Source: Dehalococcoidia bacterium (GTDB taxonomy: Bacteria > Chloroflexota > Dehalococcoidia > Tepidiformales > Tepidiformaceae). From it: a stretch of DNA of 64,000 nt. Where the stretch lies: NCBI GenBank assembly GCA_020432045.1, contig JAGQHB010000060.1, forward strand, positions 1-64,000, read 5' to 3'. A program made the translations under genes and the position numbers. The notes beneath the pieces are model-generated. The model searched no databases. It was not told the DNA's origin and saw only the letters and a program-made list of their open reading frames with translations. Positions 1 to 64,000 of this stretch are shown in pieces (within the stretch, counting starts at the first letter, position 1; each line of letters begins with the position of its first letter).

Positions 1-155
1 AGGACAGTCCCTTGCGGGACAGGGGCCTGGGGGTTTGGGAGATACCACCAGGCCCTACTTCTTGTCTGCGAGAGCGGCCACCCCGCCGACAGTACCTCCT
101 GTTCAGCCGGACGCCCACGATAGCACGGGAGTTAACGGTTCAACAAGCGTTATCT

Positions 156-893
156 TCAAGAGAGGAACGGCGGCGTATCGTCGGCGAGCCACTCGCTGCG
201 GCCCGACTCCATTGGCTCCCCGGCGAAACGGGCGGGGAGCCACTCCAGGAGCAGTGCCTCTATCTTCTTCCGCGACTGCATGAGGCCGTGGCCGGTGTCA
301 GCGAGCAGCACAATCTGCTTGGGGTCGGCAGCCCGCCGGTACACGTCTTCGCTCGCTTCATGGTCGAGGACCGTATCGGCGGCGCCGTGGATGAGGAGTA
401 ACGGTTTGCCCAGGTTTTCGACCTGACGAGTGCCATGGAGCTGCGGTGACATGGAACATACAGCGACGACGATTGGCGCAAGTTCGCCCGCCTTGATGAC
501 GACTGCCGCGCCAAAACTGTGTCCGACAAGGGCGAGAGACGAAGCGCCAATGCCCTTCAGGAAGGAGCAGCCCGCGAGGACATCGGCGACACACTCTTCG
601 AAGACGTTTGGTTGACGGTAGTCGAGGCGAAGGACGGAAACACCTGCGGGCGCCAGTCCGACGGCAAGGGCCGGGTAGAGCGCACCAGCGGGTCCATCGA
701 CGCCACCCATAGCGCCGGAAACGCAGATGAGTGCCGCGGTGCCGCCCTCAACGGGATGGAAGACCGCGTTGATGTCGCCCCGCGACGTGCGGAGGAGGAG
801 CGGCATGGCGCCTGTCTCGTCCTGTGGCCCGGCCCCGACCTGGAGCAGCCGCAGGGTGATGTCGCCAGCGTCGCCTGGATCCTGCGAAGTCAC
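156..893 (-). CDS. alpha/beta hydrolase (dienelactone-hydrolase-like)
   Basis: A 245-residue soluble alpha/beta hydrolase. The nucleophile elbow GHSFGA puts the Ser at about residue 126, an acidic residue follows in HGAADTVLD (about 173), and the catalytic His is in DTGHGL (about 202), so the triad is complete and in the usual order. The cap is small, as in dienelactone-hydrolase-type enzymes. The substrate cannot be told from the sequence. The listed start is a GTG with no clear ribosome binding site; an ATG about 29 codons in (806) is a possible alternative. It is divergent from asnB, with about 100 bp between. Bases 1-155 to its left hold nothing I can support as a gene. Confidence 0.8.
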   Translation of the reverse strand: MTSQDPGDAGDITLRLLQVGAGPQDETGAMPLLLRTSRGDINAVFHPVEGGTAALICVSGAMGGVDGPAGALYPALAVGLAPAGVSVLRLDYRQPNVFEECVADVLAGCSFLKGIGASSLALVGHSFGAAVVIKAGELAPIVVAVCSMSPQLHGTRQVENLGKPLLLIHGAADTVLDHEASEDVYRRAADPKQIVLLADTGHGLMQSRKKIEALLLEWLPARFAGEPMESGRSEWLADDTPPFLS

Positions 894-999
894 GGGCCGA
901 CTGTACCACGGGGTGGGCGGGGCCTACGACCGGCTATTCGCTACGGAAGGTGCCGGTACCATCTGAGTAATCGCCCCCGGGAGGAACGGACGCGCCGTT

Positions 1000-2895
1000 A
1001 TGTGTGGAATCTGCGGGATTTTCCGGACCAGTCTCGATCCCGTGCCAGCTTCAGCGGTTGAGGCGATGGTGGCGACGTTGCATCACCGGGGGCCCGACGG
1101 GAGCGGTTCGCACCTCGGGGGCGGCGTGGGGCTCGGATTCACGCGCCTTGCGATCATCGACCGGACGCCGGCCTCGGACCAGCCGATCGTGGACGAGGCT
1201 TCAGGAACGGTGCTGGTGTTCAACGGCGAGATCTACAACTACGTGGAGTTGCGGAGCGAACTGAAGGGACTTGGCCACCACTTCCGGTCGCAGGGAGACG
1301 GCGAGACGATCCTCCGCGGCTACCTTGAATGGGGACCGGATTGCCTCGCACGGCTCAACGGGATGTTCGCGTTCGCGCTGTTCGATTCGAGAAAGCAGAC
1401 GTTGTTCCTGGCCCGGGACAGGTTCGGGGAGAAGCCACTCTACGTCGCACACTCGCCGGAGGGCCTGGTCTTCGGGAGCGAGATGAAGGCGATCCTGGCG
1501 GTGCGGCCGGAACTCAGGAAGGCTGCACCGCGAGCGGTGTACCGGTATATGGCGAGGGGTGACCTCGACCTCGACAGCGAGACGTTCTTCGCGGGAATCC
1601 AGAGCCTGCCGGCGGCGCACTACGCGGTGGTGGAGCGCGATGGGCGGTTTGAACCGCAGCCGTACTGGCACCCAACGGCAGGTGAAGTGCCAAAGAAGCG
1701 GCAGGAGGCGGTCGAGCGCTTTCGTGAGCTGCTGTTCGATTCGATCCGCCTGCGGCTGCGTTCGGATGTGCCGCTGGGAAGCAGCCTGAGCGGGGGGTTA
1801 GATTCGTCGAGCATCGTGGCGGCGATCCATGCGCAGAAGTCCTCTCACCGGTTGGAACAGCACACGTTCAGTGCCCGGTTCGATTCGACCGCGCACGACG
1901 AAGGGGTGCACATGGACGTGACGAACCGGGCCGTGCAGGCCGAGTCGCACGACGTCTGGGTGAAGCCGGGAGCGTTTCTCGACGAATTTGAACGGCTGCA
2001 GTGGTTCCAAGAAGAGCCAATCGCGAGCACGAGCCCGTTCGCACAGTTCTGTGTGATGGGCCTGGCACGGGCACATGGAACGACGGTACTCCTGGACGGA
2101 CAGGGCGCCGACGAGGCGCTTGCGGGATATGACCAGGCGCACGGGATGTTGTGGACGAACCTGCTGACGCGCGGGCGGGTAGATCTCATCGCGCGGGAAG
2201 CTGCAGCGTATGCCTGGCGATACCGCACGTTCCCAGTTCAGCCAGCGCTGTTCAGCGCGTACTACCTGTTGCCGGCTGGGCGCCGGGAGCGGGTGGCGAT
2301 GCGACTCTTGCGTTCGGAGCGCGTCGTTTCGCGAGGGCTCAGGCGGAGCCAGCGGCCCGCGGTTGTGGAAACGGAGCGACCGTTTCCGGACCGGCTACGA
2401 AATGAGTTGGTGCGGTGGCAAACGGCGACGCAGCTCCCGGAGTACCTGCGCTACGCGGATCGGAACAGCATGGCGTTCGGTCGTGAGGTGCGCCTGCCGT
2501 TCCTCGACCACCGGCTCATCGAGTACTGCTTTGGTTTGCCGTCGGAGCTCCTGCTGGACCGGGCGACGACCAAGGTGGTGCTGCGAGAGGCGATGCGCGG
2601 CATCGTGCCGGACGCGATCCTGGCGCGGCGCGACAAGCTGGCCTATGCGCCACCGCAGGATTCCTGGCTTGGCGGGCCACTGGCCGACTGGACCCGGAAC
2701 CTCCTGGCCGCCGCTCGATCTCGACCGGAAGTGTTCGAGCAAAAGGCTGTTCGACAGTTGCAGCGAGAATTCGAATCAGGGCGGTCCCTGGCGCTGGTGT
2801 GGCGGGTCGCGAGCATGGAGGCGTGGTACAAGCGGTGGATCGACCGGTCGCCGCCGGAACTCGGCGCAGGGGTACGTACGCGTTTGGACTGGTAG
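1000..2895 (+). CDS. asnB: asparagine synthetase (glutamine-hydrolysing)
   Basis: Makes asparagine from aspartate, glutamine and ATP. The protein begins MCGICGIF, so the N-terminal Cys2 nucleophile of a class II glutamine amidotransferase is exposed after Met removal; the N-terminal domain covers about residues 1-210. The C-terminal synthetase domain has the ATP-pyrophosphatase loop SGGLDSSS near residue 265. At 631 residues it has the usual AsnB length. A GGGAGGA stretch about 14 nt upstream is the likely ribosome binding site. AsnB homologues also sit in surface-polysaccharide clusters, but no such genes are present here, so housekeeping asparagine synthesis is the simplest reading. Confidence 0.93.
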   Translation: MCGICGIFRTSLDPVPASAVEAMVATLHHRGPDGSGSHLGGGVGLGFTRLAIIDRTPASDQPIVDEASGTVLVFNGEIYNYVELRSELKGLGHHFRSQGDGETILRGYLEWGPDCLARLNGMFAFALFDSRKQTLFLARDRFGEKPLYVAHSPEGLVFGSEMKAILAVRPELRKAAPRAVYRYMARGDLDLDSETFFAGIQSLPAAHYAVVERDGRFEPQPYWHPTAGEVPKKRQEAVERFRELLFDSIRLRLRSDVPLGSSLSGGLDSSSIVAAIHAQKSSHRLEQHTFSARFDSTAHDEGVHMDVTNRAVQAESHDVWVKPGAFLDEFERLQWFQEEPIASTSPFAQFCVMGLARAHGTTVLLDGQGADEALAGYDQAHGMLWTNLLTRGRVDLIAREAAAYAWRYRTFPVQPALFSAYYLLPAGRRERVAMRLLRSERVVSRGLRRSQRPAVVETERPFPDRLRNELVRWQTATQLPEYLRYADRNSMAFGREVRLPFLDHRLIEYCFGLPSELLLDRATTKVVLREAMRGIVPDAILARRDKLAYAPPQDSWLGGPLADWTRNLLAAARSRPEVFEQKAVRQLQREFESGRSLALVWRVASMEAWYKRWIDRSPPELGAGVRTRLDW

Positions 2896-2950
2896 GTTGG
2901 TTGCCGGTTGCCGGTTGATTTGCCGGCCCAAACCAAAACAAGGACACGCA

Positions 2951-3859
2951 ATGACGATTCGATTCGACGGCCAGGTTGCACTGGTGACGGGGGCTGGAGC
3001 GGGGCTTGGGCGAGCCTACGCGATCGATCTGGCCCAGCGCGGGGCACGGGTGGTGGTGAACGACCTTGGCGGGAACCCGTTCGGTGAGGGCGAGGACCGG
3101 GCCCCGGCGCAGAAGGTCGCGGACGAGATCAAGGCGATGGGCGGAGAGGCCGTCGCGAACTTCGACAGCGTTTCGAGCTATGACGGCGGCTTCAACATGG
3201 TGAAGACGGCGATCGACACGTTCGGGCGCCTGGACGTGGTGATCTGCAATGCGGGCATCCTTCGCGACGTCGCGTTCCACAACATGAGCGAGGCGGACTG
3301 GGACGCGATTTTCGCAGTGCACGCAAAAGGTGCATTCACGGTGCTGCGGGCCGCATGGCCCGTGTTCCGGCAGCAGGGATATGGCCGCGTGGTCCTGACG
3401 ACATCTTCGTCCGGCATCTATGGGCAGTTTGGGCAGGCGAACTACGGTGCCGCTAAGACGGCGATGCTGGGCTTGATGAACGTCCTGAAGCAGGAAGGCG
3501 TGAAGTACAACGTAAACGTCAATACGCTGGCACCCGTAGCAGGCACGCGCCTAACAGCGACCGTGATGCCGCAGGAGATGGTTGAGAAGCTGAAGCCCGA
3601 GCACGTCGTGCCGGTCGTTGTGTACATGGTGTCGAACCAGTGCTCTGATTCCGGGATGGTGATCGAGGCTGGCGCCGGGAACTTCAACCGCGCCGCCATC
3701 GTGAAGGGAAAGGGCCTGCAGCCCGGGCTGGATTCCGTGAAGGACGCAGAATGGGTGCAGGCGAATTGGCCGGCGATCACGAGCCTTGAGGGTGCTGTAC
3801 CAATGTGGCGTTCGGGGCAAACGCTGGAGGCATTCCTTGCGGATCGCCAGCAGGCGTAG
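2951..3859 (+). CDS. SDR-family dehydrogenase, MFE2-like (3-hydroxyacyl-CoA type)
   Basis: A 302-residue short-chain dehydrogenase. It has the NAD(P)-binding TGAGAGLG motif at about residues 11-18, an NAG motif, the catalytic Ser in TTSSSG and the YGAAK Tyr/Lys pair. The segment VVVNDLGG followed by an insert is typical of the hydroxyacyl-CoA dehydrogenase domain of peroxisomal multifunctional enzyme 2 and its bacterial relatives, so a beta-oxidation-type substrate is likely; this is inferred from family resemblance. The ATG start is preceded by an AAGGACACGCA stretch. It lies 55 bp after asnB on the same strand and ends before a strong terminator. The open frame continues upstream inside asnB but has no support there. 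Confidence 0.88.
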   Translation: MTIRFDGQVALVTGAGAGLGRAYAIDLAQRGARVVVNDLGGNPFGEGEDRAPAQKVADEIKAMGGEAVANFDSVSSYDGGFNMVKTAIDTFGRLDVVICNAGILRDVAFHNMSEADWDAIFAVHAKGAFTVLRAAWPVFRQQGYGRVVLTTSSSGIYGQFGQANYGAAKTAMLGLMNVLKQEGVKYNVNVNTLAPVAGTRLTATVMPQEMVEKLKPEHVVPVVVYMVSNQCSDSGMVIEAGAGNFNRAAIVKGKGLQPGLDSVKDAEWVQANWPAITSLEGAVPMWRSGQTLEAFLADRQQA

Positions 3860-3885
3860 GATCCCGGACGATCCTGCCACGCAAG

Positions 3886-3913
3886 AAGGGCGCCCGGCAT
3901 GGGCGCCCTTTTT
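3886..3913 (+). terminator. Rho-independent terminator after the SDR gene
   Basis: A perfect 10-bp GC-rich inverted repeat (AAGGGCGCCC / GGGCGCCCTT) with a 5-nt loop, followed by TTT. It lies 27 bp after the SDR stop codon and before the convergent minus-strand gene. Confidence 0.85.
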
Positions 3914-3964
3914 GCGTTGTCACCGTCCCTGGGGGCCCGGACGGCGGATCAACCGTTCCGCGGC

Positions 3965-4699
3965 TCAGGCAGCGCGGACGCCGTAGTCCTTGCCGTAGAA
4001 CCGCTGCCGCAGCAGGCGAGTATCGGCGACAAGGTGATGACTTGAGATGGGTTCTTTGCTGGCTCTCAGTTCGGAAGCAGCAAGGAAGTCCGCGGCACCA
4101 TAGAACTGGTTTGCGTCAAAGAACGACGGGACAGTGACAGCCAGGGCCTCTATACGGCGGCCCTCGGCAAGCAGGGGCCGGTTCGCAATTGCGACGGAGA
4201 GGCGTTCGCCATAGCTGGCGGCGTGTTCCTCCATGCAGTTTGTGAGGACGACACCAAAGCGGCCATCACCAAGGGCGCCCCAGTGGTCCGTCGCCCGGGT
4301 AATCCGATCGATGCTGCCACGAATGTGATCGACTGCTGCATCACGGACAGATGGCTCCAGATCAAGCGGGACGCGAGGGGTGACAACGGCCAGGGTGAGC
4401 GGCTCGCTCGTGCGCTGTGCGGATTCCAGCCGTAGCTGGAGCTGTTCGATGAAGGCCTGGCGTTCTGCCGGGTTGTGAGCGGGCGGCACGGCGCCGGTGC
4501 CGGTTTCCTGGGCCCGAGCAGCGAGCCCCGTTGCAGCGGATCGGCAACGCACGCGATCGGCGACCAGGCAGGTAAGCGCGAACGCCACGATTGCGGCTGC
4601 GATGACGGGGTAACCGCCGGCGGCGGCCGCGAGGGCTGCGATTCCCGAGGCCATTTCGATGGCGGCCAGCTTCATCCTCTTCGGTATCTCTCGGCCCAT
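3965..4699 (-). CDS. membrane protein with degenerate GGDEF-like domain
   Basis: About 244 residues. The N-terminal third has two hydrophobic stretches that look like a membrane hairpin. The soluble remainder follows the diguanylate cyclase pattern: a helix, a strand LTLAVVTP, a long helix, then a turn where GGDEF would be, here LGDGRF (signature lost), followed by GVVLTN and an AERL-like helix (YGERLSVAIAN). The fold is therefore probably GGDEF-like, but catalysis is not expected. A role as c-di-GMP receptor or protein partner is inference. I chose the ATG at 4699 because GGAGG lies 7-8 nt upstream; a longer frame from 4726 has no such site. It converges with the SDR gene. Confidence 0.65.
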   Translation of the reverse strand: MGREIPKRMKLAAIEMASGIAALAAAAGGYPVIAAAIVAFALTCLVADRVRCRSAATGLAARAQETGTGAVPPAHNPAERQAFIEQLQLRLESAQRTSEPLTLAVVTPRVPLDLEPSVRDAAVDHIRGSIDRITRATDHWGALGDGRFGVVLTNCMEEHAASYGERLSVAIANRPLLAEGRRIEALAVTVPSFFDANQFYGAADFLAASELRASKEPISSHHLVADTRLLRQRFYGKDYGVRAA

Positions 4700-4728
4700 T
4701 GGTGGTCCTCCGCGCCCTGTGGTCATGG

Positions 4729-4747
4729 GTTTACACGGCGTTTACAC
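4729..4747. repeat. tandem GTTTACAC repeat upstream of the GGDEF-like gene
   Basis: The 8-mer GTTTACAC occurs at 4729-4736 and again at 4740-4747, one helical turn apart (11 bp). It lies about 30-48 bp upstream of the preferred start of the GGDEF-like gene. This is the spacing of a regulator binding one face of the helix, but it could be chance. Confidence 0.4.
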
Positions 4748-4837
4748 AGTTAGTATCGGCGGGTGTCGACGAGGGCGCGGGTCAACAGGTGGTTTCATTG
4801 CGTGACGCGGATGTTGCGGGGCGGTGAACAGAGCCTC

Positions 4838-4867
4838 TTGCGCGGTGATGACCGGCGGGGGTAGGCT
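4838..4867 (+). promoter_or_regulatory. candidate promoter for the thiamine-precursor operon
   Basis: TTGCGC (4838-4843) and TAGGCT (4862-4867) are separated by 18 bp and would start transcription about 20 nt before the TPP riboswitch. The match to the -35/-10 consensus is moderate. Confidence 0.4.
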
Positions 4868-4891
4868 CGCGTTACCAACCAAATGGCGATT

Positions 4892-4975
4892 GCCGCTGGG
4901 GGAGCCGCAAGGCTGAGAGTCCACGAGGACAACTCCAGGAACCTGATCCCGGTAATGCGGGCGTAGGGAAGCGGC
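4892..4975 (+). promoter_or_regulatory. TPP riboswitch (THI element)
   Basis: The conserved elements appear in order: GGGGGAGCCG, then GGCTGAGAGT (the TPP-binding GGCUGAGA core), then AACCTGATCCCGGTAATGCG and GGCGTAGGGAAG. Terminal helix P1 can form between GCCGCT (4892-4897) and AGCGGC (4970-4975). The element binds thiamine pyrophosphate and lowers expression of the downstream operon. No Rho-independent terminator follows; a hairpin just before the first ATG (5079-5100) suggests control of translation. The operon that follows fits this assignment. Confidence 0.95.
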
Positions 4976-5078
4976 GTGGCTTGTAGCCTCAGGGTTCACC
5001 ACGTGCCTATTCCGTGCTGATAGCGCGGTATCCGGCGAATCAACGCTTTCCCAGCCCATGTTTTCCAATCGGATCCGG

Positions 5079-5100
5079 CCGGCTGTCGCGGGAGAGCCGG
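5079..5100 (+). promoter_or_regulatory. hairpin around the first ribosome binding site of the TPP-controlled operon
   Basis: CCGGCT (5079-5084) and AGCCGG (5095-5100) pair around a 10-nt loop containing CGGGAG, the ribosome binding site of the ATG at 5102. It probably forms the expression platform of the riboswitch. This is inferred from position and pairing only. Confidence 0.5.
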
Positions 5101-5101
5101 A

Positions 5102-5398
5102 ATGATTATCGAGATCCAGTGCCTGCCGAATCCGCCGGGCAACGCGGGGCAACGCTATGCTCACGTCGAAGCGGCGATCGCCGTAGTCCAGGCATCAGGA
5201 ATCCGGTACGAAGTCGGAGCCCTGGGGACCACTATCGAAGGCGAACCGGATGAGGCGTGGCGAGTCGCCCGCGCTGCCCATGAGGCGTGCCTACGGGCAG
5301 GCGCCGCGAGCGTCGTCACGGTGATCAAGGTCGCGGAGACGGCGACCGAGGCGAACCGCGTTGGCATCGACGACCTCATCGGAAAGTACCGGGAATAG
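5102..5398 (+). CDS. thiamine-binding protein, MTH1187/YkoF-like
   Basis: A 98-residue cytoplasmic protein of the MTH1187 (DUF77) type: starts with a strand MIIEIQCLP, has the internal VGALGTTIEG segment and a C-terminal helix with EANRVG. Family members form tetramers with a ferredoxin-like fold and bind thiamine or related pyrimidines. It is first in an operon under a TPP riboswitch and is followed 2 nt later by the permease gene. That context supports a role in thiamine or precursor uptake, perhaps as an intracellular binder or sensor. The ligand is inferred. Confidence 0.82.
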   Translation: MIIEIQCLPNPPGNAGQRYAHVEAAIAVVQASGIRYEVGALGTTIEGEPDEAWRVARAAHEACLRAGAASVVTVIKVAETATEANRVGIDDLIGKYRE

Positions 5399-5400
5399 CG

Positions 5401-6204
5401 ATGGGGGCGGCGATGCGCCGGCTTGGGGCCAGTACGCGGCGGGCCACGATCGAATACTTGCCCGCCGGGCTGCTCCTCGCGGCACTCATCGCAGGGTGGG
5501 AAGCGTGGGTTCGGATATTCGACACGCGACCATACATCATGCCCGCTCCGAGCCGGGTTTGGACGGCGTTTCTTGAAACTCGGGGAACGCTGCCGGAGCA
5601 CATCACGACGACGCTCTCGGAAGCCCTGCTGGGATTGGCAATCGCGGCGGCTGCCGGTGTGGCGCTGGCCGCGATCCTGGCACTGACACCATTGGTGCGG
5701 CGGGTGTTGTATCCGATCCTGGTCGTGAGTCAGACGATCCCGATGATCGTGCTGGCACCGCTGCTGGTCATTTGGTTCGGGTTCGGGATGACACCAAAGG
5801 TGGTGGTCGTGGCGCTGTTCGGGTTCTTTCCGATCTGCGTAAGCACGGCCGAAGGGCTGCTGACAGCGGACCGCGAGATGACCGGGTTGGTCCGAAGCAT
5901 GGGTGGGGGACGGCTCGCGTCGCTACGCTACGTGGAAATCCCGGCGGCGCTGCCGTCGTTCTTTTCAGGACTCAAGATCGCTGCAACCTACGCCGTCCTG
6001 GGGGCGGTCATCGGCGAGTGGGTAGGCGCGAGTTCAGGGCTCGGAATATTCATCACAAGAGCACAGACCGCCTTCCGGGTGGATCGCGTGTTCGTGGCCG
6101 TGGCTGTGATCGCGGTTGTGAGCGTGGCGCTCTTCGCGGCCGTGCATGTTGCGGCCCGGCTGACGACGCCATGGATGTACGTCAACAAGGAGAACAAGTC
6201 ATGA
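5401..6204 (+). CDS. thiX: ABC transporter permease (ThiX/SsuC-type)
   Basis: A 267-residue inner-membrane permease of the BPD_transp_1 class, with about six hydrophobic segments and the EAA loop that contacts the ATPase (from MGGGRLASLRYVEIPAALP onward). It belongs to the family that includes nitrate/sulfonate/HMP permeases. The TPP riboswitch upstream and the NMT1-type binding protein downstream point to hydroxymethylpyrimidine or a related thiamine precursor. Start ATG 5401 is 2 nt after the thiamine-binding gene; the stop overlaps the next ATG (ATGA). The symbol follows the ThiXYZ naming and is by context. Confidence 0.85.
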   Translation: MGAAMRRLGASTRRATIEYLPAGLLLAALIAGWEAWVRIFDTRPYIMPAPSRVWTAFLETRGTLPEHITTTLSEALLGLAIAAAAGVALAAILALTPLVRRVLYPILVVSQTIPMIVLAPLLVIWFGFGMTPKVVVVALFGFFPICVSTAEGLLTADREMTGLVRSMGGGRLASLRYVEIPAALPSFFSGLKIAATYAVLGAVIGEWVGASSGLGIFITRAQTAFRVDRVFVAVAVIAVVSVALFAAVHVAARLTTPWMYVNKENKS

Positions 6205-7202
6205 ATTGGAAACTGATTGGACTGGCCGGACTGGCCGTGGCCGCGGGGGCGGGCACGTTTGGCGCCGTCTCCTGCGGCGACGACGATTCGGGCAGCGGAT
6301 TGACCAACGTGACGTTGATGCTCGACTGGACACCGAACACGAATCACGCGGGGATCTACATTGCGAAGGCAAACGGATGGTACGCGGACGAGGGCATCAA
6401 CCTGAAGATCGTCGAACCCGCGCAGGGAGGGGTGGAGCAGATTGTAGCGGCGGACAAGGCGGAGTTTGGGATTTCGATCCAGGAGGCGGTTATCCCGGCA
6501 CGAGCGGAGGGGATCCCGATCATCTCGGTGGGGGCGATCATCCAGCACAACCTTTCGAGCCTGATGTCGCTGCAGAGCGAGGGGATCACACGGCCACGCG
6601 ACCTCGAAGGCAAGACGTACGGCGGCTTCGGAGGAGCGTTGGAGACAGCGCTCATCGAGCAACTGGTGCGGTGCGACGGTGGCGACCCGGGCAAGGTGAA
6701 ATTCGTGGAAGTCGGCAACATCGACTACCTGGTCGGGATGGAGCAAGGGCAATTCGACTTCGTCTGGATTTTCGAAGGGTGGGACGGAGTGCGCGCCAGG
6801 GAGGTAGAAAAGAAGCCGATCAGCACGCTGCAATTCAAGGACTACCTGAACTGCATTCCCGACTGGTATACGCCGGTGATTATCACCAGCGAGAAGGTGG
6901 CCAGGGACAAGCCGGACGTTGTCCGGAAGTTCATGGCCGCAACCGCGAAGGGCTACGAGGTCGCGAATAAAGACGGAGCGGCAAGCGCAAAGGCGCTCCT
7001 GGACGCGGCGCCAGAGTCGGACGAGACGCTGGTAAACGCCGCGGCAGCCTTCCATGTGGGCAAGTACGTCGATGCCGGGCGAAAATGGGGCACGCAGGAT
7101 GAGGCGATCTGGGCCTCGTTCACGGCGTTCCTTAAATCCGCGGGCCTTATCGACAAAGACATCGACGTGAAGGCGGCGTATACGAACGAGTTCCTGCCGT
7201 AG
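6201..7202 (+). CDS. thiY: NMT1/THI5-type substrate-binding lipoprotein (ThiY-like)
   Basis: A 333-residue lipoprotein: a hydrophobic signal segment ends in the lipobox AVSC at about residue 26, followed by an acidic linker (GDDDSGSG). The mature part starts with LDWTPNTNHAGIYIAKA, the hallmark of NMT1/THI5-like pyrimidine-precursor binding proteins. It is predicted to sit on the outer face of the membrane and deliver the substrate to the permease. It overlaps the permease stop by 4 nt and precedes the ATPase by 38 nt. The likely ligand is HMP or formylaminopyrimidine; the sequence does not tell which. Confidence 0.88.
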   Translation: MNWKLIGLAGLAVAAGAGTFGAVSCGDDDSGSGLTNVTLMLDWTPNTNHAGIYIAKANGWYADEGINLKIVEPAQGGVEQIVAADKAEFGISIQEAVIPARAEGIPIISVGAIIQHNLSSLMSLQSEGITRPRDLEGKTYGGFGGALETALIEQLVRCDGGDPGKVKFVEVGNIDYLVGMEQGQFDFVWIFEGWDGVRAREVEKKPISTLQFKDYLNCIPDWYTPVIITSEKVARDKPDVVRKFMAATAKGYEVANKDGAASAKALLDAAPESDETLVNAAAAFHVGKYVDAGRKWGTQDEAIWASFTAFLKSAGLIDKDIDVKAAYTNEFLP

Positions 7203-7240
7203 TGGTGAGAGCGCGCACGCAATGGGACGGGTAGGGGCCG

Positions 7241-7981
7241 GTGAGTACGATCGATGTCCGGGGGCTGGGGCACACGTTCGGTGACCTGCGAGTGCTCAAA
7301 GATGTGAGCCTGCAGGCGCCGGGAGGGACGTTCGCGTCAATTGTCGGACCGAGCGCCTGCGGGAAGAGCACACTGCTGCGCGTGCTGGCCGGGCTGCTCG
7401 TGCCCGATGAGGGGACGGCGGAGGTGGGCGGGGTGTCGACCGTGAGCCGGCCGGGACTGGTGTCGTACATGCCGCAGAAGGACCTGCTGTTGCCCTGGAG
7501 GCGGGTGTTGGGTAACGCCACACTGGGCGCGGAGGTCGGCGGCATCAAGCGTGCGGAGGCGAAACGGCAGGCGGGCGCGCTGATGGAGCGCTTCGGACTC
7601 GCGGGCTTCGAGCGGGCGTGGCCTTCGCAGCTAAGTGGCGGGATGCGGCAGCGGCTGGCGCTGTTGAGGACGTTCCTTGCGCCAGCGAAGACGATGTTGT
7701 TGGACGAGCCTTTCGGCGCGTTGGACGCGATCACGAGGAGGGAGATGCACGGGTGGCTTCAATCTGTACTGGGCGCGGAACAGCGGACGGTGTTGTTCAT
7801 CACGCACGACGTGGAGGAAGCACTGTTGCTGAGCGACCGGGTGTACGTGATGAGCCCGAGGCCAGGACGAATCATTGCCGACGTGCCAGTGACGTTTCCG
7901 AAGCCACGTCCTTCGGGAGCCGTACTGGCACCAGAGTTTATCCGTTTGAAAGCGGAGCTACTGGGGGCGCTTGGGGGGTAG
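7241..7981 (+). CDS. thiZ: ABC transporter ATP-binding protein (ThiZ-like)
   Basis: A 246-residue ABC ATPase with Walker A GPSACGKST, signature LSGGMRQRLA, Walker B MLLDEPFGALD and the switch His in FITHD. It resembles SsuB/TauB/ThiZ ATPases that energise importers of this permease class. The start is GTG with GTAGGGG about 8 nt upstream. It is the last gene of the TPP-controlled operon. Its 3' end overlaps the convergent lipoprotein gene by 24 bp. Confidence 0.88.
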   Translation: MSTIDVRGLGHTFGDLRVLKDVSLQAPGGTFASIVGPSACGKSTLLRVLAGLLVPDEGTAEVGGVSTVSRPGLVSYMPQKDLLLPWRRVLGNATLGAEVGGIKRAEAKRQAGALMERFGLAGFERAWPSQLSGGMRQRLALLRTFLAPAKTMLLDEPFGALDAITRREMHGWLQSVLGAEQRTVLFITHDVEEALLLSDRVYVMSPRPGRIIADVPVTFPKPRPSGAVLAPEFIRLKAELLGALGG

Positions 7982-8986
7982 GACGATATCGACGAGGCGG
8001 CCTTCGCGGAGACCGGCAAAGGCGGGGCGGTTATCGAACGTGAAGGTCACCGGTTCGGCGCCGGGTAGGACGACCGCCACGGCAACATCGAAAGGACCGC
8101 GTTGCAGGCCGTCGTCGATGCCGGCGGATTTCCAGACGACACTGAGGACTGCGCGACCAGCTCCGGCCGACCTGCTGTGGGAGACCGTACCGCCCGGCAG
8201 CATGGAGTATGCGGCGTCGGCCGAGGCCCGCACGGAAGCTACGTAGTCGAAGAGTGGTTCGGCGGGCAGGGAGGCATCCCACCGGGCGCCGGGGCTGGCA
8301 GCGATCGCGTAGTAGATCTCGGTCGAAGGATCGAGGGCCAGGAGTTGGCCTTCGGGCGACCAGCCAGCAAAGAGCGCGGCCGACGGGTGGGGAAGTGGCG
8401 CGGCAAAGGGCAGGACATCCACCGACCCATCGAGGCGCACGATGGCAATACCGCCCGTGGCGCCAAGTGCGAGTTGGCTGGAATCGGACGCCCAGATTTC
8501 GCCGGTAAGCGGGCCGGAGAGCCGGCCGAGGCCGTCGAGGGTGGCGACGGGCTGAAGCGTTTCCACGTCGAACACGACGACGCCGGTTTCACGAACGACC
8601 GCGAGATACGCGCCATCAGGGGACCAGGCGAGGTCCTGTGCGCGGGCAAGGCCGGGGACGTCGCGCTGGTGGATAGGGCCCTCGGCCTCCAGGTCGAAGA
8701 CGTAGAGTTGGAGCGGTTCGCGAGCCGGGTCGACTGCCAGGATGGCAGCTCGGTGGCCAGAGGGAGCGGTGCGAATGACCTCGACCGATGGCAGCGACGG
8801 ACCGACAGGGTGGCGTTCACCAGAAGGGCTGATGAGCACGGGACTGGAGGGTGAAAGGAAATCGCCGTCCCATGCAAGGAGGGAGACGGTGGCCGGGACC
8901 GTGCCCGGCGGCTCCCTACCACACGCGGCCACGACAAGGACGACGGCGATCAGCCCGGCGGCACGGCGGATTGGACCCCTTAGCAC
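7958..8986 (-). CDS. beta-propeller-like lipoprotein (WD40/TolB-type repeats)
   Basis: About 342 residues from a GTG at 8986. An Arg-rich start is followed by a hydrophobic stretch and the lipobox VAAC, so it is an exported lipoprotein. The body carries repeats of the form LAWSPDGAYLAVV and FAGWSPEGQLLAL, typical of WD40/TolB propeller blades. The function is unknown; such proteins often bind partners outside the membrane. The open frame continues upstream to 9187, but those extra residues are Arg-rich and would bury the signal peptide. It is divergent from the enoyl-CoA hydratase gene with only 60 bp between. Confidence 0.7.
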   Translation of the reverse strand: MLRGPIRRAAGLIAVVLVVAACGREPPGTVPATVSLLAWDGDFLSPSSPVLISPSGERHPVGPSLPSVEVIRTAPSGHRAAILAVDPAREPLQLYVFDLEAEGPIHQRDVPGLARAQDLAWSPDGAYLAVVRETGVVVFDVETLQPVATLDGLGRLSGPLTGEIWASDSSQLALGATGGIAIVRLDGSVDVLPFAAPLPHPSAALFAGWSPEGQLLALDPSTEIYYAIAASPGARWDASLPAEPLFDYVASVRASADAAYSMLPGGTVSHSRSAGAGRAVLSVVWKSAGIDDGLQRGPFDVAVAVVLPGAEPVTFTFDNRPAFAGLREGRLVDIVLPPKRPQ

Positions 8987-9046
8987 AGGGGCGAGCGTAC
9001 TCGCCCGGCAGGCACGGAAACATCCAGTTGCTGTACGCTCGCGGGC

Positions 9047-9811
9047 ATGCCAATCGACCTGCACCGCTCGGACAAGACGTTCGTAATCACGCTCAACCGG
9101 CCGGAGGCGATGAACAGCATCGATCCGGACATGTTCGACCAACTGACGGCCGCGTGGGCGGAGTTCGAGGCCGACGATTCGGTGCATGTCGCCGTGGTGA
9201 CAGGGACGGGACGCGCCTTTTGTGCTGGCCGCGACCTCGTAAAGAGCGTGGCGGATGAGAAGAACGACTGGAGTTCGCGCAGGGACGAAGGGCGGCTGAC
9301 GCCGGACGGCATCTGGAAGCCGGTAATCGCCGCGGTGAATGGGTATTGCCTCGCCGCAGGACTGGCATTGGCACTCGGATGTGACCTACGCGTGGCAGCG
9401 GAGAATGCTTCGTTCGGGACGATGGCGGCGAAACGGGGGATCGTTGCCGGTGGGGGGCAAACACAGCGGTTGACGCGATATATCCCCTTCGCAAAGGCGA
9501 TGGAGATGATCCTGTTCGCAGAACGGATTGATGCGGCGGAAGCACATCGCATCGGACTGGTGAACACGGTAACGCCACAGGGCGAAGCGCTGGACATGGC
9601 GTTGAGCTGGGCTGCGCGGCTGTGCAAGAACGGGCCACTGGCACTGCGAGCGATGAAGCAGGCAGCGTACGAAGGTGGCATGGACATGCATTTCACCGAG
9701 GGGATGAAGCTCGAAGGCAAGCTCTATGCGGAGATCATGAAGACGGCGGACGCACGCGAAGGCGCGCTTGCGTTTGCGGAAAAGCGAGAGCCGGAGTTCC
9801 GGGGCAAGTGA
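9047..9811 (+). CDS. enoyl-CoA hydratase/isomerase family protein
   Basis: A 254-residue crotonase-fold protein. Oxyanion-hole segments are visible: GTGRAFCAGRDL (about residues 57-68) and the ALALGCDLRVAAENASFG region (about 106-123). Length and layout are standard for the family. Members hydrate enoyl-CoA, isomerise it or cleave related acyl-CoAs. Its stop overlaps the GTG start of the CaiB-type CoA-transferase gene (GTGA), so the two are probably co-translated and act on the same acyl-CoA route. Substrate unknown. Confidence 0.9.
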   Translation: MPIDLHRSDKTFVITLNRPEAMNSIDPDMFDQLTAAWAEFEADDSVHVAVVTGTGRAFCAGRDLVKSVADEKNDWSSRRDEGRLTPDGIWKPVIAAVNGYCLAAGLALALGCDLRVAAENASFGTMAAKRGIVAGGGQTQRLTRYIPFAKAMEMILFAERIDAAEAHRIGLVNTVTPQGEALDMALSWAARLCKNGPLALRAMKQAAYEGGMDMHFTEGMKLEGKLYAEIMKTADAREGALAFAEKREPEFRGK

Positions 9812-11019
9812 GCACGGCTGCGGGCCAGGGCGGCGCGCTTGCCGGCATCCGCGTGCTGGACTTCACATGGGCGCTGGCGGGCCCGTTCGGGACGATGCAG
9901 CTTGCGGACCTTGGGGCGGAGGTAGTGAAGGTCGAGCACCCGGAGACACCCGAGAAGCTGCGCGGCTTTGGTCCTTATTACGAGGGGATCTCGACCTTCT
10001 TTTTCAGCGTGAACCGTGGAAAACGGGGTATCTGCATCGACCTGAAGGAGCAGCGCGGCAAGGACCTAGTGAAGCGGCTGGCGTGCGAGGCCGACGTGGT
10101 CACGGAGAACTTCCGGCCGGGGACGATGGATCGCCTTGGGTTGGGGTATAAGGCGCTTTCGGAAGTGAATCCGCGACTGATCTACGCGGCACTTAGCGGC
10201 TTCGGGCAGACCGGACCGTACAGCCAGTACGCGGCCGTCGACGCGGTGGCGCAGGCGATGGGCGGGACGATGGCGCTGAACGGCGAGCCGGACCAGCCAC
10301 CGATGCGGGTAGGCGTGAGCATTGGGGACATGGCGGGGGGCCTGTACCTCGCCATTGGAGTGCTGGCTGCACTCCGGGCGCGCGATACGACGGGGCGGGG
10401 GCAGATCCTGGACGTGGCACTGACCGAGGCGCAGATCGCGCTTTGCGAGAACGCAATTGTGCAGCATTCGGCGTTCAGTTCGAACCCGACAAGGATGGGC
10501 CAGCGACATCCGCTGATTGCACCGTTTGGACCGTACAGGTCGGCGGATGGATACGTGGTGATTGCGAACGTGAAGCAGTGGGACCTATTCTGCGGACTTA
10601 TCGACCGTGACGACCTGGCGCTCGATGATCGTTTTTCGAGCAATAGAACGCGCATCGAGAACGTCGACGCCCTCGATGCCGAGCTGCATGCAGCGATGAG
10701 CAAGCGCACAACGGAAGAGTGGTTCGCAACGCTGCGAGACACGAACGTCTGCGCAATCGGGAAGGTGAACAGCGTGGCTGACCTGTTCGAGGACGAGCAG
10801 GTGGCGGCGCGGGAGATGCTCGTGGACGTGCCGATGCCGTATGGGCTGCCAGGGAGTTTGAAGCTGCCGGCGTCACCGATGCGCCTCTCGGAGACACCGG
10901 CAGGCGTGCGCGCTCCGATGCCGGAGCACGGGGGAGACACGGATGATGTCCTCTCTGGCTGGCTTGGCCTTTCGGCCGCGGAGGCCGCCGAGTTACGTCA
11001 CTCGGGCGTGATCAAGTAG
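9808..11019 (+). CDS. CaiB/BaiF family (class III) CoA-transferase
   Basis: A 403-residue class III CoA-transferase. Family landmarks: the GIRVLDFTWALAGP N-terminal strand, LADLGAEVVKVE, FSVNRGKRG, TENFRPG and the catalytic Asp within AVDAVAQAMGG. These enzymes move CoA between organic acids through an aspartyl-CoA anhydride. I chose the GTG at 9808, which overlaps the hydratase stop by 4 nt; the open frame upstream of it lies wholly inside the hydratase gene. A paralogue lies at 35431-36663. The acids used cannot be predicted. Confidence 0.9.
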   Translation: MSTAAGQGGALAGIRVLDFTWALAGPFGTMQLADLGAEVVKVEHPETPEKLRGFGPYYEGISTFFFSVNRGKRGICIDLKEQRGKDLVKRLACEADVVTENFRPGTMDRLGLGYKALSEVNPRLIYAALSGFGQTGPYSQYAAVDAVAQAMGGTMALNGEPDQPPMRVGVSIGDMAGGLYLAIGVLAALRARDTTGRGQILDVALTEAQIALCENAIVQHSAFSSNPTRMGQRHPLIAPFGPYRSADGYVVIANVKQWDLFCGLIDRDDLALDDRFSSNRTRIENVDALDAELHAAMSKRTTEEWFATLRDTNVCAIGKVNSVADLFEDEQVAAREMLVDVPMPYGLPGSLKLPASPMRLSETPAGVRAPMPEHGGDTDDVLSGWLGLSAAEAAELRHSGVIK

Positions 11020-11061
11020 ACAACGGAGCGTCCCTGAACGGACCAGAGGAGACCAACCAGC

Positions 11062-11850
11062 ATGCCACCGGACGCATGGAATCCCGCGCAATACGGCAAA
11101 TTCAACACGGAGCGGTCGCAGCCGTTCTATGACCTTCTCGACATGCTGAAACGAGTCGAGGCCCGGCCCGGGCGGGCAGTGGACCTTGGTTGTGGAACGG
11201 GGGCACTAACCCGCGTGCTGCACGAGCGTATTGGCGTCTCAGCCACGACTGGACTCGACAGCTCCGACGCGATGCTGGCGGCGGCCGGGCAGGTTGCCAC
11301 CGAAGGCCTGCGCTTCATCCAGGGTGATATCTCGGAATTTCACGATGCTGCAGGATTCGACGTGGTGTTCTCGAATGCGGCACTGCAGTGGGTACCGGAG
11401 CACGAGTCCTTATTCGAGGCAATCTCTGGGATGGTGCGGCCCGGCGGGCAGCTGGCGGTGCAGATGCCGGCGAACGACGACCACCTTTCGCACAGCACAG
11501 CACACCGGATTGCGGCGGAAACGCCATTCGCGGCGGCACTCGGCGGCTACATACGGGCATCGTGGGTGCGGCCGCCGGAGTGGTATTCGCAGCGGCTGTT
11601 CGACCTGGGGTTCAGCGAGCAGTCGGTGCGGCTGCAGGTGTATCCGCATGTGCTCAGCCAGTCCCGCGATGTCGTCGAATGGGTGAAGGGGTCGCTGCTG
11701 ACAGACTACCAACGACGGATGTCGCCGCAACTGTTCGCGGAATACCTGGAGGCGTACACCGAGGAACTCGTGCACCTGCTAGGTGACGCCGAGCCATATT
11801 TCTATCCATTCAAGCGAGTGATGATCTGGGGGCGGAAGCCACAAACCTGA
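11062..11850 (+). CDS. tam: SAM-dependent methyltransferase, trans-aconitate 2-methyltransferase-like
   Basis: A 262-residue class I methyltransferase. Motif I is VDLGCGTGALT (about residues 36-46), followed by the acidic LDSSD loop and a QGDI segment. The start WNPAQYGKF with an ERSQPFYDLL helix, and the C-terminal FYPFKRVMIWGRK, match trans-aconitate methyltransferase (Tam), which methylates the trans-aconitate that forms spontaneously from cis-aconitate. GGAGACCAACC precedes the ATG. It lies 42 bp after the CoA-transferase on the same strand. Confidence 0.82.
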   Translation: MPPDAWNPAQYGKFNTERSQPFYDLLDMLKRVEARPGRAVDLGCGTGALTRVLHERIGVSATTGLDSSDAMLAAAGQVATEGLRFIQGDISEFHDAAGFDVVFSNAALQWVPEHESLFEAISGMVRPGGQLAVQMPANDDHLSHSTAHRIAAETPFAAALGGYIRASWVRPPEWYSQRLFDLGFSEQSVRLQVYPHVLSQSRDVVEWVKGSLLTDYQRRMSPQLFAEYLEAYTEELVHLLGDAEPYFYPFKRVMIWGRKPQT

Positions 11851-11857
11851 GGCACCC

Positions 11858-13222
11858 TCAGGATCCGGGAGCGCCACCAATCACAGGCGCCGCAGGCGCA
11901 GCCGCGGGGGTGGGGACGGCTGGCAGGCGGGAGCCAGAGGGAGCGGATGGGCTTTCCGTACTCTCGGTGATGAGGGCGTCGACCAGCCGCAGCGAGCGGT
12001 TCCAGATCATGAATGCGGCGACGGCAAGGGCGCTGACGACAGATGCCCCGGCAACAGCAACGGGCGCGCCGAAGGCTTCGGCGACTGCACTGACAGGGAC
12101 AGTACCGAGCGGGGTGAGACCGAAGGTCATCATCATCAGGCTCATCACACGGCCGCGTACGTGGTCCGGGATGATGAGGTTGATCGCGGTGTTGTTGAGC
12201 GTCTGGAAGATGGCAATAAAGACATCGGAGAAGGCCACAAGAGCGACGCCGAGGACGAACCAGGGGCTGAGCGCGAAGAGAAACAGGAAGCCCGCGAACG
12301 CGAACATCGATGAGAACATGAGGCGCGTGGCGGGGTTCTTCGCGCGCCAGGCGACGAAGAAGGAGCCGGCAATCCCGCCAACACCAGCCGCACCCTGGAG
12401 GATGCCAAGTCCGAGCGAGCCGGTGTGCCAAACATCTTCGGCGAAGACTACGAGGAGTGTTTGGAAGGGCATCATGAGGGTGATGGGGACGATGCCGAGG
12501 AAAAGGAGCGCCCGGACCGGTTTGTCCTGCCAGACGTAGCGGAAGCCCTCGGCCATGTCGCCAAATACGGTGCGCTTCACGGCGGAAGCTTCCGTGCGGG
12601 AGCGGTTGACGCGCGTCATGGACGCGAGCGCGAGCGCGTACAGGGCGATGGCAACGACGTACGTCCATTCAATGCCGACGAGGAAGATGAGGAACCCTGC
12701 GAGTACGGGAGCAACCACGCGTGCAGCGTTCATCCCGCCCATCTGGAGGGCCATCGCGTTGGCGAGGCCACGGCGTCCAACAACATCCATGACAATGGCC
12801 TGGCGTGCGGGCATCATGAACGGGAATATCGAACCGATCAGGATCACGACGAGGACGAGGTGCCAGAACTCAAGCACACCGGTGAGGATGAGCACGAGGA
12901 CGAGGCCTTCGTTGAGAAGGAGCGCGAACTGGCAGGCCATGATGAGGCCGCGGCGTTCCAGACGGTCGGCGACGACGCCGCCGAACGGTGAAATGAGAAG
13001 CATGGGCAGGGCGACGGCGAGGTTGACGATACCAAGCGCAAGGGCACTGTCGGTCAATTTGAACGCAAGGTAGGAGCGCACGATGAACTGGCCGTTCATG
13101 GCAAAGAAAAACGCCTGGTTGGAAGCGAACAACCAGCGGAATTGCTGGTAGCTCAACGACGAGAAAGCGGAGGCTTTGTTCCCATCGGCCAGTACCGTAT
13201 CCACGCTACGAAATTCCGGCAT
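11858..13222 (-). CDS. MFS transporter
   Basis: A 454-residue integral membrane protein with about 12 hydrophobic segments. The MFS loop motif between helices 2 and 3 is visible as GGVVADRLERRG. It resembles the drug/macrolide-exporter-like MFS group, including a long loop after about residue 200 (NRSRTEASAVKR). The C-terminal tail of about 35 residues is rich in Pro, Ala and Ser. Substrate unknown; efflux is the usual role. It converges with the methyltransferase gene. Bases 13223-13309 upstream are a short gap before the AraC-VOC remnant. Confidence 0.87.
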   Translation of the reverse strand: MPEFRSVDTVLADGNKASAFSSLSYQQFRWLFASNQAFFFAMNGQFIVRSYLAFKLTDSALALGIVNLAVALPMLLISPFGGVVADRLERRGLIMACQFALLLNEGLVLVLILTGVLEFWHLVLVVILIGSIFPFMMPARQAIVMDVVGRRGLANAMALQMGGMNAARVVAPVLAGFLIFLVGIEWTYVVAIALYALALASMTRVNRSRTEASAVKRTVFGDMAEGFRYVWQDKPVRALLFLGIVPITLMMPFQTLLVVFAEDVWHTGSLGLGILQGAAGVGGIAGSFFVAWRAKNPATRLMFSSMFAFAGFLFLFALSPWFVLGVALVAFSDVFIAIFQTLNNTAINLIIPDHVRGRVMSLMMMTFGLTPLGTVPVSAVAEAFGAPVAVAGASVVSALAVAAFMIWNRSLRLVDALITESTESPSAPSGSRLPAVPTPAAAPAAPVIGGAPGS

Positions 13223-13309
13223 CGAATCAGCGTAGCAAAGATCGTTCGTCCACGGTTAACTTTGCCATCGGAGGTGGGTGAAGCTGGTAACAGCAGCGGG
13301 GCCACGAGT

Positions 13310-13739
13310 TCAGCGATGCTCCTGGATGCGCAGCAGGTTGCCGGCAGGGTCACGGATCGCGCAGTCGCGGACGGGGTAGGTCTGATCAACGGGCTCCTGG
13401 ACGACCTCGGCGCCGTTGGCCTGGAGCTTCGCAAGTGTGGCGTCCAGGTCCGATGTGGCGAGGACGAGCATCGCGTAGGTGCCCTTTGCCATCATTTCGC
13501 CAACGGTACGGCGCTAGGCGCAGGTAATGCCCGGGTCAATCGCGGGCGGGTGCAGGACGAAAGAAGTCACTGCCCTGCCGGATGGGCCGACTGTGATCCG
13601 GCGCATCTGGAGACTCGCCGGAGGCAAGACGGAACCGGCGGCTGAAATGGCCGGCGGACATGCCCGCGCCGCGAGCGAGCACCTCGACATCAAGCAGTCT
13701 TGCGTACTCCCGGTCGATCCGATCCCGGACGCGGCGCAA
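13310..13739 (-). pseudogene. AraC-VOC remnant: truncated AraC regulator joined to a VOC domain with a stop codon
   Basis: The 5' part (13739 to about 13608) encodes an AraC-type N-terminal helix-turn-helix: YARLLDVEVLARGAGMS then GHFSRRFRLASGESP. At about 13606-13612 the AraC sequence stops and, in another frame, the middle of a VOC/glyoxalase domain begins (RRITVGPSG, FVLHPPAIDPGIT). That frame hits an in-frame TAG at 13514-13516 and then continues in the same frame as RRTVGEMMAKGTYAML up to the stop at 13310. In actinobacteria an AraC gene is often followed by a VOC gene with exactly these sequences, so this looks like an intact pair collapsed by an internal deletion plus a nonsense change. 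The 61-residue C-terminal frame from 13495 is unlikely to be functional. Confidence 0.8.
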
Positions 13740-13853
13740 CAGCGCGAGGCCACGAAGGTGCTGTTCAGTGGCCGACTGTTTCGTTACGTGCGTTGCCGCG
13801 CTGCGACGAGGGGCACCTTGCCAGCGGTGTGGGGATACCCGGCGCCGCCTGAG

Positions 13854-15368
13854 CTAGGAGGCGAAGCCGGCGGCAACATTGATCAGCGCACGCACGCTGT
13901 AGCCAGTGGCGCCCTTGGAGACCCACCCCTTCTCGGAGGACGACATGTCGACACCGGCAATGTCGAGGTGGACCCATGGGGTGTCGCCCGCGAAGGGTTC
14001 GAGGAACTTGGCACCGACGATGGTGCCCGCGCCACGCCCGCCTGTACCCGTGTTCTTCTGGTCGGCGACATCGCTTTTCACGAAGTCGTCGTACTCTTTG
14101 AACATAGGCAGCCGCCAGGTCTTTTCGCCAGCGGCAGAGGCGGCGACTTCCACCCGGCTGGCGAGCTCGTCGTTATTGGTCATGATCGCGTATGCGACAT
14201 CACCGAGGGCGTGGGTCACGGCCCCGGTGAGAGTGGCGACATCGACGATGTTGCGTGCGCCCAGCTCCTTCGCGTAGCAGATGGCGTCTGCGAGGACGAG
14301 ACGGCCTTCGGCGTCGGTGTTGAGGATCTCGATGGTGCGGCCGTTCATGGCGGTGACGACATCGCCGGGCTTGGTGGCATTGCCGCCGGGCATGTTTTCG
14401 GTGCAGGGAGCGATGGCGACGACGTCGACCTTTGGACCGAGTGCGGCGATTGCACCCATGGCGGCGATGACGGATGCGGCGCCGGTCATATCGGCCTTCA
14501 TGGCATCCATGTTGGCGGCCGGCTTGATGCTGATGCCGCCGGTGTCGAAGGTGATGCCTTTGCCGACAAGCGCAACATCGTAGCCCTCACCGCCGCGGCC
14601 CTTGTACGAGATGCGAATGAGCTTGGGCGGCTGGGCGCTGCCCTTGGCGACGGAAAGTAGGGAGCCCATGCCCTTGCTCTCCATGTCCTCGCGTTCGAGG
14701 ACTTCGATTTCGAGGTTCGCACCCGCGGCGATGGCGCGGGCCCGGTCGGCGAGCATGGTGGGAGTGAGGTGGTTGGAGGGCTCGTTGGCGAGATCGCGGG
14801 CGGTGTTCGTGGCATCTGCCATTGAACGGCCGCGGGCAACGGCCGCCTCAATCGTGGAGACGCGCGTGGCGTCGTGCTCGACGATGGTGAGGCTGACCAG
14901 CTCATGCCTGTCGTCGTCACGGAGCGTGGCCGCCTTGTGACGCTGGAAGCGGTAAGCGCCGAGCACGGCGCCTTCGACGATGGCCTGGGCACAGGCGGCG
15001 AGGTCGAGGGCGCCGATGCCGGCCCCATGAACGACCGTGGCAACGTCCTTGATCGCAGGCTTGCGGAGGGAGCGGACAAGGTTCGCGGATAGATTGCGGA
15101 CGGCGTCGATGTCGAAGGCTTCGGACTTGCCGAGGCCGGCAACGATGACGCGGGGCGCCGGCATCTTGCCGTCGGTGTGGATGGTGGTGACTTCGCCGGA
15201 ACGGCCGCGGATATCGCCAAGCGCGATGAGGCGGGAGATCGTACCGTCGAGGGCGCGGTCGACGGCCCCGGTGGCGCCGCCGGGGGAAGTCACCCCTTCG
15301 AAAAGGTTGACGATGATGACGTCGGCCTGCGCTGCCGCGATGTCGCCGGCGCTAACGCGGATGTCCAA
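13854..15368 (-). CDS. pepA: leucyl aminopeptidase (M17 family)
   Basis: Removes N-terminal residues from peptides in the cytoplasm; a two-metal hexameric enzyme. The M17 signature NTDAEGRLVL is present, with the metal-binding Lys in GKGITFDTGG and Asp residues in DMKADM. From the TTG at 15368 the protein is 504 residues, the usual PepA length. That TTG has GGAGGC about 8 nt upstream, whereas the longer frame from 15446 adds basic residues without homology or a ribosome site. N-terminal macrodomain-like part about 1-170, catalytic part about 180-504. It is monocistronic, after a terminator at 15444-15481. Confidence 0.92.
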   Translation of the reverse strand: MDIRVSAGDIAAAQADVIIVNLFEGVTSPGGATGAVDRALDGTISRLIALGDIRGRSGEVTTIHTDGKMPAPRVIVAGLGKSEAFDIDAVRNLSANLVRSLRKPAIKDVATVVHGAGIGALDLAACAQAIVEGAVLGAYRFQRHKAATLRDDDRHELVSLTIVEHDATRVSTIEAAVARGRSMADATNTARDLANEPSNHLTPTMLADRARAIAAGANLEIEVLEREDMESKGMGSLLSVAKGSAQPPKLIRISYKGRGGEGYDVALVGKGITFDTGGISIKPAANMDAMKADMTGAASVIAAMGAIAALGPKVDVVAIAPCTENMPGGNATKPGDVVTAMNGRTIEILNTDAEGRLVLADAICYAKELGARNIVDVATLTGAVTHALGDVAYAIMTNNDELASRVEVAASAAGEKTWRLPMFKEYDDFVKSDVADQKNTGTGGRGAGTIVGAKFLEPFAGDTPWVHLDIAGVDMSSSEKGWVSKGATGYSVRALINVAAGFAS

Positions 15369-15443
15369 GTGGGGCCTCCGGGGGTGTTGTACCTGCAAGT
15401 CTAGCGGGCGGAGATTGCGAGGGCATCGCAAGGGGAGGCACCG

Positions 15444-15481
15444 CAAAGAAAAGAAGCAGGGGCCGGGAAGACCCCGGCCCC
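15444..15481 (-). terminator. terminator of the alpha/beta hydrolase gene
   Basis: GGGGCCGGG (15459-15467) pairs with CCCGGCCCC (15473-15481). Read on the minus strand it is followed by TGCTTCTTTTCTTTG, a T-rich tract, so it ends transcription of the hydrolase operon before pepA. Confidence 0.7.
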
Positions 15482-15511
15482 TTCAGGGGGAGGATGATGG
15501 CTACTGGAGCG

Positions 15512-16291
15512 TCAGGCGAGGAATCCGTTAATGACGGAAAGCAGTGCCTGGGGCTGCTCGGCGCCAGGCAGGTGACCGGCGCCGGGAATGATGGCGATGG
15601 ACGTGTTCTTGATCGCGGCCTGGAAGTCGGAAGCGAGAGCTGGTGGGCAGATGCGATCCTGTTCGCCCCAGACGAGGAGCGTCGGAGCGCTAATGCGGTG
15701 GGAGCGGCGGGCGAGCCCCCGATTGGGGATGGGCCAGAGGTACTTGGCGGCAATGCGGAGGGATTTCGCCCGTTCGTAGTAGAAGGCGACGCGTCCAGCG
15801 TCGTCCTGGGGGACGGATGCTGCAGCCTGAGCGGCATCCGAGGAGGGGTTGGCGTACATGGCGGCAGCAAGGCCTGCCGGAGACTCAACGAAGAAGTCAA
15901 CCACGGGATGCTGTTCGTTCCAAAGACCGAAGGGAGCGATGAGGACGAGCTTCGAGATGCGGTCCGGCTGGGCCGCAGCTAACTCCGCGGCGAGCATAGC
16001 GCCGAGCGAGTGGGCGACGATGGGGACGTTCTTGAGCCCGGCGGCGTCCATGAAATCGAGTCCCCAATAGATGAGGTCCACGAAGTCGTTGAGATGTTCG
16101 TCGCCGGTGCTATTGCCATAGCCTGGAATGAGCGGTGCGATCACGCGGTGGGTCCTGGCGAGCCCTTCGATCATTGTGTCCGGGATGACGCCGTTCCATC
16201 CATGAAGGAGGAGGAGAGGCGAGCCGGAGCCGGCTTCGATGCATTCCGTGGAGAAGGCTCCGCCACGGACAGAAACAGTGGTTGTGTTCAC
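15512..16291 (-). CDS. alpha/beta hydrolase
   Basis: A 259-residue alpha/beta hydrolase of the MhpC/epoxide-hydrolase-like group. It has the oxyanion segment LLLHGWNG near residue 35, the nucleophile elbow AHSLGA (about 95-100), Asp in WGEQDRI and the catalytic His in GAGHLPG near the C-terminus. The start is GTG with GAGGAG about 11 nt upstream. It follows the LLM oxidoreductase by 25 bp on the same strand and probably shares its transcript; this pairing is common in catabolic clusters. Substrate unknown. Confidence 0.85.
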   Translation of the reverse strand: MNTTTVSVRGGAFSTECIEAGSGSPLLLLHGWNGVIPDTMIEGLARTHRVIAPLIPGYGNSTGDEHLNDFVDLIYWGLDFMDAAGLKNVPIVAHSLGAMLAAELAAAQPDRISKLVLIAPFGLWNEQHPVVDFFVESPAGLAAAMYANPSSDAAQAAASVPQDDAGRVAFYYERAKSLRIAAKYLWPIPNRGLARRSHRISAPTLLVWGEQDRICPPALASDFQAAIKNTSIAIIPGAGHLPGAEQPQALLSVINGFLA

Positions 16292-16316
16292 AAGTGGTGT
16301 CTCCTCTTGCGGCTTG

Positions 16317-17549
16317 TTACTTTGCTGCCACGAGCTGCGGCGTGTACATCGGGCCGGGGCCCTGGGGAGCGCTCATTGGCTTGATCCACCATTTGTCTTC
16401 GTAGTCAGACCAGAGGTGGCGGAGCTTCGGAAGCACCGTTTCCGTCGTGAGCTTGATGTTGTGCATGGCGGTGTCGTGAGGGATGGATCCGAACTGGTTG
16501 AGCACCATCATGTGGCCGATTCGGAGGTCCTTGATGACCTGTTCCAGCTGTTCAGTGACCTGGTCAGGCGTACCGGCGACGATGTTCCCGGCCTCACGGA
16601 GGTCCTTGAATGTGAGGGCGGCCGGGCGCTGACCGAACTGCGTGGTCTGGCCGAGGAGGCCCGCTTTCACGGTATCGAGGGTGCGATAGCCGGGGGCGTC
16701 GGAGAAGCCCGGATAGACGTGAAGCATCTTGTTGTAGAAGTACTCGCCATGAGCACCGTAGCGGTCCTGGACTTCGCCTTCGCTCTCGCCGACGGCGACG
16801 AGCTGGAGGAAGCCAGCCTGGTAGGGGTTCATATCAGAGCCGAGGGATTCGGCCTTGTTCCAGAAGCCATCCATCACCATCTTCCCGCGCTTGAAGCCGG
16901 AATAGGAAAGGTAGGCGTAGAGGTAACCCTTCTCGACGCACCAGCCCCACGTTTCAATGGAACCGCCGCCGGGGATCCAGATCGGCGGGTGCGGTTCCTG
17001 GAGCGGACGCGGCCAGATGTTCACGTAGCGAAGCTGGGTGTAGGTGCCATCGAAGGAGAAGACGTCTGGATTGCTCCAGGCCTTCATGATGAGATCTTCG
17101 GCTTCGTAGTAGCGGTCGCGGAGCGTGGCAGGGTTCATACCGTACCCGAAATTGGTGTCAGAACTTGAGCCCACGGGGAAGCCTGCGACGAGACGGCCGC
17201 CACTGATGCAATCGAGCATGGCGAACTCTTCGGCGACGCGGATGGGCGGGTTGTAGAGGGCGATTGAGTTGCCGAGGACAACGAGGGCTACATCCTTTGT
17301 CCGCCGGGCGAGCGCGGCGGCCATGATGTTGGGGGAAGGCATGAAGCCGTAGGCGTTCTGGTGGTGTTCGTTTACACAGATGCCGTCGTAGCCCATAGCT
17401 GCGCCGTATTCGAGCTCGTCGAGCGTGTCGTTGTACATGGAGTGGGCACGGTCGGCTTTGAAGAGGTGGCTGGGGATATCGACCCAGACACTCCGGTATT
17501 TCTCATCAAAGTCTTCGGGGAGCTCCCGGTAGGGCATGAGGTGGAACAT
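16317..17549 (-). CDS. LLM-class flavin-dependent oxidoreductase (F420- or FMN-dependent)
   Basis: About 410 residues, bacterial luciferase-like TIM barrel. Typical features are GYDGICVNEHHQ near residue 50, VVLGNSIALYNPP, and ISGGRLVAGFPVG. Such proteins use F420 or reduced FMN to oxidise or monooxygenate small molecules; with a flavin reductase gene divergent from it, FMNH2 use is possible. Start choice is uncertain. AAGGAGG lies 20 nt before the ATG at 17549, but exactly 8 nt before an ACG at 17561 whose reading (T/M)KFEMFHLMPYR matches how I recall relatives starting. I annotate the ATG. The frame upstream to 17636 lacks support. Confidence 0.88.
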   Translation of the reverse strand: MFHLMPYRELPEDFDEKYRSVWVDIPSHLFKADRAHSMYNDTLDELEYGAAMGYDGICVNEHHQNAYGFMPSPNIMAAALARRTKDVALVVLGNSIALYNPPIRVAEEFAMLDCISGGRLVAGFPVGSSSDTNFGYGMNPATLRDRYYEAEDLIMKAWSNPDVFSFDGTYTQLRYVNIWPRPLQEPHPPIWIPGGGSIETWGWCVEKGYLYAYLSYSGFKRGKMVMDGFWNKAESLGSDMNPYQAGFLQLVAVGESEGEVQDRYGAHGEYFYNKMLHVYPGFSDAPGYRTLDTVKAGLLGQTTQFGQRPAALTFKDLREAGNIVAGTPDQVTEQLEQVIKDLRIGHMMVLNQFGSIPHDTAMHNIKLTTETVLPKLRHLWSDYEDKWWIKPMSAPQGPGPMYTPQLVAAK

Positions 17550-17720
17550 TTCGAACTTCGTGTGCGATCCCTCCTTGTTGTCTGCCACAGGCTCGAGCGG
17601 ACAGTTGACAGTCCGTTCTGCGGGCGATTGATACACGCCAGGCTAACGAACTTCAAGGCATTCTGCGCCTTTCGGGCCATTCTGGCAGGATCGAACGGAC
17701 ATTGCAGCAGGAGCAACAGC

Positions 17721-18281
17721 GTGACGCATGGAGAACTCCCGGTCCTACCGGGCAGCCCAAAGATCATCCCGGGGCCGGAAAAGGCGATGCTGAAGCTGAG
17801 CTACGGCGTCCATGTGGTCGGCTCGCGGAGCGAGCGGGGCGACCTGAATGCGATGCTTGCCGACTGGGTGATGCAGGTTTCGTTCAAGCCGCGGCTAGTC
17901 TGCGTAGCGATCGAAAACGATGCCCGGACGCTTCGGTTCATCCGGGAGACTGGCGCGTTCAGTGTGAGCCTGCTGCACGAAAAGGGCGGAGACCAAATCG
18001 CCCGCCGCGTCGTCATGCCTTCGGAATCAAAGAAGATCAAGGGGCGGCCGGATGAGATGCAGGACCTCGTATACAACAAGCTCGACGGGATGAGCTACGG
18101 CATCCACGACAACGGGTGCCCGGTACTGGACGAGGCACTGGGATGGTTCACGTGCGACCTGCGCGAGACGTTCGCCGCGGGCGACCACACGCTAGTGATC
18201 GGCGAAGTGACGGACGGCGATGTGGTACGCGAGGGTGAGATGTTGATCGAGCGGGAGCTGGGCTGGGAGTACGCGGGTTAG
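17721..18281 (+). CDS. flavin reductase family protein
   Basis: A 186-residue flavin reductase-like (split-barrel) protein: LSYGVHVVGSR at the N-terminus, then VMQVSFKPRLVCVAIEND and GAFSVSLLHEKGGDQIARR, the FMN-binding layout of the family. It makes reduced flavin or uses bound FMN. The GTG at 17721 has AGGAG 7 nt upstream. Upstream ATG-started frames overlap the divergent LLM gene and have no homology. Divergent placement beside a luciferase-like oxidoreductase suggests the two work together as reductase and monooxygenase; this is inference. Confidence 0.85.
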   Translation: MTHGELPVLPGSPKIIPGPEKAMLKLSYGVHVVGSRSERGDLNAMLADWVMQVSFKPRLVCVAIENDARTLRFIRETGAFSVSLLHEKGGDQIARRVVMPSESKKIKGRPDEMQDLVYNKLDGMSYGIHDNGCPVLDEALGWFTCDLRETFAAGDHTLVIGEVTDGDVVREGEMLIERELGWEYAG

Positions 18282-18331
18282 GTGGCGGTGGTTGCGAGGG
18301 GCGCTCCGACCGTGAGGTCGATGCGCAAGGG

Positions 18332-18775
18332 TCAGTCGCGAGCGGCGGACTGGCCGGGCGGCGTTGAGACCACGCCAAGCTGCCGGAGCACGCTGAGGTT
18401 GTCGACGATGCCTCGCTGGGCCACGACCTTGCCATCACGAAAGGTAAGCATGAGCAGCTCTTCGTAGCTGACGCGTTTGCCCGTTGGTGGGAGCGGACCC
18501 CACGGCGCGTCGTGGGTGAAGGTAATCCGGAGGCGGACTGCGGCGCGGTCTTCTTCGCAGATGATGTCGAGCATGTCTTCGTGGTAGTCCGGGAAGCTGC
18601 CGCGGGCGTTCTCCAGCATTGCGCGAATGCCCTCTAAACCGTGCCTGATCGGCGCGTACGGCCGGTAATCTGCCTCGAAGTCCACGGAGTACAGGTCGGC
18701 AAGGCGGGAAAGGTCACCGCCGTTCCAGAGTCCGAAAAGCTCCGAGACGCGGGCGCGGACGGCGTCAGCGTCCAT
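18332..18775 (-). CDS. SnoaL/NTF2-like ester-cyclase-type protein
   Basis: A 147-residue small cone-shaped NTF2-fold protein: helix VSELFGLWNGGDLSRLADLYS, then YRPYAPIRHGLEGIRAML, FPDYHEDMLDII, and a strand-rich C-terminus with ISYEELLMLTFRDGKV-like features. The SnoaL group includes polyketide cyclases and many proteins of unknown job. The ATG at 18775 overlaps the stop of the upstream GNAT gene (TGATG), so it is translationally coupled. The longer frame to 18979 lies in the GNAT gene. Confidence 0.82.
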   Translation of the reverse strand: MDADAVRARVSELFGLWNGGDLSRLADLYSVDFEADYRPYAPIRHGLEGIRAMLENARGSFPDYHEDMLDIICEEDRAAVRLRITFTHDAPWGPLPPTGKRVSYEELLMLTFRDGKVVAQRGIVDNLSVLRQLGVVSTPPGQSAARD

Positions 18776-19575
18776 CAGTGGGCCGCCTGATCTCCGACGC
18801 CTTCGACGATGCGGGCGATGCCCGAGATCGACCAAAGCGGGCGGTAGCCGCAGCTTTCTGCGACGAGGTGGGAGCGGACATTGGCGGCGCCGCAGGTGTA
18901 GTAGGGGACCTGGCCCTGGTCCAGCACCCAGCGGCTGGCAGCCAGGACTGCCGGCCGGGCGAGGCCAAGCCCGCGCCACTGCCGGCGGACATCGAGGCCG
19001 AGTTCCATGCGGCCGTTGCCATCGTCTCCCACCGCCGTAGCGGCGACCGGTTCCCCTGATTCGTCGGTGATTACGAAGGCATTCGCAAGGCGGTCGTACC
19101 AGTCGTCCTCACCCGGGTCGCCGAGACTGTTGTGGAATTGCTCACGCAGCCGCCACTCATCCATCCAATCGCGACCACGCTGTTCGAGCTTGAAGCCAGG
19201 AGGCAGTCCCGGGATGACGGGTTGCTCAGCGAGCACAAATCCAAGCGAGATACCGCGAGCGTGGAGCTGACCAGGCGGATTGGTGCTTTTCGAAATGTGC
19301 TCTGCGAGTTGGCCGAGGAAGCTGGCGTTGAATGCAGCCCAATGCTTCTTCGGACGGTTCGTATGGACCCAGTCGGTGAATTCGGCTTCGATGCTGATGA
19401 CGGTGCCGGTGCCGAAGGACGAGACGAGCATCGCGTATTCGGGGAAGAGCACTTTCGCGGGGCGGGGCACGACGATGAGGTCATTGGAGGCGAATGCGTC
19501 TTCGAGGCAACCCATATCGGCGGCTTCGGTTCGGCGAACGACGGAAGCGCAGTGACTGAAGAGATCAGAGGGCAT
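18775..19575 (-). CDS. GNAT family N-acetyltransferase with N-terminal extension
   Basis: A 266-residue protein. The C-terminal half is a GNAT domain: ANAFVITDESGEPVAATAV, then MELGLDVRRQWRGLGLA (acetyl-CoA binding R-x-x-G-x-G/A loop) and ANVRSHLVAESCGYRPL. The N-terminal 110 residues have no family I can name. GCGAGG lies about 8 nt before the ATG at 19575. It is a paralogue of the next upstream gene (19617-20369): WM, the GEP-AA segment and the N-x-RS motif align in order. The substrate is unknown. Confidence 0.83.
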   Translation of the reverse strand: MPSDLFSHCASVVRRTEAADMGCLEDAFASNDLIVVPRPAKVLFPEYAMLVSSFGTGTVISIEAEFTDWVHTNRPKKHWAAFNASFLGQLAEHISKSTNPPGQLHARGISLGFVLAEQPVIPGLPPGFKLEQRGRDWMDEWRLREQFHNSLGDPGEDDWYDRLANAFVITDESGEPVAATAVGDDGNGRMELGLDVRRQWRGLGLARPAVLAASRWVLDQGQVPYYTCGAANVRSHLVAESCGYRPLWSISGIARIVEGVGDQAAH

Positions 19576-19616
19576 GGTACTTACCTCGCCGCGCAGGATA
19601 CCGGGACGCGAGCACG

Positions 19617-20369
19617 TCAGGACACGCCGGCTTCGGTGAGGATAGGGAGGAAGCCGACGCTCAAAGCGGTGCGCTGGGAGCGGATGTTGTCCGCGGCACA
19701 TCCGTAGAGCGGGGTCTGGCTACGTTCGAGGATGGAGCGGACGGCGGCGGCGACCACGGCGATGCCAAGGCCGGCCCCCTGGCGTTCGGGGAGGACGTCG
19801 ACGCCGATCTCAAGGAGGCCGAACGAGTCGAAGACACCGGCAACGGCCATCGGTTCGCCGGTGGCATCGACAATGGCGACGGCATAACGGTTGCGCTCGG
19901 CGCGGGCGTTCACGCCGGGCCGTCCGACGCCATTCGGGAAGCGGAGCGATGCCTGCTCGGCGTTCATCCAGGATGCGTCGCGCTCTTCGATTCGGAGGCG
20001 AGCCGGAAGCGCTGGTGGCAAAGGCGCCGAGCCGAGGGCCCAGAGGATCTCCGGGCCGTGAAACTCTACCGGTGGGTCCTGACGCTGGAAACGCGTAAGG
20101 AACTGCGGGCGGACGATCTCGTGGTGCTGCGGTGGCCGACGGGTCGTCGCAACGTCGAGGAGGTCTGGCGAAACGCTGAGAACGCTTCCCCGTGCACCGG
20201 CGAAGGCGACCGCGATGTACGGGAACGGCGCCGCATCAAGCCGGGGAAGGATCGTGAGTTCCCCGGACTCGAACGCATCGGGCCTGGCTCCAAACGCGTG
20301 GCTGTAGGCGGCGTGCACGGCTGCAAACTGCGTAGCGCGAAACGGGTCGTCGATCCGTGTTCCGGTCAT
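19617..20369 (-). CDS. GNAT family N-acetyltransferase, paralogue of the downstream gene
   Basis: A 250-residue protein with the same two-part layout as its neighbour. GNAT features: YAVAIVDATGEPMAVAGV, LEIGVDVLPERQGAGLG and DNIRSQRTALSVGFLP. Similarity to the 18775-19575 protein runs along the C-terminal half and weakly through the N-terminal half, so the pair arose by tandem duplication. Its ATG overlaps the stop of the DinB gene (ATGA). A role in modifying a small molecule is plausible, but nothing here identifies it. Confidence 0.83.
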   Translation of the reverse strand: MTGTRIDDPFRATQFAAVHAAYSHAFGARPDAFESGELTILPRLDAAPFPYIAVAFAGARGSVLSVSPDLLDVATTRRPPQHHEIVRPQFLTRFQRQDPPVEFHGPEILWALGSAPLPPALPARLRIEERDASWMNAEQASLRFPNGVGRPGVNARAERNRYAVAIVDATGEPMAVAGVFDSFGLLEIGVDVLPERQGAGLGIAVVAAAVRSILERSQTPLYGCAADNIRSQRTALSVGFLPILTEAGVS

Positions 20370-20875
20370 GGTGAGCCCGGCGAAAGAGCGCGTCCGGCCT
20401 GGGCGAGGTGCATCTCTTCGTGGGCGAGTTGATGGCGCACATAGGAATCGAGGACGACGGGGCCGATGATCTCGTGACGGCCGGTCCGCTCCCAGGCGGC
20501 ATCCGGAAGTCGCGAGAGGACACGGACGAGGTCGCGGCGGGAGGCGGCAATCTCTTCGAGTATCTCGGGCAGGTCTGAGACGGCGTCGTGTGCGGCGGCC
20601 ACCCAGTTGTCCTCATCGTAGTTGGGAAGGGGCGGGTCGTTATCGAACACGATCCAGCGGAAGCGCGCGCTGTAGACGAATGCGGCATCCCGGAGGTGCA
20701 GGCAGGTTTTGAAGGCGGACCATTCGCCGGGGGCCGGCTCGCGATCCAGTTGACCAGCCGGAATGGCGCCGATCAGTTGCATCAGCCTCTGTGGAACCTT
20801 CGCGAGTTCGAGCAGCAACTCGTCGCGGCCGATCGGGCGGTCCAATTGGTACAACGAGAACACGGGCGTTGGCAC
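20366..20875 (-). CDS. DinB-like family protein
   Basis: A 169-residue four-helix DinB/YfiT-type protein. Metal-site His residues appear at FKTCLHLRDA (about residue 60), and at RHQLAHEEMHLAQ (about 146-157), the classic HxxxH pattern of the last helix. The family includes bacillithiol-S-transferases and thiol-dependent enzymes as well as proteins of unknown role. The GTG start has GAGGAG 6 nt upstream. It is first in the coupled run DinB-GNAT-GNAT-SnoaL. A second DinB-like gene is at 44296. Confidence 0.83.
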   Translation of the reverse strand: MPTPVFSLYQLDRPIGRDELLLELAKVPQRLMQLIGAIPAGQLDREPAPGEWSAFKTCLHLRDAAFVYSARFRWIVFDNDPPLPNYDEDNWVAAAHDAVSDLPEILEEIAASRRDLVRVLSRLPDAAWERTGRHEIIGPVVLDSYVRHQLAHEEMHLAQAGRALSPGSP

Positions 20876-20916
20876 GGGGACTCCTCGAAGGAGATGGCAG
20901 AGTGTGCCATGTGATT

Positions 20917-22086
20917 CTAGTCCCGGGGCAGGCCGAGGCCCCGGGTGGCGATGATGTTGCGCTGGACCTCGCTGGAGCCGCTGTAGATGGTGGGCGAGAC
21001 GTCTTCCATGTAGTCGTCGGCGAGACGGCCACCGAGGACGGCTGCGGAGGAGCCTGGAAGGAGGCTGCCGGAGGCGCCCTGGAGGTTCACGCCGAAGTTG
21101 CTGATGCGTTGGCCGAGTTCCGTGGCGAAGACTTTGATAACGGAGGCTTCGGCGTTGACCTGTTTACCCGCTTCCTGCATCCAGGCAGTGCGGTAGCTGA
21201 GGAGGCGGCCGACTTCGTTGGCGAGGTAGAGGTCGGCAAGGCGGTGGCGAAGGACGGCCGAGTAGGTGCCTCCGGGCCGGTTGGCGCGGAGCCAGGCCGC
21301 GAGGTCATCGAGGCTTCGATGATTGGCAGCGATTGAAGCGACGTTGGAGCGTTCGAAGTCGAGGAGGGTCATGGCGACGTACCAGCCCTGGTTTTCTTCG
21401 CCGACGCGGTTGGCGACGGGGACACGCACTTCGTCGAAGTAGACCTGGTTGAATTCATGGTGCCCCGCGATGTTGACGATCGGCTGGACGCGAATGCCGG
21501 GCGACTTCATGTCAACGAGCAGGAAGCTAATGCCTCGATGCTTGGGGAGATCGGGGTTGGTGCGGGCGACCATGAACATCCAGTCAGCGTGGTGCGCGCC
21601 GGTGGTCCAGATCTTTTCGCCGGTGACGATGTAGTCGTCGCCGTCGCGGACGGCGCGGGTTTGGAGTGCGGCAAGGTCGCTCCCGGCACCTGGTTCGGAA
21701 TAGCCCTGGCACCAGATTGCGTCGCCACCGGTGATCGCGGAGAGGTGCTGCGCTTTCTGTTCGGGACTTCCGTGGACGATGAGCGTGGGGCCGATCATGC
21801 CGACGCTGAAGGTGCGAGCGGCATCAGGTGCGCCGGCGTAAGAGAGCTCCTCACTAAACACCATCTGGGCGACATGGCCCCAGCCCTGGCCGCCATACTC
21901 CACAGGCCAGGCCGGAGCGACCCACTTTCGATGCGCGAGGGCCTTGAGGAAGCGTAGCTGGCCGGGCCAGTTGTCCATGCTGATGGGTCGGGAGCTACGG
22001 CCGCCAAAATCCTCGAGGGCCTCCGTGGCGAAAGCACGCACATCGGATCGAAGGGCATCGTGTTCGGCGGTGAAGCGAAACTCCAT
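20917..22086 (-). CDS. acyl-CoA dehydrogenase
   Basis: A 389-residue flavoprotein dehydrogenase. Recognisable parts: EFRFTAEHDALRSDVRAF at the start, the FAD/substrate segment WCQGYSEPGAGSDLAAL, VTGEKIWTTGAHHADW and a C-terminal region ending VQRNIIATRGLGLPRD. It oxidises acyl-CoA to enoyl-CoA and passes electrons to ETF. The ATG at 22086 follows GAGG with about 9 nt spacing; the longer frame from 22266 lacks homology. The position of the base Glu is not obvious, so the exact subclass is open. It lies in the same direction as the LLM gene upstream. Confidence 0.9.
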   Translation of the reverse strand: MEFRFTAEHDALRSDVRAFATEALEDFGGRSSRPISMDNWPGQLRFLKALAHRKWVAPAWPVEYGGQGWGHVAQMVFSEELSYAGAPDAARTFSVGMIGPTLIVHGSPEQKAQHLSAITGGDAIWCQGYSEPGAGSDLAALQTRAVRDGDDYIVTGEKIWTTGAHHADWMFMVARTNPDLPKHRGISFLLVDMKSPGIRVQPIVNIAGHHEFNQVYFDEVRVPVANRVGEENQGWYVAMTLLDFERSNVASIAANHRSLDDLAAWLRANRPGGTYSAVLRHRLADLYLANEVGRLLSYRTAWMQEAGKQVNAEASVIKVFATELGQRISNFGVNLQGASGSLLPGSSAAVLGGRLADDYMEDVSPTIYSGSSEVQRNIIATRGLGLPRD

Positions 22087-22156
22087 GGTGGGGAACCTCA
22101 GCGGGAAAGCGTGCGTGGAGGTTACCGCGCGGTAGGAGGGCGTGTCGCGGAGGGAC

Positions 22157-23053
22157 TTAGCGGAAGTGGATGGCCACCTCGTCCCAGAAGCGGTCGTACT
22201 GGCCGAGACGGGCTGAGCCGGACCCGAGGTTAAAGTCCGGAATGATGAGTTCATCGACACCGGCATCGGCGTAGGCCTGGACGACTTCGCGGACCTGGGC
22301 TCCGTTGCCAGCGATGACAGGGCGGCCGCTGGCCTTCATACGCTCGATCATTTCCTTGTCATCGGTGAGGACAAGCATGCCCTGGGCGCTGCGGTGGATT
22401 TCCTTCGGATCGCGGCCAATCGCGCGGCAGTGCTCTTCAAGGACGGCACCCTTCTGCTTGAGGATCTCGGGGCCTCCCCAGACGTTCCACTCATCTGCGT
22501 AGGTGGCAGCGATGCGCATGGTGACTTTTTCGCCGCCGCCGCCGATGAGGAGCGGGAGCGTGCGTTGCGCAGGCTTGGGGACGAGGGGGGCGTCAGTGAG
22601 CTGGTAGTAGCGGCCGGCGAAGTCCGTGCGGTCGTTCAGAAAGAGGCTCTTGACGACCTGACAGGCTTCTTCCAGGCGGCGCATGCGGCCGCCAAGTGTT
22701 GAGAATTCGATGCCGTACTTCTGGTGCTCGTTCTCCTGCCAGCCCGCGCCGAGGCCGAGGACGAGCCGGCCCGCGCTGATGTTGTCGACGGTGGCAGCCA
22801 TCTTGGCGAGGACCGCGGGGTGACGATAGGTGTTGCCGGTGACGAGCGGGCCGATGCGGATCCGGGGCACCGAGGCAGCCAGGGCAGCGAGTGTCGTCCA
22901 TGCTTCATTCGTAGGTCCAGACACGTCCTCCGCGTTTGGCATGAAGTGGTCGGCATACCAGATTCCATCGTATCCGCGCTTCTCGGCGTGGAGCGCGAGT
23001 TCGAGCGTGGATTCCCAGGGCTGGGCCGGGCCCGGCCAGACGCTGAATTTCAT
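22157..23053 (-). CDS. LLM-class F420-dependent oxidoreductase
   Basis: A 298-residue luciferase-like protein starting MKFSVWPGP. Family signatures include GYDGIWYADHFMP (about residues 27-39), IRIGPLVTGNTYRHPAVLAKMAATVDNIS, RLVLGLGAGWQENEH, and LLIGGGGEKV. This subgroup (TIGR03560-like) is usually annotated as F420-dependent; cofactor use is inferred. The ATG has GAGG about 10 nt upstream. It lies between the acyl-CoA dehydrogenase and a terpene-cyclase-fold protein, all on the minus strand. Substrate unknown. Confidence 0.88.
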   Translation of the reverse strand: MKFSVWPGPAQPWESTLELALHAEKRGYDGIWYADHFMPNAEDVSGPTNEAWTTLAALAASVPRIRIGPLVTGNTYRHPAVLAKMAATVDNISAGRLVLGLGAGWQENEHQKYGIEFSTLGGRMRRLEEACQVVKSLFLNDRTDFAGRYYQLTDAPLVPKPAQRTLPLLIGGGGEKVTMRIAATYADEWNVWGGPEILKQKGAVLEEHCRAIGRDPKEIHRSAQGMLVLTDDKEMIERMKASGRPVIAGNGAQVREVVQAYADAGVDELIIPDFNLGSGSARLGQYDRFWDEVAIHFR

Positions 23054-23100
23054 AATACAGAGACCTCGCGGGAGGGGATTAGCGACACTCTACGGCGGAC

Positions 23101-24075
23101 TCAGGCGGCTGTCCCGCAGGCGGCATCAGACTCCGACCTCACGTCCCACCAGCGGAGGACGCGAAGTGCACGAAGCGTATTCCATCTGCCCGGTTCGCCG
23201 GCTCGCTCGACCTGAATCCAGCTGGCACCGCGATAAGGGGCACGGGCGTGCCAGCGGCCATCTGACTTCCTGGCGCGCAGCAGCAAGTCGATCGCCGGAA
23301 TGACGCGAGGATCCCGCGGCGCACCGACGGACTGAAGGTAGTCGAGACCGCGCAGCATGTCGTAGCGCCATTGCGGCGGAAACGGGAAACGGGCAATGCC
23401 AGGGAATGCGTGCCGGCCGGTCGTGTGAGACTGATACAGGGAGTGCGCGAAGAGAAACTCATGGCAACGGGAACGGGCGGATGCCAGTTCAGGCGAAAGC
23501 TCGCCGGTCCGGGCTTCCCACTCCTGGATCCCGTCGAGGGCGCTGATCGTGGTGTGAAAGGAGCTGTGCGTGGCGCCGTTGGATCGCTGGCAGTTCCAAC
23601 CGCCGTCGGCCATCTGCTCGCGTATGAGGTTGGCAACCAATGGCTCAAGCCCGGCGAAAGCGGGCAAGAAGCGAGCTCCGAGGGCGAGACCCATGCCAGT
23701 GATGCAGGTCTCGCCGCTGACGGGCCTTCCTCGAACGGAGGTGACGTAGTTGAGGCCGCCGTCGGCGCGCAAGCCACGGTCGAGAAGGATTTGCATCCCC
23801 CTGGCGGCACGCGGTTCACCAGGCTCAAGACCGAGTTGGCGCAGCAGTACGAGCGTGTAGAACGTGGATGTCCACTTGGGGTTGTAAGCGCCACCCGCCC
23901 AGGTCCCTTCGGCGTCCTGCCGGGAAAGGAGCTCGGCTCCCCAGCCATCGGATGAGACCCGCGCCCGCTCGGCAGCGACGTCCGCGGGATCCGCATCGAG
24001 CAGATTCGCCTTCACCTGCCAGCGGATCGACGGGTCGCCTTCCAAAAGCCACCGTGTGATCTCGCTGCCGTCCAC
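23101..24075 (-). CDS. alpha/alpha-barrel protein of the squalene cyclase/prenyltransferase fold
   Basis: A 324-residue protein made of helical repeats with DGGLNY, DGGWNCQ and DGRWHA motifs, the QW-like repeats of terpene cyclases and related alpha6/alpha6 barrels. The catalytic DxDD acid motif of squalene-hopene cyclase is not seen, and the length is about half of that enzyme, so cyclase activity is unlikely. Proteins like this are common in Chloroflexota and Actinomycetota without known function. GTG start; it sits 11 bp downstream of yajQ. Confidence 0.7.
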   Translation of the reverse strand: MDGSEITRWLLEGDPSIRWQVKANLLDADPADVAAERARVSSDGWGAELLSRQDAEGTWAGGAYNPKWTSTFYTLVLLRQLGLEPGEPRAARGMQILLDRGLRADGGLNYVTSVRGRPVSGETCITGMGLALGARFLPAFAGLEPLVANLIREQMADGGWNCQRSNGATHSSFHTTISALDGIQEWEARTGELSPELASARSRCHEFLFAHSLYQSHTTGRHAFPGIARFPFPPQWRYDMLRGLDYLQSVGAPRDPRVIPAIDLLLRARKSDGRWHARAPYRGASWIQVERAGEPGRWNTLRALRVLRWWDVRSESDAACGTAA

Positions 24076-24086
24076 CGCATGTGACC

Positions 24087-24587
24087 TTAGCGGTAGTTAC
24101 CGAATTTCAGCTCGATACCCCAGTCCTCGCCTTTTACGGCCTTGATCACCGACTGGAGCTCTTCGCGGCTGGGGCTGCTGACGCGGACGGCGTCGCCCTG
24201 GACCTGGGCGTTCACCTTCTTGAACTTCTGATCCTTGATGAAGCGGACGATCTTCTTGCCCATATCGGTTTCGATGGCCTGCACCATAGTGACGACCTGG
24301 CGGACGGTGCCGCCGCCGGCTTCTTCAATGGAGCCGCGGGAGAGGTTCGGAAGTGGCACGTTGCGGGCGATGAGCCGCTGTTGGAGCACTTCCCAGATCG
24401 CGTTGAGCTTGTATTCGTCGGTGGTGTGGATGGAGATCTTCGCGTCGCGGCGATCGTAGTCGACTTCGACGAGGATGCCCTTGAAGTCGAAGCGGTTGGT
24501 GATCTCGCGCAGCGCCTGGTTGACGGCATTGTCAACTTCCTGGAGGTCGCAGCCGGTCGTGATGTCGAAGGTTTCGTCCTTGGCCAT
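24087..24587 (-). CDS. yajQ: YajQ family cyclic-di-GMP-binding protein
   Basis: A 166-residue DUF520 protein. It begins with the family pattern DETFDITTGCDLQEVDNAVNQ, has RFDFKGI, and ends with EELQSVIKAVKGEDWGIELKFGNYR, a near-exact family terminus. YajQ proteins have two ferredoxin-like domains and bind nucleotides; some bind c-di-GMP and act with LysR regulators. The ATG at 24587 (MAKDE) is used; five extra codons upstream are not typical of the family. Monocistronic or co-transcribed with the downstream barrel protein. Confidence 0.92.
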   Translation of the reverse strand: MAKDETFDITTGCDLQEVDNAVNQALREITNRFDFKGILVEVDYDRRDAKISIHTTDEYKLNAIWEVLQQRLIARNVPLPNLSRGSIEEAGGGTVRQVVTMVQAIETDMGKKIVRFIKDQKFKKVNAQVQGDAVRVSSPSREELQSVIKAVKGEDWGIELKFGNYR

Positions 24588-24698
24588 ACATACAACGTAC
24601 AACGTGGAGGGCCAGTCGCAACGGGCGGCCGCTCGCCCGGAATGGTTCCAGACCGAACAATGCGGGATCGAGCGACCCAGGGAAGGACTACGGGTGGG

Positions 24699-25922
24699 AT
24701 GAGGCTATCCGCCGGGGGGAACCTTTTCGCCGCGCTCCGGCACCGCCAATTTGCGTTGCTGTGGTGGGGACAGGCCGGGTCGCGGGTGGGCGACCACATC
24801 TACACGGTAGTGCTGCCGCTCTGGGTCCGGCAGGAGACTGGTTCGGCGAGCGCCATGGGGCTCGTTCTGCTGTGCACCGTGCTGCCGGCGGTCTTGCTAA
24901 TGCCCGTAGCGGGAGCGCTGGTGGACCGCCTGTCACGTCCCCGCGTGATGTTCACGAGTGACCTTGTCCGTGCGGGGGCGGCCCTCTCGATTGGTTTGGC
25001 TGAGGCGGCGGGCGTGTTGGAGCTACCGTTTGTGTTAGTGGCGAGCGTTGCCTTCGGGCTGGCACAGGCCTTCTTCCAGCCCGCGTATGTCGCTGTCGTG
25101 CCACAGGTGACGCCAAAAGGCGACCTGCAAAGCGCAAACTCGCTCACTGCCCTGAGCCAGCAGATCGCAGCTGTGTTGGGCCCGGCCGCCGGGGCGGCGC
25201 TGCTCCTGTTCGCGGGTGCCGCGGCGGGATTCGTGGTGAACGGGCTCTCGTTTCTCGCCTCGGCAGCGACGCTGGCCGTGATGGACTGGCGGGCAATCCG
25301 TCCAGAGGCCAGTGCAAGCCGCGTACTGGATGACGTCCGCGAGGGATTTTCAACGGTGCGATCGGAACCGTGGATCTGGTACACGATCCTGCTGGCGGGC
25401 CTGGCAAACATCACGTTGACAGGGCCGATGCGGGTGGCACTTCCCTTTCACCTCGATGCGGAGCGCGACATGGGCTGGGCGTTCGGCGCGGTGCTCGCTG
25501 CCGGCGCCGTGGGCTCGGTGGTGATGGCACTTATGGTGGGAAGACGGAAAGGACGCCTGCGGCAGCGAGGCCTGATGGCCTACCTTGCGTGGCAGGCAAA
25601 TGGGCTGATGCTCATAGCACTGGCATCGGGACTTCCGGTGAGTTTCCTGTTGGTGGCTGCGCTGGGCGGTGGGGCGGCGCTCACGCTCTTTGAACTAATC
25701 TGGGTTGGAACGCTGCAGGAAATGGTGCCGCTGGAACGGCTGGGCCGCGTTGCAAGCATCGATTATGTCGTCTCATTTGGCCTGCTGCCGTTAGGAGGGC
25801 TCGCGGTGGGTTTCGCGACCGATGCGTTTGGCGGAGCGGAAGTGCTGGCGGTTTGCGGAGCGATCACGGCTACGTTGCCGTTGCTCGGGCTCCTGACGCC
25901 GAGGATCCGCAGCCTGGACTGA
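24699..25922 (+). CDS. MFS transporter
   Basis: A 407-residue integral membrane protein with about 12 hydrophobic segments. The signature loop after helix 2 reads [13 protein letters not shown], and the start [23 protein letters not shown] is typical of MFS_3/enterobactin-exporter-like permeases. The ATG at 24699 has AAGGA about 11 nt upstream; the frame extending left to 24081 is inside yajQ in antisense and is not coding. Export of an unknown small molecule is the expected role. It lies 62 bp before the acyl-CoA mutase gene. Confidence 0.87.
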
Positions 25923-25984
25923 GGGTGGCATCGGCTTCCCGTATACTCGGTGTTCGCGCAGAACGATCGAAAAGGGAACATGCG

Positions 25985-27649
25985 ATGACCGAGGACACGG
26001 ACAGGACGGAGCAACTCCGAAGCGACTACAACGAGGCCGTCGTGCAGGAAGGCCGGGAACTGGCGGGCCCGTGGATGACGGTCTCAAGCCGGCCGATCGA
26101 ACGCCTGTACGACCCGACGGACCTCGCGGGTATCGACTATGAGCGAGACATCAATCTGCCCGGGAACTACCCGTACACGCGCGGCATCCACCGGACCGGA
26201 TATCGGGGGAAGCCGTGGACGATCCGCATGTTCAGCGGGTTCGGCTCGGCGGAAGAGACAAACGCGCGGTACAAGGAACTGCTGAACACGGGCAACAACG
26301 GGCTCTCGATCGCCTTCGACATGCCGACGCTAATGGGCTACGACCATGATGAGCCGTGGGCGGAAGGCGAGTTCGGGAGCTGCGGCGTCGCGATCGACCA
26401 CCTCGGCGATATGGACATCCTGCTATCGGACCTGCCGCTGGACCGGATCACGACGTCGATGACGATCAACAGCCCGGCACCGGTGGTGTGGGCGTTGTTT
26501 ATCGCCTCGGCGGAGAAGCGGGGGATACCGCGGGAGAAGCTCGGGGGCACACTTCAGAACGACATCCTGAAGGAATACATCGCCCAGAACGAATACATCT
26601 ATCCTCCGCGCGACTCGATGCGGCTCGTTACGGACACGATCGAGTTCGCGGCGAAGGAGATGCCTCTCTGGAACCCGGTGAGCGTAAGCGGATACCACAT
26701 CCGTGAAGCCGGGTCGACGGCCGCGCAGGAGCTGGCATTCACGCTGGCAGACGGTGTGGAGTATGTGAAGTGGGGCCTGGAGCGGGGGCTGGACATCGAT
26801 TCATTTGCCGGGCGGATCAGCTTCTTCTTTAACAGCCACAATGACTTCTTCGAGGAGATCGCGAAATTCCGGGCGAGCCGCCGAATCTGGGCGCGGCTGA
26901 TGCGCGAGCGGTTCGGCGCGGAGAGCCCGCGATCCTGGTTGATGCGGTTCCACACGCAGACGGCCGGCGTTTCGCTGACCGAACAGCAGCCCGAGGTGAA
27001 CCTCGTGAGGGTGGCGATCCAGGCACTGGCGGGTGTGATGGGCGGGACACAGTCGCTACACACGGACGCGATGGACGAGGCGATAGCACTACCGAGCGAC
27101 AAGGCGGCGAAGCTTGCCGTGCGGACGCAGCAGGTCATCCTGCACGAGAGCGGCATCGTGAACACGGTGGATCCGCTAGGTGGGTCGTATTTTGTCGAGA
27201 AGCTGACGGACGACATGGAACGTGACGTGAACCGCTACTTTGACCAGATCGAGGCGCTGGGCGGCGTGATCCCTGCGATCGAACAGGGGTTCTTCCAGAA
27301 GGAGATCGCGGAAGCATCCGCGCGGTACCAACGGGAAATCGAAACGCGGGATCGGATCATCGTCGGCGTGAACGAGTACCTCAGCGACGAGAAGGCTGAC
27401 ATTCCAATCTTGAAGATGGACCCGGAAGGAGAACGGCGGCACATAGCGCGTCTCAAGGCGTGGCGGGCCGAGCGCAACGCCGACCGCTGGGGCGAGGCGA
27501 TGCGCAGACTGGAAGAAGCGAGCCGGGCGGAGAAGATGAACACGATGCCGTTCATCATTGATGCTGTGAATGTGGGGGCAACGGTTGGCGAGATCTGCAA
27601 TCTCTGGCGAAAGGTGTACGGCGAGTACACCGAAATGGTCGTGGTTTAG
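25985..27649 (+). CDS. B12-dependent acyl-CoA mutase large subunit, isobutyryl-CoA-mutase-type residues
   Basis: A 554-residue catalytic (TIM-barrel) subunit of the methylmalonyl-CoA mutase family with no C-terminal B12-binding domain, so it needs a separate small subunit that is not in this window. Key substrate positions: where methylmalonyl-CoA mutase has Tyr89 and Arg207, this protein has Phe83 (in RMFSGFG) and Gln201 (in KEYIAQNEY), 118 residues apart as in the reference. Isobutyryl-CoA mutase has Phe80 and Gln198, so an uncharged acyl substrate such as isobutyryl-CoA is more likely than methylmalonyl-CoA; 2-hydroxyisobutyryl-CoA mutase has Ile/Gln instead. The ATG at 25985 is preceded by AAAAGGGAAC. 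Confidence 0.85.
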
Positions 27650-27664
27650 CGATCCGGCCGGCGC

Positions 27665-29455
27665 TCAGTAGTCGGACGGGTCCACATCGCCGCCGCGGCT
27701 ATCGCGGAGGCCGGCAATGCGCGTGCGCTCGGCCAGCAGGCGAAGAATCTCGAGTGCCTGGGAAGCAGTCGGTGTGTCCCCCGCCTCTTCGATGAGGCGT
27801 CCGACTTCGGCGTCAATGGCGTCAAGACGTTCCTTTGCCTCGTCTTCGGTGAGGGGCTCAGCGGTGTCTCCACCGTTCGCACCCTGCGGCGGTGACCCGC
27901 TCTGTCCGGGTTCTCCGCCGGGTTGGCTGCCGGGGTTATCTGCCGGATCTGCGCCGGGATCGCCAGGTGTACCGGGCTCTCCACCCTGGCCGGGCTCCGG
28001 GGTCGCCGCCTGATCGCCACTGTTCGACGGATTGCCCCCGGGGGGCGGCTGGGAGGCGGGGGCCAGGAGACGGAGGACAACTTCGTAGTCGCGGCGGCTG
28101 ACTTCGTCGGTGGGATCTTCAATCAGGGCCTGTTTGAACGAATCGAGGGCGCCGGGGAGGTCTCCGAGGGCAAACCGTTGATGGCCGATGCTGGCATGGG
28201 CGCGGTTCCGCCAGCGAGGAGACGGGCTAGAGAGGGCACGCCGGGCGGCCGCCGCCGCTTCTTCGAAACGCCCGTCTGCGTTTAGCGCGGCGGCGAGGTT
28301 GAGGGTGAGGGCCGGGTCACCGGGGCGCTCGGTCTGAGCTTCGACAAAAAGTTCGGCCGCCCTGGCGAACTGGCCGCTTCGGTACGCTTCGAGGGCTTGT
28401 TCGTTGTAGCCATGGGCAGCGGTCGCGCAGCCGGTGAGCAGCGCGGCGGCGGCAACAGCAATCGCTGCGGCAACGTGACGGCGGCGAGGCCGGAACCTCT
28501 CGGCCGCGGTCCCGAGGACGGCGAAGATGACGGCAGCTCCGGCGAACCATTGCGACCGTTCGATTGGGACGGTCCGCTCACGTTCATCGAAGGTGGCGCG
28601 ATTCAGCGAGGCGAGGCGGCCGGGGACGATGCTGGCGAGGAGCGACGGATCCGAGCCGAGGTAGCTACCACCGGCGGCGGCGGCGAGGGCGCGGAGGAAA
28701 TCCGCGTTCAGCCTGGTGACGACGGGCGAACCATCGGCGCGGGTGAGCGTGGTGGTAGCACCGGTAACGGGATCGACGACGGGCACGGCCGAGCCCTCGG
28801 TCGTGCCAACGCCGAGGACGAGGAAATCGACTCCACTGGTAGCGATCCGCCCGGCGGTTCCAACAGGATCGGGGCCGAGATCGTCGCCGTCGGTAATCAG
28901 CAAGAGCAGGCGTCCTGACTCCGACTCGGGATCGAAGGCTTCGAGTGCGACGTCGACGCCGGACCGGGCACTGGTGCCAGCGCCGACGAGGACCGGCGCC
29001 GGCTCCAGGCCCTGGACGATGCGGGCGGCGGCATCAAGGTCGGCGGTGAGTGGGAAGCGGACGCGCGCGTCGCCCGCGAAGACGACAAGGCCGGCGCGGT
29101 CGCCTCCGAGCCGTTTCAACATAGATTCGATGCCGGCGCGGGCTGCTGCGAGACGGCTCGGCTCGATGTCGGTGGCCGCCATGCTGCGGGAGACATCGAG
29201 GACGACAAAGAGGTCGGCGCCGCGGCGCGGGACGAAGGCGTCCCGTTCGCTCCAGCGGGGGCCCGCAGCGGAGACGACGGCTGCCGCGATTGAGAGGCCA
29301 AACAGGAGGGCAGCGAGTACCGGCGGCCCAGCGACGGGCGTGCGGGATAACGCCACGAGGCGGCGAGCACCGTGCCGCATGCCAAACCACCAGGCGGCAA
29401 TCGCGACCGGGATCAGAGGCAGGAGAGCGAGGAAGAGCGGACTCGCGAAGGTCAT
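27665..29455 (-). CDS. VWA-TPR protein, BatB-BatC fusion
   Basis: A 596-residue protein. N-terminal hydrophobic segments (about residues 5-24 and 45-64) precede a von Willebrand A domain with a MIDAS motif D87-V-S89-R-S91 and ITDGDD. After a membrane stretch near 320-340 comes a run of about three TPR-like helices (YRSGQFARAAELFVEA, ALSSPSPRWRNRAH, ALGDLPGALDSFKQAL), then a Gly/Pro/Gln/Asn-rich linker (about 465-540) and an acidic C-terminal helix. In most Bat operons BatB and BatC are separate; here they are one chain. It is last in the operon, with an ATGA overlap to BatA. It converges with the mutase gene 15 bp away. Confidence 0.87.
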   Translation of the reverse strand: MTFASPLFLALLPLIPVAIAAWWFGMRHGARRLVALSRTPVAGPPVLAALLFGLSIAAAVVSAAGPRWSERDAFVPRRGADLFVVLDVSRSMAATDIEPSRLAAARAGIESMLKRLGGDRAGLVVFAGDARVRFPLTADLDAAARIVQGLEPAPVLVGAGTSARSGVDVALEAFDPESESGRLLLLITDGDDLGPDPVGTAGRIATSGVDFLVLGVGTTEGSAVPVVDPVTGATTTLTRADGSPVVTRLNADFLRALAAAAGGSYLGSDPSLLASIVPGRLASLNRATFDERERTVPIERSQWFAGAAVIFAVLGTAAERFRPRRRHVAAAIAVAAAALLTGCATAAHGYNEQALEAYRSGQFARAAELFVEAQTERPGDPALTLNLAAALNADGRFEEAAAAARRALSSPSPRWRNRAHASIGHQRFALGDLPGALDSFKQALIEDPTDEVSRRDYEVVLRLLAPASQPPPGGNPSNSGDQAATPEPGQGGEPGTPGDPGADPADNPGSQPGGEPGQSGSPPQGANGGDTAEPLTEDEAKERLDAIDAEVGRLIEEAGDTPTASQALEILRLLAERTRIAGLRDSRGGDVDPSDY

Positions 29456-30390
29456 GCTGAGAGCCTCCGGAGCCAGGAACCGCGAAGCGCGATCTCTCCC
29501 AGAAGGAGTGCCGCGGCAGGAATCACGAACCAGGGTGCAAGGTACGTGAACCGCTCGAAGCGCTCGCGGCCAACGCTGCTCTTTTCGAGGGAACCAATCT
29601 CTTCATAGACGGCGGCAAGCTCTTCGGGGGTGTCTGCTTCGAAGTAACGGCCGCCGGTGCGCTCGGCGATCTCCGTGAGGAGCGCGGCATCGACCTCCGC
29701 ACCGCCGCCTCGCCCTGGCGTGACGACGCCGATGGTGTAGAGGCGGATGCGGAGTGCGATCGCGAGGTCAGTGGCATCTTCGGGCGAAAGCGATGGTTCG
29801 TTGTGTTGACCGTCGGTGAGGAGGATGACGGCACGGCTGGCGGCCGGCGAGTCACGCAACATATTGAGGCCCTCAGAGATTCCGAGACCGATCGCGGTGC
29901 CATCGGGGAGGAAGCCGGTTTCGAGGTCCGCGATGACGGTGTCGAGCGCGCGGTAGTCGAGCGTGGGCGGTGAGAGGGCCACGGAAGTGGACGCGAAGGC
30001 GACGACGCCGATGCGGTCGTTTTCGCGCCCTCGGATGAATTCGCGCACAACGTCGCGGGTGACGGCGATCCGGGTCCGGCTGCTGGCCAGGAGGGCATCC
30101 ATGGAGCTGGAGGTATCGATAGCGAGCGCGATGTCGATCCCGTCAGCAGGAATAACCGCGTTGGCATCCCCGACGCGGGGGCCGGCGGCGGCGATGGCGA
30201 GGAGAACGATGGCTGGAATTCGCACGAGCGGGAGGAACCGTGCGAGGCGGACCCTGGGCCCGGGACGAAGCGCGCGCAGTCCAGCCAGCGAAGGAAGTTC
30301 GACGCCCGCGGGCCGAAAGCGCAACACCACCCACCCGACCGGAACGGCGAGGAGCGCGAGCAACAGAGCAGCCGGTTCAGCAAAGGACAT
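29452..30390 (-). CDS. VWA-domain membrane protein (BatA-like)
   Basis: A 312-residue protein with membrane segments at both ends (about 5-25, 55-70 and near 285-305). The VWA domain carries a full MIDAS motif D92-T-S94-S-S96 and VILLTDGQ. BatA proteins sit in the membrane and work with MoxR-type ATPases in maturation or stress-tolerance systems; the exact client is not known for most species. The stop overlaps the next ATG (ATGA) and its own start overlaps the upstream stop (TGATG), so translation is coupled through the operon. Confidence 0.87.
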   Translation of the reverse strand: MSFAEPAALLLALLAVPVGWVVLRFRPAGVELPSLAGLRALRPGPRVRLARFLPLVRIPAIVLLAIAAAGPRVGDANAVIPADGIDIALAIDTSSSMDALLASSRTRIAVTRDVVREFIRGRENDRIGVVAFASTSVALSPPTLDYRALDTVIADLETGFLPDGTAIGLGISEGLNMLRDSPAASRAVILLTDGQHNEPSLSPEDATDLAIALRIRLYTIGVVTPGRGGGAEVDAALLTEIAERTGGRYFEADTPEELAAVYEEIGSLEKSSVGRERFERFTYLAPWFVIPAAALLLGEIALRGSWLRRLSA

Positions 30391-31298
30391 CAGGCGTCAC
30401 CATCGACGATCTCGCGGGCCATGTTGAGGTCGGCGCGGCGGCGTTCGCCGGCCGGGCGATAGCCCGCGTACACAACGGCGTCGCAGTTTTCCAGGAACCC
30501 ACCGACGAGGCGTGCCTGGAAGCGGTTGGCACCGCCTCCTTCCATCCGGCGGCGGATCTCCGTGGTCGTCAACGCCGAGGCCGGGAAGCCATAGTCGCGG
30601 GCAATGACGTTCCGAACGAGCGCGGCGAGAGTGCGATAGCCGGTGACGGGGTCGCCGTCGAGCAGGGGTTCGAGTTCGTCGAGTCCGGTGGGGCCAGTTT
30701 CGACAACGGCGGCCTCAGGATCACGGGCAGCGTAGCGCCGGCCGAGACGGCGGGCAGCAACGACGACGAGCCAAGCAGTAAGTGCGAGGGCGGTCAGCGC
30801 CCCAAGGGCGATGGCCGGACGCAAGAACGGTGACTCGGCACCGCCAATAGAAACGGGCGGCGCAAGCGGGCTCAGTTCAGCCGGTGAATCCGGGTCGAGC
30901 GTCGGGACGACGGTCCAGGACAGAGGCGGCAGCTCTCGCCGTGTGACGCCATCGGCGGAGAGCACGGTGACGGCGGGCGTGAACGTGCCCGCACCGATCC
31001 GGAAGGGCGCCACGGTGACAACGAAGCGATACCGGGCCATTTCTCCGTCTGGTTCGGGCGGCGATGGGACGGCGGAGATGACTTCGACACCGTTCCATGA
31101 GGGGGCGGCGGAGTCGACCTCGACGATAGCATCGCGTGGAGCGAGGACTTCGATGGTGATGACGGCACGATGGCCGATGAAGAGCTCGGAGACCATTACC
31201 GACGAACTGTCGCCTTCGTCGGCGCTGGCCTGTACCGGCGGCAGAGCGCCGAATGCGAGGGCGACAAGGATTGTGACGAGAATGAGATGGTGCTTCAT
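30390..31298 (-). CDS. secreted/membrane protein in BatD position
   Basis: A 302-residue protein with an N-terminal signal peptide (LILVTILVALAFGALPPVQA), an extracytoplasmic Ig-like/beta-rich part (about 25-155) and one transmembrane segment at about 178-200 (LGALTALALTAWLVVVA), then a cytoplasmic helical tail. This layout, and its place between DUF58 and VWA genes, match BatD-like proteins, although sequence similarity to named BatD is not obvious to me. It probably anchors the complex. Overlaps: ATGA with the DUF58 gene upstream and TGATG with BatA downstream. Confidence 0.72.
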   Translation of the reverse strand: MKHHLILVTILVALAFGALPPVQASADEGDSSSVMVSELFIGHRAVITIEVLAPRDAIVEVDSAAPSWNGVEVISAVPSPPEPDGEMARYRFVVTVAPFRIGAGTFTPAVTVLSADGVTRRELPPLSWTVVPTLDPDSPAELSPLAPPVSIGGAESPFLRPAIALGALTALALTAWLVVVAARRLGRRYAARDPEAAVVETGPTGLDELEPLLDGDPVTGYRTLAALVRNVIARDYGFPASALTTTEIRRRMEGGGANRFQARLVGGFLENCDAVVYAGYRPAGERRRADLNMAREIVDGDA

Positions 31299-32224
31299 GC
31301 TGCCGCGACCCGGCCACGGAAGAAGCGAAGCAGTGCCGGGACGTAGTCTTCGCCGACCATGAGCTGAATTTCATCGATGTGCAGTTCGCCGAGGAGGCGC
31401 TTGCGATCCGCATCCATGACAGCGACAGCAGCCTCGTAGGCATGGCGGACGGCGGGGTCAGACGTATCGACTTCCGCGGTTTCACCCGTCTCGGGATCTG
31501 CCACTGTGACAATACCGGACGCGGGGATGGACGAGTCGACAGGCTCACGGACACAGATAGCGATGATGTCGTGGCGGCGGGCAGCAGCGCGAAGCTGGGG
31601 GGCATACTCCGTGGTGAGGAAATCTGAGACGAGGAACACCGTGGCACGGCGGCGCTGGATTCCAACAAGATGTTCGAGCGCACGGCCGATATCCGTCCGG
31701 CGTGACTGCGGCCGGGCCCAAAGGATCTCGCGGATGACACGGAGGACGTGGGTGCTCCCCGCGGAGGGCCGCAGATACCGTTCAGGTGCTCCGGCGAAGA
31801 GGAGGAGGCCGACGCGGTCCTTGTTGCGGATTGCTGCAAGTGCGAGGACTGCACTGACTTCCGCGGCGAGGTCGGCCTTGGATCGGCCACTGGCGCCCGC
31901 GCGCTGTGAGGCGCTGACATCTACGACGAACATCACGGTGAGGTCCCGATCCTCGCGATAGCGACGAATCATGGTTTCGCCGGTGCGGGCGAAGGCTTTC
32001 CAGTCGATGGAGCGGACGTCATCGCCGGGGACATAGGGGCGCAGTTCGTCGAATTCGACTCCACGGCCACGAAAAACCGCCTGATATTCACCGAGGAAGA
32101 GGTCGTTCACGAGGCGACGGGCGCGAAGCTCTATGAGCCGGACGCGGTCGAGGAGGTCCTGCGAGATGGAGCCGGGGCGAAGGTCGTCACCGGCGGAAAC
32201 GGGAGAGTTACGGCGAAACCACAT
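31295..32224 (-). CDS. DUF58 domain-containing protein
   Basis: A 309-residue cytoplasmic protein. The family hallmark YVPGDDVRSIDWKAFARTGE is at about residues 68-87, and a VWA-like half follows (VMFVVDVSASQRAG, TVFLVSDF). DUF58 proteins nearly always neighbour moxR and VWA genes and are thought to be part of the same chaperone-like system. It lies 24 bp after moxR and overlaps the next gene by 4 nt. Confidence 0.9.
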   Translation of the reverse strand: MWFRRNSPVSAGDDLRPGSISQDLLDRVRLIELRARRLVNDLFLGEYQAVFRGRGVEFDELRPYVPGDDVRSIDWKAFARTGETMIRRYREDRDLTVMFVVDVSASQRAGASGRSKADLAAEVSAVLALAAIRNKDRVGLLLFAGAPERYLRPSAGSTHVLRVIREILWARPQSRRTDIGRALEHLVGIQRRRATVFLVSDFLTTEYAPQLRAAARRHDIIAICVREPVDSSIPASGIVTVADPETGETAEVDTSDPAVRHAYEAAVAVMDADRKRLLGELHIDEIQLMVGEDYVPALLRFFRGRVAAA

Positions 32225-32248
32225 GGCCTGCTCCGCTGGCGTTGCGCC

Positions 32249-33238
32249 TCAGGGGATATCAACCCGGCCGAGAAGGCGGTCGATCAGGTCATCGGTCGTG
32301 AGTTCTTCGGCGTCGGCCTCGTACGTTGTGACGATCCGGTGACGGAGTACATCGTGGGCGACGCTCTTTATGTCGTCAGGAACGACATAGCCGCGACCTT
32401 CGAGGAAGGCCTGGGCGCGGGCGGCACGGGCCAAGGCGATGCTTGCCCGTGGAGAGGCGCCATAGCCTATGAGGGGCTGAAGCTCGGCCATACGAAAGTC
32501 GGCAGGGCGACGGGTCGCATGCACGAGTTGGACGATGTACTCCTTCAGGGAGTCGTCGAACTGCACTTCGTCAACCGCAGACACGGCTATCTGGAGGTCC
32601 TGGGCGCTGGCTACCGCCGGTCCGGCGGCCGGCATGCCGTTGAGACTCATCTCAAGGATCTTGCGCTCGTCCATGCGCGACGGGTAGTCGACCTTCACCT
32701 TGAGGAGGAATCTGTCGAGCTGAGCCTCTGGAAGCGGGTAGGTACCTTCCTGCTCGATCGGGTTCTGTGTAGCCATGACGAGGAACGGCTGGTCGAGCGG
32801 GAAGGTGACGCCGCCGATGCTGACCTGGTTTTCCTGCATGGCTTCGAGGAGGGCGGATTGAACTTTCGCGGGTGCCCGGTTGATCTCATCGGCGAGGACA
32901 AGGTTGGCGAAGACGGGGCCCTTGCGGACATGGAATGCGCCGTCGGAGGGCCGGAAGACTTCAGTACCGATGACGTCGGCAGGGAGAAGGTCGGGCGTGA
33001 ACTGGAGGCGCACCCATTCGAGACCGAGCGCGCGCGCGAGGGATGACACGGTGAGCGTCTTGGCAAGGCCGGGGACGCCTTCGACGAGCACGTGGCCCTG
33101 GCAAAGGAATCCAATGAGGAGCCGATCGATGAGCAGATCCTGGCCGACGACAGACCGATGGACGTCTTCGCGAACGCGCGCGAGGGTTTCAGCGGCACGA
33201 CCGGCTGCCGGGCTGAGACTGTGAAGGGCAGCGGCCAC
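32249..33238 (-). CDS. moxR: MoxR family AAA+ ATPase
   Basis: A 329-residue AAA+ ATPase. Motifs in order: Walker A variant GVPGLAKT (about 54-61), Walker B LVLADEINRAP, sensor MATQNPIEQEGTYPLPEAQLDRF and the C-terminal lid with SPRASIAL. MoxR proteins remodel or mature partner proteins together with VWA-domain proteins; here the partners are the DUF58, BatD-like, BatA and BatB-BatC genes that follow. GTG start with GGGGGA upstream. It is first in the five-gene operon, so the promoter should lie in the 80 bp before it, which holds no other gene. Confidence 0.92.
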   Translation of the reverse strand: MAAALHSLSPAAGRAAETLARVREDVHRSVVGQDLLIDRLLIGFLCQGHVLVEGVPGLAKTLTVSSLARALGLEWVRLQFTPDLLPADVIGTEVFRPSDGAFHVRKGPVFANLVLADEINRAPAKVQSALLEAMQENQVSIGGVTFPLDQPFLVMATQNPIEQEGTYPLPEAQLDRFLLKVKVDYPSRMDERKILEMSLNGMPAAGPAVASAQDLQIAVSAVDEVQFDDSLKEYIVQLVHATRRPADFRMAELQPLIGYGASPRASIALARAARAQAFLEGRGYVVPDDIKSVAHDVLRHRIVTTYEADAEELTTDDLIDRLLGRVDIP

Positions 33239-33318
33239 GTGACATCCCCCGCGATGAACGGGAGCGATAGGGCGCCCGCCGTGGGGGTCATTGTACCGTC
33301 AACGAGGAAAGAGATGGG

Positions 33319-33981
33319 CTAGCCGCGGGTGCCGGTGGCCTTACCAGTACGGAGATCCACGGGGTAGTACTTGCCCGCCTTCAGAGCGGCGATGAGTTCG
33401 CGCTCGTCATGGATGTCCTGTTCGAAATAGGTGGCACAGCGGCCAATGTCGCTGATAGCGTGGGAGTCGGTGCCGCCCGTGCCCGGCAGTTCCATCATTT
33501 CTTTGAGGCGGCGGGAGAATTCGTTCTCCTTGTCGCTACCGCGGCCGTTTAGCTCTTCGAGGGCGGCGACGTACTGGTAGGCCGGATTGCGGCTGGCCTT
33601 GAGGAGCGAAGCTTCGTACTCGTCGTCGTTTCGGCTGAACCATGGCATCTGACGCCGGTACGGATGGGCGGCAACCATAACGCCATTGGCGGTTTCGACG
33701 TAGCTCGCAAGTTCGCGGGCACGATGCATGCCGAAGACATAGCGGTCGATGCCAAAAGTGAGAATGTGGCCGTCGTCGGTACTGATTTCGACCCCGGCGA
33801 GCACGAGGAAGTCGTGCTTGGCGCGGAGCTCTTCAATGGACTTCTGATCCCATACGGTGTCGTGTTCCGTAAAGCAGATCGCGTCGAGGCCAGCGGCCTT
33901 GGCCCGGACGACAATATCGTCGGGATTGAGCACGCTGTCGTGCGAACGTGGCCATGTGTGAGCGTGCAGGTCAATGAGCAT
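33319..33981 (-). CDS. PHP domain metal-dependent phosphoesterase
   Basis: A 220-residue PHP protein. Metal-site motifs: LIDLHAHT (HxH, start), FTEHDT, GVEISTDDGHIL and a C-terminal GTDSHAISDIG. These give the trinuclear metal centre of PHP phosphoesterases; substrates include nucleotides and histidinol phosphate, so the role here is open. The ATG at 33981 is preferred over a TTG 7 codons upstream because families start directly at LIDLHxH. A clear paralogue lies at 44807-45397. Confidence 0.85.
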   Translation of the reverse strand: MLIDLHAHTWPRSHDSVLNPDDIVVRAKAAGLDAICFTEHDTVWDQKSIEELRAKHDFLVLAGVEISTDDGHILTFGIDRYVFGMHRARELASYVETANGVMVAAHPYRRQMPWFSRNDDEYEASLLKASRNPAYQYVAALEELNGRGSDKENEFSRRLKEMMELPGTGGTDSHAISDIGRCATYFEQDIHDERELIAALKAGKYYPVDLRTGKATGTRG

Positions 33982-34092
33982 TTGATAGGGAGCCCTCGGC
34001 AACTATACCCAGCCCGCTGAAAGACGCTCAAATGCCGCGGGCGGGCGTTGAGCGGCGAACGGGCGACAGGTATCGTGGCGGGCCGAGCAGCA

Positions 34093-34623
34093 ATGGGAAA
34101 CTCAACGCCCGGCCGGGCCAGTCCCACAGTAGCAGAGAATGAATCGAGGGGCGTTCGAGAGGCCGTCGAACGAACGCTGCCCGCGGCCTACAGCCTGGCC
34201 ATGCGGATCTGCGGGAACCCCGAAAGGGCAGCAGTAGCCTGTGAGCGCACGTACGCGGAATGGGCGGCCGGTAGCACGGCCACGGACCGGTGGGCCCGGC
34301 ATGAGGAGCTGCGATTTCTCACATTGGTCCGCGCCCACGCCCTCGCCGAAAAGCGTGCGTCGCTCGTCAGCGGTCGCGAACCAGCCGACATGAGCGCGCG
34401 GTTGTCTTCGCCTGATGAGGATGTCCAGGAGACGTTGGCGGAGGCGGATGCGCTAGGCCGGCGCGCGGTGCAACTGGCCTACTTCGACGGGATGGATGCA
34501 GCGTCCATCGCGGAGCTGCTGGCTGAGCCGGTGGAAAACGTACGGGCGGCAATGCGGCGCACGTTGCTGGCACTGGCAGGGCCTGGCTCGGCGAGAAGGG
34601 AACGGCAGAATGAGCACGTTTGA
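34093..34623 (+). CDS. ECF-type sigma factor (degenerate region 2)
   Basis: A 176-residue sigma-70-like protein. The C-terminal half is a region 4 helix-turn-helix (RRAVQLAYFDGMDAASIAELLAEPVENVRAAMRRTLLAL). Region 2 is recognisable by pattern (AYSLAMRICGNPERAAVACERTYAEW, FLTLVRAHALAEKR) but lacks the usual acidic motif, so promoter melting may be altered. It overlaps the ChrR-cupin gene by 14 nt, the typical sigma/anti-sigma layout. A TTG 15 codons upstream (34048) is a less likely start. Confidence 0.75.
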   Translation: MGNSTPGRASPTVAENESRGVREAVERTLPAAYSLAMRICGNPERAAVACERTYAEWAAGSTATDRWARHEELRFLTLVRAHALAEKRASLVSGREPADMSARLSSPDEDVQETLAEADALGRRAVQLAYFDGMDAASIAELLAEPVENVRAAMRRTLLALAGPGSARRERQNEHV

Positions 34624-35113
34624 CGCTGCCGACAAACTCACTGCGCTCGTTTCGGAATTGGCCGAGACAGAGGACGAACGCGAACTCATCGAACTGGCGC
34701 TGTCGATGCTCGCGCACTCGGTGGAGCCGGTGGTGCCTTCTGCGGACCTCCGAGAGCGCGTCCTGGCGCGAGCGTTGCAGAGCCCGAGGGAGGCGCGGTT
34801 CGAAGCGGACGGTTTCTACTTTGCACGCGGCACGGGGATTGACTGGGTGGAGATTGCCCCGGGGATCCGGATCAAGTGGCTGCTCGGGAACCCTGATGGC
34901 CCACAGACGGCACTGATCGAGATGGGGCCGAACCTCGCGTTCCCGGCACATCCGCACCCTGAGATCGAGGACCTGTACTTGATCAGCGGTGATGCGTGGG
35001 TCGGCGACATACCGATGAGCGCGGGCGACTACTGCCGGGCTCCCGCGGGCACGGCGCATAATGACGTGCGGTCGGGCCCCAATGGGTCGCTGGCGCTGGT
35101 GGTAAGCCGCTAG
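34610..35113 (+). CDS. ChrR-like cupin anti-sigma factor
   Basis: A 167-residue protein. The N-terminal helical part (about 1-60) corresponds to the anti-sigma domain; the C-terminal cupin carries metal ligands in FPAHPHPEIEDLYLISGD and AGTAHNDV. In ChrR the N-terminal zinc site uses His and Cys residues; no Cys is visible in that part here, so sigma binding may not depend on zinc. It overlaps the sigma gene, and together they probably sense an oxidant such as singlet oxygen or a carbonyl; the signal is inferred from ChrR. Confidence 0.8.
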   Translation: MSTFDAADKLTALVSELAETEDERELIELALSMLAHSVEPVVPSADLRERVLARALQSPREARFEADGFYFARGTGIDWVEIAPGIRIKWLLGNPDGPQTALIEMGPNLAFPAHPHPEIEDLYLISGDAWVGDIPMSAGDYCRAPAGTAHNDVRSGPNGSLALVVSR

Positions 35114-35217
35114 GGCGATGAGCGCCAGTCAGCCCTCAGAGCGGAGCCCAACGGCCGGACACACGGCGAGGCCCCAAGGCTAACGTATCGTTCATGCAGA
35201 CGGCGGATACTGAGGGC

Positions 35218-35394
35218 ATGAACATGACAGACGCGGTTCCAGTCCCGGCGGTTCAGACCTGCGCACACCAGTGGCGCTACTTCGTAGACGTCCGGACGCA
35301 GGCAGTCCGCTCACGGCGGTGTGAGCTCTGTGGGCAGGAGACGGCGATCGCCGCACCGCGCGCGCCGGCTCCTGCCAGGCGGATTTCTGCCTGA
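35218..35394 (+). CDS. small zinc-ribbon-like protein
   Basis: A 58-residue frame with CAHQWRYF and RRCELCGQE, a C-H-x-W followed by C-x2-C, as in many short bacterial zinc-ribbon proteins. GAGGG lies 2-3 nt before ATG 35218; an upstream ATG at 35194 would add eight residues. No operon partner is obvious; CaiB starts 36 bp later. Its function is unknown. Confidence 0.5.
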   Translation: MNMTDAVPVPAVQTCAHQWRYFVDVRTQAVRSRRCELCGQETAIAAPRAPAPARRISA

Positions 35395-35430
35395 AGCGCC
35401 CGTCCGGTGCTGCTCCTGTAGGATGCGCGG

Positions 35431-36663
35431 ATGGCACGACCGCTCGACGGCATAACGATTCTCGACCTGACCTGGATTCTTTCGGGGCCCTACGCCTCGA
35501 TGGTGTTATGCGACCTTGGCGCGGAGGTGATCAAGGTGGAGCGTCCGCCGAACGGGGATATTTCGCGGACGACAGGGCCGTATCAGAACGGATTCAGCAG
35601 CTACTACTTCAGCGTGAACCGTGGGAAGAAATCCATGGCGATAGACCTGCGAAAGCCGGAAGGGCGGGACCTGTTCCTGCGGCTGGCCGAAAAGGTCGAC
35701 GTGGTGATGGAGAATTTCACCCCGGGGACGATGGACCGGCTTGGCATTGGCTGGGAGGCGCTCTCAAAGACAAACCCGAGCCTGATCATGGCAAGCACGT
35801 CTGGGTTCGGCCAGACAGGACCGTACCGGGACAGGCCGGCACTGGACATCATCGTGCAGGCGATGGGCGGCGTGATGTCGATCACCGGTGAGCTGGGCGG
35901 GAGGCCGGTACGGCCGGGCGTTTCGTTCGGAGATGTGGTTGCGGGCCTGTACACCGCGATCGGCATCCTGGCGGCGCTCCAGGAACGCAACAAGAGCGGG
36001 CTTGGCCAGCACGTCGACATTTCGATGCTCGATTGCCAGGTGAGCGTGCTGGAGAACGCGATCTCGCGTTATTTCGTGAGCGGGGAGACGCCGAAGCCGC
36101 TCGGCACGCGCCATCCGATGGCCACGCCGTTCCAGGCCTTCCCGACGGCCGACGGATATTTGGTCGTGGCGCTGGGCTTCGGAGTCGTGGACCAGTGGAC
36201 GCTGTTGTGTTCTCTGTTGGAGACCCCCGACCTGATCGACGACGAGCGCTTCAACACTGGACCAAAGCGGACCAGGAACCACTCGGTGTTGGAGCCGTTA
36301 CTTGAAGCGGCCTTCCGGAAGAAGACCACCGGCGAGTGGCTGGAACTGCTGCTCGAGGCAGAGATCCCCTGCGGCCCGATTCAGACAATTGACCAGGTGG
36401 TGCGAGACCCACAGGTGGTGCACCGGGACATGATCCAGGAGATAACGCACCCGAAAGCCGGGACTATCCCGATCGCGAACACGCCCGTCCGGATGTCACG
36501 GTCGGAATCGGGCATCAAGGGGCCGCCGGCCGACTTTGGCGAGCACACGGCGGATGTGCTCGGGGAGCTGCTGGGAATTGCGCCGGATGATGTGACCGGG
36601 CTGGTGGAACGTGGCGTGGTGATGACGGAGGGCGGCCCGGATATCGAATCCCTGCTGAAGTAA
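35431..36663 (+). CDS. CaiB/BaiF family (class III) CoA-transferase
   Basis: A 410-residue class III CoA-transferase: GITILDLTWILSGPYASM, LCDLGAEVIKVE, FSVNRGKKSMAIDLR, MENFTPGTMDRLG and the catalytic Asp in ALDIIVQAMGG. It aligns along its whole length with the paralogue at 9808-11019, but the order of conserved differences suggests separate substrates. ATG start with AGGA about 9 nt upstream. It stands alone between a small zinc-ribbon gene and a convergent NMNAT-like gene. Confidence 0.9.
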   Translation: MARPLDGITILDLTWILSGPYASMVLCDLGAEVIKVERPPNGDISRTTGPYQNGFSSYYFSVNRGKKSMAIDLRKPEGRDLFLRLAEKVDVVMENFTPGTMDRLGIGWEALSKTNPSLIMASTSGFGQTGPYRDRPALDIIVQAMGGVMSITGELGGRPVRPGVSFGDVVAGLYTAIGILAALQERNKSGLGQHVDISMLDCQVSVLENAISRYFVSGETPKPLGTRHPMATPFQAFPTADGYLVVALGFGVVDQWTLLCSLLETPDLIDDERFNTGPKRTRNHSVLEPLLEAAFRKKTTGEWLELLLEAEIPCGPIQTIDQVVRDPQVVHRDMIQEITHPKAGTIPIANTPVRMSRSESGIKGPPADFGEHTADVLGELLGIAPDDVTGLVERGVVMTEGGPDIESLLK

Positions 36664-36676
36664 GACGGACAGTTGC

Positions 36677-37396
36677 TCAGCGGTAGAGGCGGTTGACGCG
36701 AATGTAGTCTGCTACCGCCGGAGGCACGTGCTGATCGTGGGCATCGGCTGGAGCAGCCTGGCGGGCCCCGGTCGACGACATTGCAGCCATATCAGGAGCG
36801 AGTTCGCGGACAATGATGCGCGAGGCGAAGGGTCGCACGCTGGCCGAGGTGACCAGCCGGTCCACTTCTTCCATGCTCGCCTCGGCACGGTTTGTGGCGA
36901 CGAGGCGGTGGGCAGCGAAAAACGTACGCAGTTCCGCGTCCATGTTGCTGTAGTAGCCGGGATCAAAGATACGAACGAGCGTGTCATAACCGGCAACGAA
37001 GTCAATCTGGGAGCCGGTAAACGTCTCACGCAGTGCGGCGGCCTGATCAACAAAACGGGCGACATTGGCCACGAGTACCGCGATGAGCGGTGCCGCTTTG
37101 TGCCCGGCAAGCAACATGCCAACTCGATGGGGGAGCGATGCGCCGTGGATCCCCTTGGCCACATTTCTAGTCGTGAGCATCGCGGCGGGTTGCAAACCCG
37201 TTGCCTCGGAGCCGACGGCGAGAAGGCCGAGGTGCGCACGCGTTGGGGGATTGAAGGCCGAGGGCAGGACCACGAAGCCGTCAGCGGGCGGCGGGCCATC
37301 GTCGAACCGGGCGACCGCGGGAGCGTGCGCGGCATCAAGTTCGTGGAGGGCAGCGACGACCGCCTGGTGTTCCATCGAGACAATTCTACTGGGCAT
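36677..37396 (-). CDS. nucleotidyltransferase-fold protein, NMN adenylyltransferase-like (Pof1/NadD group)
   Basis: A 239-residue protein. The N-terminal motif FNPPTRAHLGLL takes the place of the usual (H/T)xGH: the first ligand is Thr and the Gly is Ala, as in divergent NMNAT-like proteins. The C-terminal ATP motif is present as SSTGAR (the ISSTxxR signature). Between them lies VAGYDTLVRIFDPGYY, similar to yeast Pof1-type sequences. It could make NAD from NMN or act on another nucleotide. Two ATGs (37396 and 37375) are possible; neither has a strong ribosome site. Confidence 0.68.
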   Translation of the reverse strand: MPSRIVSMEHQAVVAALHELDAAHAPAVARFDDGPPPADGFVVLPSAFNPPTRAHLGLLAVGSEATGLQPAAMLTTRNVAKGIHGASLPHRVGMLLAGHKAAPLIAVLVANVARFVDQAAALRETFTGSQIDFVAGYDTLVRIFDPGYYSNMDAELRTFFAAHRLVATNRAEASMEEVDRLVTSASVRPFASRIIVRELAPDMAAMSSTGARQAAPADAHDQHVPPAVADYIRVNRLYR

Positions 37397-37443
37397 TGAC
37401 AGACCGCAGGCCGTGAGAAGCGTTTATCCGCGACACTGAGGGC

Positions 37444-38802
37444 ATGAGGACGCAGTCGAATCCCGGCCTGGCGGGGCGAGTTGGGCGAACCATCCAGCCT
37501 GCGGCGATGGCGGCGCGAGCTGCCGCGCGGTGGGCGGCAAGCCGGACGGCGTTTGGGGAGCGGGGACGAGAGAAGCGGCAACAAGCGGTGCTGCGGACGG
37601 CGGAGGACGTGACGCGGACGATGGGAGAGATGAAGGGCGCGATCATGAAGGTGGGCCAGGTGCTCTCATTGATGACGGGCGTGGTGCCGGAGGAGATGGC
37701 CGGGCAGCTTTCGTCGCTACAGATGCAGGCACCACCCATGGCCTTCGAGCTTGTTGAGGCGGTGTTTCGGGAACAGTACGGCCGCGGCCCGGACCGCGTA
37801 TTCGCGCAGTTCGAGCGTGTGCCGTTTGCGGCGGCATCGATCGGACAGGTACACCGGGCTCGACTGACGACGGGGGAGGCCGTAGCTGTGAAGGTGCAGT
37901 ATCCGGGCGTCCGGGAGGCGATCGACCACGACCTCGCGAACGTGAGCGTAATGCTACGAGCAGCGGGAATGTTGGCACGGGGTTTGGACGTCGGCCCGAT
38001 TGTCGACGACCTGAAAACGACGATTCGCGAAGAACTGGACTACGAGCGCGAGGCAGCGAACCAGGCCAGATTCGGAGAGCTGTACCGGGGTCATGCGTTC
38101 GTGCGAATCCCCGACGTGTACGGCGACCTGACGACCAAGCGGGTCCTCGTGCAGGAATTCATCGAAGGGGAGCCGTTTTCAAGCGCAGTCCTGAGAGAAC
38201 AGCGTATTCGTGACGATATCGCCGAAAAGGTGTTCCGGTTTGCGTTCGGGAACTTCTACCGGCACCGGCTGTTCAACGGAGACCCACATCCGGGGAACTA
38301 CCTGCTGTGCAACGACGGACGGGTCGCCTTCCTGGACTTCGGATGCGTCGTTGCATTCGAGGAGCAGACGGTGGAACGGTTCCGGGCGCTCATTCGCACG
38401 CTGTTCGACGGGGACCTGGAGGCCTGGCGGTCAGCGGCCGAGGAGGTCGGGATCCTCCAGCGTGGTGCGCCGTTCAGGACGGAGACGCTGTACGAGCACA
38501 TGCACTGGTTCTGGAAGCCAATTCTCTCCGACGAGGTGATATTTACACGCGAGCTTGCAGCCGAAATGGTGCGCCGGAACACGCAAACTACGGGAGAGGG
38601 CGGCACCATCAACCGCCACCTGAACATTCCCCCGGGAACGGTGTTCCTGACGCGAATCAACTTTGGGCTGGCGGGGATGTTCGGGGCACTGGAAGCGCGG
38701 GGACCGTGGCGGCAGATCATCGGCGAATATGTGTACGGGTGGGAGCCGCAAACCGAGCTCGGGAGGGCATCTGCGGCGACGAGCGTGGGCCTATCAGTCT
38801 GA
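37444..38802 (+). CDS. ABC1/UbiB-like atypical kinase (AarF family)
   Basis: A 452-residue ABC1 kinase-like protein. Family marks: AAASIGQVHRARL (the Ala-rich loop), VAVKVQYPGV with the nucleotide-binding Lys, EELDYEREAANQ, and the catalytic pair NGDPHPGNYLL and FLDFGC. UbiB/COQ8 proteins support isoprenoid-lipid biosynthesis (quinones in many bacteria); the partner pathway in this organism cannot be told here. The N-terminal KxGQ-like motif is visible as MKVGQVLS. It converges with the DUF1786 gene, the stops nearly touching. Confidence 0.88.
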   Translation: MRTQSNPGLAGRVGRTIQPAAMAARAAARWAASRTAFGERGREKRQQAVLRTAEDVTRTMGEMKGAIMKVGQVLSLMTGVVPEEMAGQLSSLQMQAPPMAFELVEAVFREQYGRGPDRVFAQFERVPFAAASIGQVHRARLTTGEAVAVKVQYPGVREAIDHDLANVSVMLRAAGMLARGLDVGPIVDDLKTTIREELDYEREAANQARFGELYRGHAFVRIPDVYGDLTTKRVLVQEFIEGEPFSSAVLREQRIRDDIAEKVFRFAFGNFYRHRLFNGDPHPGNYLLCNDGRVAFLDFGCVVAFEEQTVERFRALIRTLFDGDLEAWRSAAEEVGILQRGAPFRTETLYEHMHWFWKPILSDEVIFTRELAAEMVRRNTQTTGEGGTINRHLNIPPGTVFLTRINFGLAGMFGALEARGPWRQIIGEYVYGWEPQTELGRASAATSVGLSV

Positions 38803-38803
38803 G

Positions 38804-39904
38804 CTACGCGAGCGGGCCGAGCTGACAGTCGATAGCTTCGCGGGCGGCAGGATAGACCTCGCCATAGCCGCGAAGGAGCCCGAAGCAGCCTGAGATCATC
38901 ATGTCGCCAAAGGGGGCGGCAAAGTAGGGATCGAGCGGGCTGCCGCGCAGCCGGTGCCGCTGCGGGCCGGTAACGGCGACCATGCCAGGGACGGTATCGC
39001 TGACGAGATCCCGGGCGCTGTGATACGCGCCATGGCCCTTGGAGCTGAATACTTCGGCGTTCGTCAATGAGCCATCGGCGAGGCGGCGCGTGAACGTCTC
39101 AATCTTCTCTGTTGAGAGCTCACCAGTGTGGTGTTCGAACAAACTGGCGACACTGCGACCCCGGAGGTGAAACCCGAGCAGGTGCATGTTGCCCGAATTG
39201 AGGACGATGCGCTCATCATGCTCAGCGACAACGGGATCGTGGAGTGCACCGAGCGCGGCCGCCGGCCCGGTATCCATGAAGGCGACGGGTGCTTCGCGAG
39301 CTGCTTCAGAGACCATGGCAATAGCGCGGGTGAGATAAGGCGGCAGGTCAGCGGGTGCGGCCGCGAAGTTAAGCAGGTCGTTCCGCGATTCAACAACCCG
39401 GCGAAGGTGATCGAAGCGGAAGACGCGGTCGGACACGTCGGTGGGGGCGGCGCCGTGGTCGAGGCAACCAAGGGCGAGGCCATCGAAGTCACCAGGCTCT
39501 TCAAAGGCGGCGAGTGCGGTGCGGATTGCACCAAGATCGAGATCGCGAAGGACGACGTGCTCGCCAGCGAGGCTGGCTGCTTCGTCATCGGAAATGACCG
39601 TCACGCCCATTTCGCGAACGCGGTCGAGGTCGTCGTCAAACGTGACCGCTGCGGACTCGGTGGCGAACGCGGGGAGACCGGCTTTGAGATGGGATTCAAG
39701 CGCCCATCCGCAGGGGCCGCCGCCCTGGTTGACACCTGTGAGGATCGCGGCCTGCCGGTTGGCGGTTGCGCGCCGGATGCGGCGCGCAGCTATCTCCGTG
39801 GCAGAGGGAAGCACCATCTTGATGCTGTTCTCAACGGGGCGTTCGGAGTCGAAAAGGAGGATGTCCTGAGTGCCGGTGCCCATGTCGATGGCGAGGATGC
39901 GCAT
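38804..39904 (-). CDS. DUF1786 ASKHA-fold ATPase-like protein
   Basis: A 366-residue protein of the DUF1786 family, best known from archaea. The actin-like ATPase pattern is visible: phosphate-1 IDMGTGTQDILLFD at residues 6-19, phosphate-2 MDTGPAAALGAL (about 210-221), and a following VLNSGNMHLLGF. Some members are listed as pyruvate-formate-lyase-activating-like, but I see no radical-SAM CxxxCxxC motif, so that name is unsuitable. The function is unknown. The ATG is 3 codons from the gap to the divergent glycosidase-like gene. Confidence 0.82.
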   Translation of the reverse strand: MRILAIDMGTGTQDILLFDSERPVENSIKMVLPSATEIAARRIRRATANRQAAILTGVNQGGGPCGWALESHLKAGLPAFATESAAVTFDDDLDRVREMGVTVISDDEAASLAGEHVVLRDLDLGAIRTALAAFEEPGDFDGLALGCLDHGAAPTDVSDRVFRFDHLRRVVESRNDLLNFAAAPADLPPYLTRAIAMVSEAAREAPVAFMDTGPAAALGALHDPVVAEHDERIVLNSGNMHLLGFHLRGRSVASLFEHHTGELSTEKIETFTRRLADGSLTNAEVFSSKGHGAYHSARDLVSDTVPGMVAVTGPQRHRLRGSPLDPYFAAPFGDMMISGCFGLLRGYGEVYPAAREAIDCQLGPLA

Positions 39905-39989
39905 TAGCCCATTGTAGCCGGTGAGCGGCCATTGAATGGGAGCGCGGACGGGATACTATCTGCGTGTGTTACGTCGAGTGAGGGGCGAG

Positions 39990-41261
39990 ATGGACGCGGC
40001 CGACAGTCCCGTCCCGGCGACGAACGCAGTCGAGACACATTCGGCGCACAGTAGGCGTTGGCGGCGCGCCCTGCTGTTCGTGACGGCGGGAACGCTTGTC
40101 GCGGGTGGCCTGGCCTTCACCCAGAAGGATCGCTACACAGACAACCTCGCGGAGCTGAGCCGGAGCGTTATCGGGAATGAGAACACGGCGAAGGTCGAAC
40201 GGGTGTACTTCCGGATCCAGGATCGCGTAGACCGGACGAAGTACCGCCTCCTTGGCGGCAAGGGCAGGGCGTTCGAAGAGCACGTAACAGTCCAGTATGT
40301 GGTGCGCGAGCCGGGCCCGGTCATCGTCATCGACCGGAGGGCGAAGCCGGCGGACGAGCGCCCGGAGCTGCTTGACTTCCCGGCGCCGCCACCACCGCCG
40401 CTCCCGGTGTTGGAGCTGCCGAAGGTGCATCGGCTGCGGGAGAAACCTGACCCGGGCGAAGGTGAGTGGACGACGGCGGGACTGCCGCGTACGACCCCGG
40501 AACGCCCGTTGATGGCGAAGACATTCGTGAGGCCGGATCCGGCGCGGCCTTACGCGGTGGCCGGGATACTGCTGGTCGATTCGCACCGGACACAGATGAA
40601 GATGGTCGGTGGGACCAAGGATCCCGGCGGCGACCGTGGGGTGGCTGGCCCCGGGGCCATCCCCGATGCCGACCATGGAAACCTGCTTGTGGCGTGGAAT
40701 GGTGGTTTCCAGGGCCCGCACGGTGGGTTCGGGATGGTTGCAAACGGAAAGGAGTACCGGCCGTTGCGCACCGGGCTTGCGACCGTTGCGGTGATGGAGG
40801 ACGGCAGCCTGAAGATGGGTGAATGGGGAAGAACGCTGACCCGCGAGCCGGACATGGTCGCTATCCGGCAGAACGCGGCACTCCTCGTCGAGAACTGCGA
40901 AGTGAGTCCCCGCACGACCGAGGGAAACGACACCTGGGGTTACGTGCAGGTGGATTCGTCGGAATTCATCACCTGGCGGTCGGCGATCGGACTCACGCGT
41001 GACGGAAATCTGATCGTTGCGGCGGGCAACTCACTGAGCGCGGCGACACTGGCGAAGGCGCTGTGGGCAGCGGGGGCGTGTACGGCGATGCAACTCGACA
41101 TCAACACGCCCTACGTCCTGACAAGCCTGTTCTTCAAGGAGCAAGATGGGACGCTGCGGGCTGAACGGTTCATGGCATCGATGCCGGATTCGCCCGGACG
41201 GTTCCTGCGCACACAAGAACGTGACTTCATGTACCTGACGTACCACGCGGCCGCACCGTAG
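39990..41261 (+). CDS. phosphodiester glycosidase (NAGPA)-like membrane-anchored protein
   Basis: A 423-residue protein: short basic cytoplasmic N-terminus, one transmembrane segment (ALLFVTAGTLVAGGLAF), a Pro-rich linker (APPPPPLPVLELP) and a C-terminal domain with LLVAWNGGFQGPHGGFGMVANG, IRQNAALLVENCEV and AMQLDINTPYVL, the phosphodiester-glycosidase/DUF2233 pattern. Such domains remove phosphodiester-linked sugars or cleave related bonds outside the cell. The ATG at 39990 follows GAGGGGCG. An upstream ATG (39936) adds 18 basic residues. The wall substrate is unknown; the next gene is a wall peptidase but lies on the other strand. Confidence 0.75.
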   Translation: MDAADSPVPATNAVETHSAHSRRWRRALLFVTAGTLVAGGLAFTQKDRYTDNLAELSRSVIGNENTAKVERVYFRIQDRVDRTKYRLLGGKGRAFEEHVTVQYVVREPGPVIVIDRRAKPADERPELLDFPAPPPPPLPVLELPKVHRLREKPDPGEGEWTTAGLPRTTPERPLMAKTFVRPDPARPYAVAGILLVDSHRTQMKMVGGTKDPGGDRGVAGPGAIPDADHGNLLVAWNGGFQGPHGGFGMVANGKEYRPLRTGLATVAVMEDGSLKMGEWGRTLTREPDMVAIRQNAALLVENCEVSPRTTEGNDTWGYVQVDSSEFITWRSAIGLTRDGNLIVAAGNSLSAATLAKALWAAGACTAMQLDINTPYVLTSLFFKEQDGTLRAERFMASMPDSPGRFLRTQERDFMYLTYHAAAP

Positions 41262-41293
41262 GGGCAGGGGGTACAGGCGAGGAGCACAGGGAC

Positions 41294-42139
41294 TCAGGAA
41301 CCGAGAAAGCGGTTCAGCGTCTGTCCAGAACCCAGATAGGCCGATGCGGTACCAGGCCCCAGGTAGCGCCAGTGCCAGGGTTCGTACGCGTAGCCGGTCT
41401 GGCCTTCGCGCCCGGGCGGGTAGCTCATCACGAAGCCGTAGCGGGCCGCGTTCTGTTGAAGCCACTGGCCCGCCGGGGAATCGCCGAACGAGCCGGAGAG
41501 GTCGTTGATATCGACCGTCGTGCCGAGTTGGTGCTCACTATGCCCGGGCTTAGCGCTAGTGTTCTGGTCGGGGCCGAAAGCAGCCACTTCCTGATCGTAC
41601 AGCTGCTTCTGGACGTCATAACCGCGGTAGGCGCTGATGATGTAGATGTCGATGCCGTCGGCCGAGGCATCGGCCTTCATGGAGTTCCAGGCGGCGGCCG
41701 CCTCTGCGTTGAGGGAGAAGCCCTCGACCTCAACGAGTGGGCCGACCACGCAATCGCGCGAAATACGGTGGTCCTGATCGACGGGTGCGAGCAGGCCGCA
41801 GCCAACGAGTGGCGACGGATCCTCGGTCGGAGTGGCCCGCGGTGTTGACGGTTCGGCCGTCCCAGCCGTTGGGGTCGCGGGTGCTGACGTTGGCGAACTG
41901 GCCGGACTCGTGGGCGACGGCTCAGGCGTCGCGACCGAAGGCTGGACGGTCGTGCCGGTCGCAGAAGGCGTTGCGGCGATACTCGAAGGGGAGGCGGGGG
42001 AGGCGCTACCGGAACCGCAGGCCGCATTTGTGAAGATGGCGACAGCCGTAAGAATGCTCAGCGCCAGAACCGCCAGACCAAGGTAGTACCAGGGCTGCCA
42101 GCGGACGTCATCGGCGGCAGGGGTTACGGGAGGGGGCAC
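41294..42139 (-). CDS. M15-family D-alanyl-D-alanine carboxypeptidase (VanY-like)
   Basis: A 281-residue membrane-anchored peptidase. It has a transmembrane segment (about 17-37), a Ser/Pro/Thr-rich linker (about 45-100), and an M15B zinc domain with SGHSEHQLGTTVDIND (His and Asp ligands) and EPWHWRYLG (His ligand and catalytic Glu). These enzymes trim the D-Ala-D-Ala end of wall peptides. The start is GTG with GGTGAG nearby. It converges with the phosphodiester-glycosidase-like gene. Confidence 0.88.
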   Translation of the reverse strand: MPPPVTPAADDVRWQPWYYLGLAVLALSILTAVAIFTNAACGSGSASPASPSSIAATPSATGTTVQPSVATPEPSPTSPASSPTSAPATPTAGTAEPSTPRATPTEDPSPLVGCGLLAPVDQDHRISRDCVVGPLVEVEGFSLNAEAAAAWNSMKADASADGIDIYIISAYRGYDVQKQLYDQEVAAFGPDQNTSAKPGHSEHQLGTTVDINDLSGSFGDSPAGQWLQQNAARYGFVMSYPPGREGQTGYAYEPWHWRYLGPGTASAYLGSGQTLNRFLGS

Positions 42140-42187
42140 GATCTCACCGTACGGCGTGTGCGCGTTAAGTTCACCGGCCGCGAAGCG

Positions 42188-42973
42188 TCAGGCCTGGGGG
42201 CGCGGATCGCGCTCGATATCGTCGAGGAAGGCGCGCAGCAGCGCATTTGTTACGGCGGGCTTTTCGAGCTGGACGAAGTGGCCAGCGCCGGCGACCGGCT
42301 CCTGTCGAATGAACATTGCGCGGTCGCGAAGCCAGACCGGGTCTCCCAACGGGCGGCCTGCCCAGATCGCCATGAAGGGCTTCTTGTCGGCGAGCGCCAC
42401 GAGCTCCGCGAGACGGTGAGGAGGCACCGGAGTCGAGAGCATCCCGGCGGCGACTTCGTGCGGGCAGCCAAGCATCATGTTGCGGACGCGTTCCCGGGTT
42501 TCAGGGGATGTGGCCTCGGCCCAGAAGCTCTCCAGGAGAGGCTCCAATGGTCCCGTCGTGCCCGCTTCCAGGATGCGGCCAGCCAGAGCTGCCCCATCAA
42601 ATCCCCGGGGCCCAACCGGCGAATCAGCGATGAGGATGGCACGAACAAGGCCGGGCCGCAGTGCATTCAGGAGGAGTGCGACGAGCCCGCCGAGACTATG
42701 GCCAACGACCGCGGCGCTGGCGATCCCCAAGACATCGAGGACTGCTGCGACATCGGCTGCCTGTTGCTCCACATCGAACGGTCCGGCGGCCGGTGTCTGC
42801 CCACGACCGCGCAGGGAAATGGCGACGCAGCGGTGGTCGCGCGACAGGTCATCGACCTGGGGCTGCCATGCGGACGCATCGCAGGCGAGCCCGTGGATGA
42901 AGACGAAGACCGGTTCGCCGGCGCCTACATCGAGAACATCGAAATCGAGTTCATTGGCACGGACGACTGTCAC
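42188..42973 (-). CDS. alpha/beta hydrolase
   Basis: A 261-residue alpha/beta hydrolase. Motifs: FIHGLACDASAW (oxyanion), VGHSLGGLVALLL with the nucleophile Ser near residue 100, and a C-terminal His in GAGHFVQLEKP. The acid is harder to place. Its ATG overlaps the stop of the upstream hydrolase (ATGA), so the two are co-translated. Esterase, epoxide-hydrolase or C-C hydrolase activity are all possible. Confidence 0.87.
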   Translation of the reverse strand: MTVVRANELDFDVLDVGAGEPVFVFIHGLACDASAWQPQVDDLSRDHRCVAISLRGRGQTPAAGPFDVEQQAADVAAVLDVLGIASAAVVGHSLGGLVALLLNALRPGLVRAILIADSPVGPRGFDGAALAGRILEAGTTGPLEPLLESFWAEATSPETRERVRNMMLGCPHEVAAGMLSTPVPPHRLAELVALADKKPFMAIWAGRPLGDPVWLRDRAMFIRQEPVAGAGHFVQLEKPAVTNALLRAFLDDIERDPRPQA

Positions 42974-44208
42974 TTTTTCGGGCCTGCCAACATGCGGCGG
43001 GGAGCGAAACTGACGATACGCCAGGCAAGGCGAGCACCGCGGCGCGTCGTGCTCTTGCGGCGATGTGGCACTGCGGCGGGGACGGCTGCGACGGCATCGC
43101 GGGCGCGGCCCATGGCACTGGCGGCGACGGCATCAAGACTGTCGACGACCTGGGCAGCCGGATTTTGCGAGCGGCGACGCTGCTTCTTTTCGCTCGACGC
43201 GCCTTTGACGAGGAGAATCGTTGCAAGTGCGGCGATGGCTCCCCCAGCGACGAGGACGCCAGTGAGCACGCCGGGACGGCGGCGGGATGCGCGGTCCTGC
43301 TCGGTGACCAATGCTGTGAGGGGAGGCGGCGTGGCCTCAACATAGGGCTCGAATTTACCGGCAGCGACATCGTCGAGGAAGAGCGAGACGGCTTCCGTGA
43401 AATCGTCGGGGTTGTCGCCGGGGACGCTGTGGCCGGCACCTGGCACCGTAACGAGGCGTGCTCGTTGCATTTCGCGGACGCAGCGGTCCGCTACATCGGG
43501 CTTGAGCACGTCGCTCTCACCACCGCGGACGAGCAGCACGGGGGGACGAAGCTCGCGGAACATCTTCCAGGTTTCATCGTTGGACAGTTCATTTCCGATA
43601 CGGAGGCCGCTATCGGGCTGACGGAATCGCTTGTCGAACTTCCAGGTCCACTTGCCATTCTCCATCTGGCGTAGCCGGTGGCGCATGCGCTCGCGGATGT
43701 TCTCGATGGTGCGGCGCTGGTTGAACTGGTGAGCCATCTGAACGAATTCTTCGAAGTCCAGCTCATCGGGGCCACGGGTGAATCGCATGATGTTATCGAC
43801 ACCTTCGCGGGCGGCTTCAGGGCCAACATCGACGAGCACGAGGGCTGAGACGCGTGATGGGTAGCTCGCCGTGTAGGAGACGGAGTTCAAGCCACCCATG
43901 CTGTGGCCGATGAGGATGAACCGCTCTATTCCCAGTGCTTCGCGGAACCCTTCGAGGTCGCGGACGAAGGCTTCGCGGCTGTAGTCGCCTTCATCGGACC
44001 AGGCGCTATCGCCGTGGCCGCGCTGATCGAGAGCGATCAGGTGGTAGCGGTCGGCCAGGCGGCCGGCAAACTCATCGAACATATGCCCGGAGACACCGAA
44101 GCCGTGGAGCATGATGATCGGGGGAGCCGCGGGATCACCCCACTCCTGATAATGGAGCGAAATTCCCGAAACGGTGACCTGCTGATCGAGGTAGGAAAGC
44201 GCGGTCAT
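42970..44208 (-). CDS. alpha/beta hydrolase with C-terminal membrane segment
   Basis: A 412-residue protein. Residues 1-300 form an alpha/beta hydrolase (MLHGFGVSGHMFDEFAG, IGHSMGGLNSVSY with the nucleophile, GAGHSVPGDNP with the His). After about 310 comes an unusual tail: a basic stretch, one hydrophobic segment (GVLTGVLVAGGAIAALATILLV), then about 75 residues rich in Arg, Lys and Ala. This is about 110-120 residues longer than normal members, and suggests anchoring at the membrane with the hydrolase inside. The ATG at 44208 has GGAGGTCTTGCT just before it; the frame to 44283 is not supported. Confidence 0.82.
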   Translation of the reverse strand: MTALSYLDQQVTVSGISLHYQEWGDPAAPPIIMLHGFGVSGHMFDEFAGRLADRYHLIALDQRGHGDSAWSDEGDYSREAFVRDLEGFREALGIERFILIGHSMGGLNSVSYTASYPSRVSALVLVDVGPEAAREGVDNIMRFTRGPDELDFEEFVQMAHQFNQRRTIENIRERMRHRLRQMENGKWTWKFDKRFRQPDSGLRIGNELSNDETWKMFRELRPPVLLVRGGESDVLKPDVADRCVREMQRARLVTVPGAGHSVPGDNPDDFTEAVSLFLDDVAAGKFEPYVEATPPPLTALVTEQDRASRRRPGVLTGVLVAGGAIAALATILLVKGASSEKKQRRRSQNPAAQVVDSLDAVAASAMGRARDAVAAVPAAVPHRRKSTTRRGARLAWRIVSFAPRRMLAGPKK

Positions 44209-44295
44209 AGCAAGACCTCCACAAGACTGGGCGCGTGTGAACAGAGATGATACTACCGGCCGCAGCGCGGAAGACCCACGCAAGCAGGAGCAGCA

Positions 44296-44790
44296 ATGAC
44301 GACGACCCGGCGCATCCCGGACCCGACGATGATGGCAAGGCTTCAGTTGAGTGTAAAAGGCGTCGACTGGGCAGCTTCATTGATGGCGCCATTCCAGCAC
44401 GAAGAGATTGACGGGGAGTGGTCAGCGCACCGTCACGTTTTCCATCTGCTGGGGAACGAGCGCGTATTCCAGGAACGTATCAGGCTCGCGATGGAGCAGG
44501 ACGGCGCGATTTTCGAGCGATGGGACAGCCAGCGCCACGCGCAGGACCCCTACCAGAAGGATTCCGACATCGAACTACTGGCGGAGGAGTTCGTCGGAGC
44601 GAGAACGGAGACGTTTGAACTGTTCAAGTCTTTGACGCCGGAGCAATGGTCGCGAACGTTCACGTGGCCCGATGGCCGCGTCTGCGACATGGCCTGGTTG
44701 GGCGAGAAAGTGCTCTGGCACGCGTTGGATCACTTCGCGACACTGCTGGATATGCACGGGCATTTCGCCCCATTGCAAGCATCCGGGTAG
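44296..44790 (+). CDS. DinB-like family protein
   Basis: A 164-residue four-helix DinB-like protein with His pairs spaced as in the family: HRHVFHLLGNERVFQ (about residues 45-59) and WHALDHFATLLDMHGH near the C-terminus. It is not an obvious tandem copy of the DinB gene at 20366 but shares the fold. GGAGCAGCA lies just before the ATG. The gene is followed 16 nt later by a PHP gene, probably on the same transcript. The role is unknown; thiol- or metal-dependent transfer is possible. Confidence 0.75.
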   Translation: MTTTRRIPDPTMMARLQLSVKGVDWAASLMAPFQHEEIDGEWSAHRHVFHLLGNERVFQERIRLAMEQDGAIFERWDSQRHAQDPYQKDSDIELLAEEFVGARTETFELFKSLTPEQWSRTFTWPDGRVCDMAWLGEKVLWHALDHFATLLDMHGHFAPLQASG

Positions 44791-44806
44791 TGGCGGCCGC
44801 AACCGG

Positions 44807-45397
44807 GTGTTGATTGACCTCCATTGCCACTCGTTCCCGCGTTCGCAGTGCAGCACGCTGGAGCCCGGGCAGCTCATCGATCTGGCCCGGGAACGCGGCC
44901 TCGACGGGTTCTGCCTGACTGAGCATGACCAGACCTGGCCGGCCGAAGAGCTGGCTGTGCTGGGGAAACGAACAGGATTCCCGGTGTTCGCGGGGATTGA
45001 GCTTTCCACCGACATGGGCCACGTCCTGGGTTATGGCCTGGAAGGGACCGGGTCGCCACTGCATGTAGCCGGGACCGTCCACAATTTGGCGGTCGCCTGT
45101 GGTGCGGTGCTCTACCTCGCGCACCCGGCACGGGATGGCCTGTTGAAGCTGGACCGGCACACGATCGAATACTTCGATGGCGTAGAGGGTATGAACGGAT
45201 CGGATTCGAGGTTGCAGAACCTTGCAGCGACAGAACTCGGCAAGGGATTCCGGCACCCACCTATCGGTGGGTCCGACGCGCACTCGCCGGGGGAAGTGGG
45301 CCGAGCAGCAACGCGCTTCCAAGTCCGGATCGAGACGCAAGCTGAACTGGTGCAGGCGTTGCGTGCGGGCCGCTACGAGGCAGTCCGGCTGGATTAG
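44807..45397 (+). CDS. PHP domain metal-dependent phosphoesterase
   Basis: A 196-residue PHP protein, from GTG 44807 directly at VLIDLHCHSFPRS. Metal motifs are LHCHS, LTEHDQTW, AGIELSTDMGHVLGYG and GGSDAHSPGEVG. It aligns well with the PHP protein at 33319-33981, so the two are paralogues. The frame further left lies inside the DinB gene and is not coding. Substrate unknown; small PHP proteins hydrolyse phosphate esters such as 5' or 3'-5' nucleotide bonds. Confidence 0.85.
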   Translation: MLIDLHCHSFPRSQCSTLEPGQLIDLARERGLDGFCLTEHDQTWPAEELAVLGKRTGFPVFAGIELSTDMGHVLGYGLEGTGSPLHVAGTVHNLAVACGAVLYLAHPARDGLLKLDRHTIEYFDGVEGMNGSDSRLQNLAATELGKGFRHPPIGGSDAHSPGEVGRAATRFQVRIETQAELVQALRAGRYEAVRLD

Positions 45398-45406
45398 ATC
45401 CAGCCG

Positions 45407-46330
45407 TTAGGGCGGGAGTTCGCGTGTATACATCTCGCCGACAAGTTCGAGGAATGCCGCCATTGGGCCGGGCTGTGTCTTGTTCCGGCGGTACATGATG
45501 CCGATATCGCGAGTGACTGGTTCCGATGCCTCGACATGAATCTTATGGAGTGTACCGAGGCGAATCTCGCGTTCGACCGAGACTTCAGGGATGAGGGCGA
45601 TGCCGAGATTGGCCTCGACCATCTTCTTCGTGGCTTCGATGCTGTCGAGCTGCATGCGCTGGGCGGGCATCATGCCGACATCACGAAAGAGGCCGAGGAT
45701 CATGCCGTAGTAGCCGGAGTCACGGTCGAAGAGGATGAGCGAATCCTCGGCCAACTCGTCAACACGAACGACACCACGCTTGGCGAAACGATGGTTAGAG
45801 GAGACGACGAGGACCAACTCATCCTGGTAGAGCGTCACAGTGCGGGCTTCGGGGTGATGAATGGGCCGGCCGATAGCGACCTGTGCGTCGTCGGTAAGGA
45901 CGAGATCGAGAATCTCATCCGAGTGGCCCGTGCGGACGACGACATCGATGCCGGGGTAGTGGTCATTGAAGACCTTGAGAATGCGGGGGAGGACGTAGGT
46001 GCCCACGGCGGGTGCTGTGCCGATGGTGAGACGGCCAGCCGAGCCATCGCGAGTGCCGCGGAGAAGCGTGAGCCCGTCTCCGAGGGTGCGCATGACGCGC
46101 TGGGCATAGGGAAGGAAGGCGCGACCCGCATCGGTCAGGCGGACGCCTCGGCCCATCCGTTCGAAGAGTGGTTGTCCAACTTCCCGTTCCAGCGTCTGAA
46201 TGCGGTTCGAAAGGGAGGGCTGAGCGACGTTCAGAAGTTCGGCGGCGCGACTAAAGCTCCCGCTGTCTGCGGCGGCGATGAAGGCTTCGATCTGAGCAAG
46301 CTCGACGTGAGGATTGAGCACGTGTGCCAT
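45407..46330 (-). CDS. LysR family transcriptional regulator
   Basis: A 307-residue LysR regulator. The N-terminal winged helix is clear: LAQIEAFIAAADSGSFSRAAELLNVAQPSLSNRIQTLEREVGQPLFERMGRGVRLTDAG. The effector domain follows (GRLTIGTAPAVGTYVLPRIL). It has the usual length. A TATAG-N12-CTATA inverted repeat immediately before the start may be its own operator. It lies downstream of korB on the same strand, behind a hairpin, so it could regulate korAB or itself; targets are not known. Confidence 0.92.
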   Translation of the reverse strand: MAHVLNPHVELAQIEAFIAAADSGSFSRAAELLNVAQPSLSNRIQTLEREVGQPLFERMGRGVRLTDAGRAFLPYAQRVMRTLGDGLTLLRGTRDGSAGRLTIGTAPAVGTYVLPRILKVFNDHYPGIDVVVRTGHSDEILDLVLTDDAQVAIGRPIHHPEARTVTLYQDELVLVVSSNHRFAKRGVVRVDELAEDSLILFDRDSGYYGMILGLFRDVGMMPAQRMQLDSIEATKKMVEANLGIALIPEVSVEREIRLGTLHKIHVEASEPVTRDIGIMYRRNKTQPGPMAAFLELVGEMYTRELPP

Positions 46331-46339
46331 AGCTTCGAA

Positions 46340-46363
46340 CTATAGATCAATGTCGCGCTATAG
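46340..46363 (-). promoter_or_regulatory. candidate LysR operator (inverted CTATAG repeats)
   Basis: CTATAG at 46340-46345 and again at 46358-46363, with a 12-bp spacer, begins 10 bp upstream of the LysR ATG. Position and dyad symmetry suggest autoregulation; the resemblance to other LysR sites is only general. Confidence 0.4.
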
Positions 46364-46434
46364 CATCCACCAGTGGGCAGGCAGTGGGATATCGCGATGC
46401 TTGATGGCGCCACGGGGACCTGGAAGGGAACGCA

Positions 46435-46469
46435 GAAGAGGCCGTCCGGGGTGACCGGACGGCCTCTTC
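46435..46469 (-). terminator. 15-bp hairpin after korB
   Basis: GAAGAGGCCGTCCGG (46435-46449) and CCGGACGGCCTCTTC (46455-46469) are perfectly complementary with a 5-nt loop. It follows the korB stop. No clear U-tract follows on either strand, so it may act as a weak terminator or mRNA stabiliser. Confidence 0.5.
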
Positions 46470-46491
46470 GACGGGGTTGCCGGGGGCAGGG

Positions 46492-47538
46492 TCAGTCCAC
46501 GACCCAGGTCTCGCCACCGCGAAGGAGGGAGTTGAAGTCGGGTGTGCCGCCGGCCTGCGCGTGCGCGACCTGCTCAGACACGAGGTCTTCGTAGGTCGGG
46601 GCATCGACGGCGCGGAAAATGCCGACGGGGACGGGATATTCGGGATAGTCCATGCCGGCAAGGATGCTTGCAAGGACGGGATTGGCGGTGGTGTCGTGAT
46701 GGATGAGGCTGGAGTCATCCGCGACATCGTGGACGACCTCGGGCATGAATCCGTTGAGGCGGATGCCGTGCTCGTTGTTGGAGCCGAACCGCATCGGCTT
46801 GCCGTTTTCAAGGTAGAGCATCTTGTCCTGCCGGACCTCTTTGTCGGTGAATGCCGCGAATGCGTTGTCATTGAAGACGTTGCAGTTCTGGTAGACCTCG
46901 ACAAAGGAGATGCCCTTGTGGCGGGCGGCAGCATCAAGCGTCTGTTCCAGGTGCTTGATGTCGCGGTCGATGGTGCGGGCGACGAACGTGGCACCGGCGG
47001 CGAGCGCAATCTTGATCGGGCTCAGCGGCGATTCGGTGGTGCCGACGGGAGAGGACTTGGTGATCTTCCCAATCTCGGAGGTCGGCGAGTATTGGCCCTT
47101 GGTGAGGCCATAGATGCGGTTGTTGAAGAGCACGACCGTGAGGTCAAGATTTCGGCGCATGGCATGGAGCAGATGGTTGCCGCCAATGCTGAGGCCGTCG
47201 CCGTCACCGGTGATGACGAAGACTTTGAGCTCGGGCCTTGTGACCTTCAGGCCACTGGCGAGCGTAAGTGCGCGGCCATGAATGCTATGGAATCCGTACG
47301 TCTCCACGTAGTAGGGGAAGCGGCTGGAGCAGCCAATGCCGCTGATGAAGACGAGATCTTCCCGGCGGACGCCGAGGTTGGGCAGCATCTTCTGCATCTG
47401 GGCGAGGATGCCGTAGTCGCCGCAGCCAGGGCACCAGCGGACTTCCTGGTTTGAGACGAAATCTTTGCGGGTATAGACAGGCAGGTCATCGCCGATGAGC
47501 GAGCCATTATCGATGGGGACGGAGTAGGCGGTGGTCAT
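46492..47538 (-). CDS. korB: 2-oxoacid:ferredoxin oxidoreductase beta subunit
   Basis: A 348-residue thiamine-diphosphate subunit. It has CPGCGDYG at residues 36-43, the ThDP-Mg motif GDGDG (111-115) with N139-N140, and RIYGLTKGQYSPTS, the form usually seen in 2-oxoglutarate-type (Kor) enzymes rather than pyruvate-type ones. With KorA it oxidises a 2-oxoacid to acyl-CoA and CO2 with ferredoxin as acceptor. The ATG follows GGGAGG, and the gap from korA is 3 nt, so the pair is coupled. 2-Oxoglutarate is the likely substrate, not proven. Confidence 0.9.
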   Translation of the reverse strand: MTTAYSVPIDNGSLIGDDLPVYTRKDFVSNQEVRWCPGCGDYGILAQMQKMLPNLGVRREDLVFISGIGCSSRFPYYVETYGFHSIHGRALTLASGLKVTRPELKVFVITGDGDGLSIGGNHLLHAMRRNLDLTVVLFNNRIYGLTKGQYSPTSEIGKITKSSPVGTTESPLSPIKIALAAGATFVARTIDRDIKHLEQTLDAAARHKGISFVEVYQNCNVFNDNAFAAFTDKEVRQDKMLYLENGKPMRFGSNNEHGIRLNGFMPEVVHDVADDSSLIHHDTTANPVLASILAGMDYPEYPVPVGIFRAVDAPTYEDLVSEQVAHAQAGGTPDFNSLLRGGETWVVD

Positions 47539-47541
47539 GGA

Positions 47542-49452
47542 TTAGCCTCCCGACAGGCCCGATGCTGGGGCGAATCCGAGCTCGTAGGGGCCGGATTCAC
47601 CAAGGAGTTCCTGGATCTTGCCGGTGATCTCGCGGATCTTGAACGGTTGGCCGGCGATCTTGTTAAAGGGGACTGCGTCGACGAGGTACTTGGCTCGAAG
47701 CATCCAGACGAGGTTGCCCGTGTTGAGCTCGGGGACAAGGACTTTGTCGAAGCGTGAGAGGATCTCGCCGAGGTCAGGCGGGAAGGGATTGATGTAGCGG
47801 AGATGCAGCGAAGAAACCTTCTTGCCGCGTCCGCGGGCCCGGTTGACAGCGCTGGTGATGGCACCGTAAGTGCCACCCCAACCGACGACGAGGAGGTCGC
47901 CGGAATCAGGGCCATTGATCTCCGTGGGCGGTATCTCACGGGCGACGCGCTCAACGCGCTCTTTGCGGGCCATGGTCATGCGGTGGTGGTTGCCTGGGTC
48001 GTAGCTGATGTCCCCGGTCTCAGATGACTTTTCGATGCCACCGACGCGGTGTTCAAGGCCAGCCTGGCCAGGGACGGCCCAGGGTCGCGCGAGCGTTTCA
48101 GGGTCGCGCTCGTAGGGATTGAAGAAGCCGCCTTTGTTGGTGGCATACTTCCATTCGAGCTTAGGAATGGAGTCAAAGTCGGGAATCCGCCACGGCTCGG
48201 AGCCGTTGGCGACGTAGCCGTCGCTAAGGAAGATGACGGGGACCATGTACTTGAGGGCGATACGCCACGCCTCGATTGCCATGAAGTAGCAATCGGACGG
48301 CGTTTGCGGGGCCAGGATGACGACGTGGGAGTCGCCGTTGCGGCCGTACATCGCCTGGAGGAGGTCAGACTGTTCGACCTTGGTGGGCATGCCAGTCGAA
48401 GGGCCAGCACGCTGGACATCGACAATGACGAGCGGGAGTTCGGTCATAACGGCGAGGTTGATGGCTTCGCTCTTGAGGGCGAGTCCCGGGCCGCTGGTGC
48501 CGGTGAGACCCATGGCACCGCCGTAGGCCGCGCCAATGGCAGCACCGACTGCAGCAATCTCATCTTCGGCCTGGAAGGTCTTCACTCCGAAGGACTTGAG
48601 TTTGCTGAGCTCGTGCAGGATGTCGGAGGCGGGCGTGATTGGGTAGCTGCCGTAGAAGAGGGGAAGGCCCGCCTTCACGGAGGCAGCGACGAAGCCGAGT
48701 GCAGTGGCTTCGTTGCCGCTGATGTGGCGGTAGACGCCCGGCTTCACCGGTGCCGGCTTTACTTCGTAGCGGGCGTGGAAAAGTTCGGCGGTCTCGCCGA
48801 AGTTGTACCCGGCACTGAGGGCCTTGAGGTTCGCATCGAGCACATCGGGCCGGCGCTTGAACTGCTGTTCAGCCCACCGGGTGGTGGTTTCGAGGGAGCG
48901 GCCATAGAGCCAGAGGATGACGCCGAGCGCGTAGAAGTTGCGGGAGCGGAACTTGTCCTTCACCGAGAGCCCGGTTTCAGCGAGTGCTTTTTCGGTGTTA
49001 TGGGTGATATCGATACGGATGAGCTGGTACTTGGCGAGTGATCCGTCGTCGAGGGGGTTGCTGCTGTACGCGGCCTTTTTGAGGTTGACGGCGTTGAATT
49101 CCGCTTCATCAACGATCAGGAGACCGGTCTCGACAAGGTCGCCGACGTTGGTCTTGAGGGCCGCGGGGTTCATCGCTACCAGGACATCGGGCGCATCGCC
49201 GGGCGTGTAGATCTCGGTGCTCGCGAAGGAGAGCTGGAAGCCCGAGACGCCTGGGAGGGAGCCCGTGGGGGCGCGGATTTCTGCCGGGAAGTCGGGGTAC
49301 GTCGCGAGGTCGTTCCCGTAAACGGCGGCAGTGCGCGTGAACTGCGTGCCAGTGAGCTGCATGCCGTCGCCGGAATCGCCGCAAAAGCGAATGGTGACGC
49401 GTTCGAGTTCTTCGACACGTTGTTCGGGCCTGGTAAGCGTTGGGGTCGTCAT
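47542..49452 (-). CDS. korA: 2-oxoacid:ferredoxin oxidoreductase alpha subunit with fused gamma domain
   Basis: A 636-residue subunit. The N-terminal gamma domain covers about residues 1-200 (ITIRFCGDSGDGMQLTG), joined to the alpha domain (about 230-630; YPITPASDILHELS, GLTGTSGPGLALKSE, TKVEQSDLLQAM). This gamma-alpha fusion is the standard Kor arrangement. No ferredoxin-type 4Fe-4S motif appears, so a separate ferredoxin is needed. It works as a complex with the following KorB. The promoter should be in the 668-bp gap before it. ATG with GGTGGAG upstream. Confidence 0.92.
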   Translation of the reverse strand: MTTPTLTRPEQRVEELERVTIRFCGDSGDGMQLTGTQFTRTAAVYGNDLATYPDFPAEIRAPTGSLPGVSGFQLSFASTEIYTPGDAPDVLVAMNPAALKTNVGDLVETGLLIVDEAEFNAVNLKKAAYSSNPLDDGSLAKYQLIRIDITHNTEKALAETGLSVKDKFRSRNFYALGVILWLYGRSLETTTRWAEQQFKRRPDVLDANLKALSAGYNFGETAELFHARYEVKPAPVKPGVYRHISGNEATALGFVAASVKAGLPLFYGSYPITPASDILHELSKLKSFGVKTFQAEDEIAAVGAAIGAAYGGAMGLTGTSGPGLALKSEAINLAVMTELPLVIVDVQRAGPSTGMPTKVEQSDLLQAMYGRNGDSHVVILAPQTPSDCYFMAIEAWRIALKYMVPVIFLSDGYVANGSEPWRIPDFDSIPKLEWKYATNKGGFFNPYERDPETLARPWAVPGQAGLEHRVGGIEKSSETGDISYDPGNHHRMTMARKERVERVAREIPPTEINGPDSGDLLVVGWGGTYGAITSAVNRARGRGKKVSSLHLRYINPFPPDLGEILSRFDKVLVPELNTGNLVWMLRAKYLVDAVPFNKIAGQPFKIREITGKIQELLGESGPYELGFAPASGLSGG

Positions 49453-50120
49453 AGGACTTTGTCTCCACCCTCTCGTTTCTCCATCACCTTGTGAGGGCGA
49501 GGAGGCAGGTTTGGAACTGCCCTTGGAAGGGACTGGGCGGGGCGCGAGTTGCTGCCGGGCGCACGGGCGGGGCAGACGACAGCGCTGTTCTTTCTCACCG
49601 CGAACTGGTTCCCGCCAGGCAGCGGGCGGAGGTTGCGGTGGTATGGGGTGATAGCCGGAGGTTCATCCAGCAATCTCCCCTGCAGTTGGCCCAACGCGAT
49701 CCCGTCCGCCTTCGATTTCGTCACAAGAGGCTTTCTTGTGAAGGCGGGACGCACGGACGCACGTGCCCAGTGCGTGCATGAGGGAGGTTGCTTCCGCGTG
49801 TCGGAAGCGAGTCCCCTGGCAACGGCGGCGGGAAGGAGGTGAATGGGAGCACCCGGCGCCGGTTGGCGCTGCGACTGAGAAACAAGGCGGTTACACCGCG
49901 AGCGATCCATTCGAGCCTCGGGCCGATTTCGGGCAGGGAGACGACGCTCGCTCTACCCAAGTTAGTGTAACGCCACCGCGCCGCGGACGCGACAGAGGGC
50001 GCGCCGATACAGGCTACAACTTTTCACTATTCATGTACGGACGGGAGCGGCGATGGCCTGCGCGACCGGGCCACGAGGCCGATATTGCCTGTACCGGGAT
50101 TCGGCCGGGCAGGCGGACTG
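49453..50120. other. long divergent intergenic region between korA and the HD gene
   Basis: No gene is supported in these 668 bp; the frames present are short or low-complexity. Visible structure: a perfect 8-bp hairpin at 49721-49741 (TCACAAGA/TCTTGTGA), a 7-bp hairpin at 49790-49808 (GCTTCCG/CGGAAGC), and GCGGT-TAC-ACCGC at 49887-49899. On the minus strand TACACT near 49967 could be a -10 element for korA, giving a leader of about 500 nt. This is unusually long for this compact segment, so an RNA element or small regulatory RNA is possible but not identified. Confidence 0.5.
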
Positions 50121-51425
50121 ATGGCCTCTTCTGCAACGATTGAAACTGCAACCGCGGGCTTCCTCGACGCGGTCCTTTATGAAGGCGAGGAGAGCCGCGG
50201 ACTGCAAGGGCTGACGCGAGCGACGTTGCTCGCGCCGCTGAGCACGGCATTTGACCTCGCCGAGGGGAGGCCAGCCGGGCACGCACAGCGGGTCGCATAC
50301 ATCGGCGTGGCGCTGGCCGAGGAGCTGGGGCTGAGCACAGCGGAGGTATCGGAGACGTTCTTCGCCTGCCTTCTTCATGATGCCGGGATGGCGGCGCTGG
50401 GAGCCTCCCACGTCCGCAACCGCGCTGATGACGACCTGATGCCTCCAACTGGGGGTTGGGGTGACGTGATCCGGGCGCTCACGGTGCACTGCGACCAGGG
50501 CGACCGGATTGCCCGGCGCCTGGGGTTTGGGGAGAACGTAGCGACGGCCGTTGCGCGGCATCACGACTGCTGGGATGGGTCGGGGCCATCGGGCCAAAAC
50601 GGAAATGGGCAGATGCCGACGGTTGCGCGCATCGTCGCGGCAGCCGATCGGTTCGAGTGCATCATCGATTCGGAACCATCGCCCCTGGTCGTGCGGAAAC
50701 GGGGCCCATCGCTGGTACGCGATATGAGCGGTAGCGAGGTAGACCCCGAGGTTGCCACGAGGCTGGCCCGGCTGGCGGCGAAAGACAGCTTCTGGCTGGG
50801 TTTCTACGACCGGGACATGACGATCGGCCTGATGTCGATGGGAGCGGGCGACGCACTCTCGACGGACGGAGTGCTGGAACTGCTGGCGGCTATGAGTGAC
50901 ATCGTGGACAGCCGCAACAGCCGCGAACTGGGCCGTGGCCGGCGTGTGAGCGAGCTGGCCGTGAAAGTGGCGCTGGCATGCGGGCTTTCCGAGCGGCGTG
51001 CAGAGTTGGTACGCGCGGCGGCGCTTCTCCAGGACATAGGGACGCTTGCGGTCCCGGCATCGGTACTGAGCAAGCCTGACATCCTGACGCTGGACGAAAT
51101 GATGCAGATGCAGAAGCACCCGGCAATTGCGCGCAACATCGTAGGCGAAATCCCGGGGATGGGGGCGGTCGCCTGGTGGGTGGGATGCCATCACGAACGT
51201 GTGGATGGAAAGGGCTATCCGGGGATGCTGGAGGGCGATTCGGTCCCGATCGAAGCACAGGTCATCGGCATCGCGGAGGCGTACGAGGCACTCACGAACA
51301 ACCGGCCGTACCGGCGGGCATTGGCCCGGGACGATGCGGCCGAGGTCCTGCGTGGTCTGGCGGATACGCGATTCCACGCCACGGTTATCCGGCGGCTTGA
51401 GGAAGTCGTCTCGACTTTGGCTTGA
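50121..51425 (+). CDS. tandem HD / HD-GYP-like phosphohydrolase, second half degenerate
   Basis: A 434-residue protein with two HD-type halves. The first keeps metal ligands: GHAQRV (His54), LLHDAG (His86-Asp87) and HHDCWDGSGP (147-156). The second half starts GRGRRV, where the first ligand His is Arg, and has LQDIGTL, where the HD pair is Gln304-Asp305, but keeps HHERVDGKGYP (357-367). So one half looks active and the other probably serves as a regulator or dimer partner. HD-GYP domains break down c-di-GMP; substrate is inferred. ATG 50121 was chosen at AGGCGG; an extra N-terminal stretch (50085) lacks support. Confidence 0.82.
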   Translation: MASSATIETATAGFLDAVLYEGEESRGLQGLTRATLLAPLSTAFDLAEGRPAGHAQRVAYIGVALAEELGLSTAEVSETFFACLLHDAGMAALGASHVRNRADDDLMPPTGGWGDVIRALTVHCDQGDRIARRLGFGENVATAVARHHDCWDGSGPSGQNGNGQMPTVARIVAAADRFECIIDSEPSPLVVRKRGPSLVRDMSGSEVDPEVATRLARLAAKDSFWLGFYDRDMTIGLMSMGAGDALSTDGVLELLAAMSDIVDSRNSRELGRGRRVSELAVKVALACGLSERRAELVRAAALLQDIGTLAVPASVLSKPDILTLDEMMQMQKHPAIARNIVGEIPGMGAVAWWVGCHHERVDGKGYPGMLEGDSVPIEAQVIGIAEAYEALTNNRPYRRALARDDAAEVLRGLADTRFHATVIRRLEEVVSTLA

Positions 51426-51465
51426 CGGGGCGCGTCCGGCGCTTCTTGAGCACCACCCGCTTCGG

Positions 51466-51497
51466 CCAAAGGCCCCCGCTTCACCGGGGGCCTTTGG
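51466..51497 (+). terminator. Rho-independent terminator after the HD gene
   Basis: CCAAAGGCCCCCG (51466-51478) pairs with CGGGGGCCTTTGG (51485-51497), followed by CTTTG. The stem is strong; the U-run is short. Confidence 0.75.
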
Positions 51498-51567
51498 CTT
51501 TGCGGCGAGCATGTGCCTGGCGCCGCGGACGCTACAATGCGGGCACCCGACGAAGGGAGGGTGCACG

Positions 51568-52203
51568 ATGAATTCACGTGTCATCTCAATCACCCGGCAG
51601 GTTGGCACGGCTGGTGAAGAGGTAGCCGCAGCGACGGCCGAGCGAATGGGCTGGCGGCTGGTGGACTACCAGGTTATCCAACGAGCTTCGCAGGAAGCGG
51701 GCGTATCCGTGGAGGCGGTCACCGAGGCCGAGCACACACCTTCGCTGGTGACCCGGATCCTGGAAGCGCTGGCACGGAATCCGAGCGTGCCCGTGGCCGC
51801 GTGGGCGGACCCGCTGCCGCTGGCGACGAGCCCGCTCGCGACATCGACGGACTACCGCCAGATGATCGAGGACGTGCTCAAGGACGTGGCCGACCAGGGC
51901 GATGCCGTCATCGTCGGGCATGCGTCAGGGGCGATCCTGCGGGAGCGAGTGGATACGCTGCGTGTGCTCGTATGCGGGAGCGTGCCGTTCCGGGTACGGC
52001 GGATCCGGGCGAACATGAAGGTCGACGAGGACGCTGCGTTGAAGACCGTGAAGCGAAGCGACCAGGAGCGGGTGGACTATTTCCACCGTTTCTATCACGT
52101 GGGCTTCCTGGACCCCTTTGGATATGACCTTTGCATCAACACAGATCACTTGAACCCGGAACAGGCCGCCGACCTCATCGCGAAAACGGCCGCGTTGCGC
52201 TAG
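51568..52203 (+). CDS. cytidylate kinase-like family protein
   Basis: A 211-residue P-loop-like protein of the cytidylate-kinase-like group. The N-terminus RVISITRQVGTAGEEVAAATAERMGWRLVDYQVI matches the family pattern (phosphate-binding loop, then the lid helix); AVIVGHASGAIL and the FRVRRI and DQERVDYFHRFYHV segments follow, where true cytidylate kinases have NMP-binding residues. These relatives are mostly of unknown substrate. ATG 51568 has GAAGGGAGG 8 nt upstream. It starts a new transcript after the terminator; the next gene overlaps its 3' end. Confidence 0.8.
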   Translation: MNSRVISITRQVGTAGEEVAAATAERMGWRLVDYQVIQRASQEAGVSVEAVTEAEHTPSLVTRILEALARNPSVPVAAWADPLPLATSPLATSTDYRQMIEDVLKDVADQGDAVIVGHASGAILRERVDTLRVLVCGSVPFRVRRIRANMKVDEDAALKTVKRSDQERVDYFHRFYHVGFLDPFGYDLCINTDHLNPEQAADLIAKTAALR

Positions 52204-52766
52204 TTCTCGTCGCTGCCCTGGCTCTGTTCATCACCGGCTGCGGGGATGGCGGAAGCGGCGGCGGCCAATCGACAGCGACTCTGCCTGCGGGGAGTGCGAC
52301 GGGCTCTGCGCTCGACGCGACGGAACTGCTGCCTTCGCTGGCGGACATGGGCTTCAACCAGACCACGCCTGAGAAGATCCCGGGAACCGGCCAGCTGGAC
52401 CTGGCTTTTTCCGTCTATGACCGAGCGAATGCACCGAGGGCACAGGCCCGCGTGGAGGTGCGGGTGTATCCCGACGACGCGGCAGCGCGGACGGACTATA
52501 AGAACCAGGCGCAAGGATGGAAGACACCACCACCGGGGCTCTTCGGGGGCGACCCGGCCAATGTCGATGGCCCGGCGCTGACGGGAATGGACGAAGCAAC
52601 TGCGTACCTGGCAACAAACAGGGACCCACAAGGATTCCGCCTGTGGACTGATGTCTACCGGATGGGACGGGTTATCGTCGTGGCTCATGTACTCGGGCAG
52701 AATGAGGCGGACGTGACGCCCGTCCGAAACGCCGTGGCTGAACGGGTACGCGACAAACTGCGTTAA
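52131..52766 (+). CDS. putative lipoprotein, unknown function
   Basis: About 211 residues. A hydrophobic segment VALVLVAALALFITGC forms a signal peptide with lipobox ITGC, followed by a Gly/Ser-rich linker. The mature part (about residues 60-211) is a soluble domain with a repeated alpha/beta layout (PEKIPGTGQLDLAFSVYD, RVEVRVYPDDAAARTDYKNQ) that I do not recognise. The frame overlaps the kinase-like gene by 73 bp and can only start at a TTG (52131), or initiation lies elsewhere, so the N-terminus is uncertain. It precedes a large hydrolase by 15 bp. Confidence 0.6.
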   Translation: MHQHRSLEPGTGRRPHRENGRVALVLVAALALFITGCGDGGSGGGQSTATLPAGSATGSALDATELLPSLADMGFNQTTPEKIPGTGQLDLAFSVYDRANAPRAQARVEVRVYPDDAAARTDYKNQAQGWKTPPPGLFGGDPANVDGPALTGMDEATAYLATNRDPQGFRLWTDVYRMGRVIVVAHVLGQNEADVTPVRNAVAERVRDKLR

Positions 52767-52781
52767 GAACGAAGGGACACG

Positions 52782-54068
52782 ATGAGCCAACCGCTGGATG
52801 GCCCACGACGGCGATTGCCGTTTGCATTTTCAGAACTGGATGCTTCGGTGCGACGGGACGTGCTGTACTTCGAAGCGAGTGACACGGCCCAGAGTTCAGG
52901 GATCCTCTACCGTCCGCCAGGCCGGGAGCCAAAGACGGCCGTCTACTTGATGCATCCGCGGGGTGCATTCAGCCGGCATTATGTTGTGCCGGGCCTAACG
53001 GCTCGTGGCTACGCGGTGTTGGGACACGACAGCCGGTACCTGAACAACGATTCGCACATGATCCATGAGCGGCTGCTGCTGGATGTTGCGGCGGGGATGC
53101 GTGAGCTGAAGGAACGCGGGTTTGAGCGGATCGTACTTCTCGGGAACAGTGGCGGCGGGTCGCTGCTGGGCTTCTACCAATCGCAGGCAGCCAAGGAGCC
53201 GGGGGAGCGGTTGAGCTCGGCGCCTGGTGGCGAACTGGCGGACCTGCCCGGCGAAACGATGCCTCCCGGAGACCTGTTCATAGCTGTCGCGGCACACCCG
53301 GGGCAGGGCCGGTTCATGCAGAACGTGCTGGATCCGAGCGTGGTGAACGAGGCCGACCCGACGAGCTGGGAGCCAGATTTCGACATGTATTCGCCTCACA
53401 ATGGGTACCGGCCTTACCCGGAGCCGAGCCACTTCGAGACGCGATGGCTGGGAAAGTACCGCAACCGCCAGCGAGACCGGAACCGGCGACTGGACGCTCT
53501 GGCGCGCGGATATATCGAGGAGCGGGAGTACTGGCAGGAGCGCCGGCGCGAGCCCGTCTATGGGGAACTGGCACCCGTCCAGCGGGGGCTGGTGGACCGC
53601 CGGGCTAATCTCTCGCGGTACATGGTGGTGTACCGGACACTGGCGAACCCGGCGTACCTCGACCTCACGATCGAGCCGAATGGGCGGCCACTGGGGAGTA
53701 TCTTCGCGACCGGCGACCCGATTACCGGGAATTACGGACAGGCTGGCCTGGGGCGATTGTTGACGCCCGGGGCGTGGCTAAGCACCTGGAGCGGCGTAAG
53801 CAGCAGGGCAAACCTGCCCCAGACGATCGCGGGCATTACCGTGCCGACACTACTGGTGTACGCGGACGGGGACAGCGACGTGTTCCCATCGGAACAGCTG
53901 GAGATGTACAACGCCAGCGGAGCGGACGACAGAGACCTGCAGGTACTCGACTGGGCAGACCACTACCTGAACCCCGTTGGTGAGGAAGGCCGGGCGATGG
54001 CCGACCCTCGGGAGCGGTTGCTGGAGATGATCGTGCCATGGATCGAGGAGCGCATCGGGGAGCCGTAG
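52782..54068 (+). CDS. large alpha/beta hydrolase family protein
   Basis: A 428-residue protein. An alpha/beta core is visible: AVYLMHPRGAF, YAVLGHDSRY, then LLGNSGGGSLLGFYQS with the nucleophile Ser near residue 127, and VPTLLVYADGDSDV for the acid and WADHYLNPVG for the His. A large insert of about 170 residues (about 150-320) lies between the nucleophile and the acid, much longer than usual, with RNRQRDRNRR basic patches. No signal peptide. GAAGGGAC precedes the ATG. Substrate unknown. Confidence 0.75.
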   Translation: MSQPLDGPRRRLPFAFSELDASVRRDVLYFEASDTAQSSGILYRPPGREPKTAVYLMHPRGAFSRHYVVPGLTARGYAVLGHDSRYLNNDSHMIHERLLLDVAAGMRELKERGFERIVLLGNSGGGSLLGFYQSQAAKEPGERLSSAPGGELADLPGETMPPGDLFIAVAAHPGQGRFMQNVLDPSVVNEADPTSWEPDFDMYSPHNGYRPYPEPSHFETRWLGKYRNRQRDRNRRLDALARGYIEEREYWQERRREPVYGELAPVQRGLVDRRANLSRYMVVYRTLANPAYLDLTIEPNGRPLGSIFATGDPITGNYGQAGLGRLLTPGAWLSTWSGVSSRANLPQTIAGITVPTLLVYADGDSDVFPSEQLEMYNASGADDRDLQVLDWADHYLNPVGEEGRAMADPRERLLEMIVPWIEERIGEP

Positions 54069-54070
54069 GC

Positions 54071-54113
54071 GCGTGGGCACCCTGACTCCGATGCAAAGAG
54101 AGGGCGCCCACGC
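54071..54113. terminator. hairpin between convergent genes
   Basis: GCGTGGGCACCCT (54071-54083) and AGGGCGCCCACGC (54101-54113) form a 13-bp stem with one A-C mismatch and a 17-nt loop, between the hydrolase and the convergent ArsR-SRPBCC gene. No U-tract; termination is likely by position only. Confidence 0.5.
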
Positions 54114-54119
54114 CCTGTG

Positions 54120-54950
54120 TTACATGGTCCTGGCGTATTCAACGAGCTGGTCAAGAACCGTGCCCCAGCCATCGTAGAAGCCCATCTCCTCGTGAGTCTT
54201 GCGACCGGCTTCATCGCGGTGAATCGCAATAGCGACATAGCGACAGCCATCTCCCTCCGGGGTCATCGTGACGACTGCCGTGAAGAAGGGGTTTTCGGAG
54301 GGCCGGTAGCCGGGGAGTAGAGCATCCGTCCAGACGAGGCGTTCGCCGGGTACCACTTCCAGGTAGCAGCCCACGTTGGGGAACTCTTCGCCTTCCGGCG
54401 AACGCATAGTGCTGCTGAAAACGCCGCCGGGACGGAGGTCCACTTCGCAGGCAGTAATCGACCATGGCCGTGGGGCGAACCAGTGCTTGATGTGTTCGGG
54501 TTCGGTCCATGCCTTCCAGACGAGTTCTGGGGAGATGTCGACGACGCGTTCCAGAACAAGGTCGAGCTTTGGGTCGGGTTTGGCGAGTGTCGAAGTAGCC
54601 ATGTCTCGGAGTCCTTCCTTGAGTTTGACGAGGTACTCGTCGAGTTGGTCCAGGCGCTGTTCCCAGAACCTGCGTTGGCGGGCCAGCCAGTCTTCAGCCA
54701 GCCGGATTCGCCGTGGTGCAACCTGGTAGGTCCTCACCCGGCCGTGCTTTTGCGAGCGGACGAGCCCGCATTGCTCCATGACGCGGAGGTGGCCGACGAA
54801 CGACGGGAGCGCCATCTGGTGGTGGCGAGCGAGTTCAGAGACCGAAGCGGGCCCCCTGCTGAGGCGCTCGAACACCTGCCGGCGCGTGGGGTCGGAGAGT
54901 CCCCTGAACACGGCGTCTACAGATTCGGCGGGGGCGACTTCGGTCGTCAT
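54120..54950 (-). CDS. ArsR-type regulator fused to SRPBCC (AHSA1) domain
   Basis: A 276-residue chain. Residues 10-80 are an ArsR/SmtB winged helix ([34 protein letters not shown]); no metal-binding Cys pair is seen. Residues 120-276 form an AHSA1/SRPBCC domain ([44 protein letters not shown]). In many genomes these are two adjacent genes; here they are in frame with no stop. Met117 (54602) has GGAAGGACT about 9 nt upstream, so the SRPBCC part may also be made alone. A palindrome at 54992-55011 overlaps the promoter, suggesting autoregulation. The small-molecule ligand is unknown. Confidence 0.85.
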
Positions 54951-54991
54951 GCCTGTCCTCCTGCGATGGGAGAAACGTAGTTTCCGTCGTT

Positions 54992-55011
54992 ACTTAGGTC
55001 AATACCTAAGT
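54992..55011 (-). promoter_or_regulatory. palindromic operator of the ArsR-SRPBCC gene
   Basis: ACTTAGGT (54992-54999) and ACCTAAGT (55004-55011) are perfect inverted arms around CAAT, centred about 50 bp upstream of the start codon. It covers TTGACC (-35 on the minus strand), with TACGTT at -10 17 bp downstream (54974-54979). This is the expected place for an ArsR-type dimer to bind and repress its own gene. Binding is inferred from position and symmetry. Confidence 0.7.
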
Positions 55012-55074
55012 TTAGTGAAAACATGATATTTGGTACGGCTAAGCGCGGCCCGGTGTGGGAGAGTCGTGCCGAGC

Positions 55075-55386
55075 CTATTCGCCGCTCTCCTGCAGCGCGT
55101 GTGCAGCGATGGACGTTTCCAGCGTCTCCTCGAAGCCGATCACGAGGCCCGCCGCAACCAGCGCCGGGAGATGCCAGAGCCAACCTGCAGCGGCAACAGC
55201 GAGCGACGTCCCGAACAGGAGGAATCGGAGGCCGCCCACCCATGTCTGGTTCTTGCGCGCCGTACCAACGGGAAGACACAAGCCACGAGACGTGAGTATC
55301 ACACCGCGGAGCGAGAGCGCGACGCCGGCCGTGACGAGCACCGCCGCCGGATAAAGCCGCCAGGAGAGTTCCCACATCTGTTCCAT
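55075..55386 (-). CDS. small membrane protein
   Basis: A 103-residue frame with at least two strong hydrophobic helices (YPAAVLVTAGVALSLRGVIL and LFGTSLAVAAAGWLWHLPA) and a third amphipathic one. Composition fits a real membrane protein, but no family is recognised and the ribosome site is weak. It lies between the ArsR-SRPBCC gene and a membrane protein gene. Confidence 0.5.
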   Translation of the reverse strand: MEQMWELSWRLYPAAVLVTAGVALSLRGVILTSRGLCLPVGTARKNQTWVGGLRFLLFGTSLAVAAAGWLWHLPALVAAGLVIGFEETLETSIAAHALQESGE

Positions 55387-55433
55387 GAGGGGATCGTATG
55401 CTGGCGGGATGGCGGTATCGATTACCTGTGAGG

Positions 55434-56372
55434 TCAGGCGCGTTCGATGGCAGCGACAGCGGCCGCGAAAAGGACACCCTGGAGCAGCGCGGCAGAGGCG
55501 AACGCCCAGAGACCAGCTGCACGTTCGCGGGCATGGAGCGCGACGCCGACAGCAATGTTGACGGCCGAGATCGCAGCTCCGAGATATACGATCTTGAGCA
55601 GCTCAGACTTTTCTCCGACGACGGCGAGGCCGCCGGACGCGGGGAATGTGAGCTCGATGATCTCAGGGAGGCCGGGGTAGCGGTACATGACGAAGCCGCA
55701 GGTGAGGACGGCACCGAAAACGGCGAGGAGGGTGGCCGAGATCGCGTGACCGTCCCGCCAGAACGGAAGGGCCGCGATCCCTGAGGCGGCGGAGCGCTGA
55801 GGGTGGGATTCGAGCGAGCCGAGGACGGTGCGGGATTGGATTTCTTCGGCCAGCCCAGCCTGGTCGACAAGCGAGAGGGCGTAGGACTCCTGGGTGGTAT
55901 GGACGATGACGAGGTCGGACTGCATACGGTGGGTCGAGTAAAAGAGTGTGTATCCGATTCGTTTCACTTCGGCGTGACCGATGTGGCAACCGGGCCAATT
56001 GATGCCGCGAATGTGGGCCGGGTCGAGGGTACGGCCGGGTACGAGACGCAGGATCGTGTCGATCGGGATCTCGACGCGGCGGAACCCCCAGCGGATAACG
56101 AGCGCGTCGCCATCGATGACGTAGGCCATGGTGGCGATGCCGTGGGTCCAGTTCACGAATGCGGCAGCAACGACAAGAAGCAGCGCCGCCGTCAGCCACG
56201 CAAGGAACGTCTTGAACTCGGTGCCGCCGTTGGCAGCGGTGCGAAGGGCGACGAGCGCGAAGGCGAGCGTACCGACGGCTATCGCCAATCCGATGGCGAC
56301 GCCTGTTGACCTTGGCGGCCGGAAGACGACCTGCGCTAGCTGAGAATTCGCGCTCGTGCTGGCGTGCACCAC
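55434..56372 (-). CDS. membrane protein with PH-like (bPH) domain
   Basis: A 312-residue protein: two transmembrane segments at about 22-45 and 52-72, then a soluble part with DGDALVIRWGFRRVEIPIDTILRLV and GYTLFYSTHRMQSDLVIVHTTQESYALS, the pattern of bacterial pleckstrin-homology (bPH) domains, and two or three more transmembrane segments to the C-terminus. Function unknown. The GTG start overlaps the 3' end of ilvE by 37 bp, so it probably follows ilvE on one transcript. Confidence 0.7.
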   Translation of the reverse strand: MVHASTSANSQLAQVVFRPPRSTGVAIGLAIAVGTLAFALVALRTAANGGTEFKTFLAWLTAALLLVVAAAFVNWTHGIATMAYVIDGDALVIRWGFRRVEIPIDTILRLVPGRTLDPAHIRGINWPGCHIGHAEVKRIGYTLFYSTHRMQSDLVIVHTTQESYALSLVDQAGLAEEIQSRTVLGSLESHPQRSAASGIAALPFWRDGHAISATLLAVFGAVLTCGFVMYRYPGLPEIIELTFPASGGLAVVGEKSELLKIVYLGAAISAVNIAVGVALHARERAAGLWAFASAALLQGVLFAAAVAAIERA

Positions 56373-57262
56373 TGGCGGTACTTCTCGTTCTTTCCCCGGA
56401 TGATGTCGTAGAAGAGGGAGCTGAGCTTGGAGGTGATGGGTCCGGGGACACCGGCTCCGACCGCGCGGCGATCGACCTCTGTGATAGGAGTGAGGTGAGC
56501 GGCGGTGCCGGTCATGAAGAGTTCGTCGCAGACGTAGAGTTCGGAACGATCGATCGTGCGCTCGACTGTTTCGATGCCGAGTTCTTCTTTCGCGATCTGG
56601 ACGACGGTGGCAGCGGTGATTCCTTCGAGGATATTGTCGGAAGGGCTCGGAGTGATGAGCTTGCCGCGACGAATCATGAAGATGTTCTCGCCGCTGCCTT
56701 CGGAGACGTGTCCGTCGCCGTTGAGCATGATCGCCTCGTCAAAGCCGTTGAGATTGGCTTCGGTCTTGGCGAGGGCACTGTTGGCGTAGATGCCGGTGAC
56801 CTTGGCTCGCGGCGGGATGCCGGTGTCGTCTACGCGGCGCCAGGTGCTGGTATGGCAGCGAGCCGATTCGGGGAGATAGGCCGGGAACGGTGTAACGAAG
56901 ATCAGGGTGTCATGTTCGAGGTTGTGGAGGCGGACTCCGAGCTGTTCGGCGCTCGTATAGACAAGCGGCCGGATGTAGACGTCTTCAGTGAAGCCGCTGC
57001 GCTCGACGATTTCAAGGGTGACCTCGCAGAGGCGGTCCACGGAATCGCGCATTTCAAGCATCATGACCTTGGAGCTGAGGGCGAGGCGCTCGTAGTGCTC
57101 ACGCATGCGGAAGAGGTAGTGGCAGCCGTCATCGGCGTTCCAGTTTCCGCGGATGCCTTCGAACACGGCGGTCCCATAGTGAAGCGCGTGCGTCATGACG
57201 CTGATCTTGGCTTCTTCGATGGGGACGACGTTGCCGCGGAAGTAGGCGTAGGCGCTGGCCAT
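56336..57262 (-). CDS. ilvE: branched-chain amino acid aminotransferase
   Basis: A 308-residue fold type IV PLP aminotransferase. It starts MASAYAYFRGN, has HALHYGTAVFEGIR, the PLP Lys in NSALAKTEAN, then LNGFDEAIMLNGDGHVSEGSGENIF and FMTGTAAHLTPI near the end: the IlvE pattern. It makes valine, leucine and isoleucine from their 2-oxoacids. The ATG at 57262 has AAGGAG 7 nt upstream; a nearer ATG at 57268 would leave 1 nt spacing. It is transcribed towards the PH-domain protein. Confidence 0.92.
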   Translation of the reverse strand: MASAYAYFRGNVVPIEEAKISVMTHALHYGTAVFEGIRGNWNADDGCHYLFRMREHYERLALSSKVMMLEMRDSVDRLCEVTLEIVERSGFTEDVYIRPLVYTSAEQLGVRLHNLEHDTLIFVTPFPAYLPESARCHTSTWRRVDDTGIPPRAKVTGIYANSALAKTEANLNGFDEAIMLNGDGHVSEGSGENIFMIRRGKLITPSPSDNILEGITAATVVQIAKEELGIETVERTIDRSELYVCDELFMTGTAAHLTPITEVDRRAVGAGVPGPITSKLSSLFYDIIRGKNEKYRQWCTPARARILS

Positions 57263-57324
57263 GTTCATGCTCCTTGGAGAATCCGGTCGCCGAAGTATAG
57301 GAGGAGGTGGAATTGCGCGCCCGC

Positions 57325-57768
57325 TCAGTTGCCTTCGAGGAAGGTGGGGTATTCGCATTCCGGCACGGAGGAAACGGCGGCAGCAAGGCGGGAGCGGACG
57401 GACGCTTCGGGTACGGGCGGATCACGCGTCACGAGGTAGGTGGGCTCATCCAGTGCGTCCTTGAGATAGTCGAGGAATTCCTGATGGAAGGTGGCCACAT
57501 CCGGGGGCGGGACGATCGCCTGCATGGAGTCGTAGTAGTCCTGGACAACCTTGACGAGGCCGTCGCGAGTCTCCGTGAGGAGCGACTCGCGGAAGTTGGT
57601 GACTCCCGTGCAAAACACCTTGAGGTATGCCTCGTCAGTGAGCGGGTCACCTGACGGCGTCACCGGCGATGCTGCGGCCGGTGCCGGGTCGTCCTTGCTG
57701 TCGCTACCGCAGGAAACGAGCAGCACCGGCGCCAGGGCGACCACCAGGATTATTGGAAGGATCTTCAT
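57325..57768 (-). CDS. putative lipoprotein, unknown function
   Basis: A 147-residue lipoprotein: a hydrophobic signal (ILPIILVVALAPVLLVSC) with lipobox LVSC, then an Asp/Pro/Ala-rich linker and a helical domain with two Cys (VFCTGVTNF and VPECEYPTF), which could form a disulfide outside the cell. No family is recognised. It may share a transcript with the genes upstream and with ilvE downstream. ATG 57768 is used; a GTG six codons upstream is also possible. Confidence 0.62.
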   Translation of the reverse strand: MKILPIILVVALAPVLLVSCGSDSKDDPAPAAASPVTPSGDPLTDEAYLKVFCTGVTNFRESLLTETRDGLVKVVQDYYDSMQAIVPPPDVATFHQEFLDYLKDALDEPTYLVTRDPPVPEASVRSRLAAAVSSVPECEYPTFLEGN

Positions 57769-57815
57769 CGATGTGGATGGTATCACCGAGAAGCACCTGC
57801 CTTCGTCGAGGCGGT

Positions 57816-58667
57816 TCAGAGGAGGATCCGGTGGGGCGCGTCACCGGGCCTGCGGCGCCAGCCTGTGACCAGCCAGCGACTGCCGCCGGGAGTGTCGACC
57901 TCTTCGATCCGGCAGCGCGTGGGCGAACCGAGAGCAGTCGCCGCAGATGCACTGAATCGCTCCCGATGTCCTGGGTCGGGGGCGGCCAGGGGCGAGTCCT
58001 CCACGCCAAGGTTGTTGAGGTGAAATTCACCGAGGGCGAGGAGCCAGCCGAGAATGATCTCGGCGAGGCCGAGGTGGAAGTCCCGGTCGCCGAAGGAGAC
58101 GAGAACGCGGCCGGGGGTGGATTCGCTGCCTACGGTCAGGAGCGTCGCACCGAAGTGCGGTAGAGCAAGGTCGGACGATTGGCGATAGACGCCGCCCAGG
58201 GTGGGGTAGCGGGCGAGGGCCTCGGCGCTGCGGTAGGCATGGAGACGGAACTCGGTGGCATGGAGGTCGTGCGCGGGGCCAATGCCATCTTCGTCCAGCC
58301 ACTGCTGCCACTCTGAGGAGTCGGTGCCGCCAAGGCTCACCTGTGCCGCGGCAAAATCGCAGGATGCGCGGACGAGAGGTATGGCGGCCACGTAGTTTCC
58401 CCATTGCAGGGCCTGGACGGCCTGGAGACGGCTAAGCCAGGATCGTGACCACGCCGACATTGCGGCCGCCACGCGCTGGTTGCGGAACTTGGCGCCGGAC
58501 GACGCCTCTGCGGCGGCGCCTTCGATGTCAAGCCCCTGGAGGACGAGTGCGATTTCGGGGTCAAGGACGAACCCTGCCTGGCGGTATGCATCTGCGGCAG
58601 GAGAGCCTGTGGGCGGACGCGTTGCGCCGTGGACAGCGGTATTGATACGAGGCGGCGAGACGCGCAT
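57816..58667 (-). CDS. hypothetical protein
   Basis: About 283 residues from ATG 58667. It has a helical region (AAMSAWSRSWLSRLQAVQALQWGNYVAAIPLVRASCDFAAAQV) followed by mixed alpha/beta sequence including GRVLVSFGDRDFHLGLAEIILGWLLALGEFHLN. I cannot place it in a family. No signal peptide is seen. The frame continues left of 58667 over the upstream gene's tail with Ser/Pro-rich sequence that is not coding. It follows the 58714 gene by 46 bp in the eno-led operon. Confidence 0.6.
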   Translation of the reverse strand: MRVSPPRINTAVHGATRPPTGSPAADAYRQAGFVLDPEIALVLQGLDIEGAAAEASSGAKFRNQRVAAAMSAWSRSWLSRLQAVQALQWGNYVAAIPLVRASCDFAAAQVSLGGTDSSEWQQWLDEDGIGPAHDLHATEFRLHAYRSAEALARYPTLGGVYRQSSDLALPHFGATLLTVGSESTPGRVLVSFGDRDFHLGLAEIILGWLLALGEFHLNNLGVEDSPLAAPDPGHRERFSASAATALGSPTRCRIEEVDTPGGSRWLVTGWRRRPGDAPHRILL

Positions 58668-58713
58668 CAGAAGTGCACCCGCTGCGTTGGGCCATGCACC
58701 GTGTGGTGGTTCA

Positions 58714-59229
58714 TCATTGGTTCTTCCGAGCTTCGCGGGCTCGCTTGATGAGCGCGAGGCGGCGTTCGTGGAGTCCGGCGGGTTCGCCAGGCACCGGGAA
58801 GATGGCCCAGTTGAGAAGGAGCGAGTCCTGTGCCAGTTCGGGGACGGCTTCAAGGAAGTCGAGGGCGTGATTGGCGCCGATGGATGACGAGGAGACGACG
58901 GCATCGACGACACCAGGCTGGGCGGCGGCAGCGGAGGGCGCGGTCAGTGCCTGGACAATGTCGCAGATAGCCGAGGCAAGGAGCTCGTCCACTTCTTCTG
59001 GGCCTACGTGTGCGATGGGCAATTCGGAAGCACCAGCGGCAGGCTGCGATATCGTGGCGACGGCCCCATCGTAGTGATGCAGGAGCAGGCCGAACGTTGC
59101 AGCAACGGTTGCGCCGGTAGCGGGGCAGATGGCATCGAACTCAGCATCCTCCAACAAGTCAGCGACCGTACGAAGCGCCGCGATGTCATAGATGAACCGG
59201 TCGGCGGCGGCACGGAGGAAGATGTTCAC
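58714..59229 (-). CDS. hypothetical protein downstream of enolase
   Basis: About 171 residues from a GTG at 59229. The sequence VNIFLRAAADRFIYDIAALRTVADLLEDAEF followed by GATVAATFGLLLHHYDGAVATI looks like a soluble alpha/beta protein, and ends with a helix of Arg and Lys (HERRLALIKRAREARKNQ). No family recognised. The frame continues into eno in another phase, which is not coding. The gap from eno is 13 bp, so it is probably co-transcribed. Confidence 0.6.
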   Translation of the reverse strand: MNIFLRAAADRFIYDIAALRTVADLLEDAEFDAICPATGATVAATFGLLLHHYDGAVATISQPAAGASELPIAHVGPEEVDELLASAICDIVQALTAPSAAAAQPGVVDAVVSSSSIGANHALDFLEAVPELAQDSLLLNWAIFPVPGEPAGLHERRLALIKRAREARKNQ

Positions 59230-59242
59230 AGGCTGCTCGCTG

Positions 59243-61122
<1,880 letters not shown>

Positions 61123-61212
61123 GGAAATCGCTCCGAAAGCAGGTTCGCGGGGGCCCGCGGCCCGAGTGGCGGTAGTGTAGCGCGAGCGGAAGCTGGGCGC
61201 TCTTGTAGCGGA

Positions 61213-61235
61213 GATAGTGTCAGTCCTACACTATC
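61213..61235 (+). promoter_or_regulatory. palindromic operator upstream of nadBC (NrtR-like)
   Basis: GATAGTGT (61213-61220) and ACACTATC (61228-61235) are perfect inverted arms with a 7-bp spacer. The TAGTGT...ACACTA core matches what is known of NrtR boxes that control NAD genes. A promoter TTGTAG (61203) and TACACT (61227) spaced 18 bp overlaps it, which fits repression of nadBC. NrtR itself is not in the window, so the regulator is inferred. Confidence 0.65.
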
Positions 61236-61282
61236 GTGATGCCAGACCAGGTTGCTATCGCCACACTGCCGGTCGCCCGCGG

Positions 61283-62821
61283 GTGAAGTACCGCGTCATC
61301 GTGATCGGGAGCGGGATCTCGGGCCTTTTCGTGGCGCTGGAAACGCGACATCTCGGGCCGGTGCTGGTGCTGACCAAGGGGAGCATCGACGACTGCAACA
61401 CGAAATGGGCACAGGGCGGGATTGCCGCTGCAGTGGGTGCGCTGGATTCATTCGAACAGCACCTGGCGGACACGATCGTAGCGGGGGCCGGGCTGGTGGA
61501 CGCGGACGCAGCGCGGATCCTTTGTGAGGAAGCGCCCGCGCGGATTGCCGACCTCGTGCAGTACGGCGTCTCGTTTGACGAGATAGAAGGGGTAGTTTCG
61601 CTCGGGAAAGAGGCGGCTCACGGGCAAAACCGGATTCTCCACGCGGGCGGCGACCGGACGGGTGCAGCGATCGAGACAGCCCTGAGTTTTTCGACGCAAC
61701 AGGCGGAGATCACGGTATTCGACTACAGCCTCGCGACGCGGCTGCTCGCAAAGGACGGGCGGGTCGTGGGCGTCGAGGCACTCGACCTCCAGTCAGGACA
61801 GCGCGAGGAATACTTCGCAGACGCAGTGGTGATCGCGACGGGCGGTGCTGGTCAGCTTTATGACTACACGACGAACCCGGACATCGCGACGGGCGACGGG
61901 ATTGCCCTGGCGTTTGAAGCGGGGGCCGAGGTAAGCGACCTGGAGTTCTACCAGTTCCACCCGACGGCGTTGCGGCTGGAGGGGGCGCCGCCTTTCCTGA
62001 TCTCGGAAGCGGTGCGAGGCGAGGGTGCGGTACTGCGGAACGCAGCCGGGGACGCGTTCATGCCTCGATATCACAAGCTTGCAGACCTCGCGCCGCGGGA
62101 CGTGGTAGCGCGAGCGATCGTGCGGGAGATGAGGGCTGCGTCCGCGGACCATGTCGTGCTGGACTGCACCGGACTCCACGGGATGGACGTTGCAGCCCGA
62201 TTCCCGGGCATCTACAGCTACTGCCATGGCCAGGGGATCGATATGCGGACGACGCCGATCCCGGTGGCGCCCGCGGCGCATTACATGATGGGCGGCATCC
62301 GGACGGACACTATGGGACGGACGACGGTCGCGGGCCTCTATGCCTGTGGGGAGTGTGCCTGCACTGGTGTCCACGGGGCGAACCGTCTGGCAAGCAATTC
62401 GTTGATGGAGACGGTCGTGTTCGGCAAGCGCGTGGCGGAGGATCTCGCGCGGGGCGAAACACCGCCAGCGCCACAGACCGCGGACGCCATCGTGGCGCCC
62501 GAGGTGCTGGACGGTGCAGCAGGAGATCACACTACCATCCGAAGCCTGATGTGGGATGCCGTTGGTATCGAGCGGGACGGGACGCGGCTGCGCGCGGCAC
62601 TGGAAAGGCTCTCCGCCACGGCGCCCGAAACGGGCATCAACGACGACGCGCGGACGCGGCGTGATGTTGAAGAGCGGCGAGGGATGAGTTCGCTTGCCAG
62701 GCTGATGACGCGTGCTGCCCTGCAGCGAGAAGAGAGCCGGGGCGGGCACTACCGGCGAGACTTCCCGGAGACGGACGATCTCCGGTGGAAGCGGCACCAG
62801 GTGTTTCGCAATGATGCTTGA
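61283..62821 (+). CDS. nadB: L-aspartate oxidase
   Basis: A 512-residue FAD flavoprotein that oxidises aspartate to iminoaspartate, the first step of de novo NAD synthesis. The dinucleotide motif VIGSGISGLFVALE is at the very start, then TKWAQGGIAAAVG, and GANRLASNSLMETVVFGKRVAED near residue 390; LARGETP marks the end of the FAD domain. GTG 61283 places the Rossmann motif at the N-terminus as in the family; the frame from 61217 would start inside the operator. It overlaps nadC by 11 bp. Confidence 0.93.
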   Translation: MKYRVIVIGSGISGLFVALETRHLGPVLVLTKGSIDDCNTKWAQGGIAAAVGALDSFEQHLADTIVAGAGLVDADAARILCEEAPARIADLVQYGVSFDEIEGVVSLGKEAAHGQNRILHAGGDRTGAAIETALSFSTQQAEITVFDYSLATRLLAKDGRVVGVEALDLQSGQREEYFADAVVIATGGAGQLYDYTTNPDIATGDGIALAFEAGAEVSDLEFYQFHPTALRLEGAPPFLISEAVRGEGAVLRNAAGDAFMPRYHKLADLAPRDVVARAIVREMRAASADHVVLDCTGLHGMDVAARFPGIYSYCHGQGIDMRTTPIPVAPAAHYMMGGIRTDTMGRTTVAGLYACGECACTGVHGANRLASNSLMETVVFGKRVAEDLARGETPPAPQTADAIVAPEVLDGAAGDHTTIRSLMWDAVGIERDGTRLRAALERLSATAPETGINDDARTRRDVEERRGMSSLARLMTRAALQREESRGGHYRRDFPETDDLRWKRHQVFRNDA

Positions 62822-63674
62822 ACCGTTGGATGCGGGGCTGATTGAGCGGCTCGTCCGCGAAGCGCTAGAGGAAGACCGTGCCTTCGAGGATGCCACCACA
62901 CTGGCGACGGTGGACGCGAGCCTGATGGGACGGGGCGTGTTCCTCGCAAAGGAAGATGGAGTGCTGGCGGGGATCGCAGTGGCGCGGGCTACGTTTGAGG
63001 CGATCGACCCGGGCGTCCGGTTTGAGGGATCGGTGGTGGACGGGAGTGCGTTCTCGAAGGGCGACATCCTCGCGGAGGTGCGAGGGCCGGTGCGCGCGTT
63101 GTTACAGGCGGAGCGCGTGGCGCTGAACTTCCTGCAACGGATGTCAGGAACGGCGACGATGGCCTCGCAGTTCGTTCGCGAGGTGCAGGGTACAAAGGCG
63201 GTGATCCTGGACACCAGGAAAACGACGCCCGGGCTGCGGGACCTCGAGAAGTACGCGGTGCGCTGCGGAGGGGCGACCAACCACCGCCGCGACCTGGCCG
63301 TGATGGCGATGATCAAGGATAACCACCGCGAGGCACTGGCCCGGGAAGGCCGTTCGCTGGCGGACGGCGTTGCGGCGATCAGAGCGCGGACTCCCGGTAT
63401 CGCGGTCGAGGTGGAGGTGGACTCGCTCGACGACCTGGACGCGGCACTGGCGGCCGAGCCGGAGTGGATCCTGCTCGACAACATGCACGTCGCAACGATG
63501 GCGGTGGCAGTGCGGCGCTCAGCTGGCCGGACGAAATTGGAAGCGAGCGGCGGCGTAAAGCTGGACACGGTGAGAGCCATCGCGGAGACGGGCGTGGATG
63601 CGATTTCGGCGGGGGCGCTGACGCACAGCGCGCGGGCGTTGGACATCAGCCTGGAGCTTGAGTTCCAGGGCTGA
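62811..63674 (+). CDS. nadC: nicotinate-nucleotide pyrophosphorylase (quinolinate phosphoribosyltransferase)
   Basis: A 287-residue enzyme joining quinolinate and PRPP to give nicotinate mononucleotide and CO2. Signatures: DRAFEDATTLATVDA, NFLQRMSGTATMASQ, DTRKTTPGLRDLEKYAVRCGGATNHR, MIKDNH and EASGGVKLDTVRAIAETGVDAISAGALTHS. Length is standard. It starts at ATG 62811 within the nadB end, so the two are coupled. nadA is not in the window. Confidence 0.95.
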   Translation: MMLEPLDAGLIERLVREALEEDRAFEDATTLATVDASLMGRGVFLAKEDGVLAGIAVARATFEAIDPGVRFEGSVVDGSAFSKGDILAEVRGPVRALLQAERVALNFLQRMSGTATMASQFVREVQGTKAVILDTRKTTPGLRDLEKYAVRCGGATNHRRDLAVMAMIKDNHREALAREGRSLADGVAAIRARTPGIAVEVEVDSLDDLDAALAAEPEWILLDNMHVATMAVAVRRSAGRTKLEASGGVKLDTVRAIAETGVDAISAGALTHSARALDISLELEFQG

Positions 63675-63699
63675 GCGGCCGAGACACGGCGGACCGTGG

Positions 63700-64000
63700 C
63701 TAGCCGACAAGGGCAGACATGGCGATGACCGTGGCCTCGAGGTCGAGGCCGGAGATACGCTGGTCTTTGAACCAGGCGCGGAAGGCGGGCTCGTCCCATG
63801 TACCGGCCCAGGTCACGTCATCGATGTGTTCGAAGCGGCCGGCCGCGAGGCGGAGGTCCATGAGCTGGCGGTTGCGGGCGACGATTGCGGCGGCTTCGCC
63901 ACTGTAGAGCGCGGCTTCGAGCTTCGCGTTGGCGCGCCCAAGGGCTCCGGCGGCACGCATGGGGTGTTCGAGGTAGTCATCGAGAGGGGCCCGTTGGAGG
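63700..64000 (-). CDS. hypothetical protein, partial (runs off the window end)
   Basis: An open frame from the stop at 63700 continues past 64000 to the right, giving at least 99 residues. It is helical (NAKLEAALYSGEAAAIVARNRQLMDLRLAAG) and ends with ISGLDLEATVIAMSALVG. No family is recognised. An internal Met at 63960 is not likely to be the real start, since the same frame is open to the window edge. It converges with nadC 25 bp away. Confidence 0.55.
   Translation of the reverse strand, partial: LQRAPLDDYLEHPMRAAGALGRANAKLEAALYSGEAAAIVARNRQLMDLRLAAGRFEHIDDVTWAGTWDEPAFRAWFKDQRISGLDLEATVIAMSALVG

Follow-up and report, generated by a model that had tools for sequence, protein, structure and literature searches.

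We describe an LLM class (luciferase-like) oxidoreductase gene of a Dehalococcoidia bacterium that has ACG where the 112 relatives compared all carry a canonical start codon, together with a second gene, encoding a PfkB-like kinase, that has ACG at its start position in most genera of the same family. From sequence comparison, we read the PfkB-like ACG as a conserved start codon in the family, which is very probably Tepidiformaceae. For the oxidoreductase we lean, on balance, towards translation from the ACG at 17561 at a reduced rate, with the 30S subunit placed by a Shine-Dalgarno (SD) sequence, a mismatched initiator tRNA, and an ACG that arose from ATG by a transition.

The oxidoreductase gene lies in a 64,000-nucleotide stretch of DNA that was analyzed as a whole (the window), part of contig C8 of the draft genome G000. 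Features are given in Table 1.

Table 1. Features of the oxidoreductase locus (window positions) and the second ACG gene (genome:contig:positions).
Feature	Position	Strand	Remarks
LLM class (luciferase-like) oxidoreductase gene	16317..17561	-	open frame from ACG, 414 codons + stop
Proposed ACG start codon	17559..17561	-	aligned with ATG/GTG/TTG of 112/112 relatives; 8 nt from AAGGAGG
SD sequence AAGGAGG	17570..17576	-	duplex energy -12.7, rank 3 of 111 (gene + relatives)
First in-frame ATG, codon 5	17547..17549	-	rejected as main start; SD 20 nt off
In-frame GTG nine codons upstream	17586..17588	-	possible rescue start, judged unlikely; best upstream duplex -2.2
Alpha/beta hydrolase gene, downstream	15512..16291	-	probable operon partner; PF00561
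Flavin reductase-like gene, divergent	17787..18281	+	ATG 17787 assumed; PF01613, E 4.9e-32
PfkB-like kinase gene (L236, L253)	G000:C66:60534-61358	-	SD-ACG site 61356-61373; 275-codon frame

An earlier note on this DNA had placed AAGGAGG (17576-17570, minus strand) exactly 8 nt (17569-17562) before the ACG at 17561-17559, and 20 nt from the first in-frame ATG (17549-17547); re-reading the sequence bore out every one of these distances. The codons from 17561 are ACG AAG TTC GAA ATG, the ATG being in frame with the oxidoreductase. Two in-frame GTGs further upstream (17588 and 17636), absent from that note, both lack an SD sequence. The LLM protein matches PF00296 (Bac_luciferase; E 4.2e-33, 115.5 bits against a gathering score of 27.9), and its fold matches include PDB 2i7g (the best) and bacterial luciferase 1luc. 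It falls in no named NCBIfam LLM subfamily, with the best model, TIGR03858, scoring 85.9 bits against a cut-off of 462.25 and the other 17 listed also under their cut-offs. A similar hydrolase gene follows the LLM gene in relatives L029 and L032 (judged by eye). RNA structure at the LLM start is unremarkable (z-score 0.17), and there are no promoter-like sites within 17400-17900. Genome-wide there are 25 matches to the LLM protein, among them 22526-23014 (minus) in the window; a 56% identical paralogue with an ATG start lies on the same contig (C8:72000-73211), and two LLM paralogues of G000 also start with ATG.

To place the start we compared relatives of the LLM gene. Of 253 found, 80 from named genomes were kept, one of which is cut by a contig end; the 79 that were read, together with 33 family loci (L112-L144; L109-L111 repeat L029-L031), give 112 relatives, two of them repeats, and hence 110 distinct genes. 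Opposite the ACG, 74 of the 112 have ATG, 30 GTG, 8 TTG and none ACG (73 ATG, 29 GTG and 8 TTG among the distinct genes). Relatives open with MKF, MKI or MKL at this point, which agrees with the earlier proposal that reading the ACG as Met yields an MKF-type start. By homology, then, we regard the position of the LLM start as settled. With ACG in 0/112, sister species lend the base itself no support in this gene. The proposal of an ACG start is thus upheld as to place, and gains from the family keeping ACG in another gene, while finding no relative with ACG at this codon. Since all 112 are canonical here, ACG appears specific to this genome in the LLM gene; the genomes compared include one of this genus, G000.

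The SD sequence is strong for its kind: its duplex energy is third among 111, and 19 of 3000 random 20-mers from the window reach it. The duplexes upstream of ATG 17549, GTG 17588 and GTG 17636 are weaker than at all 111 sites. The window has a single AAGGAGG-N8-ACG string where 0.16 would be expected, and shuffling gave one or more such strings in 16 of 100 trials, so that the string alone is weak evidence; it is the position, exactly at the relatives' start codon, that in our comparison carries weight. These data also bear on two other starts. Translation from ATG 17549, yielding a protein that lacks the first four residues, would use the first in-frame ATG, but this codon is 20 nt from the SD sequence, with a best duplex of -1.0 within the 20 nt upstream. 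In an AlphaFold model (38 sequences, mean pLDDT 89.4) strand beta-1 comprises residues 2-7, so a start at codon 5 would be predicted to cut it; we consider this start very improbable. Scarcely better, in our judgment, are the prospects of a real start mutation with translation from GTG 17588, which would add nine residues before the Thr. That GTG is in frame with no stop between, yet it has no SD sequence, its upstream duplex (-2.2) is weaker than at all 111 sites, and when the upstream DNA was aligned to that of six relatives, no conserved block was visible by eye.

Apart from its start codon, the LLM gene is intact and constrained. Against its closest relative dN is 0.131 and dS 0.77 (406 codons), none of the 98 columns that are at least 95% conserved is altered, relative-rate tests (24:20, 29:19 and 19:22) are not significant, and no stop interrupts the 414 codons. 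It is improbable, in our view, that the gene lost its start very recently and is becoming a pseudogene. ACG works poorly elsewhere, as far as the excerpted PMC6925171 goes, and the genome has the 56% identical paralogue with ATG; on the other side stand the 414 stop-free codons, the 0/98 changed columns and the lack of a significant rate excess, although a start lost only very recently would not show in such data.

A further alternative is that the C reflects an error in the consensus or a minority assembly variant, in which case the cells carry ATG and the LLM gene is ordinary. ACG is one transition from ATG, the closest relative has ATG, the genome is a draft in 115 contigs and the genus is represented by one genome only; nothing direct speaks against such an error. 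A strong SD sequence (rank 3 of 111) is expected where the start is weak, but this counts little against a base error because the site was first noticed through that SD sequence. ACG is tolerated elsewhere in the family, and we rate a base error as unlikely, while according it a substantial share of probability.

The PfkB-like kinase gene came from a genome-wide search for AAGGAGG-N5-9-ACG, in which all 45 loci were read (30 + 15); apart from the LLM gene, it was the one site that resembled a genuine start. Its protein matches PF00294 (E 7.8e-11) and is under all NCBIfam cut-offs; the gene is flanked by jag (Jag_N, KH, R3H), which a YidC-type gene precedes, and by a ParA-type gene. In G000 the ACG follows an in-frame stop by 5 codons, and the first canonical codon downstream is 8 codons away. 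The gene is present in 32 of 38 family genomes, our own included, at E 1e-15 or better. Setting aside one fragment, we read all 31 full-length copies (family copies L254-L282, L293). The start position is ACG in 22 of the 31, representing 12 of 15 genera. In the other nine copies, from three genera, a canonical codon stands 3-6 codons upstream (GTG in L261, ATG in L269, and ATG in seven copies of one genus).

Each of the 22 ACG copies has an SD sequence (energy -8.2 or better). In 19 there is no in-frame ATG, GTG or TTG from the preceding stop to the ACG (the exceptions are at -12, -42 and -66 codons), and 14 of these 19 also lack ATT, ATC, ATA and CTG in the same interval; the preceding in-frame stop is within 7 codons of the ACG in 7 of the 22. 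Downstream, the next 29 codons include no canonical one in 12 copies, and the other 10 have one 3-9 codons on. L262 has its stop 6 codons upstream, with none of ATG/GTG/TTG or ATT/ATC/ATA/CTG between, and no canonical codon follows in the next 40. Residues just past the ACG are invariant (G7, N8, D12 and G22-P24 in 24 aligned members); conserved positions would therefore be lost with a start 30 codons on. Within the 22 genes, ACG accounts for 127 of 338 Thr codons, compared with 22/22 at the start, a contrast limited by the non-independence of related species. The start label needs four changes on a protein tree of 38, and 0 of 500 shuffles scored as low. Three of the ACG copies are in single-contig genomes (G021, G022 and G026, all Tepidiforma), and it is not credible that this one codon was miscalled independently 22 times. 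The stop codon of jag precedes the ACG by 2-22 nt and is in frames 0, 1 and 2 relative to it at 6, 8 and 8 of the 22 loci; as the stop occurs in all three frames, we rejected the idea that the PfkB-like gene is reached from jag by a fixed frameshift or by readthrough.

Outside the family, 80 genomes of the class match the PfkB-like protein (112/393 including the 32), of which 20, mostly the best-scoring, were read. In all 20 jag is beside the PfkB-like gene, and in 19 a canonical codon lies 0-9 codons upstream. The ACG start of this gene thus looks like a trait of this family. The twentieth jag-linked homologue, L294 (G068:C54:4000-8000), has no in-frame ATG, GTG or TTG from -40 to +20 codons and is another possible non-canonical start. 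Since the family keeps ACG at the start of the PfkB-like gene, ACG initiation is credible in the lineage that carries the LLM gene.

The counts do not support ACG as a general start codon in this genome. In a 428-kb sample (the window plus 20 stretches, with mechanically called open frames), ACG was not enriched after SD sequences (10 vs 8.3 expected; ATG, 36 vs 7.1). AAGGAGG-N5-9-ACG occurs 45 times in G000 against 48 in a reversed control (ATG, 45 vs 23), and 50 times against 52 in the single-contig genome G026. Besides the PfkB-like site, the G000 pattern loci passing a length and upstream filter are L216, apparently the inside of a chaperonin gene, and L217 and L226, which do not look coding; the LLM site fails this filter on account of GTG 17588. 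In G026, where we read each of the 50 pattern loci (30 + 20), six rows pass a similar filter, two of them being the same PfkB-like site and the other four not gene-like by eye. Among frames lacking an early canonical start, the matches listed include two ACG sites with SD sequences, neither of them gene-like by eye. A 211-codon frame at C8:64740-65372 (minus; L187:4740-5372) has GGGGAGG, 8 nt, ACG (65372) and then a hydrophobic stretch, with the next canonical start 28 codons on; none of the 37 other family genomes has a match to it, it has no Pfam match and a low coding score, and we list this third ACG candidate as a lead only.

Among 41 tRNA matches in G000, read with ARAGORN, three have a CAT anticodon, one of which has initiator-like features. 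Among the tRNAs found, an initiator with a changed anticodon was rejected: the initiator-like tRNA has CAT, and the sole CGT tRNA is an ordinary Thr tRNA. This tRNA (G000:C96:25385-25457, L148) is the only Thr tRNA found; the set is incomplete and may have missed others, since it lacks, for example, Thr GGT, Thr TGT and Ile GAT, absences that are probably assembly gaps. Given the CAT anticodon, mismatched pairing of the ordinary initiator is the likeliest route. In the explanation we favour for the LLM gene, AAGGAGG at 8 nt would place the 30S subunit on the ACG, and the ordinary initiator tRNA (anticodon CAU) would pair with it despite the second-position mismatch, helped by the SD sequence. 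The base would be real and ribosomes would initiate there at a low rate, the protein still having Met as its first residue. A single transition from ATG within this lineage is the most likely origin of the ACG, and the very strong SD sequence would keep the gene usable. The explanation fits the family keeping ACG at the start of the PfkB-like kinase, where ribosomes finishing jag just upstream may also help. The expected effect of an ACG start is a low synthesis rate. G000 has one IF3 gene; IF3 represses non-canonical starts in other bacteria, according to the excerpts of PMC5472188, and may do so at these ACG starts.

Excerpts of PMC5622118 describe 61,358 ancestral AUG starts with switches to GUG, UUG, CUG and AUU, and none to ACG; annotation may hide ACG switches. 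They also state that weaker starts tend to be offset by stronger SD sequences, a relationship whose direction they leave undecided. An E. coli RFP library (PMC6925171, excerpts) places ACG among four codons at 0.1-1.5% of ATG; CGC, TGG, AAA and ACT stand at 26-33%, and the codon ranking, as excerpted, looks noisy. The nearest bacterial parallels, again from excerpts, are other natural genes with weak starts. The infC (IF3) gene starts with AUU in E. coli, ATC in Streptomyces and AUA in S. aureus, where it has an extended SD sequence (PMC5472188, PMC13009471); unlike ACG, whose mismatch is at the second position, ATT, ATC and ATA mismatch at the third, and IF3 feedback is established for infC. 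The GTC start of Streptomyces sigR (PMC5472188) is likewise a rare start in one gene, missed by gene callers, but it was proven experimentally, whereas the ACG starts here are proposed from comparison. Conserved non-canonical starts with strong SD sequences are also described for S. aureus cvfC1 (AUU) and ccpN (PMC13009471), where they hold expression down, to about 10% of AUG in poor medium; those are not ACG, and were measured by ribosome profiling and reporters. Plastid rpl2, psbL and ndhD have ACG at the start position in DNA, but their RNA is edited to AUG, and the same source (PMC9845219, excerpts) says that such editing is not observed in bacteria. Yeast ALA1 has a natural ACG initiator (PMC2909995, excerpts), but with eukaryotic scanning and no SD sequence. 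Among the literature matches listed (titles and abstract openings, with subscription papers mostly outside their scope), ACG starts were in organelles, yeast and viral vectors, and none was a natural bacterial ACG start.

Non-canonical starts as such are already known in bacteria; ACG would be the new part. Reportedly, all 64 codons were measured as starts in E. coli by Hecht in 2017. To our knowledge NCBI table 11 does not include ACG as a start codon, and ACG starts would be mis-annotated as a result. Tentatively, at a little under an even chance, we suggest that the family has selected an ACG start as a throttle on the PfkB-like kinase, kept in 12 genera and probably controlled by IF3, which would hold the kinase well below its neighbours; use of ACG in the LLM gene would be younger and independent, enabled by the strong SD sequence. 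The ACG start is directly testable in Tepidiforma, with three named species; the family genome G024 has an LLM gene identical to that of Tepidiforma sp. KatS3mg064 and appears to be this organism. If true, it would be a natural case of how far a strong SD sequence offsets a bad codon, and a conserved ACG start would mean that natural bacterial initiation reaches codons mismatched at the second position.
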